52,965 nucleotides of DNA from Pseudooceanicola lipolyticus. Its GTDB lineage: Bacteria > Pseudomonadota > Alphaproteobacteria > Rhodobacterales > Rhodobacteraceae. Where the stretch lies: contig NZ_PGTB01000018.1 in the NCBI RefSeq assembly GCF_002786325.1, positions 1-52,965 on the forward strand, read 5' to 3'. Each line of letters opens with the position of its first letter. Position 1 is the stretch's first letter. The notes below the pieces were generated by a model. That model ran no database searches, was not told the DNA's origin, and was given only the letters and a program-made list of their open reading frames with translations. The translations under genes and the position numbers were made by a program. Positions 1 through 52,965 of the stretch are shown here, piece after piece.

Positions 1-47
1 CTCTTTCGCATTCGTCTGCTCCTTCAAGGTTGGGCAGACTCTACATC

Positions 48-377
48 ATGATGAGGGATTTCGCGGGGGGCAGGTCAAACGCCTTGTCGCTTCCCGAGCT
101 GAAGCAGTTGCAAAAGAATGTTGCGAAAGCCATCGCCAGTTTCGAGGACCGTCGCAAGGCCGAAGCCCGCGCCAAGGTGGACGACTTCGCCCGCGAGCTC
201 GGGTTCAGCTTCGACGAGCTTGCGGAAGCGGCTCCCACCCGGAAACGCGCGACCTCTGCGCCCAAGTACCGCCATCCGGAAAACGCCGAAATCACCTGGT
301 CCGGCCGTGGGCGCAAACCGGCATGGATCGCCGAGGCGCTGGCTTCGGGAAAATCGCTAGACGATTTTGCGATCTGA
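48..377 (+). CDS. H-NS/HvrA-type nucleoid-associated protein
   Basis: A small basic DNA-binding protein of about 109 residues. The N-terminal half is predicted helical (oligomerisation region of the family). The C-terminal end carries the H-NS family DNA-binding signature, seen here as YRHPENAEITWSGRGRKPAW near residues 77-96, with the core G-R-G-R-K-P that inserts into the minor groove of AT-rich DNA. An upstream in-frame TTG at 30 exists, but the tandem ATG codons at 48 and 51 fit HvrA-sized proteins better. Proteins of this family silence horizontally acquired DNA and regulate transcription globally. It precedes the pRiA4b ORF-3-like gene by 14 bases, so the two are probably co-transcribed. 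A location at the head of an accessory region fits an island-encoded xenogeneic silencer, which is inference. The family call is firm; the regulon is unknown. Confidence 0.88.
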   Translation: MMRDFAGGRSNALSLPELKQLQKNVAKAIASFEDRRKAEARAKVDDFARELGFSFDELAEAAPTRKRATSAPKYRHPENAEITWSGRGRKPAWIAEALASGKSLDDFAI

Positions 378-391
378 CCGGGGGACCTGTC

Positions 392-1009
392 TTGTACCAG
401 CCCGCGAATGCCGTCCGCCTGCATGTCTCTCTGGCGGAGATTGACCCGCCGATCTGGCGGCGACTTGTCGTGCCATCCGACTGGACGCTCGACAGGCTGC
501 ATCTGGTGCTGCAGGCCGCGTTCAGCTGGACCGACAGCCATCTGCATGAGTTCCGGATCGGCGGGCTGCGCTATGGCGACCCCGATCAGCTTGAGGATGG
601 TTTCGGCGGACCGCAGATTTTCGACTACACCGGGGTCAGGCTGGCGGATTTCACCGGCCAGGATCTGACCTTCAATTACCTCTACGACTTTGGCGATGAC
701 TGGACCCATGTGATCCGGATCGAGGAGTGGCTATCCCTCGATCCCCTGCCCCGCCACGCGGAATGCACCGAAGGTGCCCGTGCCCGGCCGCCCGAGGACG
801 TCGGCGGCCCCTGGTCCTATGCCGATTTCCTCGAGACCATCCGCGATCCGAACCACGAGGACCACAGCTCCAACCTTCGCTGGGCCGGCGGGCATTTCGA
901 TCCGGACTGGTTCGACATCGACCTGATCAACAGGGATCTGCGGAACACCTTCCGCAAGAACACCAGCCGACGCCTGCATCAGCCCAAGCCAAAGCCTTCT
1001 GGTCGGTAA
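392..1009 (+). CDS. plasmid pRiA4b ORF-3-like protein
   Basis: A 205-residue protein matching the plasmid pRiA4b ORF-3-like family (PRiA4_ORF3, PF07929), often found on plasmids, islands and as an insertion-sequence passenger. Seen features are the family opening motif with IDPPIWRRLVVPSDWTLDRL, the W-x-D-x-H-L-H-E-F segment, the central YDFGDDWTH motif, and the late segment with GGPWSYADFLE. The reading frame is open further upstream, but TTG at 392 is the best start because GGGGGA lies just before it and the family homology begins immediately after. It follows the H-NS-like gene in the same direction. The biochemical role of this family is not established. No frameshift is visible and the length is normal. 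The family call is confident and the function is unknown. Confidence 0.85.
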   Translation: MYQPANAVRLHVSLAEIDPPIWRRLVVPSDWTLDRLHLVLQAAFSWTDSHLHEFRIGGLRYGDPDQLEDGFGGPQIFDYTGVRLADFTGQDLTFNYLYDFGDDWTHVIRIEEWLSLDPLPRHAECTEGARARPPEDVGGPWSYADFLETIRDPNHEDHSSNLRWAGGHFDPDWFDIDLINRDLRNTFRKNTSRRLHQPKPKPSGR

Positions 1010-1339
1010 GCGCGGAGGGCTCGGCCCTCAAGGCGGTGCTGCGGGCCTGGATGACCCTCCTCCCGCCGGCATCACCAGTGTGGCAGCGCCCCCAGCGGGA
1101 TCCCGGGATGTCTGCACCGCAAAAGGTGCACTGGTCTTGCGGCCTCTCCAGAAGCGTTGCTTGGCGTCGAGGCTCCCGCCCGACTTACCCAAGCATGGGC
1201 TCCCTACCCCTTTCACACGCTTCGGAGAGTCTCTCCGACCCAACGTACCCGTCCGATTTGCGCTCCATGCTATCCGCTTCCCCGCCAACCCGCTGCGCGC
1301 CCTTCTCCCAACTATGCCATCGTGCTTCACTCCGGGATC
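1010..1339. other. intergenic gap without a convincing gene
   Basis: Several open frames cross this 330-base stretch on both strands, but none has a family resemblance, a good ribosome binding site or codon use like its neighbours. No tRNA-like or repeat structure was recognised. It presumably holds the promoter of the PrtN-like gene. Confidence 0.5.
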
Positions 1340-1603
1340 ATGAACACGGCGTTTCTCTTGATAGCAATGTATTCCGGGCGACCGATCATTCCCGCTGAGG
1401 ATGTCGCCAGGGATTTTTTCGGTCTGAGTACCGACAAGTTCATCCGCAAAGTCTCGGCCGGTTCCATCGCCCTCCCCCTCGTCCGCATGGAAGCGTCGCA
1501 GAAATGCGCCAAAGGCGTCCATATCGACGATCTGGCCGAGTACCTCGACAAGAGGCGGGCTGCAGCCGTCAAGGAATGCCTGCAACTGCAGGGTCTTCGG
1601 TAA
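1340..1603 (+). CDS. PrtN-type pyocin activator family protein
   Basis: An 87-residue protein resembling the pyocin activator PrtN family (PF11112). Seen hallmarks are a start with MNTAFLLIAMYSGRPIIP, the helix-turn-helix-like segment EDVARDFFGLSTDKFIRKV, the block ALPLVRMEASQKCAKGVHI, and the closing DLAEYLDKRRAAA. The ATG at 1340 is chosen because homology starts there. The longer open frame upstream is low-complexity and unsupported. In Pseudomonas, PrtN is a DNA-binding activator of pyocin genes released after DNA damage. No pyocin, tail or phage lysis genes lie in this window, so here the protein is either a stray regulator, a relic of a prophage, or a regulator of distant genes. A one-residue difference in spacing would not change the call. 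The target promoters cannot be read from this sequence. Confidence 0.8.
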   Translation: MNTAFLLIAMYSGRPIIPAEDVARDFFGLSTDKFIRKVSAGSIALPLVRMEASQKCAKGVHIDDLAEYLDKRRAAAVKECLQLQGLR

Positions 1604-1691
1604 GCGTGTTCCCCTCTGAAAATCGCCGAAGGCCAGCCTGCTACCCACGGCACGAAGCCACCACCCTCTTCATCTCGCTCAACAGCACGGA

Positions 1692-1731
1692 TTGAATTCT
1701 GTCAGAAAACTGTGTATATTTCTGACAGGAG
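1692..1731 (+). promoter_or_regulatory. promoter and palindromic operator of the AbiE-like pair
   Basis: A -35 box TTGAAT at 1692-1697 and a -10 box TATATT at 1715-1720 are separated by exactly 17 bases. A perfect 10-base inverted repeat, CTGTCAGAAA at 1699-1708 and TTTCTGACAG at 1719-1728, covers the spacer and the -10 box. AGGAG at 1727-1731 is the ribosome binding site for the ATG at 1736. The layout is that of an autorepressed toxin-antitoxin promoter; repressor binding is inferred. Confidence 0.75.
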
Positions 1732-1735
1732 AACA

Positions 1736-2332
1736 ATGATGCAGCACCTTGCAGAACAGATATTGACCCATGCAGAGGGACTTCCGGAAGGAGCACCACT
1801 TGCCGCAAAGGGCCTGCTGCACCTCGGCAGCCGTGCCGGTGTGGATCAGGCTTTGTCGCGCCTTGCCGAGCGCGGCCAGTTGATCCGTGCCGGGCGCGGG
1901 GTTTACCTGCGACCAATCAAAAGCCGGTTTGGAACGCGCGCGCCGTCCGTGGAACAGGCTGTCGAGGCCCTCGCGGCACAACGTGGCGAAGTCATCGTTC
2001 CAACCGGCGCCGCTGAAGCGAATGCACTCGGGCTGACCACGCAAGTGCCTGTTCGATCCGTGTACCTGACCTCGGGTCGCAGCCGCACGCTCTCTTTGGG
2101 CAAACAACTCGTGGAACTGCGCCACGCCCCCAGATGGCAACTCGCCCTTGGGAAAAGGCCGGCAGGCAGTGCTGCTCGCGCCCTGGCCTGGCTTGGGCCG
2201 GAACAGGCAGAGACAGCTCTTAGATCGCTGAAGCAGAAACTGCCGGCAGCGGCGTTTGACGAATTGGTAACCGCCGCACCGCAGTTCCCGACCTGGCTTG
2301 CACGCAGTGTCGGAAAGGCGGCGCATGTCTGA
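1736..2332 (+). CDS. AbiE-type antitoxin, DUF6088 family
   Basis: A 198-residue protein of the DUF6088/AbiEi-like antitoxin group. The first about 70 residues form a winged-helix-like region, with the LGSRAGVDQALSRLAERGQL segment and then R-x-G-R-G-V-Y. The following IVPTGAAEANALGLTTQVP and VYLTSGRSRTLSLG blocks are typical of the family. Two adjacent ATG codons at 1736 and 1739 follow AGGAG. The gene overlaps the toxin gene by eight bases, so the two are translationally coupled. AbiE systems are type IV toxin-antitoxin and phage-abortive-infection modules in which AbiEi represses its own promoter through inverted repeats. The perfect palindrome over the -10 box just upstream fits this. The pair call is firm; any phage resistance phenotype is inference. 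Confidence 0.85.
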   Translation: MMQHLAEQILTHAEGLPEGAPLAAKGLLHLGSRAGVDQALSRLAERGQLIRAGRGVYLRPIKSRFGTRAPSVEQAVEALAAQRGEVIVPTGAAEANALGLTTQVPVRSVYLTSGRSRTLSLGKQLVELRHAPRWQLALGKRPAGSAARALAWLGPEQAETALRSLKQKLPAAAFDELVTAAPQFPTWLARSVGKAAHV

Positions 2333-3359
2333 GCCCTTCCTGTCGTTGTCGTCTGCAGACCGCAAGGAGGCCCTGTCCGTAGCTGCAGATCGCTCCGGGC
2401 GGCCCGCGCACCTCCTCGAAAAGGATGTCTGGGTTGTCTGGGCCCTTCAGACCCTCTTCAGTTCCGAGCTTGGTGAGCACCTCGTATTCAAGGGCGGAAC
2501 CTCCCTTTCCAAAGCCTATGGGATGATCCAGCGCTTTTCTGAAGATGTTGATCTGACCTATGACATTCGGGCGATCGCGCCTGATCTGGTGGGCGACCGC
2601 GCCGAAGCCCTGCCAACCACACGCAGTGAGGAAAAGCGCTGGTCGAAAGCTGTCCGGGATCGATTGCCGAAATGGGTCGTCGAAGCAACACAGCCCTTGA
2701 TCCAGAACGCCATTGAAGCGCAGGAGCTCTCAGCCTCGACACGGGCAGATGGCGACAAGCTTTTCATCGATTACGAAGCTGCCTCTTCTGGCTCCGGCTA
2801 TGTCGCCCCGAGCGTCATGCTGGAATTCGGTGCGAGGTCGACGGGCGAACCGGCGAGCCCGCGTGACGTCTCCTGCGACGCAAACGGGCTGATTGAGGGC
2901 GTGACTTTTCCGACCGCGACACCGCGCGTAATGCATGCCGAGCGGACATTTTGGGAGAAAGCTACGGCGATCCATGTCTTCTGCGTCCAGGGACGGCTCC
3001 GCGGGGAGCGCTTCGCGCGCCATTGGCATGACCTGGTACGCCTCGACGATGCAGGCATCGCGGATGTGGCTATTTCCGACCGAGACCTCGCCTCAGCAGT
3101 CGCGCGGCACAAGCGTATGTTCTTCCCGGAGAAGACGGCCGGCGGAACACCCGTGGACTATGAAGCCGCGGTTCATGGCAATCTGCAACTGGTCCCAAAC
3201 GGAGAGGCTCGCACCGCGCTCGCGGCCGACTACGCGCACATGGTCGACGACGGCCTATTGCTTGAAGACGCTGAGCGTTTCGACGACCTCATCGAACGTT
3301 GCGCATCCATTGCCGAGCGCGCAAAGCTCGCAGAAAACAATCAGCACATCCGCACCTGA
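2325..3359 (+). CDS. AbiEii-type nucleotidyltransferase toxin
   Basis: A 344-residue protein of the AbiEii/AbiGii nucleotidyltransferase toxin family (PF08843). The nucleotidyltransferase motif is visible as FKGGTSLSKAYG at residues 55-66, followed by FSEDVDLTYD at 71-80, with the paired acidic residues expected to bind metal. A later FWEKATAIH block is the family motif that helps position the nucleotide. The ATG at 2325 overlaps the antitoxin stop region by eight bases. An earlier in-frame ATG at 2298 would extend further into the antitoxin gene and is less likely. Characterised relatives transfer nucleotides to RNA substrates such as tRNA acceptor stems and cause reversible growth arrest. 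The catalytic residues appear intact, so the toxin is probably active. The substrate of this one is not known. Confidence 0.88.
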   Translation: MSEPFLSLSSADRKEALSVAADRSGRPAHLLEKDVWVVWALQTLFSSELGEHLVFKGGTSLSKAYGMIQRFSEDVDLTYDIRAIAPDLVGDRAEALPTTRSEEKRWSKAVRDRLPKWVVEATQPLIQNAIEAQELSASTRADGDKLFIDYEAASSGSGYVAPSVMLEFGARSTGEPASPRDVSCDANGLIEGVTFPTATPRVMHAERTFWEKATAIHVFCVQGRLRGERFARHWHDLVRLDDAGIADVAISDRDLASAVARHKRMFFPEKTAGGTPVDYEAAVHGNLQLVPNGEARTALAADYAHMVDDGLLLEDAERFDDLIERCASIAERAKLAENNQHIRT

Positions 3360-3487
3360 GCAGGTGGGCATACAGACTTCACGCCAGATAGCGGAAATCC
3401 GATGATCTTGGCAATGTCACGTCTTGACGCAATGCCAAGGGTCGTTTTGACTTCAAATCTGTATTTCATCCTGCATCCGAGGCGCGC

Positions 3488-4153
3488 GTGCGACGAACGT
3501 CAAAGACCGAATTTCTCAGAGGGTTAGGCGAATATAATCCCGGCGCACATGGGCCTTCGGGAACATCCTCAGAGCGGCAAAGACTAAAAGAAAAAATCGC
3601 CGCATATGATGCTCAACGCGGCGGCGTTTGGAACTACGAAGATCTCTATCATATCCTGACTATGATCCTGAAAGGATACCCCGTAGATAAAGCGCGCGAC
3701 ACGATTGCGGCCTTGGATGGGCCTGGGGAAGCCGCTGCAAAATTAGGAATCTTTGACGGAATCTGCGGATATATTCCAATTGGTAAAGCAAATTTCATCG
3801 AACGTGAGCGACGGGCTATCGCCTTCGGAAAACATGAAGTCGACATTTCACCTGACTTTAGCTTCAAGGCAAATCAGGAAATTTTCGAAGTCTTCATTTA
3901 TCCCTATAAGTCACCTCCACTCAAGCAGCAACAGAGGCATGCGATCGTTAACGCCATTGCCGCGACCGAGAGGAAAGTCCCGCATTTCTTAATTTTGGCA
4001 GAGTACCCAGAACTGTCCGGGATACGAAAATTCAGAGCAGAAACCTTTGATTTTCGTTACAGAGTTACTGAAGAGGGCTTCATAAAACACATGGAAACCT
4101 TCTATGATCTCCTCGACGAACGATCCAAAACAGGAGATTTATTCGGAGGATAG
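3488..4153 (+). CDS. hypothetical protein, unrecognised, lower-GC gene
   Basis: A 221-residue soluble protein with no family that I recognise. The GTG at 3488 is preceded by GAGG at 3479-3482. The N-terminal 40 residues are polar and rich in Ser, Gly and Lys. The middle contains a hydrophobic segment ending in GICGYIPIGKANFIERERRA. The second half alternates strands and helices, for example EIFEVFIYPYKSPP followed by a helix, then a strand HFLILAEYPEL, suggesting an alpha/beta fold. There is no signal peptide or membrane helix. Third codon positions carry many A and T bases, unlike neighbours, which points to separate horizontal acquisition. It sits alone between the AbiE pair and the YhaO/YhaN operon, in the same direction. 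I assign no function. Confidence 0.65.
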   Translation: MRRTSKTEFLRGLGEYNPGAHGPSGTSSERQRLKEKIAAYDAQRGGVWNYEDLYHILTMILKGYPVDKARDTIAALDGPGEAAAKLGIFDGICGYIPIGKANFIERERRAIAFGKHEVDISPDFSFKANQEIFEVFIYPYKSPPLKQQQRHAIVNAIAATERKVPHFLILAEYPELSGIRKFRAETFDFRYRVTEEGFIKHMETFYDLLDERSKTGDLFGG

Positions 4154-4300
4154 TGCATGGGCGACGATCGTGTCTGCCGCACTTGCGATCCCCCACCGCA
4201 TGACCCGCCGCCTCAGAACTTTAGCTGAAAAGTTGTTGACGCACCCCAGTCACTTCATGAAGCAACAGGCCACTATCGCATAATTTCGATGGAGGATGGC

Positions 4301-4417
4301 ATGGTGGCCCGCAGGAAGAAACGTGCCACAGAAACTTCACTATCGAGCAACCTCTCGCGCCCAGAGTCCAATGAAATTTCCCTTACTGTTCAATACGCAA
4401 GCGCCAGGCTCACGTGA
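4301..4417 (+). CDS. possible small protein coupled to the phosphoesterase gene
   Basis: A 38-codon open frame starts at ATG 4301 with GGAGG at 4291-4295. An in-frame ATG at 4289 is an alternative. The product is basic at its N-terminus (M-V-A-R-R-K-K-R) and otherwise polar, with no recognised motif. Its TGA lies 20 bases before the preferred TTG start of the next gene and overlaps that gene's alternative GTG start in a GTGA. This could be a leader peptide that couples translation into the following gene, or chance. Only position and the ribosome binding site support it, so confidence is low. Confidence 0.3.
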   Translation: MVARRKKRATETSLSSNLSRPESNEISLTVQYASARLT

Positions 4418-4437
4418 TCTATGTCAGGGGTTCGATC

Positions 4438-5673
4438 TTGATTAAAATTCTTCACACTGCTGACGTCCATTTGGACTCTCCCCTCAGGTCACTGGCCTTG
4501 CGCAACTCGGACCTTCGCGACGCGGTTGCAGCAGCCTCCCGGTCCGCTTTCCGCGGACTGGTCGATTTCGCCATCTCCGAACAGCTCTCCGCAGTCCTGA
4601 TTTCCGGCGATCTGTTCGATGGAAAAGAGCGCAGCGCAAGAACGGGCGCCTTCCTGATGGCCGAGCTTGATCGCCTTGGCGATGCGGGGATCAAAGTTTT
4701 CTACATCAAAGGCAATCATGATGCCGAGAACCCGATCACCGGAACGCTCGATCTGCCTGCCCACGTTCACGCTTTCGATGCACGCGGCGGCATGGAGCCG
4801 CTGACAGACGACATCGTGATCCACGGTGTCAGCTTCGCGGACCGTCACGCGCCCGACAGCCTTCTGCCGCGGTTCAAACCGCCGGTTCCGGGCGCGGTAA
4901 ATATTGCCATGCTGCACAGCTCGCTTGGCGGTGCGGCGGGTCATGATATCTATGCCCCCTGCAGCCTCGCCGATCTGGCCGGCATGGGGTTCGATTATTG
5001 GGCGCTCGGCCATATCCACAAACGGCAGGTCCATTCGGCCGCACCTTGGATTGTCATGCCCGGCACCCCGCAGGGGCGCGATATAGGCGAGTCCGGCCCA
5101 AAATCCGCAACTCTGCTGACCATCGATCAGGGCCAGATCGATATTTGCGAAGTGCCCAGTTCGGTCGTGGAATTCGCCCAAAGCGAACTGGATGTGACAG
5201 AGACGGAGAGCGACGAGGCTCTGCGCGGGCTGCTGAAGTCCCACCTGAGTGCGATGCGCAACCAGATCGCGGCGCCGATCGGCGTTATCCGACTGATCTT
5301 GACCGGAAAGCCGAAGCGCCATTGGCAAATCCTACGGGATCGCGACGTCTGGAGCGAACAGGTGAACGAGCTTGCCCAGGCCACCGGGGATCTCTGGATC
5401 GACAAACTCCTGTTCGACCTGCCGCCGCCGGACGCAACCGAAGGCGCAAGCGGCGCCGCCGACGAACTGGCGACGATCATGGCAACGATCCGCGAAGACC
5501 CTGGGTTTGCAGCCCTCGCCCGCGACGAGGTCGAGACAGTCCTGCAGGATCTGCCTGTTGCTCTGCGCGACCGGCTGATGGCGGATGGGGCCGCCCGCGA
5601 TGCGATGGTGGATAAATTGACCAAGGCGGGCGCCGAACTCGTCCTGGCCCAGATGAAGGGGGCCGGACACTGA
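4438..5673 (+). CDS. SbcD/Mre11-like metallophosphoesterase, YhaO type
   Basis: A 411-residue calcineurin-like phosphoesterase of the YhaO/SbcD family, expected to be the nuclease partner of an SMC-like ATPase in DNA end processing. With TTG 4438 as start the metal motifs are D9-x-H11 (HTADVHLD), G57-D58 (SGDLFDG), G92-N93-H94-D95, H160 (MLHSSLGG), and H192 and H194 (GHIHKRQ). All five phosphodiesterase motifs are therefore present. TTG 4438 is chosen because family proteins begin with the M-I-K-I-L-H-T-A-D-V-H block and CAGGGG lies seven bases before it. GTG at 4414 is a possible longer start. The C-terminal 150 residues probably form the capping and partner-binding region. The stop codon overlaps the ATG of the YhaN-like gene, so both are surely co-translated as one complex. 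Confidence 0.88.
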   Translation: MIKILHTADVHLDSPLRSLALRNSDLRDAVAAASRSAFRGLVDFAISEQLSAVLISGDLFDGKERSARTGAFLMAELDRLGDAGIKVFYIKGNHDAENPITGTLDLPAHVHAFDARGGMEPLTDDIVIHGVSFADRHAPDSLLPRFKPPVPGAVNIAMLHSSLGGAAGHDIYAPCSLADLAGMGFDYWALGHIHKRQVHSAAPWIVMPGTPQGRDIGESGPKSATLLTIDQGQIDICEVPSSVVEFAQSELDVTETESDEALRGLLKSHLSAMRNQIAAPIGVIRLILTGKPKRHWQILRDRDVWSEQVNELAQATGDLWIDKLLFDLPPPDATEGASGAADELATIMATIREDPGFAALARDEVETVLQDLPVALRDRLMADGAARDAMVDKLTKAGAELVLAQMKGAGH

Positions 5674-8600
5674 TGCGGCTCCAGCGCCTCTCCCTTGATC
5701 GTTTCGGCCATTTCACCGACCGACACTTCGACTTTGGCTCGGCCTCCGATGGCCATGATTTCCACATCATCTATGGCCCGAACGAAACCGGCAAGACCAC
5801 CACGATGGAAGCCGTCCTACGGCTATTCTACGGCTTCCCGCTGCGCGAGGGCTATGCGTTCAAGCATCCGCGCAATAACCTGCAAGTCTCGGCCAGGCTG
5901 GATATCGACGGTGTCTTGCGTGATTTCACGCGACTACCGACGCGCAGCGGATCGCTGGTCGACGCGACCGGCACCCCGCTGCCCGAGGCTGCCCTCTCCG
6001 CCCATCTCGCGGGATTGTCCGAAGAGGATTACCGCCGCCTGCTCTGCCTTGACGACGAGACAATCGAACGCGGCGGCGAAGAGATCGCAAATGCCGAAGG
6101 GGATATCGGGCGCCTGCTCTTTTCCGCTGCAGCGGGCGTGGCCGACCTGAGCACCGTTCTGGATCACGTCCGCGAGCGGGCCGACGCGCTATGGAAGAAA
6201 CGCGGACGCACCACCCGCATGGCCGAATTGAAACGCGCCTTGGCCGACGTTGAAAAAGAGATCAAAGACCGCGACGTGACCGCCAGCGCCTGGAAGGCCC
6301 TCAAGAAAGATTTGCGCAAGGCACAAGAGGCCGAGCGGGAGGCGCGCAAGACGCGGGATGCGCTGAATCTGACGAAGGCGCGCATGGAGGCGCAGCGGCG
6401 TGCCCTGCCCCTGATGGGCGAGATCCGGGACCTGGAACAGGCGATTGCCTCTTTCGCGAGTTATCCCGATCATCTGGATTTCGATCCGGAACGGCTGATC
6501 GAGCTAAACAGAGACCGTGGGCTGGCCACACAGAATATCGCACGCCTGACCGAGGAGATCGCGAACCTCAGGGAAAATCGCGACGCCGTCGCCTTGGATC
6601 CGAAGCGTCTTGAGCTTTCGACCGCGCTGGCAGCGCTGGAGGATCTCGCCGCGCGGGATCGAACCGCACAGCTCGACCTTGACAGGCGCGAGGACGAACG
6701 GCGGGCCGCGGAGGCATCGATGAAGCAGGCTGCATGGGATCTTGGGGTCACCTCGCCGGACGTCGATCTGCAAGGGCTGGTCCTGTCGGGCGCCGATATT
6801 GCGTCTCTGGAGAGCGCCAGGGAAGCTTTGCGCGAGGCGATTTCCCAAGAAAAGATCGAGGCGCGCGAAACCGCCGAATTGAAAGAGCGGGTGATCGCCG
6901 CGACCGAAGCCATGCAGGATGGCGCGCCCGCGGATGAGGAACGCCCACAGGTAGCAGATATTCTGCTGCGCTTCGATGCGGAGACCCTCGCCCCTGCCTA
7001 CGCCGCAGCGCAACAGGCGATCGCGGATATGAAGATCAAGGCGCGGCGCTCCCTGGCTGCCCTCTCATTCGCAGGCGTCACTTTCGATCACCTACCCGCC
7101 TGCCCGACCTCCCGTCACCAGGCAACCAACTGGGCCGAGCGCCATCAGGACTTGCTTCACGACCTGCGCACGACAACGGCAAAGCGCGACGAGCATCTGG
7201 AGGATGCGGAGGCCCGCGGGGCTCAGGCCAAATCACTGGCCCGGGACGCGAAGCTCATCTCGGATGCCGATGCCGAGGATCTGCGCGCGCGGCGCGATGC
7301 ACGCTGGGCGGAGCATCTTGCCGCCTTGGACAGACAGACCGCCGCCGACTTCCACGAGGCAATGCAAGGGCATGATATCGCTGCCGAAGCGCGATTGGCG
7401 CAGTCCCGCGAACTGGCACAGCTCCGCGAAATCGGCCAGGCCGAAGCCCAGGCCCGCGCCCGTGCGGCTCAGACCGACAAACGCCTGGAAACCCTTCGTG
7501 AAGAACGCACCAATATCGAGGCCTCGGTCAGCGCGGCGGCGGCTCAGGTTGGCCTTCCAGACAGCATCACGCCTGCGGAATGGTTGGACTGGCGGCGAAG
7601 TCACGAGGCGGCCAGCGAAGATGCCCAGGCCCTGCGCGATACCGAAGAGACCAATCAATCCACCCTCCAACGCGCCGACGCCCTACTGGCCGAGCTGGCC
7701 CGGACCCTGCCCTTTCCCCCGACAGATCTGACCGGCGCCCTGGCGGCGGCCCGGCGTCAGGCCGAGGACGACCGCAAGCAAACCGACGCCCATACAACGG
7801 CCGAGGCAACCCTGCGACAGGCGCAGCGGGATCTTGCCCGGCGCGAAGAGCGTTACGCAAAAGCGTTTAAGGCAAGGGAGGATACGAAGAAGACCTGGCG
7901 CGCACTGGTCCACGACCTCCTCGGAGTGGCATTGCCCCCCGAACGGCTGGAGGCATCGCTGGAGCCCCTGCGCGCTTTGCGCGAACACGAAAACACACGG
8001 GCCGCAGCCGGGCGCCGGATCACAACCATGCAGGCGGACCAAAAGCAGTTCACCCAGGAGATCGACAGCCTGGCACGCGCCCATGGGCAGGAGCCTCACG
8101 CAACGGCGGCAAAGACATTCGCCGCCCTCAAAACCCTGGCGGAAAAAGCGCGCTCGGCCACTGAGACGGGCCGAAAACTCGACACCGCGATCGAGACGGC
8201 CGAGGCCGATCTTGTCGAACACAAGGATCGACAAAACGCCATCGACCAAGAGGTCGCGACCATCGCCATGCTTTTCCCCGATACGACCACCCCGGGCGAT
8301 ATCGGCGCCCTGCGCGAGGCCGCAATTCGCACGCAGAAAGCAATCGACAACCGCGCCGCGCTGGCGAAAATCACCCGCCAGGTCCTGGCCGAACTGGGCA
8401 CGACCGACATCGAGACAGCCCGCGCCCAGCTTGCAGAGTCCTCAGTTGCCGCATTGGAGGGCGAACTCGACAGCAACCGATCCGATCTTGCCCATGCCGA
8501 GGACGAGCTGACCCTCGCCATTCAAAACCGCACAGCCGCCGAATATGCCCTAGCCGAGGTGAAGGGAGACGACACGGTTGCGGAATTGGTCGAGCAGAAA

Positions 8601-9110
8601 GCGACGCTGGAACTGCAGCTCGAAGAGGCTGCCTTGGAGCATCTCGAACTTTCCCTGGGCCATCACCTCGCCTCCGACGCCATCCGGCGCTATCGCGACA
8701 GCCATCGCAGCGGCATGTTGACAGCCACGGAAGACTGCTTCGCCAGTCTCACGCAAGGCGCCTATCCGACCCTGAGTACCCAGATCGACAAGGAGTCCGA
8801 GATTTTGCTCGCCGTCGATGGCAATGGGGTCAGCAAGCGTGCGGTCGAAATGTCCAAGGGCACGCGCTTCCAGCTATACTTAGCGCTGCGGGCAGCGGCC
8901 CACGAACAACTTGTCGCGCAGGGTACGAGGCTCCCTTTCTTTTGCGATGACATCTTCGAAACCTTCGACGAGGCACGCACCAGCGCCGCCTGCCGCGTCA
9001 TGGAAGCCATCGGCGGACGCGGCCAAGCGATCTACCTGACCCACCACCGCCACGTGGTCGAGATCGCAAAGAGCGTTTGCGTAACGCCTCCGGTCATTCA
9101 TGAACTTTAA
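5673..9110 (+). CDS. Rad50/SbcC-like AAA family ATPase, YhaN type
   Basis: A 1,145-residue SMC/Rad50-like ATPase of the YhaN group. The Walker A motif GPNETGKT is at residues 35-42. A long charged region rich in Glu, Arg, Ala and Leu from about residue 160 to 1000 should form antiparallel coiled coils. The C-terminal lobe holds an ABC-signature-like segment with SKGTRFQLYLALRAA, then Walker B with LPFFCDDIFETFDEARTS, then a switch-like LTHHRHVVEIA. No CxxC zinc hook is visible in the coiled-coil apex region, which fits YhaN rather than Rad50/SbcC. The gene starts with an ATG whose A is the last base of the upstream phosphoesterase stop. With that partner it should form a nuclease/ATPase complex acting on DNA ends or structures. 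A dGTPase gene follows in the same direction after 24 bases. Substrate and role in defence are inferred. Confidence 0.87.
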   Translation: MRLQRLSLDRFGHFTDRHFDFGSASDGHDFHIIYGPNETGKTTTMEAVLRLFYGFPLREGYAFKHPRNNLQVSARLDIDGVLRDFTRLPTRSGSLVDATGTPLPEAALSAHLAGLSEEDYRRLLCLDDETIERGGEEIANAEGDIGRLLFSAAAGVADLSTVLDHVRERADALWKKRGRTTRMAELKRALADVEKEIKDRDVTASAWKALKKDLRKAQEAEREARKTRDALNLTKARMEAQRRALPLMGEIRDLEQAIASFASYPDHLDFDPERLIELNRDRGLATQNIARLTEEIANLRENRDAVALDPKRLELSTALAALEDLAARDRTAQLDLDRREDERRAAEASMKQAAWDLGVTSPDVDLQGLVLSGADIASLESAREALREAISQEKIEARETAELKERVIAATEAMQDGAPADEERPQVADILLRFDAETLAPAYAAAQQAIADMKIKARRSLAALSFAGVTFDHLPACPTSRHQATNWAERHQDLLHDLRTTTAKRDEHLEDAEARGAQAKSLARDAKLISDADAEDLRARRDARWAEHLAALDRQTAADFHEAMQGHDIAAEARLAQSRELAQLREIGQAEAQARARAAQTDKRLETLREERTNIEASVSAAAAQVGLPDSITPAEWLDWRRSHEAASEDAQALRDTEETNQSTLQRADALLAELARTLPFPPTDLTGALAAARRQAEDDRKQTDAHTTAEATLRQAQRDLARREERYAKAFKAREDTKKTWRALVHDLLGVALPPERLEASLEPLRALREHENTRAAAGRRITTMQADQKQFTQEIDSLARAHGQEPHATAAKTFAALKTLAEKARSATETGRKLDTAIETAEADLVEHKDRQNAIDQEVATIAMLFPDTTTPGDIGALREAAIRTQKAIDNRAALAKITRQVLAELGTTDIETARAQLAESSVAALEGELDSNRSDLAHAEDELTLAIQNRTAAEYALAEVKGDDTVAELVEQKATLELQLEEAALEHLELSLGHHLASDAIRRYRDSHRSGMLTATEDCFASLTQGAYPTLSTQIDKESEILLAVDGNGVSKRAVEMSKGTRFQLYLALRAAAHEQLVAQGTRLPFFCDDIFETFDEARTSAACRVMEAIGGRGQAIYLTHHRHVVEIAKSVCVTPPVIHEL

Positions 9111-9134
9111 GACATCGCGCCGAGGAGAGTTGAT

Positions 9135-10475
9135 TTGAGTACTTGGAATGCTCGCCGAGAGGCCTGGAACCCGCAGAAGGAAGACGCCCGGAATATCGGG
9201 GATGTCGACTATGGCCGGGTGATCCATTCGGCATCATTCAGAAGATTGCAGGGCAAGACCCAGATCCTGAATCTCGGCGACAGTGATTTCTATCGCACGC
9301 GCCTGACGCATTCCTTGGAAGTTGCTCAGATCGCGGGAGGGCTCGCAGTCCAGCTCGCGCGCAGTTTCCCCGATCACTCGGCAACGGCAAGTCTCCCGGA
9401 CCGCAGCCAAATCCATGCGATCGCCTGCTCCCACGACCTGGGCCACCCACCATTCGGCCATGGCGGTGAAGTCGCACTGAACTACTGCATGCGCGATGCG
9501 GAAGGGTTCGAGGGCAACGGCCAGACCCTGCGTCTCCTGGCACGGCTCGAAAACTTCTCTGCCGCTGCGGGGGCCAACCTGTCACGTCGTTCCATGCTTG
9601 GCGTCTTGAAATACCCTGTTGCACTCTCAAGGTTGCGCAACCCCGAATTGCGCCCGCGGTTGCAGGAGGGCCCTTCGGTTCTGCAAACCATCGACTTGAA
9701 AGCCTCGACTCCGCCAAAGGGATATCTCGACAGCGAAACCGACGTCGTCGACTGGATTCTCGAGCCGCTCGGCAATGCCGATCGGGATGCCTTCACGTCG
9801 ATCGAAAAGCGCGAAGGCAAGCATGCCCGCACTCTCCACAAGTCTCTCGATTGCAGCATCATGGATCTCGCGGACGATATCGCCTACGGGGTCCATGATT
9901 TGGAGGATGCCATTGCACTTCGGCTCGTCACAGAGCGCCAGTTCCGCGACCTCGTTCCCGAGGAATCCTGCAAGATCTTTGTCGAAGAAAGGCGGCTGAA
10001 GGGCCCCACCGAGAGCAACGCCCCATACGAGGCCATGGTCGACGGGCTGTTTGGCGACAGCAACACGCGCAAGCGCTGGATCAGCCGGTGGGTCAATCAT
10101 CTGATTACACCCGTCCGTTTCATCGAATGTCCCGAATTCCAAGACCCCTTGCTCCGCTGGCGCGTCGAGATTCCAGAAGGTCAGGCCCGCTTCCTCAAGG
10201 CCCTAAAAGAGCTCGTAATGCAGGTGGTTATTCGCAGTCCGGGCGTGCAACATCTCGAATTCAAGGGGCAATCCATGGTTGTCTCGGTCTTTGAGGCAAT
10301 GCAATCAGATCCAGAACGTTTGCTCCCGCGCGATGCGCAAGCGAAATTCGAAGCAGCAGATGGCGACCTCCGGCACATCAGCGATTTCGTGGCTGGTATG
10401 ACCGACACCTATCTGCTCAAGACCTATGAAAGGCTGTTCGAGCCGAGGATGGGCTCAGTGTTCGACAAGCTTTAG
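9135..10475 (+). CDS. dgt: dGTP triphosphohydrolase (HD domain)
   Basis: A 446-residue deoxyguanosinetriphosphate triphosphohydrolase family protein, which hydrolyses dGTP (or other dNTPs) to deoxynucleoside and triphosphate. The HD-domain ligands are visible. RTRLTHSLEV supplies H59, the HACSHDLG-type block supplies H100-D101, GHPPFGHGGE follows at 103-112, and the distal Asp lies in IMDLADDIAYGVHDLEDA. The start codon is TTG at 9135, with GAGGAG at 9122-9127. It is the third gene after the YhaO/YhaN-like pair, separated by only 24 bases, so it is probably in the same transcript. dGTPases are known both as housekeeping enzymes and as antiphage enzymes that deplete dNTP pools. Linkage to a nuclease complex inside an accessory island favours the second reading, as inference. 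Length and active site look complete. Confidence 0.88.
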   Translation: MSTWNARREAWNPQKEDARNIGDVDYGRVIHSASFRRLQGKTQILNLGDSDFYRTRLTHSLEVAQIAGGLAVQLARSFPDHSATASLPDRSQIHAIACSHDLGHPPFGHGGEVALNYCMRDAEGFEGNGQTLRLLARLENFSAAAGANLSRRSMLGVLKYPVALSRLRNPELRPRLQEGPSVLQTIDLKASTPPKGYLDSETDVVDWILEPLGNADRDAFTSIEKREGKHARTLHKSLDCSIMDLADDIAYGVHDLEDAIALRLVTERQFRDLVPEESCKIFVEERRLKGPTESNAPYEAMVDGLFGDSNTRKRWISRWVNHLITPVRFIECPEFQDPLLRWRVEIPEGQARFLKALKELVMQVVIRSPGVQHLEFKGQSMVVSVFEAMQSDPERLLPRDAQAKFEAADGDLRHISDFVAGMTDTYLLKTYERLFEPRMGSVFDKL

Positions 10476-10482
10476 TGAGCCC

Positions 10483-10497
10483 TGTCCCTAGGGGACA
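10483..10497. terminator. possible terminator between converging operons
   Basis: TGTCCC at 10483-10488 and GGGACA at 10492-10497 form a 6-base stem with a TAG loop between the converging dGTPase and DUF6527 genes. There is no real T-run, so the assignment is weak. Confidence 0.3.
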
Positions 10498-10534
10498 CTT
10501 CGAAATTAAAGCGCGATTCCTCCGTGAATTTGAT

Positions 10535-10981
10535 CTACTTTCCGGTGAGCCATGCGGTGAAGCGGGCCCAGCCACTCTTCTTGACCTTCGAAGCGTTAGT
10601 GGCCGCAGGTGTGTCGGCAACAATCTGCACCGGTGGACCATACATTGCAGCCCGCGCTCGCCCATCGCGCAGAAGCCCTGCCGTGACTTCGGCGTCTGAC
10701 CACGATCCAGCCTCCACAACTTTCCCCTCACGCAGGACGTAGTGTGACCGGCACTTCAGGAGCCAGTTGCCTACTGACGGGTGAAGTGAAACCACGTTGC
10801 CGTCGAACGTAATTTTCCACTGCGCCGGCGCGAACGGAGTCACCACCTCCTCCCCGCATCCGCAGCAGCACAAGTGCGCGGCCGTGGCGTACTCCATCGA
10901 GATGTAGAGGATGCCCGGGCTCAGTTCATCCGGCATGTGCCGGACAAACTGATGATCTAGGCGCTTGTACGTCAGCATCAT
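10535..10981 (-). CDS. DUF6527 family protein of a ubiquitin-like system
   Basis: A 148-residue protein matching DUF6527, the small protein repeatedly found beside Multi_ubiq ubiquitin-like proteins and E2-E1 fusion enzymes. Family features seen are M-P-D-E-L at residues 16-20, YISMEYATAAHLCCCGCG at 26-43, the strand EEVVTPF, and SLHPSVGNWLLKCRSHY at 65-81. Cysteines at 38, 39, 40, 42 and 77 and histidines at 36 and 80 could bind metal or form an active site. The ATG at 10981 overlaps the E2-E1 stop in an ATGA, so translation is coupled; a second ATG follows immediately. A longer open frame upstream lies inside the E2-E1 gene and is rejected. By position it takes the place of the JAB isopeptidase of related systems, so processing or removal of the modifier is a reasonable guess. 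The biochemical role is inference. Confidence 0.8.
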   Translation of the reverse strand: MMLTYKRLDHQFVRHMPDELSPGILYISMEYATAAHLCCCGCGEEVVTPFAPAQWKITFDGNVVSLHPSVGNWLLKCRSHYVLREGKVVEAGSWSDAEVTAGLLRDGRARAAMYGPPVQIVADTPAATNASKVKKSGWARFTAWLTGK

Positions 10982-12150
10982 TGATCCCCGTTCAGCAGCA
11001 GATTGCCATCGGTCGTGTAGGTGCAGTGGTGCTCGCCCTCCAGGTCCCGGTAGAAACCGCGCAGCTTCTTCCACTTGATCACCGCCAAGACGGCGTTGAG
11101 GGCGTTTAGGTCCGCAACCTGGATGTTGGTGGCGTAGAGGTCTGCGCCCTTGTCGTCACTAAAGTCGATGCGGCCGGCATGGATGTGCTGGCGCTTGGCC
11201 GGCGTGCTGGCGGTCATGCGCAGAATACCGCCAAGCGACCCGTCGTCGATTTGCAGGCCCATGCCAACGTCGATGAACGAGGCGCCGATCGCCTCAAGCT
11301 TTTGGATCACCGCCTTCTTCGACGGACCGTCGTCGATGCAGATGAAACCGAACGTCACCCCGTCCAGCAGGTGCGCGTTCGTGGTGTCGATCGCGACGGA
11401 ATAGGGCACAATCCCTTTACGCATGCGCGAGTAGTTCTTCGCCCAGTAGTCAACCTTGAGCGGGAGTTCGCGCAACTCCTCCAAGGATGCCGCGCCCGGG
11501 GCCCTGAAGGCGTTGTGCGACACGAACTCGTCCGCATCGAACAAACGGATCTCTACCACCGGCGTCTTGGCGACAAGGTCGAAGACGTACCCGCCCGTCC
11601 CACCTAAGCCGATGATCGCGACCGTGTCCTGCGCCAGCTTCTCAGCCAAGGCGCCCAGTCCCGCGCGCCCCGTGGCGGTATCGACGTAGTTGAACACAGA
11701 CGCCTCTTCTTCCTCGGGGACAGCGTTGCCGCGGGCGGTGACGCCCGGCGACACGGTCGTCGCCGGGCCCGAGATCACCGCGATGTAAGTCGTCATCTTG
11801 TGATGGTAGTCGCGATAGCCGCCCTCCGGTTTGTTCGAGAACCCGTGGCGTGCGACCAGACCGTGACCGAGGTTCGAAGCGTTGTCCTGATGGCGCAGCG
11901 CTTCGATCGGACGGCCATCCACGCCGCATGGGTACTCACCGATCCAGTGGATCACATGTGTCTCAGGCGGTCGGGTCTGGTCGCCGGCCAGGTTGAGGGT
12001 GGAGACCAGGGTCCCGCGCTTCAGCTCCTGCTTGGCGTTGAGGTACGGCACCTCGCGCAGGACCAAGAGATTGCCCTTGATCTGCACGAGGTAGCCGTCC
12101 TCTCGAAGTTGCTTCAGGTCGGCGCTACGAGCGAACGGTGCGGGTGACAT
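10978..12150 (-). CDS. E2-like/ThiF E1-like fusion enzyme of a ubiquitin-like system
   Basis: A 390-residue two-domain protein. Residues 1 to about 130 match the E2-like DUF6791 region, with VPYLNAKQELKRGTLVSTL at 34-52 and HVIHWIGEYPCG at 65-76. Residues 165-390 are a ThiF/E1 adenylyltransferase with the nucleotide loop GLGGTGG at 181-187, D205 and D207 in LFDADEF, N213, R216, K232 and D273-D274. Only three cysteines exist, at 75, 271 and 376. The crossover-loop region RMTASTPAKR at 311-320, where a canonical E1 has its thioester cysteine, has none. The ATG at 12150 overlaps the ubiquitin-like gene by 26 bases and the stop overlaps the DUF6527 start. Expected reaction: adenylation of the ubiquitin-like C-terminus and transfer to a target. 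How the activated intermediate is carried without the usual cysteine is an open question. Confidence 0.85.
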   Translation of the reverse strand: MSPAPFARSADLKQLREDGYLVQIKGNLLVLREVPYLNAKQELKRGTLVSTLNLAGDQTRPPETHVIHWIGEYPCGVDGRPIEALRHQDNASNLGHGLVARHGFSNKPEGGYRDYHHKMTTYIAVISGPATTVSPGVTARGNAVPEEEEASVFNYVDTATGRAGLGALAEKLAQDTVAIIGLGGTGGYVFDLVAKTPVVEIRLFDADEFVSHNAFRAPGAASLEELRELPLKVDYWAKNYSRMRKGIVPYSVAIDTTNAHLLDGVTFGFICIDDGPSKKAVIQKLEAIGASFIDVGMGLQIDDGSLGGILRMTASTPAKRQHIHAGRIDFSDDKGADLYATNIQVADLNALNAVLAVIKWKKLRGFYRDLEGEHHCTYTTDGNLLLNGDQ

Positions 12151-12523
12151 TGAAGACCGTCCCTTTCCTCACCTTGACCTTACCGCCCGGGCCAAGTTCG
12201 CCCGCGTGCGGGTGCGCCGCCGCATGACGGTAGGTCATGGAATAGACCGTGTTCTGGTCCGCAGTACCGCCCGGGAAGGCGAGCTGCACGACCTGCTCGA
12301 ACCCCGCGATCTTGCCGGGGATCTCGCGAGGGCGCGAGTTAACGATGATCTCGGTCTCGTGGTGCGCGAGGGCGCCTTCGATCTCATGCTCCGCTTTGCG
12401 GATTTCGTCCTCGGTGCGGTGTTCGGCCTGGTGGGCCAGCGTCAGGTCGTGCTTCGCCGCCTTCAGGTGGTCCAGCCCGTGCTCGATATCTGGCGGTTTA
12501 CCGCCATTTTGGGGAGACGTCAT
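12125..12523 (-). CDS. ubiquitin-like protein, single Multi_ubiq domain
   Basis: A 132-residue protein. Residues 57-132 match the Multi_ubiq beta-grasp family: EIIVNSRPREIPGKIAGFEQ, VVQLAFPGG, NTVYSMTYRHAA, and the end GGKVKVRKGTVFNVTRT. Many relatives carry two or more tandem copies; this one has one. Residues 1-55 are charged and His-rich and probably helical, and look unrelated to the beta-grasp fold. The chain ends in T-V-R-S with no diglycine tail, so either the C-terminal residue is used directly or the end is trimmed first. The ATG at 12523 has AAGGA about 11 bases upstream. The gene is followed by the E2-E1 fusion with a 26-base overlap and preceded by the helicase gene after 88 bases. 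It is the presumed modifier of the system. Its targets are unknown. Confidence 0.82.
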   Translation of the reverse strand: MTSPQNGGKPPDIEHGLDHLKAAKHDLTLAHQAEHRTEDEIRKAEHEIEGALAHHETEIIVNSRPREIPGKIAGFEQVVQLAFPGGTADQNTVYSMTYRHAAAHPHAGELGPGGKVKVRKGTVFNVTRTVRS

Positions 12524-12611
12524 TTTTCAGTAATCCTTCGTTTCGTGACCAGCCTCTTGGGCTACAAATGGTTAATCGATGCGAAGGCGGTGAACTGGTA
12601 AGAGGGCCAAC

Positions 12612-15600
12612 TTAAATTTTCAGGGTGCCGGGCGAGACCGGGCCGCAAACGAAAAATGCCGGGCAACCGGGGCATGTGCGTTCCGATGGTACGGCGCTGA
12701 AGGCCCCGGCTCTGATCTTAGCAAGATAGGACGATAGGGTCAGCTGGCGGTTGCGCAACACAGTGGCGCTCAGGCTCAAGGGCGTGACCGCCTTGTCCGT
12801 AAGGTGGACCAGCTCGACGCGGGCGCCAGATCCACGCTGCTGCGCCGCCAAGAGCAACGAGGCCGCTCCGACATCGGAATCCTCCTTGGAGCGGAGCCGG
12901 CCCGTGCGCACGCGCCGGAATACCAGCGTCCCGTCGGGCGCCGTCACCACATCCTCCGCGCGGAAGATGAGCTCATCACCGTCCAAGGTCAGCCGAAGCA
13001 CCGTGGGCGTGACGGCGGTGGCGCCGGCGCGCGTCGACCGGAAGTAGCGGACCATCTCGACTGCGGCGGCTTGCAGCTCGGCGAGCACGCCGCATTCCTC
13101 GAGCCCGTGGTCGATGCATGCACGAGCGACATGCTGGACAAGGTCCGTATCGGCCGTGATGTCGATCTCGCCCGCCACGACGGCCTGAGTCACCGCCCGC
13201 ACGGCCTCGTGCATGAGCATATAGACGGTCTCGGAACGGCGGCCGCCGATCTGAAGAACATGGGTGTAGAAGAAGCGCCGCGGGCACGGCTCATAGAGGG
13301 ACAGCTGCGAACCGGTGAACTGGAGCTTGCCGCTGACCACGAGGTTGATCGGCGCGTCTTCGGGCTTGGGCGGCAGCGTCCTCGAGGGCGTTATCGATCG
13401 ACGCGCCAGGTTGCCCGCAAGCTGGTCGAGGAACGGCGACAGCGGCCGCGCCGCATCGTTGGACTTGTGGGTGACCGCGTAGAGGAAGAGACGGTCGCGC
13501 GCCCGCGACGCTGCGACGTAGAACAGGCATTCCCGCTCCTCCGCATCTCCCGCGCGGAACACCGTCAAGGCGTCGCCCTCGCCGCCGGCGATCATGCCGT
13601 CGGGCGGCAGGCACGCCGGGGACTTGGCGTTGCCCGGCAGGGTGTCCTGGTTCAGCCCGGGCAAATGGACGACCGGGAACTCCAAGCCCTTTGCGCCATG
13701 CACGGTCATGAGCCGCACCGCGTCGAGGCTTTGCGACGCGGCCGGCAGCTGGCGCAGGTCGCGATCATCGCCGATCCGGACCAGGCGTCGGACCCGATCG
13801 AGGAGGCGCCGCACGGGCCACCCACGCCCGTTCGGCTGGACGCGCAAGAAGTTCATGAACTGCCAAATCGCGATGCCGCGCGACCGATCAGACACCGACG
13901 TCGCGGTGGCGATGTCGGCGGCGATCCGCGTCCGCTCGAGCAGGACCGCGGTGAGGACATTCCATGGCGAGGAGGTTTCGGAAAACCCCGCGAGCACGGC
14001 TTGGAGGCGCGCCCAGGCGGCGCGGCCCGGTTCGCTCAACGTCGCAGGGTCGATCTTCGACCAGCCCCCCGGAACACCCTCCTCTTCCGAGTCGCGCAGC
14101 GCGCCGAGCACCACGGCGACGTCGGCAAGCGACAACGCAAACTGCGGCAGAGCCCCGACCCGAACGACGCCCATCGCGCGCGTATCGACGAGGAGTGACA
14201 GGATCGCCAACAGATCCTTGACCTCGGGGCGTTCGAACAGGCTGCCCAAGAAGAGCACCGGGATCCCGAGACGTTCGAGGTCCCGCCCGATCGACGACAG
14301 GCGCTCGTTGCCTGTGCAGAGCACAGCCTGGTCGCGATACTTGTAGCCGCCAGCGCGCATCGCCTCGATCGCGTCAGCGATAGCGACGACCTGTTCGTCG
14401 CCCTGTCGGACCGCGTGGAGCTCGACGGGCGCGCCGAGCGCACCGCGATCGGATTCGAGGCCGGTATCGCCGTTCGACACCTTCATCTTTGTGGCGAAGG
14501 ACGAAAAGGCATCGACCACCTCTTTGGACGAACGGTAGTTGCGCTTCAAACGGCCGCGTGCGCCGCCGTGGAAATCCTCTTTGCCGAAGCGAGCCGTGTT
14601 GAACGACGAAGCGCCCCGGAACCGATAGATCGACTGCTTGGCGTCGCCCACCACCCAGAGATTCTCGCCCGTCGGGCAGATCGCCTCCAGAAGGCGAACA
14701 CTGCTCCGGTTGACGTCTTGGTACTCGTCGACCAGCACATGGTCATAGGCGCCTTGAATGCTCGCCCGGACACCCGCGTCACTTTCGAGGAGCTGCACGG
14801 GCATCGACACGAGATCACCGAAATCGATGCAGTGGGCCCCGCGCTTGAGGCGTTCATAGGCGTCGTAGACCACGGCGACCTCCGCCGCCTTCTCGGCCTG
14901 GTCAATCTGATCACTGGTTGTCGCCCTCGCGTGCATCGCGGCCGCCAGGGCCGCGTACCCGTCAGCATCAACTACCTCGTCCTTGGCGCGCGAAATCGCC
15001 GAGAGAATATCGGCGATGTTGCGGGTCGGGTCGTAGAGGTCCTGGTAGTGCTTCAGGTGAAGCCGCGGAAACTCTTGCTCGAGCAGCTCAACAGCCTCGG
15101 TGCGGTCCATCATCCGCGGCTCGTTTGGAAGGCCGAGCTGGGGCGCAAAGCGCCGCACAATGTCTAGACCAAAGGCGTGGAACGTGCCCATCCACATTGC
15201 AGCGGCCGCTTCGGGGTACTTGCGCGCGATCCGCTCGGTCATCTCCCCGGCGGCCTTGTTGGAGAAGGTCAAGACGAGGATGCGTCGAGGATCGACCCCA
15301 TCCGCGAGAAGGCCCTCGATGCGGCCCGTCAGCGTTTGGGTCTTGCCGGTGCCCGGGCCGGCCTCAAGCAGATAGGCGCCGCCACGATGCTTGGCCGCTG
15401 CGCCTTGCAGGTCGTTGAGCGGCCGCTCGACGTGCGGCTTCTCAGCGATCAGGGGTTCGATCGGCAGCAGCAATGCGTCGAGCAGTTGCTGTGAGACGAC
15501 ATCGATGGGCGCCCTCATCTGCGCTGCGATCTGCGACGCGGTCTGCCCCTCCTCGACGTGAAGTCGCCGCACGAGGGCCCGTGGCAGCAGGAACTCTCGC

Positions 15601-16007
15601 GCGAAGAGGTCCATCTGGACCTCGCGACGCTGATGGCGACCATAGTCGACCACCCGATCGAAGCCGACCGGAGACGGTTCGGACGGGCGGACCGGGTCGA
15701 TCTCGTTTACGGTCACCGGTCCGGCTTCGTCACCAAGCTCAACGTGGCCCAGTTCATGGGCGACGAGGAACGCCTGCTCGAATTCCGAGCCGATGTTCTC
15801 GTGGATAATCAGGCCATCGGCGGGGACATATGTCGCCCGACCGCCGTCGAGGATGCCGGCCCCCGGGTTCGCCTTTTCGACGTCGAGCCCGCGACGCTTG
15901 GCTTCAGCGAGCGTGAACGCATAGGGCTGCCGCGGGTCTTTGCCGGTTGCAACCGCTTGCTCGTGCAGATCGGCGGCCCGGCGTCGGCCAAGTTCGGCGG
16001 CGTCCAT
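12612..16007 (-). CDS. ImmA/IrrE peptidase-UvrD helicase fusion with degenerate nuclease domain
   Basis: A 1,131-residue fusion. Residues 60-145 are an ImmA/IrrE zinc peptidase with AHELGHVELGDE (H84-E85-x-x-H88) and a later acidic ligand helix near DLFAREFLLP at 133-142. Residues 200 to about 850 are a superfamily I UvrD/Rep helicase with Walker A GPGTGKT at 217-223, Walker B in HVLVDEYQDVNRSS, VVGDAKQSIYRFRGA, VHGAKGLEFPVVHLPG and YVAASRARDRLFLYA. From about 895 the protein resembles the RecB/AddB-type PD-(D/E)XK region, with C908 in LYEPCPRRFFY and a final cysteine cluster C1112, C1115, C1121 like an iron-sulfur clasp. The expected D-x-K of the nuclease site is replaced in VFRRVRTG, so the nuclease is probably inactive. 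The upstream HTH gene ends one base before the ATG. A role as a DNA-damage sensor that cleaves a regulator is inference. Confidence 0.85.
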   Translation of the reverse strand: MDAAELGRRRAADLHEQAVATGKDPRQPYAFTLAEAKRRGLDVEKANPGAGILDGGRATYVPADGLIIHENIGSEFEQAFLVAHELGHVELGDEAGPVTVNEIDPVRPSEPSPVGFDRVVDYGRHQRREVQMDLFAREFLLPRALVRRLHVEEGQTASQIAAQMRAPIDVVSQQLLDALLLPIEPLIAEKPHVERPLNDLQGAAAKHRGGAYLLEAGPGTGKTQTLTGRIEGLLADGVDPRRILVLTFSNKAAGEMTERIARKYPEAAAAMWMGTFHAFGLDIVRRFAPQLGLPNEPRMMDRTEAVELLEQEFPRLHLKHYQDLYDPTRNIADILSAISRAKDEVVDADGYAALAAAMHARATTSDQIDQAEKAAEVAVVYDAYERLKRGAHCIDFGDLVSMPVQLLESDAGVRASIQGAYDHVLVDEYQDVNRSSVRLLEAICPTGENLWVVGDAKQSIYRFRGASSFNTARFGKEDFHGGARGRLKRNYRSSKEVVDAFSSFATKMKVSNGDTGLESDRGALGAPVELHAVRQGDEQVVAIADAIEAMRAGGYKYRDQAVLCTGNERLSSIGRDLERLGIPVLFLGSLFERPEVKDLLAILSLLVDTRAMGVVRVGALPQFALSLADVAVVLGALRDSEEEGVPGGWSKIDPATLSEPGRAAWARLQAVLAGFSETSSPWNVLTAVLLERTRIAADIATATSVSDRSRGIAIWQFMNFLRVQPNGRGWPVRRLLDRVRRLVRIGDDRDLRQLPAASQSLDAVRLMTVHGAKGLEFPVVHLPGLNQDTLPGNAKSPACLPPDGMIAGGEGDALTVFRAGDAEERECLFYVAASRARDRLFLYAVTHKSNDAARPLSPFLDQLAGNLARRSITPSRTLPPKPEDAPINLVVSGKLQFTGSQLSLYEPCPRRFFYTHVLQIGGRRSETVYMLMHEAVRAVTQAVVAGEIDITADTDLVQHVARACIDHGLEECGVLAELQAAAVEMVRYFRSTRAGATAVTPTVLRLTLDGDELIFRAEDVVTAPDGTLVFRRVRTGRLRSKEDSDVGAASLLLAAQQRGSGARVELVHLTDKAVTPLSLSATVLRNRQLTLSSYLAKIRAGAFSAVPSERTCPGCPAFFVCGPVSPGTLKI

Positions 16008-16008
16008 C

Positions 16009-16584
16009 CTAGTCGACGTCCGCTAAAAGCCGAGCCCGGTCGTCGTCCGAAACGCCCGCATCGATCAATACGCGCTCGAACGACAGCTGCACGGCCGCGG
16101 CCGGCTGTGCGTCGGCCCGGTAGCTACGGGCGAACGCGGCCGCGGGCGGCGGCGATAGCCAGGCGAAAAGGTCGTCGGCCGAGATCGAGAGCGCTCCGGC
16201 GAACCGCCGCATGAAGCCACGCGGGACCGAGGCCGGCTGGATGCGACGTTCGCGGAACGAGGTCACGACCTGGCGCGGAATGCCCATTTCGACCGCGATC
16301 TCGCGACTACGGGTGGGCGAGAGCGCCCCGAACGGGTCGGCCGCTGATTTCGGTTGGGCGGCGGCGTGCTTCAGCCAACCGGCGTCGATCATGGCCACGT
16401 CCGCGGCCGAGAACTCGTTCTCCGGCGGCCGCGCCTGCATGAGCTCGCGCGACAGGTCGATCAGTTCGCCAGCGTACTGCGGATACGTGGTCAGATAGCG
16501 ATCGAGGGTCACCTTTGCGTGGGTTTCTTCCATCGCGAACGCGTCGAGGACGTCTTCAAGCCGGTCAGCGTTTGGATCGGTCAT
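16009..16584 (-). CDS. putative HTH regulator paired with ImmA/IrrE-helicase
   Basis: A 191-residue soluble protein without a firmly recognised family. Residues 8-50 are helical and acidic, with a TLDRYLTTYPQYAGELIDLS block. Residues 91-143 look like an XRE-type helix-turn-helix: SREIAVEMGIPRQVVTSFRERR, then FMRRFAGALSISADDLFAWL. The C-terminal 50 residues are Ala-rich, with a VLIDAGVSDDDRARLLADV helix. Its ATG overlaps the sigma-like gene stop by four bases and its stop lies one base before the ImmA/IrrE-helicase start. Helix-turn-helix repressors next to ImmA/IrrE peptidases are often the substrates of those peptidases (ImmR/ImmA, DdrO/IrrE), so this protein is a candidate cleavage target or anti-sigma partner. 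That role is inferred from position only. Confidence 0.62.
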   Translation of the reverse strand: MTDPNADRLEDVLDAFAMEETHAKVTLDRYLTTYPQYAGELIDLSRELMQARPPENEFSAADVAMIDAGWLKHAAAQPKSAADPFGALSPTRSREIAVEMGIPRQVVTSFRERRIQPASVPRGFMRRFAGALSISADDLFAWLSPPPAAAFARSYRADAQPAAAVQLSFERVLIDAGVSDDDRARLLADVD

Positions 16585-17372
16585 TGGTCGTCTCCTTCGA
16601 TCAGCACCCTACGCAGCGTCTTTATTGCCCGGTCGCGGTAGTTCCAGATCGTTTTCGGCGACTTTTTCAGGGCCGTGCAGATCGTGATGACGTCCGGGTC
16701 CTCGGAATGGATTTGATATCCTAGCATAAGCATCTGGATTGTCCTGCTTTGTTCTGGTGGCAGGGTCTCAATCGCCGCGTCCAGCCGCAACCGGAACGCC
16801 TCATTGTCGATTTCCAATCCCTCGAGCGGATTGGCCCTCCCTGCCGCCTCTTCGATCTCCGGACTGAGCTCGCCGCTGTCGTCTTCATAGGAGAGCGGCT
16901 GAAAGCGGTTTTCGTCGCGCCAAGCTTGCCTCTGCGCGTCCTGCCGCAGGCGTTTGAGCGCCATGTCGAACCGGATCTCGAAGAAATCGAGCCGCTCGTC
17001 GTATACTTGGCGGTCTCCCGCCATCATTTCGACGAAACGGCCATACACCTTCTCGCGGATGCGTTCACGCGTCAGCGAGCGTGACGCTCCGTCAGCGGCG
17101 TCTGCAGTTGGCAGAGCGCGTAGCACCCGGGCGGATAAGATCTTGTAGAGCCGCTCGAACCACGCGTCTGAGTTGTCGGCACGGCTCGCTCGCACAAAAT
17201 AAACCAAGCACTCAGTGGGGATATACCCGGCATCGTCGCGCGCACGAATCTGCGCGCGGGCGAGAAGCTCGTCGCGCGAGAGGTCCTTCAGTGCATGAAG
17301 CAACGCCTCGATCCTCGCGGGTCGGCGGTATCTAGACTTGTCCTGTTTCTGCTTCCGTAGCGCTATAATCAA
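16581..17372 (-). CDS. sigma-70-like factor, first gene of the ubiquitin-like cluster
   Basis: A 263-residue protein resembling a divergent sigma factor. Residues 45-145 are helical with aromatic and basic positions as in region 2 (for example FVRASRADNSDAWFERLYKI). Residues 192-256 look like region 4: LRLDAAIETLPPEQSRTIQM, then a helix-turn-helix around ICTALKKSPKTIWNYRDRAIK. The start is a TTG at 17372 with GGGGG about five bases before it; no good ATG is available nearby. It is the first gene of the minus-strand cluster and overlaps the HTH gene by ATGA. It could direct transcription of the cluster itself, with the HTH protein and ImmA/IrrE peptidase controlling it. Family assignment is by eye and moderately sure; a region 4-only regulator is an alternative. 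Confidence 0.68.
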   Translation of the reverse strand: MIIALRKQKQDKSRYRRPARIEALLHALKDLSRDELLARAQIRARDDAGYIPTECLVYFVRASRADNSDAWFERLYKILSARVLRALPTADAADGASRSLTRERIREKVYGRFVEMMAGDRQVYDERLDFFEIRFDMALKRLRQDAQRQAWRDENRFQPLSYEDDSGELSPEIEEAAGRANPLEGLEIDNEAFRLRLDAAIETLPPEQSRTIQMLMLGYQIHSEDPDVITICTALKKSPKTIWNYRDRAIKTLRRVLIEGDDQ

Positions 17373-18259
17373 ATTTACCCCCGCCCTGGAGTTCCCACAA
17401 TTGCCCGCGCGCGAAAGCGACAGGCGTCGTTCAACTATCGGGCAGAGCCGTCTTAGCTACTCCCATTTAGTAATCGGCGCCAAAAGGACGAACCGGTAAT
17501 CGTCGCGCCGAATATTTCGGTACGGCGAAAGACTACGTGCTAACGGCCCATGTGTCCTTATCCAATCTGAGGCTGAGCCCGTCAGTACAGCATGGCACAA
17601 TCGCGCTCCCAACGGCTACGCACATCGCCCTCTCCCCAAAAATAATTGGTACTTGGTACAAGAGCAGAATGGATTAAGCTTTGATTTTATGACACAAATT
17701 GCGCTCTAACCGTCCAATCCATCATGGGGGCCACGGAAAGACGAAGAGAATGGCGATCTATCATTTTTTCTTACTCAGTTTCGCACCGCGGCCTGCACAT
17801 GCCCGTCCATATCAAAATCACCCATTCCTGCCAGTCTGTCGATCTTGCAAGCGCGCCTTTGGGCGACCTGAAACGGCGCGCAGATCGACCTGCACCCCGG
17901 TTTCTGCCGGCGTTGACCGAGACGCGGTGGACGCGAAAGCCGCAGCTCCGTCTTGCGGAATGACGCCCTGGCGCTTGCGGCGCGCGACAATCTCGGCACG
18001 GTTGATTGGGGCGTAGCTATACACGCCGGTGGCACCAGGGCCAAGCCAGTCGACCTTTCTTCGACCCTTGCAAAGATAAGAAGGCGAGGGCCGGCAAGAC
18101 CCCGGTTGGGTCACCGGCGACATGTTGGGCATTTCCGGTGCCACACCCCTGGAGCGGTTCTCGCGGTTGCGCACTCCTGACCAGCACCGGCGGGGCCGAT
18201 GCCCTCCTTCCTCGCAGGACAAAGCCACCCCACCAAAAGGGCGCGCCGCGAAACAGGTG
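17373..18259. other. junction gap between island and core genes
   Basis: This 887-base stretch separates the minus-strand ubiquitin-like cluster from znuB. The first part (to about 17,720) is lower in GC and must contain the promoter of the sigma-like gene. A tandem TTGGTAC repeat lies near 17,648. No tRNA, integrase, transposase or long direct repeat was recognised. The second part has open frames on both strands without family resemblance. The likeliest reading is decayed DNA at an island boundary. Confidence 0.5.
17818..18228 (-). pseudogene. possible decayed gene fragment
   Basis: A minus-strand open frame at the island-core junction. The part from about 18,060 down to 17,940 has codon use like a real gene, with GC-ending codons and a segment reading DWLGPGATGVYSYAPINRAE followed by a basic stretch. 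Upstream and downstream of this piece the frame loses that character. No start with a ribosome binding site is clear and I recognise no family. It may be the tail of a gene broken when the island inserted. A chance open frame in GC-rich DNA is the alternative. Confidence 0.25.
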
Positions 18260-19069
18260 TCAGCCGCCGCGCCCCCGGCCCGACATGCCCGCGATGCTGA
18301 CCGACAGCGCGAACAGCACCGCGACCACGCAGACGATGGTGGGGCCGGTTGGGGTGTCGAAATGATAGGACGCGCGCAGCCCTGCCAGCACCGAAAACCC
18401 GGCCACGCCGATGGCGACCAGCGCCATGCCCTCGGGCGTGCGGCTGAACGGCCGGGCAGCGGCGGCGGGGATGATCAGCATGGCGGTGATCAGCAGCGCG
18501 CCGACCACCTTGATCGCCACCGCCACGACGATGGCCAGCGCCAGCGTCAGTACCAATTGTTCGCGTTTCGGATCGATGCCTTCGGAAAACGCCAGATCGG
18601 GGTTCAGCGTCGCGGTCAGCAAATGGCTCCAGCGCCATGCGATCAGCCCCAGCACCAGTGCAGCGCCACCCCAGATCACCGCGAGATCGGGGGGCATGAC
18701 CGCCAGGATGTCTCCGAACAGATAGGCCATCAGGTCGATGCGGATGCCGGACAGGAACGACGCCGCGACCAGGCCAAAGGCGAGCGCCGAATGCGCCAGC
18801 ACCCCGAGCATGGTGTCCAAGGCAAAGCCGCGCCCGCTGAGCGCGGCAACGGTCAGCGCCATGCCCAGTGACACCACTAGAACCCCGGCAAAGATCGAGG
18901 TTGAAAAGGCCAGCGACAGCGCCACCCCCAGAATCGCGGCATGGGCGGTGGCGTCACCGAAATAGGCCATCCGCCGCCAGACCACGAAGCACCCCAGTGG
19001 CGCTGCGGCAAGGGCCAGGCCCAGCCCCGCCAGTGCCGCGCGGATCATGAAATCGTCCAGAAAGGTCAT
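18260..19069 (-). CDS. znuB: zinc ABC transporter permease
   Basis: A 269-residue integral membrane protein of the ABC-3 (ZnuB/MntB) permease family, imports Zn2+ across the inner membrane with ZnuC and the periplasmic binding protein ZnuA. The opening segment with PLGCFVVWRRMAYFGDATAH is the family signature after the first membrane helix, and seven to eight hydrophobic helices follow, including GVLAHSALAFGLVAASFLSG and VGALLITAMLIIPAAAARPF. The ATG at 19069 overlaps the znuC stop by four bases, so the two are coupled. Manganese or iron specificity cannot be excluded from sequence alone, but the His-rich end of ZnuC and the candidate Zur box upstream favour zinc. It is the first core gene after the accessory region. 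Confidence 0.88.
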   Translation of the reverse strand: MTFLDDFMIRAALAGLGLALAAAPLGCFVVWRRMAYFGDATAHAAILGVALSLAFSTSIFAGVLVVSLGMALTVAALSGRGFALDTMLGVLAHSALAFGLVAASFLSGIRIDLMAYLFGDILAVMPPDLAVIWGGAALVLGLIAWRWSHLLTATLNPDLAFSEGIDPKREQLVLTLALAIVVAVAIKVVGALLITAMLIIPAAAARPFSRTPEGMALVAIGVAGFSVLAGLRASYHFDTPTGPTIVCVVAVLFALSVSIAGMSGRGRGG

Positions 19070-19803
19070 TGCGCTTCCGTTTCGGGTTCGGCGTGGCCGT
19101 GATGATGGTCGTGGTGATGGGCATAGAGCGCCATGGTGCCCTGCGTCCCGGCGCCAAACAGCGCCCGGTATTCGGGTGCCGAGGCCACCTGCTGCGGCCC
19201 GCCCTGGCAGCAGATATGCTGGTTCAGACAGATCACCCGGTCACTGGCGCTCATCACCACGTGCAAATCGTGGCTGACCATCAACACGCCGCAACCGGTC
19301 TCCTGGCGCACCGCTTCGATGCGCTGGTAAAAGGCGGCAGTGCCAGGCTGATCCAGCCCCTGTGTGGCTTCATCCAGCACCAGCAGTTGCGGCCGGCCCA
19401 GCAGCGCGCGGGCCAGCATCACCCGCTGGAACTGGCCGCCCGACAACACGTTCATCTGGCGGTCCGCAAGGTCGGCGATGCCGGCCTGCGCCATCGCCGC
19501 GCCGATCTCGGCACGGTCGATTTTGCGATGCAGTCCCATCAGCCGGGCAACCGTGATCGGCAGGGTCGGATCGATATGCAGGCGCTGGGGGACATAGCCG
19601 ATGCGCAGCTGCTTCTGCCGCACCACCTTGCCGCTGCTGGGCGCAAGCGAGCCGATCAAAACCCGCAGCAGCGTCGACTTGCCCGACCCGTTCGGACCGA
19701 CAATCGTGACGATCTCGCCCGCCTCCAGGCCGATCGAAACATCGTCCAGCACGGTGGTGCCGGCGAACCGGACCGAAACATTGTGAAAGTCGAACAGCCT
19801 CAT
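19066..19803 (-). CDS. znuC: zinc ABC transporter ATP-binding protein
   Basis: A 245-residue ABC ATPase that powers zinc import through ZnuB. Walker A GPNGSGKS is near residues 36-43, the ABC signature LSGGQFQR near 121-128, Walker B LLVLDEATQGLD near 141-152, and the switch histidine in MVSHDLHVV. The C-terminus ends in a His-rich tail (HHHDHHHGHAEPE), typical for zinc systems and possibly metal-sensing. The gene overlaps znuB by four bases. Upstream is a candidate Zur box about 110 bases before the start and no znuA gene, although znuA is commonly divergent from znuC. The binding protein must be encoded elsewhere. Confidence in the transporter class is high. Confidence 0.9.
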   Translation of the reverse strand: MRLFDFHNVSVRFAGTTVLDDVSIGLEAGEIVTIVGPNGSGKSTLLRVLIGSLAPSSGKVVRQKQLRIGYVPQRLHIDPTLPITVARLMGLHRKIDRAEIGAAMAQAGIADLADRQMNVLSGGQFQRVMLARALLGRPQLLVLDEATQGLDQPGTAAFYQRIEAVRQETGCGVLMVSHDLHVVMSASDRVICLNQHICCQGGPQQVASAPEYRALFGAGTQGTMALYAHHHDHHHGHAEPETEAQ

Positions 19804-19915
19804 GCGGCCTGCCCCTTGAAGTGTTCCTGCCGGGAGGTAATGCCCATATCGTCAGCCCTGCATTCAATTCGCCAGGCTAGAACCGATGTCCTCATCGACT
19901 CCGCCAACCCGGCTC

Positions 19916-19939
19916 GAAGCGTGATAACATAACAATCTC
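19916..19939 (-). promoter_or_regulatory. candidate Zur box upstream of znuCB
   Basis: Read on the minus strand the site contains TGTTATGTTATCACG flanked by GAGAT and CTTC. This resembles the dyad TGTTAT-N3-ATAACA of Zur operators with two departures in the second half. It lies about 110 bases before the znuC start, where zinc-dependent repression would be expected. Binding is inferred. Confidence 0.5.
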
Positions 19940-20090
19940 GAGGTCGAAGGCAACAACAGATGAAGCATAACGTCAGGAGAAAGCGCCAATTGCGGGGAGC
20001 CGCGAGCCAGGGTCTCGACCGCAGGCGCGCCCTGCCGATCCCGGCCGGCACCGCTGGAAATAGTCACGCCCGTGCCCTGCCTGCAGCCGG

Positions 20091-20552
20091 TCAGCCGCTT
20101 TCGGCCTTTTTCTCCCACCGGCCGGATTCCTCGGACCAGTATTGCGCCGCGCAGCCCGCCTGGGTCAGCGCCCGCCACTGGCCGCGCGCGCGGTCGACCG
20201 CCGCGGCGTCGTTGCCGTCAAACAGCACGCAAACCCGCTCCAGCCGCGTCACCTCGTCCGGGGCGACCTCGGCCCCGTCCACCGCCATCAGGCAGACTGC
20301 CCGGTTGGGCAGGTCCGGTGCGGTGGTCAGCAGGACGGGCTGGTCGGCGTCATGTTTGCCCCCGGCCAGCCCGTGCGGCAGAAACCCGTCTTCCGGGCCC
20401 AGCCACAGCCGCTCGTCCAGCCATTCCATCCGCCCCGCATCGGTGCCGCGCACCGCAACGCGCCAACCGGCGGCGCGCGCCTTGGCCAGAAGCTGCGGCA
20501 GCGTGCGTTCCAGCGGACCGCGGGTCAGATGATAGAACAGGGCGGCGCCCAA
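20091..20552 (-). CDS. holC: DNA polymerase III chi subunit
   Basis: A 153-residue HolC family protein, the clamp-loader-associated chi subunit that contacts single-strand binding protein. The family start MGAALFYHLTRGPLERTLP, the segment GWRVAVRGTDAGRMEWLDERLW at about residues 28-49, LTTAPDLPNRAVCLMAVDG, and the late RARGQWRALTQAG are all present. The start codon is TTG at 20552, with GAGGG upstream inside the pepA end; the gap to pepA is four bases. The pepA-holC pair is common in Proteobacteria. Length is normal for Rhodobacterales. No anomalies are seen. Confidence 0.9.
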   Translation of the reverse strand: MGAALFYHLTRGPLERTLPQLLAKARAAGWRVAVRGTDAGRMEWLDERLWLGPEDGFLPHGLAGGKHDADQPVLLTTAPDLPNRAVCLMAVDGAEVAPDEVTRLERVCVLFDGNDAAAVDRARGQWRALTQAGCAAQYWSEESGRWEKKAESG

Positions 20553-20556
20553 GGTG

Positions 20557-22032
20557 TCAGCCCTCGAACTTGTCCGCCACCAGCCGGTTCAGCGCCGCAA
20601 CGCCCCAGCCGGTTGCGCCCTTGGGGGCAAAGGCGGTGTCGGACTTGACCGAGGCGACCCCTGCAATATCCAGGTGGATCCACGGCACCTCGTCCTTGAC
20701 AAAGCGCTTGAGGAACTGCGCGGCGGTCACCGACCCGGCGGGGCGGCCGCCGACATTCTTCATATCGGCGATGCGCGATTTCAGCTGATCGTCATAGCCC
20801 TGCCCCAGCGGCATCCGCCAGGCGCCCTCGCTTTCGGCCTCGGCCGCCTTGAGGAATGACGCGCAGAAGGCATCGTTATTCGAAAACACCCCGGCATTCT
20901 CGTGCCCCAGGCCGATGATGATCGCCCCGGTCAGCGTCGCCAGATCGACCAGACCGGCGGGCTGGAACCGGTCCTGCGCGTACCAAAGCACGTCGCACAG
21001 CACCAACCGCCCCTCGGCATCGGTGTTGATCACCTCGACCGTGTCGCCCTTCATCGTCCGGATCACGTCGCCGGGCCGGGTGGCATTGCCTGACGGCATG
21101 TTTTCCACCAGGCCGACCAGGCCCACCACATTGGCCTTGGCCTTGCGCAGCGCCAGCGCCCGCATCACCCCCGACACCACCCCGGCGCCGCCCATATCCA
21201 TGGTCATGTCTTCCATGCCGGCGGCGGGTTTCAACGAGATGCCACCGGTGTCGAAGACCACCCCCTTGCCCACCAGCGCCAGCGGCGCAGCGCCCTCGTC
21301 ACCGCCCTTCCACTGCATCACCACCACCTTGGACGGGCTGTCCGAGCCCTGCCCGACGCTCAGCAGCGTGCGCATGCCCAGCTTGTCCAGCTCGGCCTCG
21401 TCCAGCACCTCGACCTCCAGGCCCAGCGCGGTCATCTCGGCCAGCCGGTTGGCAAATTCGGTTGTGGTCAGCACATTGGCGGGTTCGTTCACCAGGTCGC
21501 GGGTGAAATGCACACCCTCGGCCACCGCCAGCAGCGGATCGGCCGCGGCACTCATCTCGGCGGCATTGGAATGGCAGATCACCACCGGTTCCGGCGCCTT
21601 GCCAGCGTCATCGGCGGTTTTATGCGCCTCAAAGCGATAATCGCGCAGCGCCAGCCCCAGCGCCAGGTTGGGTGCGGATTTCAACGATCCGGCCATGACC
21701 AGCACCGGCTTGCCACCCTTCAGCTTGCCCAGCGCCGCGCCGGCCTTGCGCGCCTGGACCGCGCTGGCATTGCGCGGCAGCACCAGCACGTCCAGCGCTT
21801 CGGCCGCCAGGCCAACCGGCCATTCCAGCGTCAGCACCTCGCCCGGCTTTACCTTGGAAAACCGTTCGCTTTCCATGAAGCGCATGATCGCGCCCTTGCT
21901 GAGCCGATTGGCGCGGCGGGCGGCCTGATCCAACTTGCCATCCGGGGTGACGATCACCACGACGCGGCCCTTGGCGGCAGCGATCTTGTCGAGGTCGATC
22001 TCTTCGAACCGGATGGGGGTCAGGCTGGTCAT
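20557..22032 (-). CDS. pepA: leucyl aminopeptidase (M17)
   Basis: A 491-residue cytosolic zinc aminopeptidase of family M17 that removes N-terminal residues from peptides; relatives also bind DNA. The catalytic half is complete: LVGKGVVFDTGGISLKPA with the metal-binding Lys and Asp, MDMGGAG, and the signature NTDAEGRLVLCD, followed by the LTGAIIIGLGHENAG block. The N-terminal third is the more variable macro-like domain. ATG 22032 is chosen because AAGGAG lies nine bases before it; an ATG at 22053 is a weaker alternative. It is followed by holC after four bases and is divergent from lptF. No anomalies are seen. Confidence 0.92.
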   Translation of the reverse strand: MTSLTPIRFEEIDLDKIAAAKGRVVVIVTPDGKLDQAARRANRLSKGAIMRFMESERFSKVKPGEVLTLEWPVGLAAEALDVLVLPRNASAVQARKAGAALGKLKGGKPVLVMAGSLKSAPNLALGLALRDYRFEAHKTADDAGKAPEPVVICHSNAAEMSAAADPLLAVAEGVHFTRDLVNEPANVLTTTEFANRLAEMTALGLEVEVLDEAELDKLGMRTLLSVGQGSDSPSKVVVMQWKGGDEGAAPLALVGKGVVFDTGGISLKPAAGMEDMTMDMGGAGVVSGVMRALALRKAKANVVGLVGLVENMPSGNATRPGDVIRTMKGDTVEVINTDAEGRLVLCDVLWYAQDRFQPAGLVDLATLTGAIIIGLGHENAGVFSNNDAFCASFLKAAEAESEGAWRMPLGQGYDDQLKSRIADMKNVGGRPAGSVTAAQFLKRFVKDEVPWIHLDIAGVASVKSDTAFAPKGATGWGVAALNRLVADKFEG

Positions 22033-22200
22033 CTGTCGTGCTCCTTGATCCATTCCGACCAGACCTAGCGCGTGCCGCAGAACTTGACCAGCCGCCGATT
22101 GCGGCAGGCCGCCGGTCGCGGGCGCGCCCGATTGTTCTGCCCTTGCGATTGCTTTAGGATCGGTCGAAACAACACGATCAGAGGCATCGGGGGAACGGCA

Positions 22201-23334
22201 GTGTCACGCTACGACAGATATGTGCTGTCGCAATTCCTGCTCTTCTTCGGATTCTTTGCACTCGTCCTGGTGGCGGTGTTCTGGATCAATCGCGCCGTCG
22301 TGCTGTTCGATCGGCTGATCGGCGACGGCCAGTCGGCGCTGGTATTCCTGGAATTCACCGCGCTGACCCTGCCCAACCTGATCCGCATGGTGCTGCCGAT
22401 GGCCGCCTTTGCCGCCGCCGTCTATGTCACCAACCGGCTGAAGGCGGAAAGCGAGATCACGGTGATGCAGGCCACCGGCTCCAGCCCCTGGCGGCTGGCG
22501 CGTCCGGCGCTGGGATTCGGCCTGCTGACCGCGCTGATGATGAGTGTGCTGACCCATTTCCTGCTGCCCGCCTCGACCAGCCAGCTGGCCCAGCGCGAAG
22601 TCGAGGTGTCGCGCAATGTCACCGCGCGGCTTCTAACCGAAGGCAGCTTTCTGCATCCGGCGCCGGGTGTCACCTTCTACGTCCGCGAAATCGGTGCCGA
22701 TGGCACGCTGAACGACGTGTTCCTCTCGGACAACCGCAACCCCGAGCAAAGCGTCAATTATACCGGCAGCCGCGCCTTCCTGATCCGCGAGGACGGCCAG
22801 ATCAACCTGATCATGGTCAACGGGCTGGCGCAGCGGCTGGACACCGAGAACCTGACGCTGTCGACCACGGTGTTCCAGGACTTTTCCTATGATATCAGCA
22901 ATATGGTTAAAACCGATGAAAGCCGCCCGCGCAATATCCGCGCCATCCCCACCGGCGAGCTGCTGACCGGTCAGGCCGCGATCGTCGAGAAAGAGAATTA
23001 CAGCGAGGGCCAGTTGGTCGAGGAACTGCACCAACGCTTTGCCCGTGCCGCCATCTGCGTGGCGGTGGCGCTGATCGGGTTCTCGACGCTGATGCTGGGC
23101 ACGTTTTCCCGCTTTGGCGTCTGGCGGCAGGCGGGGATCGCCTTTCTGCTGCTGATCCTGCTGGAAGGTCTGCGCGGCGTGGTGTCGGAACCGGTGCTGA
23201 CGGCACCGCATCTCTGGCCCCTGCTCTACCTGCCGACGGTGCTGGGCCTGGCGGTGTCGGCGCTGTTCCTGCGCTTTGCCTCGCGCCCGCTGCCGCGCCT
23301 GCTGCCCCGGCGCAGAACGGAGCCGGCAACATGA
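22201..23334 (+). CDS. lptF: lipopolysaccharide export permease LptF
   Basis: A 377-residue inner-membrane permease of the LptB2FG transporter that extracts lipopolysaccharide from the inner membrane. The start is GTG 22201, seven bases after GGGGGA; the longer open frame from 22072 is unsupported. The typical opening SRYDRYVLSQFLLFFGFFAL is followed by membrane helices 1-3, the coupling-helix region with TNRLKAESEITVMQATG, a periplasmic beta-jellyroll domain at about 125-260, and three C-terminal helices. The stop overlaps the lptG start in an ATGA. This gene opens a six-gene run through rsmA in which most junctions overlap, indicating one transcript for outer-membrane assembly. Confidence 0.9.
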   Translation: MSRYDRYVLSQFLLFFGFFALVLVAVFWINRAVVLFDRLIGDGQSALVFLEFTALTLPNLIRMVLPMAAFAAAVYVTNRLKAESEITVMQATGSSPWRLARPALGFGLLTALMMSVLTHFLLPASTSQLAQREVEVSRNVTARLLTEGSFLHPAPGVTFYVREIGADGTLNDVFLSDNRNPEQSVNYTGSRAFLIREDGQINLIMVNGLAQRLDTENLTLSTTVFQDFSYDISNMVKTDESRPRNIRAIPTGELLTGQAAIVEKENYSEGQLVEELHQRFARAAICVAVALIGFSTLMLGTFSRFGVWRQAGIAFLLLILLEGLRGVVSEPVLTAPHLWPLLYLPTVLGLAVSALFLRFASRPLPRLLPRRRTEPAT

Positions 23335-24431
23335 GGCTGGATCTCTATTTCGCCCGCCGCTTCATCCAGAGTTTCCTGATGATCGGCGTGGTCTTCCTGA
23401 CCCTGATGATGCTGATCGACATGGTCGAGCAGCTGCGCCGTTTCGAAGGGATCGAGCTGGGCTTTGGCAAGCTGTTCCGGCTGATGCTGCTGAATACGCC
23501 GTCGGCGATCAAGGACATCCTGCCCCTGCTGATGATCCTGTCGACCATCGTGCTGTTTGTCGGGCTGGCCCGCAGCAGCGAACTGGTGGTGACGCGGGCC
23601 GTCGGCCGCTCGGGGATCCGGGCACTGGTGGCCCCCGGCGCGGTGGCGCTGATCATCGGAATCCTGGCGGTGACCACGCTGAACCCGATCGCGGCGGCGA
23701 CCTCGAACCGCTATCAGCAACTGTCCGATATCTACCGCACCGGCGGGCCGCAGGTGCTGTCGCTGTCGGACGAAGGCTTGTTGCTGCGCCAGGGCGGCGC
23801 GCAGGGCCAGTCGGTGATCCACGCCACGGCCTATGGCAGCATCGACCCGATCGAACTGTTCGATGTGACCATCATCAGCTATGACCCGAATGGCGGGCCG
23901 GTGCGCCGGATCCATGCCGAAAGCGCCCGGCTGGGCACCGATGCCTGGCTGCTGCAAAGCGCCAAGGTCTGGACCCTGGCCAGCGGCATCAACCCGGAAG
24001 CCACCGCCGCCCGTCATGACACTCTGTCATTGCCCACGACGCTGACCCAGGACCGCATCCGCAACAGCCTGGGCCGGCCGATGGGCGTGTCGATCTATGA
24101 CCTGCCCGACACCATCCGCGCGCTGCGCCAGGCCGGGTTTTCCAGCCGCAAGCACGAGGTCTGGTACCAGGTCGAACTGGCGCGCCCGCTGTTCCTCATG
24201 GCGATGGTGCTGGTCGGCGCGGCCTTCACCATGCGCCACACCCGGTTTGGCGGCACCGGCCTGGCGGTGCTGATGGCGGTGATGCTGGGCTTTGCGCTGT
24301 ATTTCATCCGGAACTTTGCCCAGATTCTTGGTGAAAACGGGCAAATCCCCGTGGCGCTGGCCGCCTGGGGACCACCGGTCGCCTCGCTGTTTCTGACCAT
24401 GGGCCTATTGCTGCACGCGGAGGACGGATGA
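23331..24431 (+). CDS. lptG: lipopolysaccharide export permease LptG
   Basis: A 366-residue YjgP/YjgQ family permease, partner of LptF. It begins with LDLYFARRFIQSFLMIGVVF and carries the cytoplasmic coupling region around ARSSELVVTRAVGRSG, where the ATPase LptB would bind. A periplasmic domain at about residues 120-265 follows, then three membrane helices ending in LYFIRNFAQILGENGQIPV. It overlaps both lptF and lptD by four bases. The LptB ATPase and LptC/LptA are not in this window and must be encoded elsewhere. The order of the two paralogues is assigned by position and by the LptG-like C-terminus. Confidence 0.9.
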   Translation: MRLDLYFARRFIQSFLMIGVVFLTLMMLIDMVEQLRRFEGIELGFGKLFRLMLLNTPSAIKDILPLLMILSTIVLFVGLARSSELVVTRAVGRSGIRALVAPGAVALIIGILAVTTLNPIAAATSNRYQQLSDIYRTGGPQVLSLSDEGLLLRQGGAQGQSVIHATAYGSIDPIELFDVTIISYDPNGGPVRRIHAESARLGTDAWLLQSAKVWTLASGINPEATAARHDTLSLPTTLTQDRIRNSLGRPMGVSIYDLPDTIRALRQAGFSSRKHEVWYQVELARPLFLMAMVLVGAAFTMRHTRFGGTGLAVLMAVMLGFALYFIRNFAQILGENGQIPVALAAWGPPVASLFLTMGLLLHAEDG

Positions 24432-26560
24432 GGCGGCTGATTATTGCAACTTTGGCCGCTTTCGCCCTTCTGGCCCTGCCGCTGAACGCCCAGACCTCGG
24501 ACGAGGAGGAACAGGGCCCGGCGGTTCTGGTCGCGGACAGCGTCTATATCACCCCCGACCGTACCCTGGTGGCGGAAGGCAATGTCGAGGCGCTGCAGGG
24601 CGAAACCCGCCTGCGCGCCAGCCGCATCAGCTTTGACCAGCGCGCCGGCACGCTGACCGTCGAAGGGCCGATCCGGCTGGACCAGGGCGGCAGCATCACC
24701 ATTCTGGCCAGCTATGCCGAACTGGACCGCGACCTGCAGAACGGGCTGCTGACCGGCGCGCGCATGGTGATGGACCAGCAATTGCAGCTGGCCTCACTGC
24801 AGATGACCCGCGTCGGCGGCCGCTATACCCAGCTGTACAAAACGGCAGTGACCTCGTGCCATGTCTGCGATGACGGGCGCCCGCCGCTGTGGCAGATCCG
24901 CGCCCGCAAGATCACCCACGACCAGGAGGAACAGCAGCTCTATTTCGAGGATGCGCAATTCCTGATCCTCGACGTGCCGGTGCTGTATTTTCCCGGCATG
25001 CGCCTGCCCGATCCGACGCTGAACCGCGCCACCGGGTTCCTGGTGCCCTCGGTGCGGACCACCTCGCAGCTGGGCACCGGGGTCCGGGTGCCGTATTTCT
25101 TCCGGCTGGGCGATCACGCCGACCTGACGCTTGCCCCCTACCTGTCCTCGAAGACCTCGACGCTGGACTACCGCTATCGTCAGGCCTTCCGCAAAGGCCG
25201 GATCACGCTGGAGGGCGCCCATACCCGCGACGACCTGGTTCCGGGCGAGACCCGCGGCTATCTGTTCGGGTCGGGCTATTTCGAATTGACCCGGGGCTAT
25301 CGTTTGGACTTCTCGCTGCAGACGGCCAGCGACAACGCCTATCTGGTGGATTACGGCCTGGATGACCTCGACCGCCTGCAAAGCGAAGTGTCGGTCAGCC
25401 GCTACAAGCACAACGCCGCCTTCCGCACCCGGCTGATTTACTATGACAGCTTGCGGGACACCGATGATGACAGCCTGCTGCCGACACTGGTCTTCGATTC
25501 CACACTGGAGCGGCGCTATTTTCCCCGCGCGATCGGCGGCGAGCTGCGCCTGGGCATCGACCTTCACCAGCATAACCGGACCTCGAACCTTGATATCCTG
25601 GGCCGCGACATCGGCCGCGCCACCGCCGATCTGAGCTGGTTGCGCAGCTGGATCCTGCCCGGCGGGCTGCGCGCCGATGGCGAACTGGGCCTGGCCGGCG
25701 ATGTGTTCCGGATCGAGCAGGACAGCAATTTTGAAGGCAATGTCGCGCGCGCCACGCCGCGTGCGGGCTTCCGGCTGAGCTATCCGATGCTGCGCACCGA
25801 AGGCTCGGGCGCGACGCAGTTGCTGGAACCGGTGGTGCAGATCGGCTGGTCGGAAATCCACGGCTCGGACGTGCCCAATGACGAAAGCACCTTTGTCGAA
25901 TTCGACCGCGGCAACCTGCTGTCGCTGTCACGTTTCCCGGCCGAGGACCGGCGCGAGGACGGCCAGGTCGTGGCCTATGGCATCAACTGGGCACGCTACG
26001 GCGTGCAGGGCTGGGAAACCTCGGCGACGCTGGGCCAGGTCTGGCGCGACACCGCCGACCCGGATTTCACCCAGACCTCGGGCCTGTCCGGCACCAGCTC
26101 GGACGTGCTGGTGGCGGCGCAGCTGCGGTATGATCGCAAGCTGGCCCTGACCGCGCGCATGTTGCTGGACGGCGCGTTCAGCTTTTCCAAGGCCGAACTG
26201 CGCGGTGATTGGACCGGCAACCGTGCCCAGCTGAGCGGAACCTATCTGTGGCTGGGCCCGGATGCGGCCGAATCCCGCAGCCAGGAATTGTCCGAAATCT
26301 ATCTGAACGGCGGCTATGACATCAGCCCCTCCTGGGAGGCGAGCGCCAATCTGCGCTATGACGTCTCGGACGACCGGGCGACGCGCGCCGGGGTCGGACT
26401 GGTCTATCGTAACGAATGTGTGACGGTGGATTTGAGCGTCAACCGGCGCTTTACCTCGTCGACAAGTATTGAGCCCACGACGGATTTCGGGTTTACCATC
26501 GCCCTGAGCGGATTTTCCGTTGACGCGGGACCAGAAACATACAGGCGATCATGCAGCTGA
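24428..26560 (+). CDS. lptD: LPS-assembly outer-membrane protein LptD
   Basis: A 710-residue outer-membrane beta-barrel protein that inserts lipopolysaccharide into the outer leaflet. A signal peptide ends near LNAQTSD. Residues about 35-130 form the LptA-like N-domain (VYITPDRTLVAEGNVEALQG). Two cysteines, C144 and C147, sit in TSCHVCDDG, and others near the C-terminus in RNECVTVD and the final RSC; they may form the stabilising disulfides known for LptD. The rest is a 26-strand-type barrel with repeated aromatic strand ends. It overlaps lptG by four bases and surA by ten. SurA is the chaperone LptD itself depends on, so co-translation is sensible. Length is somewhat shorter than the enterobacterial protein but usual for alphaproteobacteria. 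Confidence 0.9.
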   Translation: MRRLIIATLAAFALLALPLNAQTSDEEEQGPAVLVADSVYITPDRTLVAEGNVEALQGETRLRASRISFDQRAGTLTVEGPIRLDQGGSITILASYAELDRDLQNGLLTGARMVMDQQLQLASLQMTRVGGRYTQLYKTAVTSCHVCDDGRPPLWQIRARKITHDQEEQQLYFEDAQFLILDVPVLYFPGMRLPDPTLNRATGFLVPSVRTTSQLGTGVRVPYFFRLGDHADLTLAPYLSSKTSTLDYRYRQAFRKGRITLEGAHTRDDLVPGETRGYLFGSGYFELTRGYRLDFSLQTASDNAYLVDYGLDDLDRLQSEVSVSRYKHNAAFRTRLIYYDSLRDTDDDSLLPTLVFDSTLERRYFPRAIGGELRLGIDLHQHNRTSNLDILGRDIGRATADLSWLRSWILPGGLRADGELGLAGDVFRIEQDSNFEGNVARATPRAGFRLSYPMLRTEGSGATQLLEPVVQIGWSEIHGSDVPNDESTFVEFDRGNLLSLSRFPAEDRREDGQVVAYGINWARYGVQGWETSATLGQVWRDTADPDFTQTSGLSGTSSDVLVAAQLRYDRKLALTARMLLDGAFSFSKAELRGDWTGNRAQLSGTYLWLGPDAAESRSQELSEIYLNGGYDISPSWEASANLRYDVSDDRATRAGVGLVYRNECVTVDLSVNRRFTSSTSIEPTTDFGFTIALSGFSVDAGPETYRRSCS

Positions 26561-27804
26561 ACACGCGTAACTTGTCCGGGCCCGGTTTGCCCGTTTTTCT
26601 CGGCGCTTTCGCGGCGCTGTTGTTGATGTTTGCCCCGGCGCCCCGCCCGCTGCATGCGCAAAGCCTGTTTTCCCCGGCAATCACCGTGAATGACGAGGTG
26701 ATCACCAATTTCGAACTCGAGCAGCGCATCCGGTTCATGACCCTGCTGCGCGCCCCCGGAGACCCCGAGGAGCGCGCGCGCGAAGAGCTGATCGATGACC
26801 GGTTGCGCAACCAGGCGGTCCGCGACGCCGGCATCACCGTCACCGACGAACAGGTCAATGTCGGCATCGAAGACTATGCCGCGCGCACCCAGCTTTCGAC
26901 CGCCGCGTTCATCGACGCGTTGGGCGAAGGCGGCGTGGCGCCGGAAACACTGCGCGACTTCATCCGCACCAGCCTGGGCTGGCGCGAATTGGTGCGCGGC
27001 CGCTTCCTGAACCAGGCCCGCCCGTCGCAGGAAGAGGTCGATCGCGCGCTCAGCCAGGACCAGAGCAGCGGCGGGGTCAGCGTCTCGCTGGCCGAGGTGA
27101 TCATCCCGATCACCCCCGAGACCCTGGGCCAGGCCGAGGAACTGGCCCGCCAGATTTCCGACATTCAGGATTACGCCACCTTTTCTGATGCCGCCGCCCG
27201 GTTCTCGGCGGCCCCGACCCGCGACCGGGGCGGCGATCTGGGCTGGCTGGCGCTGAACACGCTTCCGCCGGCGCTGCGCCCCACGATCCTGGAACTGACG
27301 CCCGGCGAAACCAGCGCACCAATCCCGCTGCCCAATGCCATCGCGGTGTTCCAGATGCGCGGCATCCGCGAATTGCCGGTGCCGGCACCGCGCTATTCCA
27401 CCATCGACTATGCCGCCTATTACATTCCCGGTGGCCGGTCGCCCGAGGCGCTGGCGACGGCGGCCGAGATCGCCTTGCAGGTCGACCGCTGCGACGATCT
27501 TTATGGCATTGCCCAGGGCCAGCCGCCCGAGGTGCTGGACCGCGAAAGCCGGGCGCCGGGCGAGATCCCGCAGGACATCGCCCTGGAACTGGCCAAGCTG
27601 GATCCGGGCGAAACCTCGGCCACGCTGACCCGTGCCGATGGGCAAACCCTGGTGTTTCTGATGCTGTGCGGGCGCACCGCGGCGGTGAACGAAGCCGCGT
27701 CGCGGGACGATGTGGCATCGGCGCTGACCGTGCAGCGCCTGGAAAGCTTCGCCGAAAGCTATCTGCAGCAGCTGCGCGCCGACGCCCTGATCATCGAGCA
27801 ATGA
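26551..27804 (+). CDS. surA: periplasmic chaperone/peptidyl-prolyl isomerase SurA
   Basis: A 417-residue periplasmic parvulin-type protein that assists folding of outer-membrane proteins. The N-terminal segment (LGAFAALLLMFAPAPRPLHA) is a signal peptide. The SurA_N chaperone region follows with AITVNDEVITNFELEQRI and LIDDRLRNQAVRDAG. A parvulin domain lies around residues 175-275 with AARFSAAPTRDRGGDLGWL and GETSAPIPLPNAIAVFQM. The C-terminal portion is a second, diverged parvulin-like region. The ATG at 26551 lies inside the lptD end and the stop overlaps pdxA in an ATGA. The arrangement lptD-surA-pdxA-rsmA is conserved across many Proteobacteria. Confidence 0.88.
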   Translation: MQLNTRNLSGPGLPVFLGAFAALLLMFAPAPRPLHAQSLFSPAITVNDEVITNFELEQRIRFMTLLRAPGDPEERAREELIDDRLRNQAVRDAGITVTDEQVNVGIEDYAARTQLSTAAFIDALGEGGVAPETLRDFIRTSLGWRELVRGRFLNQARPSQEEVDRALSQDQSSGGVSVSLAEVIIPITPETLGQAEELARQISDIQDYATFSDAAARFSAAPTRDRGGDLGWLALNTLPPALRPTILELTPGETSAPIPLPNAIAVFQMRGIRELPVPAPRYSTIDYAAYYIPGGRSPEALATAAEIALQVDRCDDLYGIAQGQPPEVLDRESRAPGEIPQDIALELAKLDPGETSATLTRADGQTLVFLMLCGRTAAVNEAASRDDVASALTVQRLESFAESYLQQLRADALIIEQ

Positions 27805-28763
27805 CCGCGCCCATCGCGCTCAGCTGCGGCGAGCCTGCGGGGATCGGCCCGGAACTGGCCCTGCGCGCCTGGCAGGTGTTGCGCGACTCCTGCCCCTTTG
27901 TCTGGATCGGCGACCCGCGCCACCTGCCCCCGGACAGCCCGGTGGCAGAGCTGGACGACCCCGCCCAGGCCATGGATGCCAGCGCCACCGCGCTGCCCGT
28001 CCTGCCGCATCGTTTCGCCGCGCCCGCGACGCCCGGCATCGCCGATCCGCGCAATGCACGTGGCGTGATCGAGGTGCTGGAACGCGCGGTTGGGCTGGTG
28101 CAATCCGGCGCCGCCGCAGCGCTCTGTACCGCGCCGATCCACAAGAAGGCGCTGATCGACGGCGCCCAATTCGCCTATCCCGGCCATACCGAGTTTCTCG
28201 CGGCACTCGCCGGGGTGGAGCGGGTGGTGATGATGCTGGCCTCGGACCAGCTGCGGGTGGTGCCGGCCACCATCCATATCGCGCTGGCACAGGTGCCGCA
28301 GGTCCTGACCCCGGCCCTGCTGCGGGCGACCATCGAGATCACCGCGCGCGACCTGACCCGCCGCTTTGGCCTGGCCCGGCCGCGGATCGCGGTTGCCGGG
28401 CTGAACCCCCATGCCGGCGAAGGCGGCGCCATGGGCGGCGAGGAGCTGGACTGGATCGCGCCGCTGATCGCCGAGCTGGCCGCCGAAGGTCTGCAGATCA
28501 CCGGCCCCCACCCGGCCGACACGCTGTTTCACGCGGCGGCCCGCGCCCGCTATGACGTGGCGGTGGCGATGTATCACGACCAGGCGCTGATCCCGATCAA
28601 GACGCTGGATTTCGACCGCGGCGTGAACGTCACCCTGGGCCTGCCTTTCATCCGCACCTCGCCCGATCACGGCACCGCCTTTGACATTGCCGGCAAGGGG
28701 CTGGCCAACCCGTCCAGCCTGATCGAGGCGCTGAAGCTGGCACAACGGATGGCGGCAGGCTGA
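27801..28763 (+). CDS. pdxA: 4-hydroxythreonine-4-phosphate dehydrogenase
   Basis: A 320-residue PdxA enzyme of pyridoxal 5'-phosphate biosynthesis. It oxidises 4-phosphohydroxy-L-threonine with NAD in the DXP-dependent pathway. Family blocks seen are [17 protein letters not shown] at the start, [26 protein letters not shown] with the first metal-binding His, [27 protein letters not shown] with further metal-binding His, and [15 protein letters not shown]. The ATG at 27801 overlaps the surA stop; the open frame from 27666 runs through surA and is rejected. rsmA follows after four bases. The enzyme appears complete. Confidence 0.93.
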
Positions 28764-28767
28764 AGCG

Positions 28768-29622
28768 ATGAGCGCGATCGACACCCTCCCCCCGCTGCGC
28801 GCCGTGATCGCCACGCATGGGCTGTCGGCGCGCAAGGCGCTGGGGCAGAATTTTTTGCTGGATCTCAACCTGACCTCGAAAATCGCCCGGCAGGCCGGCG
28901 ACCTCGCGCAATGCGACGTGCTGGAAATCGGCCCCGGCCCCGGCGGGCTGACCCGCGGGTTGCTGGCCGAAGGTGCGCGCAAGGTGCTGGCGGTCGAGAA
29001 AGACGCCCGCTGCCTGCCGGCGCTGGCCGAGATCGCCGCGGCCTATCCCGGCCGGCTGGAGGTGATCCACGGCGACGCGCTGGAGGTCGACCCGCTGGCG
29101 CATCTGACGCCGCCGATCCGGATTGCGGGCAACCTGCCCTATAATATCGGCACCGAACTGCTGGTGCGCTGGCTGACGCCGAAGGCCTGGCCGCCGGTCT
29201 GGGACAGCCTGACACTGATGTTCCAGCGCGAAGTGGCGGAACGGATCGTGGCTCGGCCGGGCAGCAAAAGCTATGGCCGGCTGGCCTTGCTGGCGCAGTG
29301 GCGGGCCGAGGCGCGCATCGTCATGTCGCTGCCGCCCGAAGCGTTTACACCGCCGCCAAAAGTGTCCAGCGCGGTGGTGCATCTGACCGCCCTGCCCGAG
29401 CCGCGCCACCCGGCCGATCCGGCAATCCTGTCGCGCGTGGTTGCGGCGGCGTTCAACCAGCGGCGCAAGATGCTGCGCGCCTCGCTCAAAGGCCTGGCAC
29501 CGAATATCGCCGACATTCTGGAACAGGCGGGAATCGCCCCCACCGACCGGGCCGAGCAGATCCCGCTTGAGCGGTTTTGCGCGCTGGCGCGTCTGCTTGA
29601 GGATCAGGCAGCAAAGCCTTAG
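28768..29622 (+). CDS. rsmA: 16S rRNA dimethyladenosine methyltransferase
   Basis: A 284-residue RsmA/KsgA enzyme that dimethylates the two adjacent adenosines in the 3' hairpin of 16S rRNA, a late step in small-subunit maturation. Seen are [20 protein letters not shown], the SAM-binding motif [15 protein letters not shown], the acidic [11 protein letters not shown], and the catalytic motif [14 protein letters not shown], followed by [11 protein letters not shown]. The C-terminal helical domain has [17 protein letters not shown]. It is the last gene of the lptF-rsmA run and is followed by a strong hairpin at 29,663. No anomalies are seen. Confidence 0.94.
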
Positions 29623-29662
29623 CAATACGCGGCTTTTGCCGCTGCTATTGGCGCGGCGATGA

Positions 29663-29686
29663 AGCCCCGGAGCACCCTCCGGGGCT
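29663..29686. terminator. bidirectional terminator between rsmA and the DUF4167 gene
   Basis: AGCCCCGGAG at 29663-29672 and CTCCGGGGCT at 29677-29686 form a perfect 10-base stem with a CACC loop between two converging genes. No strong T-run is present on either side. Confidence 0.7.
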
Positions 29687-29708
29687 GCGCCCTGTCTGGA
29701 TTTGGAGG

Positions 29709-30317
29709 TTACTCGGCCGCTTCGGGCGCGCCGCTATCCTCGGCAGGGGTGTCGGCCTTGGCAGCAGCGTCAGACGCCGTGCTGGCCTTTTTCGGGGATT
29801 TGGTGGTCTTGCGGGTGCGGGTCGAGGTCTTGCGGGCCGGTTTCTTGGGCGCGCTCTCGGGGGTTTCCACCAACCCGCTATCCTCTTCGGCAGCCCCGCT
29901 ATCGGCAACTTCCATGGCATCCGGCTGAACCGCCGGCTCTTCGGCCGCTGCGGCCGGTTCCGGCTGTTCCGGTTGCTCGCGTTCCTGGCGCTCGGCGCGT
30001 TCGCGATCACGTTCGGCCTGGCGCTCGCGGTTCTGGCGTTCCTGCTCTTCCCGGCGCTGTTCGATCTCGCGCTGGGCCTGGCTCAGCATGCGCAGGTAAT
30101 GCTCGGCATGCTGCTGGAAGTTCTCGGTGGCGACCCGGTCGTTGCCCAGTTGCGCGTCACGCGCCAACTGGTTGTATTTGTCGATAATCTGCTGCGGCGT
30201 GCCCCGGACCTTGCCTTCCGGACCGGAACTGTCGAACACCCGGTTGACCACATTGCCACCGGACGTACCTTTGCTGCGGTTCGATTTCGAACGCGAACGT
30301 GATTTCGATGATCTCAT
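29709..30317 (-). CDS. DUF4167 domain protein
   Basis: A 202-residue soluble protein. The first about 80 residues are the DUF4167 domain, with a basic Ser/Arg/Lys start, then GNVVNRVFDSSGPEGKVRGT, QQIIDKYNQLARDAQLGNDR and NFQQHAEHYLRML. The remainder is low complexity: a charged Glu/Arg helix at about 82-115, then acidic Pro/Ala segments, and a Lys/Arg/Thr-rich block near 158-180. The family is restricted mostly to alphaproteobacteria, is usually next to prmC-prfA as here, and is of unknown function. The basic ends suggest RNA or DNA binding, which is inference. It lies 235 bases downstream of prmC on the same strand, and that gap is lower in GC with T-rich tracts. Confidence 0.85.
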   Translation of the reverse strand: MRSSKSRSRSKSNRSKGTSGGNVVNRVFDSSGPEGKVRGTPQQIIDKYNQLARDAQLGNDRVATENFQQHAEHYLRMLSQAQREIEQRREEQERQNRERQAERDRERAERQEREQPEQPEPAAAAEEPAVQPDAMEVADSGAAEEDSGLVETPESAPKKPARKTSTRTRKTTKSPKKASTASDAAAKADTPAEDSGAPEAAE

Positions 30318-30552
30318 GTACTTATTGTTAGCCTTATGCTCGCTGTCTTCTGATCCGTTTGACGCCTCTTGCGTTCAGGAAATTCGCCGGATCGTGGACT
30401 TTTGGGCTTGGCGTCGCGCGGGAGCTGCAAGAGCATCCACCGAAGCAACACTATTGAGAAAACATTTTTGGAGCGAACAGACAAGGGGGAGCGCGCATTT
30501 TTTCCGCCCTTTTCGCTTGAATTGAACTTTTTTCTCCCCGTTTCAGAAGCAA

Positions 30553-31383
30553 TCAGGCCGCGCGGGCCCGAATGACCCGGTCGCGCCCGTCCAGGTCGGC
30601 GATGGCACCGATGTCGCGTAACCCCGCCTGGGCCAGCAGATTTTGCACCGCCGCCGCCTGTGTCGGACCGATTTCCAACAGGATCCGCCCGCCCGGCGCC
30701 AGATAGCCGATCAGCCCGTCTGCAATCCGCCGATAAGCGCCCAGCCCGTCCCCTTCATCGGTCAGGGCGATCCGCGGTTCGTGCCGGCGCACGTCCTCGT
30801 CCAACCCCTCCCATTCGGCGCGGGCGATATAGGGCGGATTCGACACGATCAGGTCGAACTGCCCGGTCACCGCGGCAAACCAGTCCGACCGCTGGATCGA
30901 CGCCCGCGCCTGGACCCGGTGCAGCACCGCATTGGCACTGGCCTGCAGGCAGGCCGCCTCGGAGATGTCGACGCCGATGCCGCGCGCGTCCTGCCGCTCG
31001 GCCAGCAAGGTCACCAGGATGCATCCCGACCCCACGCCCAGATCCAGAACCCGCGAAAACGGCTCGGCCAGGGCCGCCTCGATCAGGGTCTCGGTCTCGG
31101 GGCGCGGATCCAGCACCTCGCCGCTGACCTTGAAGCGGCGGCCATAGAATTCGCGTTCGCCGATCAGGTGCGAGACCGGCACGCGGATGGCCCGCAGAGC
31201 CACCAGCTGTTCGAACCGTTCCTCGATCTCGGGCGACAGGTCCTCGGGCGCGATCAGGGTGACCCGTGTCGCATCGACCCGCGCCGCATGGGCCAGCAGC
31301 ACCCGCGCATCCCGCGCCGGATCGGCAACCCCGGCGGCGCGCAGCCGCGCGGCGGCGGCGGCCATGGCCTGGGCCGCGGTCAT
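30553..31383 (-). CDS. prmC: release factor glutamine methyltransferase
   Basis: A 276-residue class I SAM methyltransferase that methylates the glutamine of the GGQ motif in release factors RF1 and RF2. The N-terminal helical domain contains [16 protein letters not shown] and [26 protein letters not shown] (read in parts). SAM motif I is [15 protein letters not shown] and the catalytic motif is [13 protein letters not shown]. The ATG overlaps the prfA stop by four bases, so the enzyme is made together with its substrate. The C-terminus is complete, ending with DRVIRARAA. No anomalies are seen. Confidence 0.93.
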
Positions 31384-32447
31384 GAGCCCATCTCGGCCAT
31401 CTGCCGGGCCTGGGAATCGGTGGTCAGCGCATCGACGATGTCATCCAGATCGCCTGCCATCACCTGGTCCAGCTTGTACAGCGTCAGCCCGATGCGGTGA
31501 TCGGTCAGCCGGCCCTGCGGGAAATTATAGGTGCGGATACGTTCCGAGCGGTCGCCCGATCCCACCTGCGCCGCGCGGCTGGCCGACCGTTCGTCATGCG
31601 CGCGCTGGCGTTCCAGGTCGAACAGCCGGGTCTTCAGCACCTGCATCGCGATTTCGCGGTTCCGGTGCTGCGACTTTTCCGAACTGGTGACCACGATGCC
31701 GGTGGGCAGATGGGTGATCCGCACAGCGGAATCGGTGGTGTTCACATGCTGGCCGCCGGCCCCGGAGGACCGCATCGTATCGATGCGCAGATCGTTCGGG
31801 TCGACCTGCACATCCACATCCTCGGCCTCGGGCAGCACCGCCACGGTCGCCGCCGAAGTGTGGATGCGGCCACCGCTTTCGGTGGTCGGCACCCGCTGCA
31901 CGCGATGCACGCCGCTTTCGAACTTGAGCCGGGCAAACACGTTGTCGCCGGTGATCCGGGCGATCACCTCCTTGATCCCGCCCAGCTCGGTCATCTGCTG
32001 TTCGATGATGTCGACGCCCCAGCCGCGTTCCTCGGCATAGCGCTGGTACATGCGCAGCAGGTCGCCGGCGAACAGCGCCGCCTCGTCGCCGCCGGTGCCG
32101 GGGCGGATCTCGAGGATCGCCGGGCGGCTGTCGGCCTCGTCGCGCGGCAGCAGCGCCAGTTGCAGCGCATGTTCGGCCTCGGGCAGCCGAGCGCGCAGCA
32201 CCGGCAACTCTTCCTCGGCCAGAACCTTCATATCCGGATCGGCCAGCATCGCTTCGGCCTCGGCCAGGTCGCTGCGCAGCCGGCGCCAGGCGGCGATCTG
32301 GTCGACCACCGGTTTCAGGTTGGAATATTCCTTGGCCAGCTTGGCGATATCGCCGCGGCCATCGGCCATCGCCGCTTCCAGATACTGGAAACGCTGGATG
32401 ATCTGTTCAAGGCGGTCTTCGGGCACCATCCGCGCGGTGTCTTCCAT
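31380..32447 (-). CDS. prfA: peptide chain release factor 1
   Basis: A 355-residue RF1, which reads UAG and UAA stop codons and triggers hydrolysis of peptidyl-tRNA. The GGQ motif is in [19 protein letters not shown], and the codon-recognition region with the P-x-T type motif lies in [20 protein letters not shown]. The C-terminus has [22 protein letters not shown] at 32447 opens the longest frame; an in-frame ATG at 32429 ([10 protein letters not shown]) matches relatives and is an equally good start. It is upstream of prmC with a four-base overlap and divergent from a small secreted-protein gene at 43 bases. Confidence 0.93.
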
Positions 32448-32490
32448 CGAAACAGTTTGGTCAAGGGTCGCAATGTGCTAAGATTATAAC

Positions 32491-32778
32491 ATGACACGGG
32501 TTCTGCTGATCCTGCTTATGCTGTCCACCCCGGCCCTGGCCGATGTCACCGGACCGGGCGGCAAGACAGTGGACTGTTATTGCACCGACAAATCAGGCTC
32601 GCGGGTGGAACTGGGCGAAACCATCTGCCTGCAGGTCGATGGCCGCATGTTTATGGCGCAATGCCAGATGTCGCTGAACGTGCCGATGTGGCGCGAGGTG
32701 CAAAAAGGCTGTTTGTCCTCCGGTTTGCAAAGCATCGATCCACTGCTCGACGCGGGCCCGGTTTATTCCAAGATCTGA
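32491..32778 (+). CDS. small periplasmic cysteine-containing protein
   Basis: A 95-residue protein with a clear signal peptide, MTRVLLILLMLSTPALA, followed by a short exported domain. The mature part contains cysteines in DCYCTDKSG, ETICLQVDG, AQCQMSLN and KGCLSS, so one to three disulfides are possible. I recognise it as a type of conserved hypothetical common in Rhodobacterales but without known function. The ATG is divergent from prfA with a short gap and no obvious Shine-Dalgarno sequence. The last 62 codons lie opposite the 3' part of the DUF1499 gene. This is unusual and suggests that one of the two frames has lost its original stop. The signal peptide and cysteine pattern make this frame convincing at least through KGCLSS. 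Confidence 0.68.
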   Translation: MTRVLLILLMLSTPALADVTGPGGKTVDCYCTDKSGSRVELGETICLQVDGRMFMAQCQMSLNVPMWREVQKGCLSSGLQSIDPLLDAGPVYSKI

Positions 32779-33135
32779 GCGGCCAAAGCGCAACCGTGCG
32801 AAGATGCGCAGGGTGTCGCCCTGCTGCTGCACCGTGGTGTAATCGGGAAAGCCCAGCACCCGCGAGCGGGTGACATAGGTCACGTGGCCGTCGACCACGC
32901 TGCCGGCCAGACGGGTGGTGCGCGGCGTTGCCCGGATGATCGCATCCAGCTGGGCCAGCGCCTGGGGCCCGGCCTCCAGCACCCGTTCGACGCCGCCGTC
33001 AAAATCGCGATTGCCGTCGAAGTCCAGCCGGACATGCCAGTGCGCCGGATCGTTGGGGGCCAGCCGCACATAGCCGTCCGCCACCACCGCCACGCACAGC
33101 AGGATCCAGCCTGCCAGGACGATCCGCTTCATCAT
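32593..33135 (-). CDS. DUF1499 family membrane-anchored protein
   Basis: A DUF1499-type protein of about 180 residues with an N-terminal membrane anchor (RIVLAGWILLCVAVVADGYV). Family blocks seen are the YVTRSRVLGFPDYTTVQ segment and LRIFARLRFGRSDLGINRAR followed by VEQWIDAL, where relatives normally end soon after. Here the frame runs on for about 48 more codons of Gln/His-rich sequence that looks like the reverse side of the secreted-protein gene on the plus strand. Tandem ATGs at 33135 and 33132 follow GGAG; the open frame to 33162 is longer but less likely. The function of the family is unknown. The 3' extension is probably a lost stop codon. Confidence 0.72.
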   Translation of the reverse strand: MMKRIVLAGWILLCVAVVADGYVRLAPNDPAHWHVRLDFDGNRDFDGGVERVLEAGPQALAQLDAIIRATPRTTRLAGSVVDGHVTYVTRSRVLGFPDYTTVQQQGDTLRIFARLRFGRSDLGINRARVEQWIDALQTGGQTAFLHLAPHRHVQRHLALRHKHAAIDLQADGFAQFHPRA

Positions 33136-33187
33136 TGCGCCGATCTCCGTTCCATGCACCAAGGCTACAGGCGCGGTGGGTCGGTTG

Positions 33188-34135
33188 TCAGTGCGGCGTA
33201 ACGCCCGGCAGGATACAGAGCATCTCGTAGAGCAGATTGGCAGCGGTCAGCGCGGTATTGCCCGACGGGTCATAGGGCGGCGACACTTCGACCAGGTCGC
33301 AGCCGACGATATTTGCACCCGCCAGCGCCCGGATCAACTGCAGCGCCTGCGCCGTGGTCAACCCGCCGATCTCGGGCGTGCCGGTGCCGGGGGCATAGGC
33401 CGGGTCCAGACTGTCGATGTCAAAGCTGACATAGACCGGCAGCGTGCCGATTTCGGCGCGGATCTGCTGCCCCAGCTTGTCCAGCGGCTTGCCCCACAGC
33501 TCGTGCGCCTGAAAGATTTGAAAGCCCCAGCCCTGCGCCTCGGTAAAGTCGGTGGCGGCATAGCCGGTGCCGCGCAGCCCGACCTGAAACACCTTGTCGG
33601 CGCGGATCAGGCCCTCTTCATAGGCGCGGCGGAAGGTGGTGCCGTGACATTCGCGTTCGCCGAACATCTGGTCATTTACATCCGCATGGGCATCGACATG
33701 CAGCAGCGCCACCGGCCCGCTTTTTTTTGCGATGGCGCGCAGCACCGGCAAGGTCAGCGTGTGATCGCCCCCCATCGCCAACGGAATCAGGTCATGGGCG
33801 AGGATCTGGTCGTAACTTTCGGAGATGATACGAATCGTGTCGGCCAGGTTGAAGGTGTTGATCGCCAGATCACCGATATCGGCAACCTGCAAACGGTCGA
33901 ACGGGGCCGCCCCGGTGGCCATATTATAGGGCCGGATCATCGCGCTTTCGGCGCGGATCTGCTTGGGTCCGAACCGGGTGCCCGACCGCCACGAGGTGCC
34001 GATATCCATCGGGATGCCCAGGAAGGCCACGTCCAACCCGGCCAGATCGCTGGCCTGGGGCAGCCGCATGAAGGTATTGGGGCCCGAAAACCGCGCCAAC
34101 TCGTTGCCGCCCAAGGGCTGGTTGAACCCGGTCAT
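33188..34135 (-). CDS. speB: ureohydrolase, agmatinase family (copy 1)
   Basis: A 315-residue manganese ureohydrolase that cleaves a guanidino compound to urea plus an amine. Metal ligands are in AMGGDHTLTLPVL, LLHVDAHADVND and VSFDIDSLDPAYAPGTGTPE, followed by GGLTTAQALQLIRALAG. The substrate is most likely agmatine, giving putrescine, but guanidinobutyrate and other guanidino acids are hydrolysed by close relatives and cannot be excluded. The ATG overlaps the stop of a second ureohydrolase gene by four bases, and an M20 amidohydrolase is the first gene of the set. Metal residues are intact in both copies, so they probably differ in substrate. Confidence 0.85.
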   Translation of the reverse strand: MTGFNQPLGGNELARFSGPNTFMRLPQASDLAGLDVAFLGIPMDIGTSWRSGTRFGPKQIRAESAMIRPYNMATGAAPFDRLQVADIGDLAINTFNLADTIRIISESYDQILAHDLIPLAMGGDHTLTLPVLRAIAKKSGPVALLHVDAHADVNDQMFGERECHGTTFRRAYEEGLIRADKVFQVGLRGTGYAATDFTEAQGWGFQIFQAHELWGKPLDKLGQQIRAEIGTLPVYVSFDIDSLDPAYAPGTGTPEIGGLTTAQALQLIRALAGANIVGCDLVEVSPPYDPSGNTALTAANLLYEMLCILPGVTPH

Positions 34136-35094
34136 GCCCGCAGCGCCCAGCCCAGCAGACAGCAGATCTCGACCGCCACATGCGCCCCGGCAATTGCGGT
34201 GGCACCGGTGGTGTCAAAGGGCGGCGACACCTCGACCACGTCACCACCCTTGAGGTTGACGCCGGCCAGCCCGCGCAGCATCGCCGCCGCCTGCGCGCTG
34301 GTCAGCCCGCCCCAGACCGGCGTGCCGGTGCCAGGGGCATAGGCCGGGTCCAGCGCGTCGATGTCGAAGGACAGGTAGGCCGGGTGATCGCCGACGATCT
34401 GGTGCACCCGCGCCACCACCTCTTCGGGTCCGATCAGGTGCACCTCGGGCGCGTCGATGATATGCACACCCAGCGTATCGGCATTGGTGGTGCGAATGCC
34501 GATCTGCACCGACCGCGCCGGATCGACCAGACCCGATTTCACCGCCTTGTAGAACATGGTGCCGTGATCGACGCGCGCCATGTCGTCATCCGGCCAGGTG
34601 TCGGAATGGGCATCGAAATGGATCAGCGATAGCGGCCCGTGTTTCTCGGCCATCGCCCGCAGAATCGGGAAGCTGATATAGTGATCGCCCCCCAGCGTCA
34701 GCGGCGCCGCCCCGGCCTGCAGGATGCCGCGGATATGGTCGGTCAGCCTGCCGGGAAATTCCGGCACATTGGCATAGTCAAACGCCAGATCGCCGTAATC
34801 GGCGATGGCGCAATCCTCCAGCACGTTGAAGGGCCAGCCATAGGGCGGATCGACCGCCTGCAGCGCGCTGGCCTCGCGAATCGCGCGCGGTCCCAGCCGG
34901 GTGCCGGGCCGGTTGGTCACCGCCTGGTCGAAGGGCACGCCGGTCACGGCGATATCGACCCCGGCCAGATCCTTGGTATAGCGCCGGCGCAGGAACGAGG
35001 TGGCGCCGCCAAAGGTGTTTTCGAAACTCAGCCCGCGCAGGTCGCTGCGGGTGAACGCATCATCCACACGGGTCTTCGCGTCTTCCAGTGCCAT
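34132..35094 (-). CDS. ureohydrolase, agmatinase family (copy 2)
   Basis: A 320-residue paralogue of the downstream ureohydrolase. Metal-binding blocks are present: LGGDHYISFPILRAM, LIHFDAHSDTWPD and LSFDIDALDPAYAPGTGTPV, then WGGLTSAQAAAMLRGLAGVN. The N-terminus with SFENTFGGATSFLRRRYTKD differs from copy 1, as does the region following the first His. Sequence differs along the whole length, so this is an old duplication rather than a recent tandem copy. It overlaps copy 1 by four bases and starts two bases after the M20 amidohydrolase stop, so the three form an operon. A role in arginine or guanidino-compound breakdown is inferred. Confidence 0.84.
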   Translation of the reverse strand: MALEDAKTRVDDAFTRSDLRGLSFENTFGGATSFLRRRYTKDLAGVDIAVTGVPFDQAVTNRPGTRLGPRAIREASALQAVDPPYGWPFNVLEDCAIADYGDLAFDYANVPEFPGRLTDHIRGILQAGAAPLTLGGDHYISFPILRAMAEKHGPLSLIHFDAHSDTWPDDDMARVDHGTMFYKAVKSGLVDPARSVQIGIRTTNADTLGVHIIDAPEVHLIGPEEVVARVHQIVGDHPAYLSFDIDALDPAYAPGTGTPVWGGLTSAQAAAMLRGLAGVNLKGGDVVEVSPPFDTTGATAIAGAHVAVEICCLLGWALRA

Positions 35095-35096
35095 GT

Positions 35097-36266
35097 CTAC
35101 CCCGCTGCCAGCGGCTGTGCCCGTTCCACCAGCCGGGCAAAGAACGAGGCGCCGACCGGCGCCACCTCGTCGTTGAAGTTGTATTCCGGGTGATGCAGCC
35201 CGGCGCCCTCGCCCTGGCCCAGGAACAGATAGGCGCCCGGTCGGGCCTTGAGCATATAGGCGAAATCCTCGGCCCCCATGCGCCGGGGTGAGTCGTCGCT
35301 CACCCGCGCCGGCCCCGAGATCTCGCGCGCCACCTCGGCGGCAAATGCCGCGCTGTCGGCATCGTTGATGGTGGGCGGATAGCCCTGGAGATAGTCCAGT
35401 TCAACCTCGACCCCGAAACTCATCGCATGGCCCTGCACGATCTCGCGCATCCGGTTGCGCACCATGCGCTGCACCTCCAGGTCGAAACTCCGCACCGTGC
35501 CGTTCAGGAAGGCGGTGTCGGGGATGACATTATCGGTGGTGCCGGCATGGATCTGGGTGACCGAAACCACCAGGTTGTCCAGCGCATAGGCGTTGCGGCT
35601 GACGATGGTCTGAAAGGCCTGCGCGATCGCCACCGCCGCGACCACCGGATCGCGGGTGGCATGCGGCATCGCGCCATGGCCGCCAACGCCCTTGATATGC
35701 ACGCGGAATTCATCAACCGCCGCCATGATCGGCCCCGGCGTGGTCAGGAACTCGCCCGGCGCATATCCCGGCGCATTGTGCAGCGCATAGACCTGCGAGA
35801 TGTCGAACCGGTCCAGCACCCCCTGGTCCACCATCACCTCGGCGCCGCCGCCGGTTTCCTCGGCCGGCTGGAAGATCAGCGCCACGCGGCCGGTGAAATT
35901 CCGCGTCTCGGCCAGGTAACGCGCCGCGCCCAGCAGCATGGTGGTGTGGCCGTCATGGCCGCAGGCATGCATCTTGCCGGGACGCGCGCTGGCATAGTCC
36001 AGCCCGGTCGCCTCGGCGATCGGCAGCGCGTCCATATCGGCGCGCAGCCCGATGGTGGGCCCGTCGCCCTGCCCCCGGATCAGCGCCACGATGCCGGTTT
36101 TGGCAAAGCCCTCGTGGATCTCGTCGACGCCGAACTCGCGCAGCCGCGCGGTGACGAAGGCGGCGGTGTCATGACAGTCCTGCCCCAGTTCGGGGATGCC
36201 GTGCAGGTGTTGTCGCCATCGGGTCATATCGCCCGAAAACTCGGCAATGCGGTTGACGACGGGCAT
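35097..36266 (-). CDS. M20 family amidohydrolase
   Basis: A 389-residue M20D metal-dependent amidohydrolase similar to hippurate hydrolase and N-acyl amino acid hydrolases. Seen are RQHLHGIPELGQDCHDTA, GLRADMDALPIAE, the metal site HACGHDGHTTMLLGAARYL, IFQPAEETGGGAEVMVD, and the late DSPRRMGAEDFAYML block with the metal-bridging Glu region. ATG 36266 is chosen because AAGGAG lies eight bases before it; the open frame to 36311 overlaps the promoter of mazG. It is the first gene of a three-gene operon with two ureohydrolases and is divergent from mazG. Substrate is probably an acylated amino acid or related amide and is not determined here. Confidence 0.87.
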   Translation of the reverse strand: MPVVNRIAEFSGDMTRWRQHLHGIPELGQDCHDTAAFVTARLREFGVDEIHEGFAKTGIVALIRGQGDGPTIGLRADMDALPIAEATGLDYASARPGKMHACGHDGHTTMLLGAARYLAETRNFTGRVALIFQPAEETGGGAEVMVDQGVLDRFDISQVYALHNAPGYAPGEFLTTPGPIMAAVDEFRVHIKGVGGHGAMPHATRDPVVAAVAIAQAFQTIVSRNAYALDNLVVSVTQIHAGTTDNVIPDTAFLNGTVRSFDLEVQRMVRNRMREIVQGHAMSFGVEVELDYLQGYPPTINDADSAAFAAEVAREISGPARVSDDSPRRMGAEDFAYMLKARPGAYLFLGQGEGAGLHHPEYNFNDEVAPVGASFFARLVERAQPLAAG

Positions 36267-36330
36267 GGGCTGGACTCCTTGGCCGCACAATGGGACCAAT
36301 CCATCAGACACCGGAAAAGAGGCCGCCGCA

Positions 36331-37167
36331 ATGCCCGATGACGCCCTGATTCACGACCGCGACGCCGGGATCGACCGGCTGCTGCAGATCATGCGCCGGC
36401 TGCGCGATCCCGAAAGCGGCTGCCCCTGGGATATCGAGCAGGATTTCGCCACCATCGCGCCCTATACCATCGAAGAGGCCTACGAGGTCGCCGACGCCAT
36501 CGAGCGCGGCGCCTGGGGCGAGCTGGAGGGCGAACTGGGCGACCTGCTGCTGCAGACGGTCTATCACACCCAGATGGGCGAAGAGGCCGGCCGATTCTCT
36601 TTCCAGTCGGTGGTGCAGGCGATTTCCGACAAGCTGGTCGCTCGGCACCCGCATGTGTTTGGCGACGAAACCCGCGAAAAATCCGCCGATCAGCAAACCC
36701 GCGACTGGGAAAAGATCAAGGCCGCGGAACGCGCGGGCAAGGCGCAGAAAGGCACGCTGGACGGTGTTGCCATCGGTCTGCCGGCGCTGCTGCGCGCGCT
36801 GAAACTGCAGAAACGCGCGGCGCGGGTCGGCTTTGACTGGCCCGATGCCAGCCATGTGCTCGACAAGATCACCGAAGAGGCGCAGGAACTGGCCGAAGCG
36901 TGCGACCACCTGGGCCCCGACGAGATCGAGGAGGAATTCGGCGACCTGCTGTTCGTGATGGCCAATCTGGGCCGGCATCTTGGGGTCGATCCCGAAGCGG
37001 CGCTGCGCCGCGCCAACGCCAAGTTCGTCCGCCGGTTTGAAGGGATCGAGGCGCGGTTGGCTGAAATGGGCAAGCGACCGGAGGACAGCGACCTGGCCGA
37101 GATGGACGCGCTGTGGGAGGCGGTGAAGGCTGCGGAGCGGTCAAAAGCGGCAAGCAGCGAAGATTGA
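36331..37167 (+). CDS. mazG: nucleoside triphosphate pyrophosphohydrolase MazG
   Basis: A 278-residue tandem-domain MazG that hydrolyses (d)NTPs to monophosphates and pyrophosphate, thought to cleanse nucleotide pools and to limit (p)ppGpp-linked stress. The first domain has CPWDIEQDFATIAPYTIEEA with the E-E-x-x-E metal motif and GELEGELGDLLLQTVYH (read in parts). The second has VGFDWPDASHVLDKITEEAQ and EEEFGDLLFVMANLGRHL. The ATG at 36331 follows AAAGAGG; the frame extending to 36196 is upstream noise. It is divergent from the M20 amidohydrolase gene and convergent with the sulfotransferase-like gene. Confidence 0.92.
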   Translation: MPDDALIHDRDAGIDRLLQIMRRLRDPESGCPWDIEQDFATIAPYTIEEAYEVADAIERGAWGELEGELGDLLLQTVYHTQMGEEAGRFSFQSVVQAISDKLVARHPHVFGDETREKSADQQTRDWEKIKAAERAGKAQKGTLDGVAIGLPALLRALKLQKRAARVGFDWPDASHVLDKITEEAQELAEACDHLGPDEIEEEFGDLLFVMANLGRHLGVDPEAALRRANAKFVRRFEGIEARLAEMGKRPEDSDLAEMDALWEAVKAAERSKAASSED

Positions 37168-37236
37168 ACGCCTGAGCGCCGCCTGCCCGCCCAAGCGGCG
37201 CAGCGACGGACCGGCCGCCCGGCCGACCGGCGGTCT

Positions 37237-38115
37237 TCAGCCGAACACCACCCCGTCCAGCGCCGCCACCCGTTCCAGGTCATGTGTATAGCGCGTGCGC
37301 AGTGCCTGCTGCTCGGTTTCGGAAAACGCGGCCACGCCGCGCGCGGTGCGATCCCCGGCATGGCGCGCCAGCACCGCCTTCCAGTCCTCGCGCGACAGGC
37401 TTTCGCCCGCACCATAGCGGCTCTGCAATTCGATCAACGCGGCATCGGTGGCGCTGACATTGACCGCCTCAAGCGGTTCGTCCAACGCCGCTTCGGACAG
37501 GTCGGGCACCAGGCGGGCCAGCAGCGACCGGCTGTCGCCGCGCGCGGCATAGTCCAGCACCGTCAGCCGCCGGGGTTTCAGAATGTCGCGGAACTCGGCC
37601 ACCAGCTCGGGCCAGCCGCGATCCATTGCCAGGAAATGCGGCACCAGCTGCGCGAAGGGCGTGACCGGGTTGTCCTCGGCCCGCTTGCGATAGGCCGACA
37701 CGAACAGCTGGTCATAGGGCCGCAGGACGTAAAGCAGGTGCGCGGGCGGCGCCTCCAGCGCCGCCGCCAGCGATTCGAGCCGGCGCGCCGAGGCGGGAAA
37801 GAACTGGCCGTCGTAGAAATGGATCATCCGCCCGGGAATGTTCTCTTCCGAAAGGATCAGCGCGCGGTCGGGATCGGGGCTCAGCTCAGCCAGGTGCGCC
37901 CGCAGGCTTGCCGCGAAGTCCGGTACGCGCCTGGCCCCGTGGCGCGGCCCCGGCAGTTTCAGCCGCAACGCACCGCCGGGCACCCCGTCGCGGCCGGGAT
38001 AGGCCAGATCATACCCGTTTGCCTCCAGACCGGCGCGATTGCGCGCCAGGCACATCTGGAATGAGCTCGACCCGGTGCGATGGGCGCCGGCATGGATGAA
38101 AACGGGCTTGGTCAT
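37237..38115 (-). CDS. sulfotransferase-like protein
   Basis: A 292-residue protein that begins with KPVFIHAGAHRTGSSSFQ, the PAPS 5'-phosphosulfate-binding loop type seen in sulfotransferase-like and nucleotide-binding families of marine alphaproteobacteria. The middle has ALILSEENIPGRMIHFYDGQ and YVLRPYDQLFVSAYRKRAED, which resembles the 3'-phosphate-binding segment with its Arg and Ser. The C-terminal 100 residues are helical and less conserved. ATG 38115 begins right at the homology; the larger open frame up to 38784 lies opposite the nucleoside hydrolase gene and is rejected. The substrate, possibly a surface polysaccharide, is unknown. Confidence 0.65.
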   Translation of the reverse strand: MTKPVFIHAGAHRTGSSSFQMCLARNRAGLEANGYDLAYPGRDGVPGGALRLKLPGPRHGARRVPDFAASLRAHLAELSPDPDRALILSEENIPGRMIHFYDGQFFPASARRLESLAAALEAPPAHLLYVLRPYDQLFVSAYRKRAEDNPVTPFAQLVPHFLAMDRGWPELVAEFRDILKPRRLTVLDYAARGDSRSLLARLVPDLSEAALDEPLEAVNVSATDAALIELQSRYGAGESLSREDWKAVLARHAGDRTARGVAAFSETEQQALRTRYTHDLERVAALDGVVFG

Positions 38116-38193
38116 GGCGCCGACCATGTCGCGCATTCGGGCGCTGGACAAGCCCGGCCGGGCTTGCGACTGTCGCGCGCCGAAGGAGAGCGC

Positions 38194-39135
38194 ATGAGTC
38201 CCCGAAAAATCATCATCGACACCGACCCCGGACAGGACGACGCCGTCGCCATTCTGCTGGCCCTGGCCAGCCCCGACGAGATCGAGGTTCTGGGCATCAC
38301 AGCCGTGGCCGGCAACGTGCCGCTGGCCCTGACCGCGCGCAATGCCCGGATCATCTGCGAACTGGCCGGGCGGCCGGATATGCCTGTGTTTGCGGGCTGC
38401 GACCGCCCGCTTAAACGCCCGCTGGTCACCGCCGAACATGTGCATGGCAAGACCGGGCTGGACGGTCCGGATCTGCCGGAACCCACCATGCCGCTGGCCG
38501 ATGGCCATGCTGTCGACTTCATCATCGACTGCCTGCGCAGCAACGCGCCCGGCAGCGTGACGCTGTGCCCGTTGGGGCCACTGACCAATATCGCCACGGC
38601 GCTGCAAAAGGCGCCGGATATCGCCGCGCGGATCGGCCAGATCGTGCTGATGGGCGGGGCCTATTTCGAAGTCGGCAACATCACGCCGGCGGCCGAGTTC
38701 AACATTTATGTCGACCCGGAAGCCGCGGATATCGTGTTCAAATCCGGCGTTCCGCTGGTCGTGATGCCCCTGGATGTCACCCATCAGGCGCTGGTCACCT
38801 CAGCGCGCAACGACGCCTTCCGCGCGATTGGCACGCCGGTGGGGCTGGCAGTGGCACAGATGACCGATTTCTTCGAACGCTTCGACAAGGAAAAATACGG
38901 CTCGCTTGGCGCGCCGCTGCACGATCCTTGCGTCACCGCCTATCTGATCGATCCCGAATTGTTCACCGGGCGCCATATCAATGTCGAGATCGAAACCGGA
39001 TCAGACCTGACCCTGGGCATGACCGTTGCCGATTGGTGGGGGGTGACCGACCGCGCCGCAAACGCCACGTTCATGGGCGGGATCGACGCCGATGGGTTCT
39101 TTTCACTTCTGACCGAAAGGCTGGCCCGCCTGTGA
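38194..39135 (+). CDS. inosine-uridine preferring nucleoside hydrolase
   Basis: A 313-residue nucleoside hydrolase that splits ribonucleosides into base and ribose for salvage. The calcium-binding signature IIDTDPGQDDAVAILLAL is at residues 6-23. Also seen are CPLGPLTNIATAL, LMGGAYFEVGNITPAAEFN with the active-site Asn, and LHDPCVTAYLIDPELF with the final Asp ligand. The ATG at 38194 follows GAAGGAG. The stop overlaps a GNAT acetyltransferase start in a GTGA, so both are co-translated. Base preference cannot be deduced from sequence. Confidence 0.9.
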   Translation: MSPRKIIIDTDPGQDDAVAILLALASPDEIEVLGITAVAGNVPLALTARNARIICELAGRPDMPVFAGCDRPLKRPLVTAEHVHGKTGLDGPDLPEPTMPLADGHAVDFIIDCLRSNAPGSVTLCPLGPLTNIATALQKAPDIAARIGQIVLMGGAYFEVGNITPAAEFNIYVDPEAADIVFKSGVPLVVMPLDVTHQALVTSARNDAFRAIGTPVGLAVAQMTDFFERFDKEKYGSLGAPLHDPCVTAYLIDPELFTGRHINVEIETGSDLTLGMTVADWWGVTDRAANATFMGGIDADGFFSLLTERLARL

Positions 39136-39581
39136 CCACCGCCCTACACCTTGCCCGGCCGGACGATTTCGACCGGCTCGACGGCCTCGTCGCCGCCTTC
39201 CACGCCGAAGCCGGTTTCGAGACCGAAGCCCGCGTCCGCCAGGCCGCGCTTGCGCCGCTGCTGGATGGCAGCCCGCATGGCGTGGCCTATCTGATCGGCC
39301 CGGCCCGTTCGCCCATCGGCTATATCGTGATCTGCTTTGGCTGGTCGGTCGAGTTCGGCGGCATGGACGGGTTTGTCGACGAGATCTACCTGCGCCCGGC
39401 GGTGCGTGGACGCGGCATCGCCAGCGAGGTTCTGAACGCCCTGCCCAAGGCGCTGGCCTCGGCCGGGCTGCGGGCGTTGCATCTGGAAGTGGAACGCAAC
39501 GACAGCAAGGCGGTGAAACTCTATACCCGCGCCGGATTCAAACCGCGCCAAAGCTATATGCTGATGAGCAAGAAGCTCTAG
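39132..39581 (+). CDS. GNAT family N-acetyltransferase (after nucleoside hydrolase)
   Basis: A 149-residue GNAT acetyltransferase. The acetyl-CoA-binding motif is seen as DEIYLRPAVRGRGIASEVLN, with R-G-R-G-I, followed by the HLEVERNDSKAVKLYTRAGF block typical for the family. The start is GTG 39132, overlapping the nucleoside hydrolase stop, and the long frame upstream is the shadow of that gene. The acyl acceptor is unknown. The coupling to nucleoside hydrolase hints at a salvage-related role, but GNAT genes are promiscuous neighbours. Confidence 0.85.
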   Translation: MTTALHLARPDDFDRLDGLVAAFHAEAGFETEARVRQAALAPLLDGSPHGVAYLIGPARSPIGYIVICFGWSVEFGGMDGFVDEIYLRPAVRGRGIASEVLNALPKALASAGLRALHLEVERNDSKAVKLYTRAGFKPRQSYMLMSKKL

Positions 39582-39596
39582 CCCACCGCGCCGGGC

Positions 39597-40100
39597 CTAA
39601 AGGTCGCGGCCGAAAAACAGCAGATGCTCGGCAAAATCCTCGGGCGGGTCGTAGAAGGGTTCGATCTCTTCAAAGCCCAGCCCCCGGTATAGCGCGATCG
39701 CCTCGGTCAGCCGCGTTGTCGAATCCAGCACCACCCGGCGATAGCCTTGCGCCTTTGCTTGGTCCATTGCCGCAAGGCATATTTTCCGCCCGGCGCCATG
39801 TCCGCGCGCCGCATCCGACACATAGACCCGCTTGATCTCGGCGATACCGGGGGCAACCTCGTGGGTCATGCCGCAGCCCACCACGCGGCCCTCCAGATCG
39901 GCGACGACGATGCTCCCTTTGGGCGCGCGATGCAGTTCGGGCAGCCGGTCCAGCAGGTCTTCGAACCCATCTTCGGCGTAATAGCGCGCCAGGAATTGCG
40001 GATGGTCCGGCCAGCGATCGGCCAGCAAGGCGCGATAGGCGCGGCACAACATCCGCACCGCCGCGAAATCGGCTTCGGTTTCGGCCAGCCTGATCTGCAT
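39597..40100 (-). CDS. GNAT family N-acetyltransferase (convergent)
   Basis: A 167-residue GNAT acetyltransferase. Motif A is KRVYVSDAARGHGAGRKICL, and the following block is RRVVLDSTTRLTEAIALYRG with the GLGFEEIEPFYDPP end. ATG 40100 is chosen with GGGGGA just upstream; an in-frame GTG at 40112 lies inside that region. It converges on the other acetyltransferase gene with 15 bases between stops. The substrate is unknown. Confidence 0.84.
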   Translation of the reverse strand: MQIRLAETEADFAAVRMLCRAYRALLADRWPDHPQFLARYYAEDGFEDLLDRLPELHRAPKGSIVVADLEGRVVGCGMTHEVAPGIAEIKRVYVSDAARGHGAGRKICLAAMDQAKAQGYRRVVLDSTTRLTEAIALYRGLGFEEIEPFYDPPEDFAEHLLFFGRDL

Positions 40101-40316
40101 CGCGTCCCCCACAGTGTTGACCTAACCTTATACGACAGCCTCGACTTCGCCAAAGCCATGCCGGCAGCGGGACTGACGGCGGGAGTTTGCCGAGTGCCAG
40201 CACCGCCTGCATTCTGGTCATGCAAGCGCCTGACAAAGCCCTAGGTTACGCCGCAGGGCAAAGACCCACTGTCCGGCACAGGCCGGGCAAAACCAGAATG
40301 GAAAGAGGAAGTGATC

Positions 40317-40589
40317 ATGAAGACCTGGATTATCGGCATCGTCGGCGCAGTGGCCTTGGCGCTCGCCGCTTGCGACACCATGACCCCCGAGCAGGAAGCC
40401 GCACTGGGCGCTGCCGCCGGCGCCGGCGCCGGCCTGCTGCTGGCCGACGCCTTCGATGCCAATTCGAACTGGACCGTGGTTGCCGCCCTGAGCGGTGCGG
40501 CCGCCGGGACGCTGGTGGCCCGCAACAGCGCCAGCGGCAATTGCGCCTATGCGCGCGGCGACGGCACCTATTATTCCGCGCCCTGCTAA
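40317..40589 (+). CDS. small glycine-zipper lipoprotein
   Basis: A 90-residue predicted outer-membrane or periplasmic lipoprotein. The signal peptide ends in a lipobox, ALALAAC, so Cys about 19 would be lipidated. After it the segment AALGAAAGAGAGLLLADAF and AALSGAAAGTLVARN form glycine/alanine zipper helices as in 17-kDa antigen-like proteins. Two cysteines occur near the end. The ATG at 40317 follows AGAGGAAG. It is a single gene, with a hairpin after it. No specific role is recognised. Confidence 0.78.
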   Translation: MKTWIIGIVGAVALALAACDTMTPEQEAALGAAAGAGAGLLLADAFDANSNWTVVAALSGAAAGTLVARNSASGNCAYARGDGTYYSAPC

Positions 40590-40600
40590 GGAACGGTGAC

Positions 40601-40629
40601 GGCCGGTGGCGGCAATGCCGCCACTGGCC
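40601..40629. terminator. hairpin between the lipoprotein gene and eno
   Basis: GGCCGGTGGCGGC at 40601-40613 and GCCGCCACTGGCC at 40617-40629 form a 13-base stem with one G-T pair and an AAT loop. The + strand continues with TTATTTC. It lies exactly between two converging genes and abuts the eno stop. Confidence 0.7.
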
Positions 40630-42009
<1,380 letters not shown>

Positions 42010-42092
42010 TCACCGCGAAAAGCCCGAATTATTCAATCCTGCCCACACCGGCCCCGCTTCCCCCCGGCGCCGGGATCAACTAAGCCCGGGAT

Positions 42093-43166
42093 ATGAACGC
42101 CTTACCGGACATTTCCACCCTGCGCGCGACCCTGACAACGCTTGCCATCAGCGCCATCGGGGCCGCCCTGGCATGGCTGCTGTCGATCCCCGCACCGGTG
42201 CTGACCGGTCCGGCGACACTGGTCAGCCTAGCCAGTCTGGCGGGGCTGCGCACCGAGATTGCCCCGGCGGTGCGCGAAATCTGTTTCGTCGTGCTGGGAG
42301 TCGGGATCGGTGCCGGTTTCACCCGGTCGGCCGGCTCGGCGATCCTGACCTGGCCGCTGGCCTTCGTGGCCCTGGGCCTCGGGCTGGCCGCCACCATGCT
42401 GATCTGCCGGTTCGTGCTTGAGCGCGGCTTTGGCTTCGACCGCCGCACCGCGCTGCTGGCCTCGGCGCCCGGGCATATGAGCTTTGTCATGAGCCTTGCG
42501 GCCGATACCCGCGCGGATGTGGGCCGCGTCGCGGTGGTGCAAAGCATCCGGCTGCTGGCGCTGACGCTGTTGGTGCCGTTTGCGGCGCTGGCGATGGGCT
42601 TTCCGGCGATCCATATCGGCATTGCCCCCGAACGTGCCCTGACGCCGCTGCCCTTCCTGCTGCTGGTGGCTGGTGGCGGGGCGCTGGGCCTGGTCCTGCG
42701 CCGGTTTCGCACGCCCGCGCCGACGCTGCTGGGCGGCATGATCGTTTCGGGCCTGACCCATGTGACCGAACTTGTTCCCGGCGCGGTGCCCTCGGTGGTG
42801 CTGGTTCCCGCCTTCGTGGTTCTGGGCGCCCTGATCGGCAGCCGGTTTTCGGGGATGAGCCTGACCACGCTGAAACTGTCCCTGGGGGCGGGCGTGGCGG
42901 CAACCTTGGTCGCCGCGATCATCGCAGCGCTGACAGCGGTTCCGGTGGCCGCGGCGCTGGGGTTCCCCCTGGCCCATGTGCTGGCCGCCTTCAGCCCCGG
43001 CGGGCTGGAGACGATGATCGCGCTGGGGGCGGCCCTGGGGGCCAATCCCGGATTCGTCACCGCCTGCCATGTGATGCGGCTGCTGATCCTGTCGGTCATG
43101 GTGCCGTTTTTTCTGGGCGGGCGTCAGCCCTCAGAGGTGCCACAGCCGGACCAGGAACGCCACTGA
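42093..43166 (+). CDS. AbrB-type membrane protein
   Basis: A 357-residue integral membrane protein of the family annotated AbrB or ammonia monooxygenase-like (PF05145), with about nine to ten hydrophobic helices. The domain repeats around ALAWLLSIPAPVLTGPATLV and LGLVLRRFRTPAPTLLGGMI show the family's two-fold duplication. SAPGHMSFVMSLAADTRADV and AFSPGGLETMIALGAALGAN are the two matching motifs. The function of the family is not clearly established; a transport role is often suggested. ATG 42093 is close to a weak ribosome binding site. It converges with the Fur-family gene. Confidence 0.83.
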   Translation: MNALPDISTLRATLTTLAISAIGAALAWLLSIPAPVLTGPATLVSLASLAGLRTEIAPAVREICFVVLGVGIGAGFTRSAGSAILTWPLAFVALGLGLAATMLICRFVLERGFGFDRRTALLASAPGHMSFVMSLAADTRADVGRVAVVQSIRLLALTLLVPFAALAMGFPAIHIGIAPERALTPLPFLLLVAGGGALGLVLRRFRTPAPTLLGGMIVSGLTHVTELVPGAVPSVVLVPAFVVLGALIGSRFSGMSLTTLKLSLGAGVAATLVAAIIAALTAVPVAAALGFPLAHVLAAFSPGGLETMIALGAALGANPGFVTACHVMRLLILSVMVPFFLGGRQPSEVPQPDQERH

Positions 43167-43175
43167 CCTGCGGGC

Positions 43176-43589
43176 TCAGCCCTTCTTGCGCGGCACCCCG
43201 TAGAGTTCCATCCGGTGCCCGCGCAGATCATAGCCCAGCTTGGCGGCGATCTTTTCCTGCAGCTCTTCGATCTCGGGATCGACAAATTCGATCACCTCGC
43301 CGGAATGCAAATCGATCAGGTGGTCGTGATGGTCGCGCATCGCGTCTTCATAGCGGGCGCGCCCATCGCCGAATTCCAATCGCTCAAGAATCCCGGCCTC
43401 TTCGAACAGCTTGACGGTGCGATAGACGGTGGCGATGGAAATGCCGTCATCGATCGCGCTGGCGCGGCGATACAGTTCTTCCACATCAGGATGATCGCTG
43501 GATTCTTCCAGCACCTGCGCGATCACCCGGCGCTGCCCGGTCATGCGCAGGCCCTTGGACTCGCAGCGTTCAGTGATCGTATCCGCCAT
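43176..43589 (-). CDS. Fur-family metal-dependent transcriptional regulator
   Basis: A 137-residue Fur-family repressor. The winged helix is seen as LRMTGQRRVIAQVLEESSDH and SIATVYRTVKLFEEAGILER. The metal-binding part has EDAMRDHHDHLIDLHSGEVI, with the H-H-D-H cluster, and no C-terminal CxxC pair, so the structural zinc site of many Fur proteins is missing. Relatives in Rhodobacterales act in iron (Fur) or manganese (Mur) control; the sequence does not decide. ATG 43589 is chosen because GAGG precedes it; the open frame to 43637 would add a weak N-terminal extension. It might regulate distant genes. Confidence 0.88.
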   Translation of the reverse strand: MADTITERCESKGLRMTGQRRVIAQVLEESSDHPDVEELYRRASAIDDGISIATVYRTVKLFEEAGILERLEFGDGRARYEDAMRDHHDHLIDLHSGEVIEFVDPEIEELQEKIAAKLGYDLRGHRMELYGVPRKKG

Positions 43590-43666
43590 CGCCGCCTCTG
43601 GTTCGGTTTGGGCTTTGGCTGCTACCGCAACCTGCATCGCAAGCCAACCGGTTTCGTACCGCCGGG

Positions 43667-44455
43667 TCAGCCATACAGGGGTTTGACACCCATCTGCAGA
43701 TGCAACGCGTTCACCGTCTCCTGGTTCAGCTCCAGCGCGCTGGCCAGTTCGTCCAGGTAATGGGCCTCGCCCACGCTGTCGACACGGATCGGCATCAGCG
43801 ACATGGAATAGACCTGCATCGCCATCGCCGGCGGCGTGTCCTTGGCCAGCGCCCCGACATCGATCGGCGCGGCCAGCTGTGCCTTGAGAAAGGCGATGTC
43901 CTCGGCATCGGCATCCTCGCCCACGGTTTCCATGATCTTCTTGCGCTCGTCGTCGTCGATGCGGCCATCCGCCTTGGCCGACTGGATCATCGCCCGCAGC
44001 AAAAGGCCGGCCGACTCTTCGACCTGCGGCGCGGTGTCCTTGGTGACCATCTGATCAAACGCGGCACCGGTGCCCTTGGCCCCCATCGCCGCCGCGCCGC
44101 CCAGGGCCGCCAGCAGACCGGCGATGCCGGTGCCGCCGCCGGGGGCCGAGGAGAGCAGCCCGCGCTCGCGGCCGGGTGTGCCGCCACCACCCATCAGCGA
44201 CGACAGGTCAAATCCCGACTGGCTGGTAAATTTCTTGACCATGTCCCCCAGATCGCCGCCCTTGCCACCGGTGAAGGCGGCCATCATCTCTTGCAGGCTG
44301 TCCACGCCCGGCGCGCGACTGGCCTGCGCCTTGTCCGGCTCGATCTGGGCGCCGCCGAACAGGCCGCCCAGGCCCTGTCCGCCGCTCATCCGGTCCACGC
44401 CGCGTGCCGCGGCATATCCAATGGCCACCTTGGCCAGCGTTCCCATAAGGCTCAT
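43667..44455 (-). CDS. TerB-like DUF533 protein
   Basis: A 262-residue soluble or weakly membrane-associated protein of the DUF533/TerB-like group. A Gly/Ala-rich N-terminal half (LGGLFGGAQ, LSSLMGGGGTPG, GLLAALGGAAAMG) is followed by a helical TerB-like domain at about 150-262 with LLLRAMIQSAKADGRIDDDE, MPIRVDSVGEAHYLDELASA and LNQETVNALHLQMG. The TerB-like domain carries acidic residues that could bind metal. ATG 44455 follows GGAG; the frame to 44512 is not supported. Function is unknown. Confidence 0.8.
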   Translation of the reverse strand: MSLMGTLAKVAIGYAAARGVDRMSGGQGLGGLFGGAQIEPDKAQASRAPGVDSLQEMMAAFTGGKGGDLGDMVKKFTSQSGFDLSSLMGGGGTPGRERGLLSSAPGGGTGIAGLLAALGGAAAMGAKGTGAAFDQMVTKDTAPQVEESAGLLLRAMIQSAKADGRIDDDERKKIMETVGEDADAEDIAFLKAQLAAPIDVGALAKDTPPAMAMQVYSMSLMPIRVDSVGEAHYLDELASALELNQETVNALHLQMGVKPLYG

Positions 44456-44571
44456 CTGTCTCGCTCCCGCTACGGCGTTTTCAACGCCATCCCACATGCG
44501 ACAGAGTTGCATATTCCATTTGCCAGGTCAGGACCAAATTTGCCCGCCCCTGCCCGGCCGGGCCGCGCGGC

Positions 44572-45990
44572 TCAGGTGCCGCAGAAGGTGGCCCGGACCA
44601 CTTCGGACTCGGCCGGGGGGCGTTTCAGGTCGGCCGCGTCGGACGGGTCGTCATAGGGATGGGCCAACACGCGGTTCAGCCGCTCGAACGGGGCATAATC
44701 GCCGGCAACCGCCGCCTCGATCATCTGCTCGACCCGGTGGTTGCGCGGGATGACGGCCGGGTTGGCCGCGCGCATGACCCGAACCGGGTCGGCCTCATCC
44801 GCGATCCGTGCCCGCCAGCCGCCCTCCCACTGGTCGAAGGCCTCGGGATCGGTGAACTGGTCGCGCGCGGCGCCATCGGCCAGCGCCCGGAAGGTGTTGG
44901 TGAAATCCGCCTGCTGCTCGGCCATGCGTTGCAGCAACCCGTTGACCAGCGCCTCGTCACCCGGACGGGGCTCGGCGAGGCCGATCTTGGCGCCGAAACG
45001 GCGCAGCCAGGCCGCGCGGATCCGGTCGGGCATGGCATGTACGATCTCGGTTGCCTGTTCCGCCGCCGCCTCGCGATCTTCGATCTGCTGGATCAGCGCG
45101 GTGGCCAGCTGGGCCAGGTTCCAGACCAGGATATCGGGCTGGTTGGAATAGGCATAGCGCCCGAACTGGTCGATCGAGCTGTAGACCGTGTTGGGATGAA
45201 ACGTGTCCATAAAGGCGCAGGGGCCGTAATCGATGGTCTCGCCCGAGATCGCGCAGTTGTCGGTGTTCATCACCCCGTGGATAAAGCCCACCGCCATCCA
45301 GGCGGCCACCAGTTCGGCCTGGGCGTCGCGCACCGCAGTCAGCAGGCCCATCGGCCCCTCGGCCTGCGGGTAATGGCGCGCGATGGCATAGTCGGTCAGC
45401 TGCGCCAGCGCGTCGATCTGGCCGCGCGCGGCGAAGACCTGGAAGGTGCCGACCCGCAGGTGGCTTTGCGCCACCCGGGTCAGCACCGCGCCGGGCAACA
45501 CCCGTTCGCGGATCACCTTCTCGCCGGTTTCCACCGCGGCCAGCGCCCGCGTGGTGGGAATTCCTAGCGCGTGCATCGCCTCGCTGACCACGTATTCGCG
45601 CAGCACCGGCCCCAGCCAGGCGCGCCCGTCGCCCATCCGGCTGTAGGGCGTGCGGCCGGCGCCTTTCAGCTGGATATCGCGGCGGATCCCGTCGGTGCCC
45701 ACCACCTCGCCCAGCAGGATCGCGCGGCCATCGCCCAGCTGCGGATTGTAGCTGCCGAACTGGTGGCCGGAATACAGCTGTGCCAGCGGTGCGGCGCCCT
45801 CGGGCACCTCGTTGCCGGCGAAAACCTGGGCGAAATCCGCGCCCGCCTCGGCCGGAAGGCCAAGGATGCGCGCCAGTTCGCCATTCCACGCCACCAGGCG
45901 CGGCGCGCGCACCGGTTCGGGCCGCTGCAGCGAATAGAACTGGTCCGGCAGGCGGGCATAACTGTTGTCGAAGGGGATCATCACACTCAT
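44572..45990 (-). CDS. selO: SelO-type protein adenylyltransferase (pseudokinase)
   Basis: A 472-residue SelO (YdiU) family protein, a pseudokinase that transfers AMP to proteins in redox control. Family blocks seen are [78 protein letters not shown] and [19 protein letters not shown]. The protein ends in FCGT, where the Cys two before the C-terminus corresponds to the conserved selenocysteine or cysteine of the family. ATG 45990 is preferred; the upstream frame to 46368 overlaps a divergent gene and is unsupported. The promoter lies in the 70-base divergent gap. Confidence 0.9.
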
Positions 45991-46059
45991 ACCCAGAACA
46001 TATGCCTGTGGCGCGCAAATGCCATAGCCTTCGTGCTGCGGCGCGGATAGCGTGGCACC

Positions 46060-46479
46060 ATGACCGTTGACGAGATCATCGCCCACCTTGCCCTGCAACC
46101 GCATCCCGAGGGCGGGCATTACCGCCAGACCTGGATCGCCGAGAACGCGGGCCGGCCCTGCGGCACCTGCATCTATTTCCTGCTGCGCGCAGGCGAGCGC
46201 AGCCACTGGCACCGGGTCGACGCCACCGAGATCTGGCTGTGGCATGCCGGTGCGTCGCTGATCCTGTCGCTCAGCGCAACCGATGCCGGCCCGGCCACCG
46301 ACCACCTGCTGACCCCCGACCTGACCGAGGGCGCGCCGCAGGTCATCGTGCCGGAACAGCATTGGCAATCCGCGCGGAGCACCGGCGATTACACCCTGGT
46401 CAGCTGCACCGTTTCACCCGGTTTCCGCTTTGACGGGTTCACCCTTGCCGCGCCCGGATTCGACATCCCGCGCGGCTGA
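46060..46479 (+). CDS. DUF985 cupin protein
   Basis: A 139-residue cupin of the DUF985 family. Seen are [38 protein letters not shown] with the metal-binding His, Glu and His, EIWLWHAG, and [19 protein letters not shown]. The exact reaction of the family is not established; a sugar epimerase-like fold is known for relatives. It is divergent from selO and convergent with ftsH, with a strong terminator between. Confidence 0.87.
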
Positions 46480-46503
46480 GATCACGCCTTCCCGAAACGC
46501 AAA

Positions 46504-46529
46504 AACGGCCAGGCGATTGCCTGGCCGTT
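46504..46529 (-). terminator. Rho-independent terminator of ftsH
   Basis: AACGGCCAGGC at 46504-46514 and GCCTGGCCGTT at 46519-46529 form a perfect 11-base stem with a four-base loop. Read on the minus strand it is followed by a T-run, giving a canonical terminator after ftsH. On the plus strand it is followed by CTGGTTTTC and may also stop the DUF985 transcript. Confidence 0.88.
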
Positions 46530-46550
46530 CTGGTTTTCTCTCCGCGCCGA

Positions 46551-48470
46551 TCAGGCCGAGGGTTCAGGCTCCATGCCGCCATCGGGCGGGGTCTGCTTGG
46601 GCCGCGTCTTCGGGATGGCGGTGACGCTGGGCGCGCTGCCGGCATCCGAGTTGTCGTCATCCTCGTTGACATGCGGCGGCTCGCCCCGGATCACGCGCTG
46701 GATCTCTTCGCCGGTCAGGGTCTCGTATTCCAGCAGGCCCTGCGCCAGGCGCTCGAACTCTTCCTGGTGCTCCTCGATCAGCCGATAGGCGGTGGCATAG
46801 CCCTCGTCGATAAAGCGTTTGACCTCGGTCTCGATCAGTTCCTTGGTCGCGGCCGAGACCGAGAAGCCCCCGGCGCCGCCATTGGGCGTATAGCCGGCGG
46901 CGGCTTCCTGGTAGTCGATATTGCCGACCTTGTCGGACATGCCGTAGCGCATCACCATGGCGCGGGCCAACTGGCTGGCCTGCTGGATGTCGCCCACCGG
47001 GCCGGAAGACACGCTTTCGGCGCCGTATTTGAAGATCTCGGCCGCCTTGCCCGCCATGGTCATGGCGATGCGCTGTTCGGCCTCGTCCTTGAACATCTGC
47101 AGCTTGTCCATTTCCGGCAGGCTCATCACCATGCCCAGGGCCCCGCCGCGCGGAATGATCGTGGCCTTGTAGACCGGGTCGCATTTCGGCAGCTTCAGAC
47201 CGACGATGGCGTGCCCGGCCTCATGATAGGCGGTCTTTTCCTTCTGGTCCTGGGTCAGCACCATCGAGCGCCGCTCGGCCCCCATCATGATCTTGTCCTT
47301 GGCGGATTCGAAATCGATCATCGCCACGAACCGTCGGCCCAGCCGCGCGGCGGTCAGCGCCGCCTCGTTTACCAGGTTGGCCAGATCGGCGCCGGAAAAG
47401 CCCGGCGTGCCGCGTGCGATCACGCGCAGATCCACATCCGGGCCCAGCGGGGTCTTGCGGGCGTGCACGCCCAGGATCTTCTCGCGGCCCTTGATGTCGG
47501 GGTTGCCAACGGTCACCTGGCGGTCGAACCGGCCGGGGCGCAGCAGCGCCGGGTCCAGCACGTCCTTGCGGTTGGTGGCGGCGATGATGATCACGCCTTC
47601 ATTGGCCTCGAAACCGTCCATCTCGACCAGCAGCTGGTTCAGCGTCTGTTCGCGTTCGTCATTGCCGCCGCCATAGCCGGCGCCGCGATGGCGGCCGACA
47701 GCGTCGATTTCGTCGATGAACACGATACAGGGGGCGTTCTTCTTGGCCTGCTCGAACATGTCGCGCACGCGGGACGCACCGACACCGACGAACATTTCCA
47801 CAAAGTCCGAACCCGAGATGGTGAAGAACGGAACGCCGGCCTCGCCCGCGATGGCGCGGGCCAGCAGGGTCTTACCGGTGCCCGGAGGGCCGACCAGCAG
47901 CGCGCCTTTCGGGATCTTGCCGCCCAGGCGCGAGAATTTCTGCGGGTTGCGCAGGAATTCGACGATCTCTTCCAGCTCTTCCTTGGCCTCGTCGATGCCC
48001 GCGACGTCGTCAAAGGTGACGCGGCCATGTTTCTCGGTCAGCATCTTGGCCTTGGATTTGCCAAAGCCCATCGCCCCGCCTTTGCCGCCGCCCTGCATCC
48101 GGTTCATGAAATAGACCCAGACGCCGATCAGCAGCAGGAAGGGAAGAAGGGTGATCAGGAAGGACTGGAACAGCGACTGCTGTTGTTTCTCGGCCCGGAT
48201 CGGGATGTTGTTTTCGATCAGCAATTGCGTGACCGAGGCATCCTCGGGTTTGATCGTCACATAGTCCTGGTTGTCGGTTCCACGGAACCGGATCTGTTCG
48301 CCATCCAGCGTCGCCTGTGTGACCTCGTCGGCCTTTACCGCCGAAACGAAATCAGAATAGCTGATTTCGCGGCTTTGCAGCGTGCCGCCGGATCCGTTGA
48401 ACAGGTTGAACAGCGCAAGGATCAGCAGAAAAAGCACGACCCAGAACGCGATGTTACGTGCATTGCCCAA
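46551..48470 (-). CDS. ftsH: ATP-dependent zinc metalloprotease FtsH
   Basis: A 639-residue membrane-bound AAA protease that degrades misfolded membrane proteins and regulators. Membrane helices lie at residues 7-24 and about 101-121, with a periplasmic part between. Walker A GPPGTGKT is at 194-201, Walker B FIDEID at 251-256, the second region of homology around 298-318 with RPGRFDRQV, and the zinc motif HEAGH at 416-420. A leader hairpin and a promoter at the end of tilS precede it, TAGGAG lies eight bases before the ATG, and a strong terminator follows. Complete and typical. Confidence 0.96.
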
Positions 48471-48491
48471 GAGGGTGTCTCCTACCTATCA

Positions 48492-48512
48492 GGGGTACGA
48501 CGTCCGTACCCC
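48492..48512 (-). promoter_or_regulatory. stem-loop in the ftsH leader
   Basis: GGGGTACG and CGTACCCC form a perfect 8-base stem around ACGTC at 48500-48504. If transcription starts about 48518, as the promoter suggests, this hairpin is at the very 5' end of the ftsH mRNA, upstream of the Shine-Dalgarno site TAGGAG at 48479-48484. It could stabilise the message. Confidence 0.55.
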
Positions 48513-48524
48513 CGCTCCCTTCTT

Positions 48525-48552
48525 AAAATAGACAGGAATGGCCAGGGTTCAA
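48525..48552 (-). promoter_or_regulatory. candidate ftsH promoter
   Basis: Read on the minus strand, TTGAAC (48547-48552) overlaps the tilS stop codon and TATTTT (48525-48530) follows after 16 bases. This sigma-70-like promoter would let ftsH be transcribed separately from the tol-pal-tilS run. A heat-shock sigma factor is also possible, as ftsH is heat-inducible in many bacteria. Confidence 0.45.
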
Positions 48553-49799
48553 TGCGATAATGGTGCGGCAAAGAACCCGTCTTCGGCAACCGCCAGGGTC
48601 GCGCACCATTGTTCGGGCCGTCCCGCGGCCGGGGCGGCAACCAGATGATCGCCCTCCCAGACCGACGGAGAGGCCAACAACGCCGGGCGCGGCAGGCCGA
48701 TGTCGCGCCAATCCGGGCATTGCTCCAGCCCGGACCGGCCCATCGCGCGGATCTCGCAGCCATGCCCGTTGGGACCGGTCAGCCGCCAGCGGTTGTCCCA
48801 GATATCGCCGGGCCGGGCGGTAACGTCCCGCACCGCCGCATATTCCCGGCAGATCCACAGGCCCGCGCCGTTGCGCAGGATGCGGCAGCCGCCCAGCGTG
48901 CCCGCTGGATTGCCCTGGCGCATCGCCGCCAGCAGCTCGGCCAGCGGTGCGCGGCGGGGCGGATATTCCGCCCCCGCGACCCAGCCGATGGCGCGCAGCA
49001 GGATGCGGCGGGCGATCTCTTCCGGCAGCGCGGCAAAGCCCGCCGGCTCCAGCAGGACGGCGCCGTGGCGGATCTTTGCCACCTCCTGCGCCGCGTCGGT
49101 GGTGCATTGGTCCAGCGCATCGCGCGCGCGGGCCATATTGTCGGCCACTCGCACCAGCGCCTCGGCGGTCAGGCCGGTGTCTTCCAGCAGTTCCAACGCC
49201 CGCCGCGCCCGGATCCGGCCAAAGGCGTCGTCCTGATTGCTGGGATCCTCGGCCCAGCTCAGCCCGTTGCGGGTGAGGTAGGCGCGCAGCGCCGCACGCG
49301 ACAGCCCGAGCGCCGGGCGCAGGAAGGGCACGCCCAGCACCACCCGGCGCGGCTGCATCGCCGCCAGCCCATCGACCCCGGCAGCGCGGGACAGCCGCAT
49401 CACGAAGGTTTCGGCCTGGTCGTCCGAGGTGTGGGCCAGCGCCACCGCCCCCAGCCCCGCAGCGCGCGCCCAGTCTGCCAACAGGCGATAGCGCGCGCGC
49501 CGTGCCTGGTCCTGCAGGTTGCCTTCGCCGTCCCAGCCGGACCAGCGCAGGGTGGCATGGGCGATGCCCAGCGCCGCCGCCTGCGCTGCCACCGCCTCGG
49601 CCTCCTGCGCCGCTTCGGGGCGCAGACCGTGATCGACGGTGGCCGCCGCAAGGCGGTCGGGATCGAAACACCGGCTCAGAATATGCAAAAGGGCGACCGA
49701 GTCGCCCCCACCTGAAACCGCAATGCCCAGCCGCTCGGGCGGCGCGCCGGAAAACCCGTTGCGCACCGCCTGAAGGATATGGGCGTCGGCCTCGTTCAA
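48549..49799 (-). CDS. tilS: tRNA(Ile)-lysidine synthetase
   Basis: A 416-residue PP-loop ATPase that converts the wobble cytidine of the minor isoleucine tRNA to lysidine so that it reads AUA. The ATP-binding motif SGGGDS is at residues 29-34 in RLGIAVSGGGDSVALLHIL, and ALAHTSDDQAETFVMRLSRA is the second catalytic block, followed by ALRAYLTRNGLSWAEDPSNQ. The C-terminal part is the variable tRNA-binding region. The ATG overlaps the cpoB stop by four bases, so it belongs to the tol-pal operon. Complete. Confidence 0.92.
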   Translation of the reverse strand: MNEADAHILQAVRNGFSGAPPERLGIAVSGGGDSVALLHILSRCFDPDRLAAATVDHGLRPEAAQEAEAVAAQAAALGIAHATLRWSGWDGEGNLQDQARRARYRLLADWARAAGLGAVALAHTSDDQAETFVMRLSRAAGVDGLAAMQPRRVVLGVPFLRPALGLSRAALRAYLTRNGLSWAEDPSNQDDAFGRIRARRALELLEDTGLTAEALVRVADNMARARDALDQCTTDAAQEVAKIRHGAVLLEPAGFAALPEEIARRILLRAIGWVAGAEYPPRRAPLAELLAAMRQGNPAGTLGGCRILRNGAGLWICREYAAVRDVTARPGDIWDNRWRLTGPNGHGCEIRAMGRSGLEQCPDWRDIGLPRPALLASPSVWEGDHLVAAPAAGRPEQWCATLAVAEDGFFAAPLSH

Positions 49800-50623
49800 G
49801 TGCAGCCCAGTTTGCTCATCTCGTTGCGGGCTTCCAGGGCCGCCTCGCCGGCCGGAAAGCGCGACCCGACCTCGCCCAGCGTGATGCAGGCCTGCTGGGT
49901 CTGGCCCAGCCGGCCCAGCGCCGCGCCGAGTTGATACAGCGCATCCGGCGCCACCGGACCGGTGGCGTTCAGGTTGAAACTGGACAGATAGGCGCGCGCC
50001 GCCTCGCGGGTGTCGCCCAGCTGGTCCAGCGCATGGCCGCGTTTCAGATCGGCCTCGGCCGCCAGCGGGCTGCCGGGATAGGACTGGTTGAAGGTCGCCA
50101 GAAGATCGGCGGCCTTGCGGTAATTGCCCTCGTCCAGCGCAGCCATCGCGGCCTGGTAATCGGCCTCTTCCCCCACCGCCAGCTGCGGCTGGCTGCTGGT
50201 GGGCGCCTGGGTGCCGGGCAGCGGGGCGGCGGCGGTCGGTTCCACCCCGCCCAGCGTGGTGGTGTCGCTCAGCTTGCTGACATCACCGCCTTCCAGCTCG
50301 ACCAGCCGGAATTCCAGGTCGCCGATCCGGTTGGTGCCATCGGTCACCACTCGGTTCACCCGGTTTTCAAGCTGCTCGGTCTCCGAGGTCAGGCGCTGAA
50401 GTTCGGCCTCCATGGCGGCAACACGGTCCAGCACGGAGGAGCCGGCCAGGTTGACCTGCGGCGATCCGGTGGTCGACAGCTCGCGCTTGAGCTTCTGGAT
50501 CTCGACAAACAGGATGTTCAACTCCTGACGGATATCCGCCAGCGTCTCGTCCCGCGTCTGCGCCGCCAGCGGCAGCGGCGCCGCAAGGGCCAGGGCCGTG
50601 AGAACCGCACATAGGACGCGCAT
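49796..50623 (-). CDS. cpoB: cell division coordinator CpoB (YbgF)
   Basis: A 275-residue periplasmic protein that links Tol-Pal function with peptidoglycan synthesis at the septum. A signal peptide (LTALALAAPLPLAAQTR) is followed by a coiled coil at about 30-100 (LADIRQELNILFVEIQKLKR and later heptads). A low-complexity linker comes next, then three TPR-like repeats from about 145, including YQAAMAALDEGNYRKAADLL and LAAEADLKRGHALDQLGDTR. Pal follows upstream on the same strand with a six-base gap, and tilS overlaps the stop by four bases. Confidence 0.9.
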   Translation of the reverse strand: MRVLCAVLTALALAAPLPLAAQTRDETLADIRQELNILFVEIQKLKRELSTTGSPQVNLAGSSVLDRVAAMEAELQRLTSETEQLENRVNRVVTDGTNRIGDLEFRLVELEGGDVSKLSDTTTLGGVEPTAAAPLPGTQAPTSSQPQLAVGEEADYQAAMAALDEGNYRKAADLLATFNQSYPGSPLAAEADLKRGHALDQLGDTREAARAYLSSFNLNATGPVAPDALYQLGAALGRLGQTQQACITLGEVGSRFPAGEAALEARNEMSKLGCT

Positions 50624-50629
50624 GGCCCG

Positions 50630-51142
50630 TTACCCTGTCAGCGCGCTGGACAGCACCGTCACCGCGCGGCGGTTCTGCTGATAGCAGGCTTCTTCGCTGC
50701 AGATCTCGATCGGGCGTTCCTTGCCATAGCTGATCACCTGCAGCCGGTTGCCGGCCACCCCGCGCGAAATCAGGTATTCGCGAGCCGCATTGGCCCGGCG
50801 CGCACCCAGCGCCAGGTTGTATTCGCGGGTGCCCTGCTCGTCCGCGTGACCCTCGATCACCGCGATATAGTCGGTGTTGGTCAGCAGCCATTGTGCCTGA
50901 CCGTCCAGCACCGTCTGCGCCTGCGGGCTCAGCGTGGACTGGTCCACGGCAAAAAGCACCCGGTCGCCGATGGTCTGGTTGAAATAAGCCGGCGAGGTCG
51001 GATCGCTGACCGAACCGGGCACCACCGCCCCGGCCGTTCCGGCCGAAGACAGCGCGTCACGGCCGCCGAACAGGCCGCCATTGCTGCAGGCAGATACAAC
51101 CAGCACTGCGCCGATTGTCAGAAACTTTGTGAGGGTACTCAT
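50630..51142 (-). CDS. pal: peptidoglycan-associated lipoprotein Pal
   Basis: A 170-residue outer-membrane lipoprotein that binds peptidoglycan and TolB. The signal sequence ends in the lipobox VVSAC (Cys19). An OmpA-type domain follows at about 55-165, with VLDGQAQWLLTNTDYIAVIE, GHADEQGTREYNLALGARRA and EYLISRGVAGNRLQVISYG. GAGAGG precedes the ATG. It lies between tolB and cpoB. Complete. Confidence 0.95.
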   Translation of the reverse strand: MSTLTKFLTIGAVLVVSACSNGGLFGGRDALSSAGTAGAVVPGSVSDPTSPAYFNQTIGDRVLFAVDQSTLSPQAQTVLDGQAQWLLTNTDYIAVIEGHADEQGTREYNLALGARRANAAREYLISRGVAGNRLQVISYGKERPIEICSEEACYQQNRRAVTVLSSALTG

Positions 51143-51186
51143 TTAAATGCCTCTCGGTTTATCGTTCTTGATCCGTTTCTACCACA

Positions 51187-51212
51187 GGCCCGCACGCTTG
51201 TGAACGCGGGCC
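51187..51212 (-). promoter_or_regulatory. hairpin between tolB and pal
   Basis: GGCCCGC at 51187-51193 and GCGGGCC at 51206-51212 form a 7-base stem with a 12-base loop. No T-run follows on the minus strand, so it is more likely an mRNA processing or attenuation structure than a terminator. Confidence 0.35.
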
Positions 51213-51225
51213 ATCGGGCCGGCGA

Positions 51226-52545
51226 TCAATTCTGCAAAGGGGACCAGGCCGGGTCGGACGCGCCATCGGGAGTGCGCACCGGCTTGAGATTGCGGCCGGT
51301 GATATCGACCGACCACAACGATGACCGGCCCTGCGCGCCCTGGGTTTCACGGGCGAACATGATCACCCGCCCGTTCGGCGCCCAGGTTGGCCCTTCGTCC
51401 AGGAACGAGGCGGTCAACAGCCGTTCCTCGCTGCCGTCGGTGCGCATCACGCCAATATGGAACCGGCCCTGGTTCTGCTTGGTAAAGGCGATCATGTCGC
51501 CGCGCGGCGACCAGACCGGGGTGCCATAGCGGCCGGGGCCAAAGCTGATCCGGGTCGCCTCGCCGCCCCCGGCCGGCATGACATAAAGCTGCTGGGTGCC
51601 GGACCGGTCGCTTTCGAACACGATGCGGCTGCCATCGGGCGAATAGCTGGGCGCGGTTTCGATCGAGGGCGCATTGGTCAGGCGCGACAGCTGGCCATTG
51701 GCGATGCCCATGGCATAGAGATCGGTATTGCCGCCCTGGGTGATCGAGAACACCACGGTCTGGCCGTCGGGGGCAAAACGCGGCGCAAAGCTCATCGTGC
51801 CCTCCTGGCTTTCCAGCACCCGCCGTTCCACCCGGCCCACATCCAGCACATAGATGCGCGGCGCACCGCTTTCATAGCTGGTATACAGTACCCGGTCGCC
51901 GGTAGGGGAAAAGCGCGGCGCCAGCACCAGGGCGCTGGAATCGGTCAGGTATTGCAGGTTGGCACCGTCGTAATCCATGATCGCCAGCCGCTTCAGCCGC
52001 TGGTCCTTGGGCCCGGTCTCGGACACGAAGACCACGCGGCTGTCGAAGTAGCCGCCCTCGCCGGTGATCCGGCTATAGACCGCATCGGCCACCTTATGCG
52101 CCATGCGCCGCCAGCCGGCGGTCGAGCCGGTAAATTGCAGACCGTTGCCCAGTTCGGCATCGGAAAACACGTCATAAACCCGAAACTGCACCGTCAGTTG
52201 GTCGCCCGCGGCACTGACCGAGCCGGTGATCAGCGCCTGCGCGTTGATCGCCTTCCAATCGGCATAGTTGACCGGGGCGGCAAAATCGCTGACCTGGCTG
52301 ATATAGGCGGTGTTGGGCACCTCGCGGAACAGCCCGGTGCCGGCCAGATCGGCGGCGATCACCCGAGCCAGATCACGCGCCACCTGCGCCGCCGCCGCGT
52401 TGGCCGGGACGAAATCGGGCACCGCGAAGGGCAGCGGTTCGATCACGCCCTCGTCGATCTGGATCCGCAGCGGCCCGGTCTGGGCCGAAAGCGGCGCTGC
52501 AAACAGACAGGCTCCGGCAATCAGGCCCAGGAGTACTCGTATCAT
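51226..52545 (-). CDS. tolB: Tol-Pal system protein TolB
   Basis: A 439-residue periplasmic protein of the Tol-Pal complex. A signal peptide ([16 protein letters not shown]) is followed by the N-terminal TolB domain (about 22-160, [20 protein letters not shown]) and a six-bladed propeller built of repeated units such as [40 protein letters not shown] and [20 protein letters not shown]. The ATG overlaps the tolA stop by four bases. An 83-base gap with a hairpin precedes pal. Complete. Confidence 0.95.
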
Positions 52546-52965
52546 CTGATCCGCATCCTTTCGGGATTAAACGTCATCTCGATATCACGCCAATGTGCAT
52601 ATTTCTCGGTCGGCAGGTCAAATCCCGAGCCACCACAGCGAATAATCGCGCGGCGGGCCGCTTCGAAGGCCTGCCTGGCCGAAGAACTGTCACCGCCGGA
52701 ACTGGACAGCATCCGGATCGAGCCGGTATCGGGCCGGCCGTCCTGCTGCATCGCCACGCTGACCACCACCGTGGTGTTCAGCGCCGCCGAGGACAGCGAC
52801 CCGACGTTCCAGCACCGCGACACCGCCACGCGCAACGACTCTTTCTCGCCGGCCGACAGGGGCGGACCGGCGGGTTCGGCCGCGACCTCTTCGCCGCCGC
52901 CCAGGGCCTGGGCCAGCGCATCGTTGACCGCGTCGCGGGTATCGGCGCGCGGCGTCTCGGGCTGC
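52542..52965 (-). CDS. tolA: TolA C-terminal part, truncated by the window end
   Basis: The open frame runs on the minus strand from the window edge and ends four bases inside tolB. The edge portion is acidic and Ala/Pro-rich ([20 protein letters not shown]), as in the TolA linker. The rest matches the TolA C-terminal domain: [35 protein letters not shown], the [16 protein letters not shown] helix, and [10 protein letters not shown], with the paired cysteines present. TolA spans the periplasm and couples TolQR energy to Pal and TolB. The start and membrane anchor lie outside this window, as do tolQ and tolR, if present. Confidence 0.9.

Follow-up and report, generated by a model that had tools for sequence, protein, structure and literature searches.

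A candidate DNA-sensing, sigma-controlled switch for ubiquitin-like conjugation in Pseudooceanicola lipolyticus

A gene cluster in Pseudooceanicola lipolyticus (contig NZ_PGTB01000018.1, assembly GCF_002786325.1) may bear on how bacterial ubiquitin-like (Ubl) systems are silenced and switched on. In the window, by which we mean the whole stretch of 52,965 nucleotides that was analyzed, the cluster falls into two halves. One, which we call the module, encodes a sigma-like factor, an HTH-like protein and a peptidase-helicase fusion; the other, the cassette, encodes a Ubl protein, an E1-type protein and a DUF6527 protein. Do the two halves belong together, and does the first control the second?

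16581..17372, minus strand: sigma-like gene (ECF-like), 263 aa, TTG start
16009..16584, minus strand: HTH-like protein gene, 191 aa, 4-base overlap with the sigma-like gene
12612..16007, minus strand: ImmA/IrrE (PF06114)-UvrD (PF00580)-PD-(D/E)XK (PF12705) fusion gene, 1131 aa, 1 base from the HTH gene
12524..12611, minus strand: gap between the halves, from the peptidase-helicase gene to the Ubl gene, 88 bases
12125..12523, minus strand: Ubl gene (PF14452, E=9.5e-18)
10978..12150, minus strand: DUF6791+ThiF gene (PF20590, E=8e-58; NF004802, E=3e-190), 26-base overlap with the Ubl gene
about 10535..10981, minus strand: DUF6527 gene (PF20137, E=5e-24), 4-base overlap with the DUF6791-ThiF gene

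The layout in the preliminary description, six genes on one strand with 88 bases between the halves, agrees with both the ORF coordinates and the domain matches, and the junctions within each half do overlap or nearly touch (overlaps of 4, 26 and 4 bases, and one spacing of 1 base). An anti-phage dGTPase gene lies next to the cluster, as does an AbiEii gene.

It could be that the two halves are unrelated neighbors, brought together by chance or by hitchhiking on an island. Three overlapping samples of genomes anchored on the HTH gene gave 5 positives in 390, 6 in 398 and 3 in 385, amounting to 11 different genomes, and in all 11 the sigma, HTH and helicase genes are followed by an E1-type (ubiquitin-like) cassette, of several kinds. 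The link between the halves proposed in the preliminary description is borne out by this neighborhood search for the same genes; a pattern in which they almost never co-occur is not what these genomes show. This arrangement of genes recurs across several genera and phyla, the gap measuring about 70–110 bases. The conjugation half, for its part, does not depend on the module: among 41 contigs with the window's E1 type, 19 have the module, and 22 are without it or cut. Those 22 contigs and a Robbsia locus (L054) with a reversed cassette are what unrelated neighbors would lead us to expect; the cassette found in 11 of 11 HTH-anchored genomes, the constant gap with its element, and the co-variation described below are not. 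Chance adjacency is ruled out by the module-side co-occurrence, we regard unrelated neighbors of any sort as extremely unlikely, and the two halves almost certainly form one functional unit.

The gene cluster is mobile. A plasmid search anchored on the sigma gene returned 77 records. Of 14 sigma-matched plasmid regions, 12 carry the module together with a cassette and the other 2 are truncated remnants of the sigma gene (L093, L094), and five further regions from the plasmid list, located via an E1 or helicase match, all have both halves; some plasmid copies carry broken ORFs. As an example of a different cassette, in locus L067 the module and its element precede the 6A-MBL anti-phage system (two NCBIfam matches, at E=2e-122 and E=9e-196), with an MBL-fold protein, an E2-E1-JAB protein and a patatin instead of the window's cassette. 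Among the matches listed in open-access PMC, preprints excluded, we found no published description of the module.

What lies in the gap? We find there a bipartite, promoter-like element with consensus TTWCCGGT-N15-CGATTR (or TTWCCRGT in a slightly relaxed form), which recurs within the cluster.

17471..17499, minus strand: P1, TTACCGGT-N15-CGATTA, 98 bases upstream of the sigma TTG, exact match to TTWCCRGT-N15-CGATTR
16769..16797, minus strand: P2, within the sigma gene, 1 mismatch, 184 bases upstream of the HTH start
12573..12601, minus strand: P3, TTACCAGT-N15-CGATTA, in the 88-base gap, 49 bases upstream of the Ubl ATG, exact match to TTWCCRGT-N15-CGATTR
12521..12572, minus strand: P3 leader, with a weak predicted hairpin pairing part of the Shine-Dalgarno region

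A consensus fold of this leader, computed on a poor alignment, contained no pairs. Because the gap holds a promoter-like element, the halves resemble two units of a single regulon, each with a start of its own, more than a plain operon.

In the 5.2-Mb window genome, P1 and P3 are the only two exact matches to TTWCCRGT-N15-CGATTR; allowing at most 1 mismatch gives ten sites, three of them in the cluster, and the reversed pattern gives three. In nine other module genomes, the TTWCCGGT form with at most 1 mismatch gives 39 sites, of which 12 lie in the cluster; the 27 sites elsewhere equal in number those of the reversed-pattern control (27), and five of the six exact matches fall within the cluster. 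The clusters of two genomes (G711 and G990) show no element in this form at this threshold. The element scan revealed no wider sigma regulon in the window genome or in the nine others.

Scored locus by locus, P3 is present in 44 of 47, P2, near the end of the sigma gene, in 43 of 46, and P1 in just 14 of 45 (counts that leave out short duplicates, a pair of viral loci and the sigma remnants L093 and L094, and in which L003 is taken as lacking P3 owing to a broken helicase ORF, the element nevertheless being present there). A clear P3 is missing in the divergent loci L074 and L054, and P2 is missing in L074, L086 and L088; L097, scored apart, reaches 12 of 14 for each of P2 and P3. The element occurs in 1 of 26 bare cassettes, that one being a cut contig, and in 106 of 4000 random windows from the same loci, and scores of at least 12 of 14 are reached by 37 of 44 real gaps versus 5 of 880 base-shuffled ones. 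Rhizobium beringeri (L087) has two cassettes, and the second, reversed and divergent from the sigma gene, has its own element 47 bases upstream of the Ubl start.

The P2 element lies in coding DNA and, with the caution that both codon and shuffle probabilities are overstated because the rows are related, its Arg codon is CGG in 30 of 38 cases (8.7 expected), its Ile codon is ATT in 34 of 40 (14.3 expected), and its third base is identical to that of P3 in 28 of 31 loci, against a shuffle mean of 16.4, with 0 of 20,000 shuffles reaching 28. The 31 pairs exclude close relatives of retained rows and loci lacking P2 or P3. On the helicase tree, this P2/P3 co-variation comes down to only 4 independent pairs (sign test p 0.125).

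From its form and positions, the element is quite probably the private promoter of the cluster's sigma factor. It can also be read as the operator of a CapH-like HTH repressor, the "sigma" then being an ordinary activator working with the housekeeping sigma, and cleavage of the HTH protein derepressing the cluster. Derepression is how CapH/CapP acts in the available text of PMC13373217, the first gene is named a response regulator in 15 of 25 non-Acinetobacter plasmid rows among the matches listed, sigma-70 being the usual name in Acinetobacter rows, and the sigma-like protein matches much more strongly in region 4 than in region 2. On the other hand, the element is non-palindromic with a spacing nearly fixed at 15 bases, like -35/-10 boxes, and the region has no TTGACA/TATAAT-like pair (0 found, 1.0 expected). 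The protein models cut both ways. The window protein matches TIGR02937 at E=6e-4, under the model cut-off, and the call rests mainly on region 4; all 22 aligned homologs match that model at E<=0.01, region 4 being clear and region 2 support weak in most members. In L053 and L087 region 4 alone is matched, and the L051 protein matches no NCBIfam model at 0.001, but a sigma model covers the full span of the L052 protein (3-162 of 162) and TIGR02937 nearly all of L081 (38-165 of 165), as an ordinary activator would not predict. We consider the operator unlikely, and continue with a promoter read by the cluster's own sigma.

The fusion protein would supply the input to such a sigma. Two of its domains are placed as follows.

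15483..15902, minus strand: M78/ImmA peptidase domain (PF06114, E=3e-12), HExxH at residues 84-88
12645..13319, minus strand: PD-(D/E)XK domain, four conserved cysteines retained, R-x-R instead of D/E-x-K

We aligned 42 of the 56 HTH loci, leaving out 9 short copies, 2 viral loci and 3 split helicase ORFs. HExxH is present in 41 of the 42 homologs, Walker A and DE[YF]QD in 42 of 42, leaving the ATPase motifs intact, and the four cysteines (Fe-S) also in 42 of 42, while the nuclease lysine is retained in just 2 of 42. With catalytic positions assigned via the RecB/Cas4 motif, which we take to apply here, the nuclease domain is predicted to be inactive. Retention of the ATPase, peptidase and Fe-S residues, with the nuclease catalytic pair gone, suits a sensor role, and we propose that the fusion is a DNA sensor and protease. 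Searching the PDB with the ImmA domain gave no related structure. Could the fusion instead be an effector or a repair enzyme, with the cassette modifying it or its partners, so that the halves cooperate without being sensor and output? UvrD/AddA-like proteins and other DNA-repair pairs adjoin some loci, and intact ATPase motifs would serve an effector as well. But the nuclease site is lost, and the helicase is paired with different cassettes behind the same element, which is the arrangement of a controller. An active nuclease effector is ruled out by the loss of D/E-x-K, and we judge the broader effector or repair role improbable next to that of a sensing protease.

The HTH protein is proposed to be that protease's substrate, and a putative repressor or anti-sigma. 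The window protein matches no relevant Pfam family, a few of 23 family members give weak HTH matches, and its predicted fold, of low confidence (pTM 0.48), gives a weak HTH fold match; a Foldseek search with the model had a best E of 1.0, with nothing below 1. On two viral contigs there are fragments of sigma/HTH, with neither helicase nor E1. Each contig encodes the N-terminal domain of the HTH protein, truncated at a similar position immediately ahead of the DNA-binding part.

Turning to the cassette, the window Ubl has a single recognized ubiquitin-like domain (residues 58-129) and the C-terminus ...TRTVRS; most aligned relatives are about 250 residues long, row L003, translated in a wrong frame, being disregarded. 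Its earlier naming as Multi_ubiq-type survives as a family match (PF14452) and not as a domain count, there being one domain and not several. The supposed E2-E1 fusion keeps its E1 part (ThiF, NF004802). Its E2 relation fares worse: hhalign of DUF6791 against prokaryotic E2 (six Prok-E2_E rows) gave a probability of 2.7, and no database searched supports DUF6791 as an E2. An E2-like role is possible, the idea being kept by C75, the sole invariant cysteine, which follows a run of strands in the proposed E2-like domain. In DUF6527, C37, C41, C76 and H79 are invariant in 18 aligned sequences, which suggests a putative zinc-binding protein. Among solved structures, the E1 model comes closest to BubCD of the bacterial ubiquitination-like (Bub) pathway (9EA4 etc.; Foldseek E=1.5e-13, profile E=6e-8), where only the E1 part aligns, over about 230-250 columns at 18-20% identity, and DUF6791 has no match among BubCD domains. 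The available text of PMC1779556 (Iyer 2006), in which the words sigma, UvrD and helicase are absent, gives operon type 6e as polyUbl, RWD/E2, JAB- or X-fused E1 and zinc protein Y. Type 6e and the window both have a Ubl, a non-JAB-domain E1 and a Cys/His putative zinc protein; the ligands are C-x3-C-x34-C-x2-H in the window and C-x(3)-C-x(35-38)-H-x(2)-C in type 6e, which has two to three tandem Ubl domains where the window has one.

We propose, with a probability of roughly 0.62, that the cluster is a sigma-controlled, DNA-sensing switch for a Ubl conjugation cassette. At rest, the HTH protein, built of a helical domain at the N-terminus, an HTH in the middle and a C-terminal tail, would keep the sigma inactive, occlude promoters, or both. 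The ImmA-UvrD fusion would patrol DNA, using the UvrD motor and the dead Fe-S nuclease domain to sense single strands or ends, and on abnormal or phage DNA its M78 peptidase would cleave the HTH protein. The freed sigma would then transcribe from TTWCCGGT-N15-CGATTR in up to three places, P1 driving the sigma gene, P2 HTH and helicase, and P3 the cassette, so that Ubl, E1 and DUF6527 proteins would be produced and targets tagged. That the peptidase cuts the HTH protein is likely, and a DNA trigger is just as likely. Of the model sketched in the preliminary description, the sigma-switch part gains sequence support from the repeated element, and the model needs amending in that the gap is more than a junction.

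An anti-phage outcome we favor with somewhat less assurance. The cluster may be a stress-response or plasmid-maintenance unit, answering to DNA damage or conjugation entry, and its presence on many conjugative and mobilizable plasmids would fit; that this module also stands in front of the 6A-MBL anti-phage system, and that the window cluster sits beside anti-phage genes (dGTPase, AbiEii), point instead to defence, and leave the stress or maintenance role a minority view. More speculative is an immune regulon with a dedicated sigma and interchangeable Ubl cassettes, to which phages carrying an uncleavable anti-sigma N-terminal domain would be the answer.

How new is such a controller? CapP is an M78/ImmA-type peptidase, a separate small protein in CapH+CapP, and ImmA-ImmR of ICEBs1 also pairs a HExxH peptidase with an HTH regulator. 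To our knowledge, neither ImmA-ImmR nor PprI/IrrE-DdrO has a helicase fusion, a sigma factor or a conjugation cassette. The available text of PMC13373217 describes CapH+CapP as an HTH protein together with the ssDNA-activated peptidase by which it is cleaved; of the 544 Bub operons counted there, 219 have a link to CapW or CapH+CapP, and 59 have one to CapK+CapS. In that of PMC10904395, PprI, with which CapP aligns, cleaves DdrO upon ssDNA binding; the Deinococcus pair combines a HExxH peptidase, ssDNA-activated, with an HTH regulator, and the window pairs a HExxH peptidase with a putative one. The window shares with CapH+CapP an M78 peptidase with HExxH, and the CapH+CapP, CapW and CapK+CapS controllers of CBASS and Bub operons are likewise encoded just upstream of Ubl or other immune operons. 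It differs from all three, as the available text of PMC13373217 describes them, in the fusion of the peptidase to UvrD and a dead Fe-S nuclease domain (1131 aa), in a sigma as first gene and in a private promoter-like element repeated in up to three places. The module would be a new variant among CapH/CapP-type controllers.

Three families of DNA-damage-activated controllers of bacterial Ubl systems appear in the available text of PMC13373217. If our reading is true, the module would bring the number to four, and its logic would be new: a protease joined to a DNA motor governs a sigma that has a private promoter. Through the element the proposed switch is directly testable, and the same element is a DNA handle for new cassettes, any operon behind it being a candidate immune operon. 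If true, the cluster would also offer a natural sensor of abnormal DNA, as well as a possible phage counter-measure.

The six genes lie where the preliminary description had placed them, on the minus strand of the window. Pfam and NCBIfam recognise the peptidase-helicase-nuclease fusion (helicase for short), the ubiquitin-like protein (Ubl), the DUF6791-ThiF protein (E1; NF004802, E = 3e-190) and DUF6527, and give weak or no family matches for the sigma and HTH proteins taken singly. Each of the 22 aligned sigma homologues matches TIGR02937, a model of ECF sigma factors, with E ≤ 0.01 (best 3e-7). When five homologues are inspected closely, the sigma model TIGR02985 covers residues 3-162 of 162 in locus L052, TIGR02937 covers residues 38-165 of 165 in L081, region 4 alone is matched in L053 and L087, and no model is matched at 0.001 in L051. 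The predicted model of the HTH protein (pLDDT 75, pTM 0.48) has an HTH-like middle of helices, and the top matches of a fold search include HTH regulators, DdrO among them, all with E ≥ 1, which is only a hint of an HTH fold.

The proposed link between the sigma, HTH and helicase genes (the module) and the genes behind them (the cassette) holds in other genomes. Searches with an HTH alignment match 5 of 390, 6 of 398 and 3 of 385 genomes in three overlapping samples, 11 different genomes in all with the window's own included, and all 11 have sigma, HTH and helicase together, then an E1-type cassette. Relatives of the window's E1 occur on 41 contigs of the genome collection. The three module genes lie immediately upstream, order kept, in 19 of them, and at least three of the remaining 22 (L021, L035, L040) are cut too near to judge. 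Contigs with the module carry the closer relatives (56-84% identity); L012 is a close relative without it, and its E1 is shortened. In a class-wide sample, DUF6791 is present in 7 of 385 genomes and the module in 2 of those 7, counting the window's genome. Given these fractions, 19/41 and 2/7, the cassette can do without the module.

A plasmid search with the sigma protein returned 77 records. Twelve of the 14 regions taken by sigma match carry the complete module and a cassette, with broken ORFs in several of them (L084, L089-L092), and two (L093, L094) have a truncated sigma piece alone; 5 further records among the 77, taken by E1 or helicase match, have both module and cassette. In the Robbsia locus, which was reached through its helicase, HTH and helicase are present, the cassette points the opposite way and no sigma is recognised; a 222-aa ORF without a Pfam match occupies the sigma position. 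Five plasmids, L051, L089, L090 and L092 (Acinetobacter) and L091 (Rhizobium), have the helicase broken up into overlapping ORFs, and L090 has a split E1 as well, but this is not general, as 19 other Acinetobacter records (H62-H80) match in one piece.

In the gap between module and cassette, after the helicase, we find a repeated element: TT(A/T)CCGGT, 15 bases, CGATT(A/G). The window has three copies:

17471-17499, minus strand, P1, before the sigma gene
16769-16797, minus strand, P2, inside the sigma gene
12573-12601, minus strand, P3, in the 88-base gap before the Ubl gene

A score of at least 12 of 14 is reached in 37 of 44 gaps versus 5 of 880 base-shuffled gaps, and wider windows find the element in 44/47. 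It also occurs within the final 350 bases of the sigma gene (43/46) and upstream of sigma (14/45), compared with 106 of 4000 windows of 330 bases drawn at random from these loci without masking the elements. The spacer is exactly 15 in 43/44 gap matches and 43/43 intragenic matches. Among 26 cassettes without the module a single one has the element; this locus, L021, whose contig ends at the Ubl gene, is probably a truncated module locus. The only two exact matches to TTWCCRGT-N15-CGATTR in the window's whole genome are P1 and P3. Four window sites have at most 2 mismatches, a number that none of 100 shuffles reached (mean 0.97). We see no wider regulon: in the nine other module genomes scanned, the count outside the cluster equals that of a reversed-pattern control, and in the window's genome ten sites have at most one mismatch, three of them in the cluster, with three sites for the reversed pattern. 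Judging by sequence, this promoter-like element would make one regulon of what had been described as two halves 88 bases apart, and the cassette would have its own switch in the gap.

Is P2 an element, or mere protein conservation? Among rows with Arg and Ile at its two box positions, Arg is CGG in 30 of 38 distinct rows (8.7 expected from the same genes) and Ile is ATT in 34 of 40 (14.3 expected), and position 3 of the first box (A or T) is identical between P2 and P3 in 28 of 31 loci, where 16.4 are expected and 0 of 20,000 shuffles reach the observed number, all figures inflated by kinship of the rows; on a tree only 4 independent pairs remain, of which a mean of 3.8 agree (p = 0.125). P2 and P3 also share rarer box variants, TTACCGAC in Acinetobacter, TTACCGGA in L069, L070 and L085, and TTTCCGAT in L087. 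In Rhizobium beringeri, a second, divergent type-1 cassette carries an element of its own, on the opposite strand and 47 bases ahead of the Ubl start; this supports a putative trans-factor common to the copies.

The leader from P3 to the Ubl start (window 12521-12572; 39 loci) often forms a hairpin when folded singly, in which an upstream CCTT pairs with a ribosome site of the AAGG type. This is possibly translational control; consensus folding of the leaders gives no pairs.

In the proposed scheme, the helicase would sense abnormal DNA and cut the HTH protein, thereby freeing sigma. Of 42 full-length helicase proteins, all preserve the Walker A and B motifs and 41 preserve HExxH, the exception (L003) being a broken ORF. 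The nuclease domain keeps a leading histidine and four cysteines, taken for Fe-S ligands, in 42/42. At what we take, from RecB/Cas4, to be the catalytic D/E-x-K, it has R-x-R, with lysine in 2/42 and no acid at the other position. This is how a DNA sensor would be expected to look, an ATPase and protease whose nuclease domain is apparently kept structurally, not for cutting. As precedents, PprI is described as cutting DdrO on ssDNA (PMC10904395), and CapP as cutting CapH likewise (PMC10904395, PMC13373217).

On the output side, the E1 structure is predicted with confidence (pLDDT 88, pTM 0.85) and has BubCD as its nearest solved relative. C75 of DUF6791 is the sole invariant cysteine across 33 E1 proteins, in which Y112, D114, Y115, H117, K118 and M119 are also invariant. 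It is possibly an E2-like active site; comparing DUF6791 with the profile of a prokaryotic E2 gave no support for that reading. The Ubl C-terminus is conserved as T-x-T-x-x-S, without GG, in the aligned rows (that of L003 is misframed), and DUF6527 keeps C37, C41, C76 and H79 in 18/18. The Ubl frame is short (about 130-150 codons) in the window's clade (window 12125-12523, L003, L004), most relatives being longer, about 250 residues.

Two viral contigs from IMG/VR (L065:1702-2076, L066:5737-6467) carry the HTH protein's N-terminal domain alone, its first 95-100 residues or so, ending at about one common point just ahead of the DNA-binding part. L066 also retains the sigma C-terminus with P2. 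No helicase or E1 match lies in either stretch, and a search of the phage collection gave no match for the L065 protein. These pieces may serve phages by inhibiting the sigma switch, or may be scars left by recombination.

The 6A-MBL link (locus L067), the plasmid spread and the window's defence neighbours (anti-phage dGTPase NF041026, AbiEii) argue for a putative role against phage. The cluster would work like CapH/CapP, of which a stand-alone peptidase is a defining feature; here the peptidase is fused to a helicase, and a sigma factor is added. We do not file it as CapH/CapP. None of the open-access papers listed by our searches describes the cluster. Next to it (window 4414-10475) stand a YhaO/YhaN-like pair, metallophosphatase and AAA_27 ATPase, and the dGTPase; one or both of the pair lie near the module or a remnant in L005, L014, L087 and L094. 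Tn7-like (TnsD) or TniQ/TniB transposition genes adjoin the cluster (L053, Klebsiella plasmid) or a sigma remnant (L094), which suggests that it travels as transposon cargo. On the plasmid L091 (Rhizobium leguminosarum), a group of genes for ImuA, DNA polymerase Y and an error-prone polymerase is located some 2 kb upstream of sigma.

Kinds of cassette behind the module
Type 1: Ubl, DUF6791-E1, DUF6527 (window, Agrobacterium, Acinetobacter, Klebsiella, Leptolyngbya and others)
Type 2: multiubiquitin protein, ThiF protein and DUF6527, plus Prok-E2_E and JAB domains (tested by Pfam in L054, Robbsia, alone; other loci judged by eye)
Type 3: multiubiquitin, E2/UBC, ThiF, phosphotransferase, DUF6527, by annotation (L084)
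Type 4: small first protein without Pfam match, read as Ubl; DUF7665 (tested in L055 alone); JAB-like protein (E = 0.03); E1-like protein (L055, no Pfam match; L086, ThiF E = 0.013, below cut-off; L088, annotated ThiF)
Type 5: Multi_ubiq ending GG, JAB-like and ThiF-like, the latter two below cut-off (L087)
Type 6: 6A-MBL anti-phage system and patatin (L067)
Type 7: Multi_ubiq and ThiF (L074)

On a rapidly built tree of 43 helicase rows, whose long branches make details uncertain, the seven labels require 8 changes (minimum possible 6), and the starred branches by themselves force at least 3 changes for type 2. With seven kinds of cassette behind it, the module would therefore be a controller coupled to different outputs, E1-type wherever their families are recognised.
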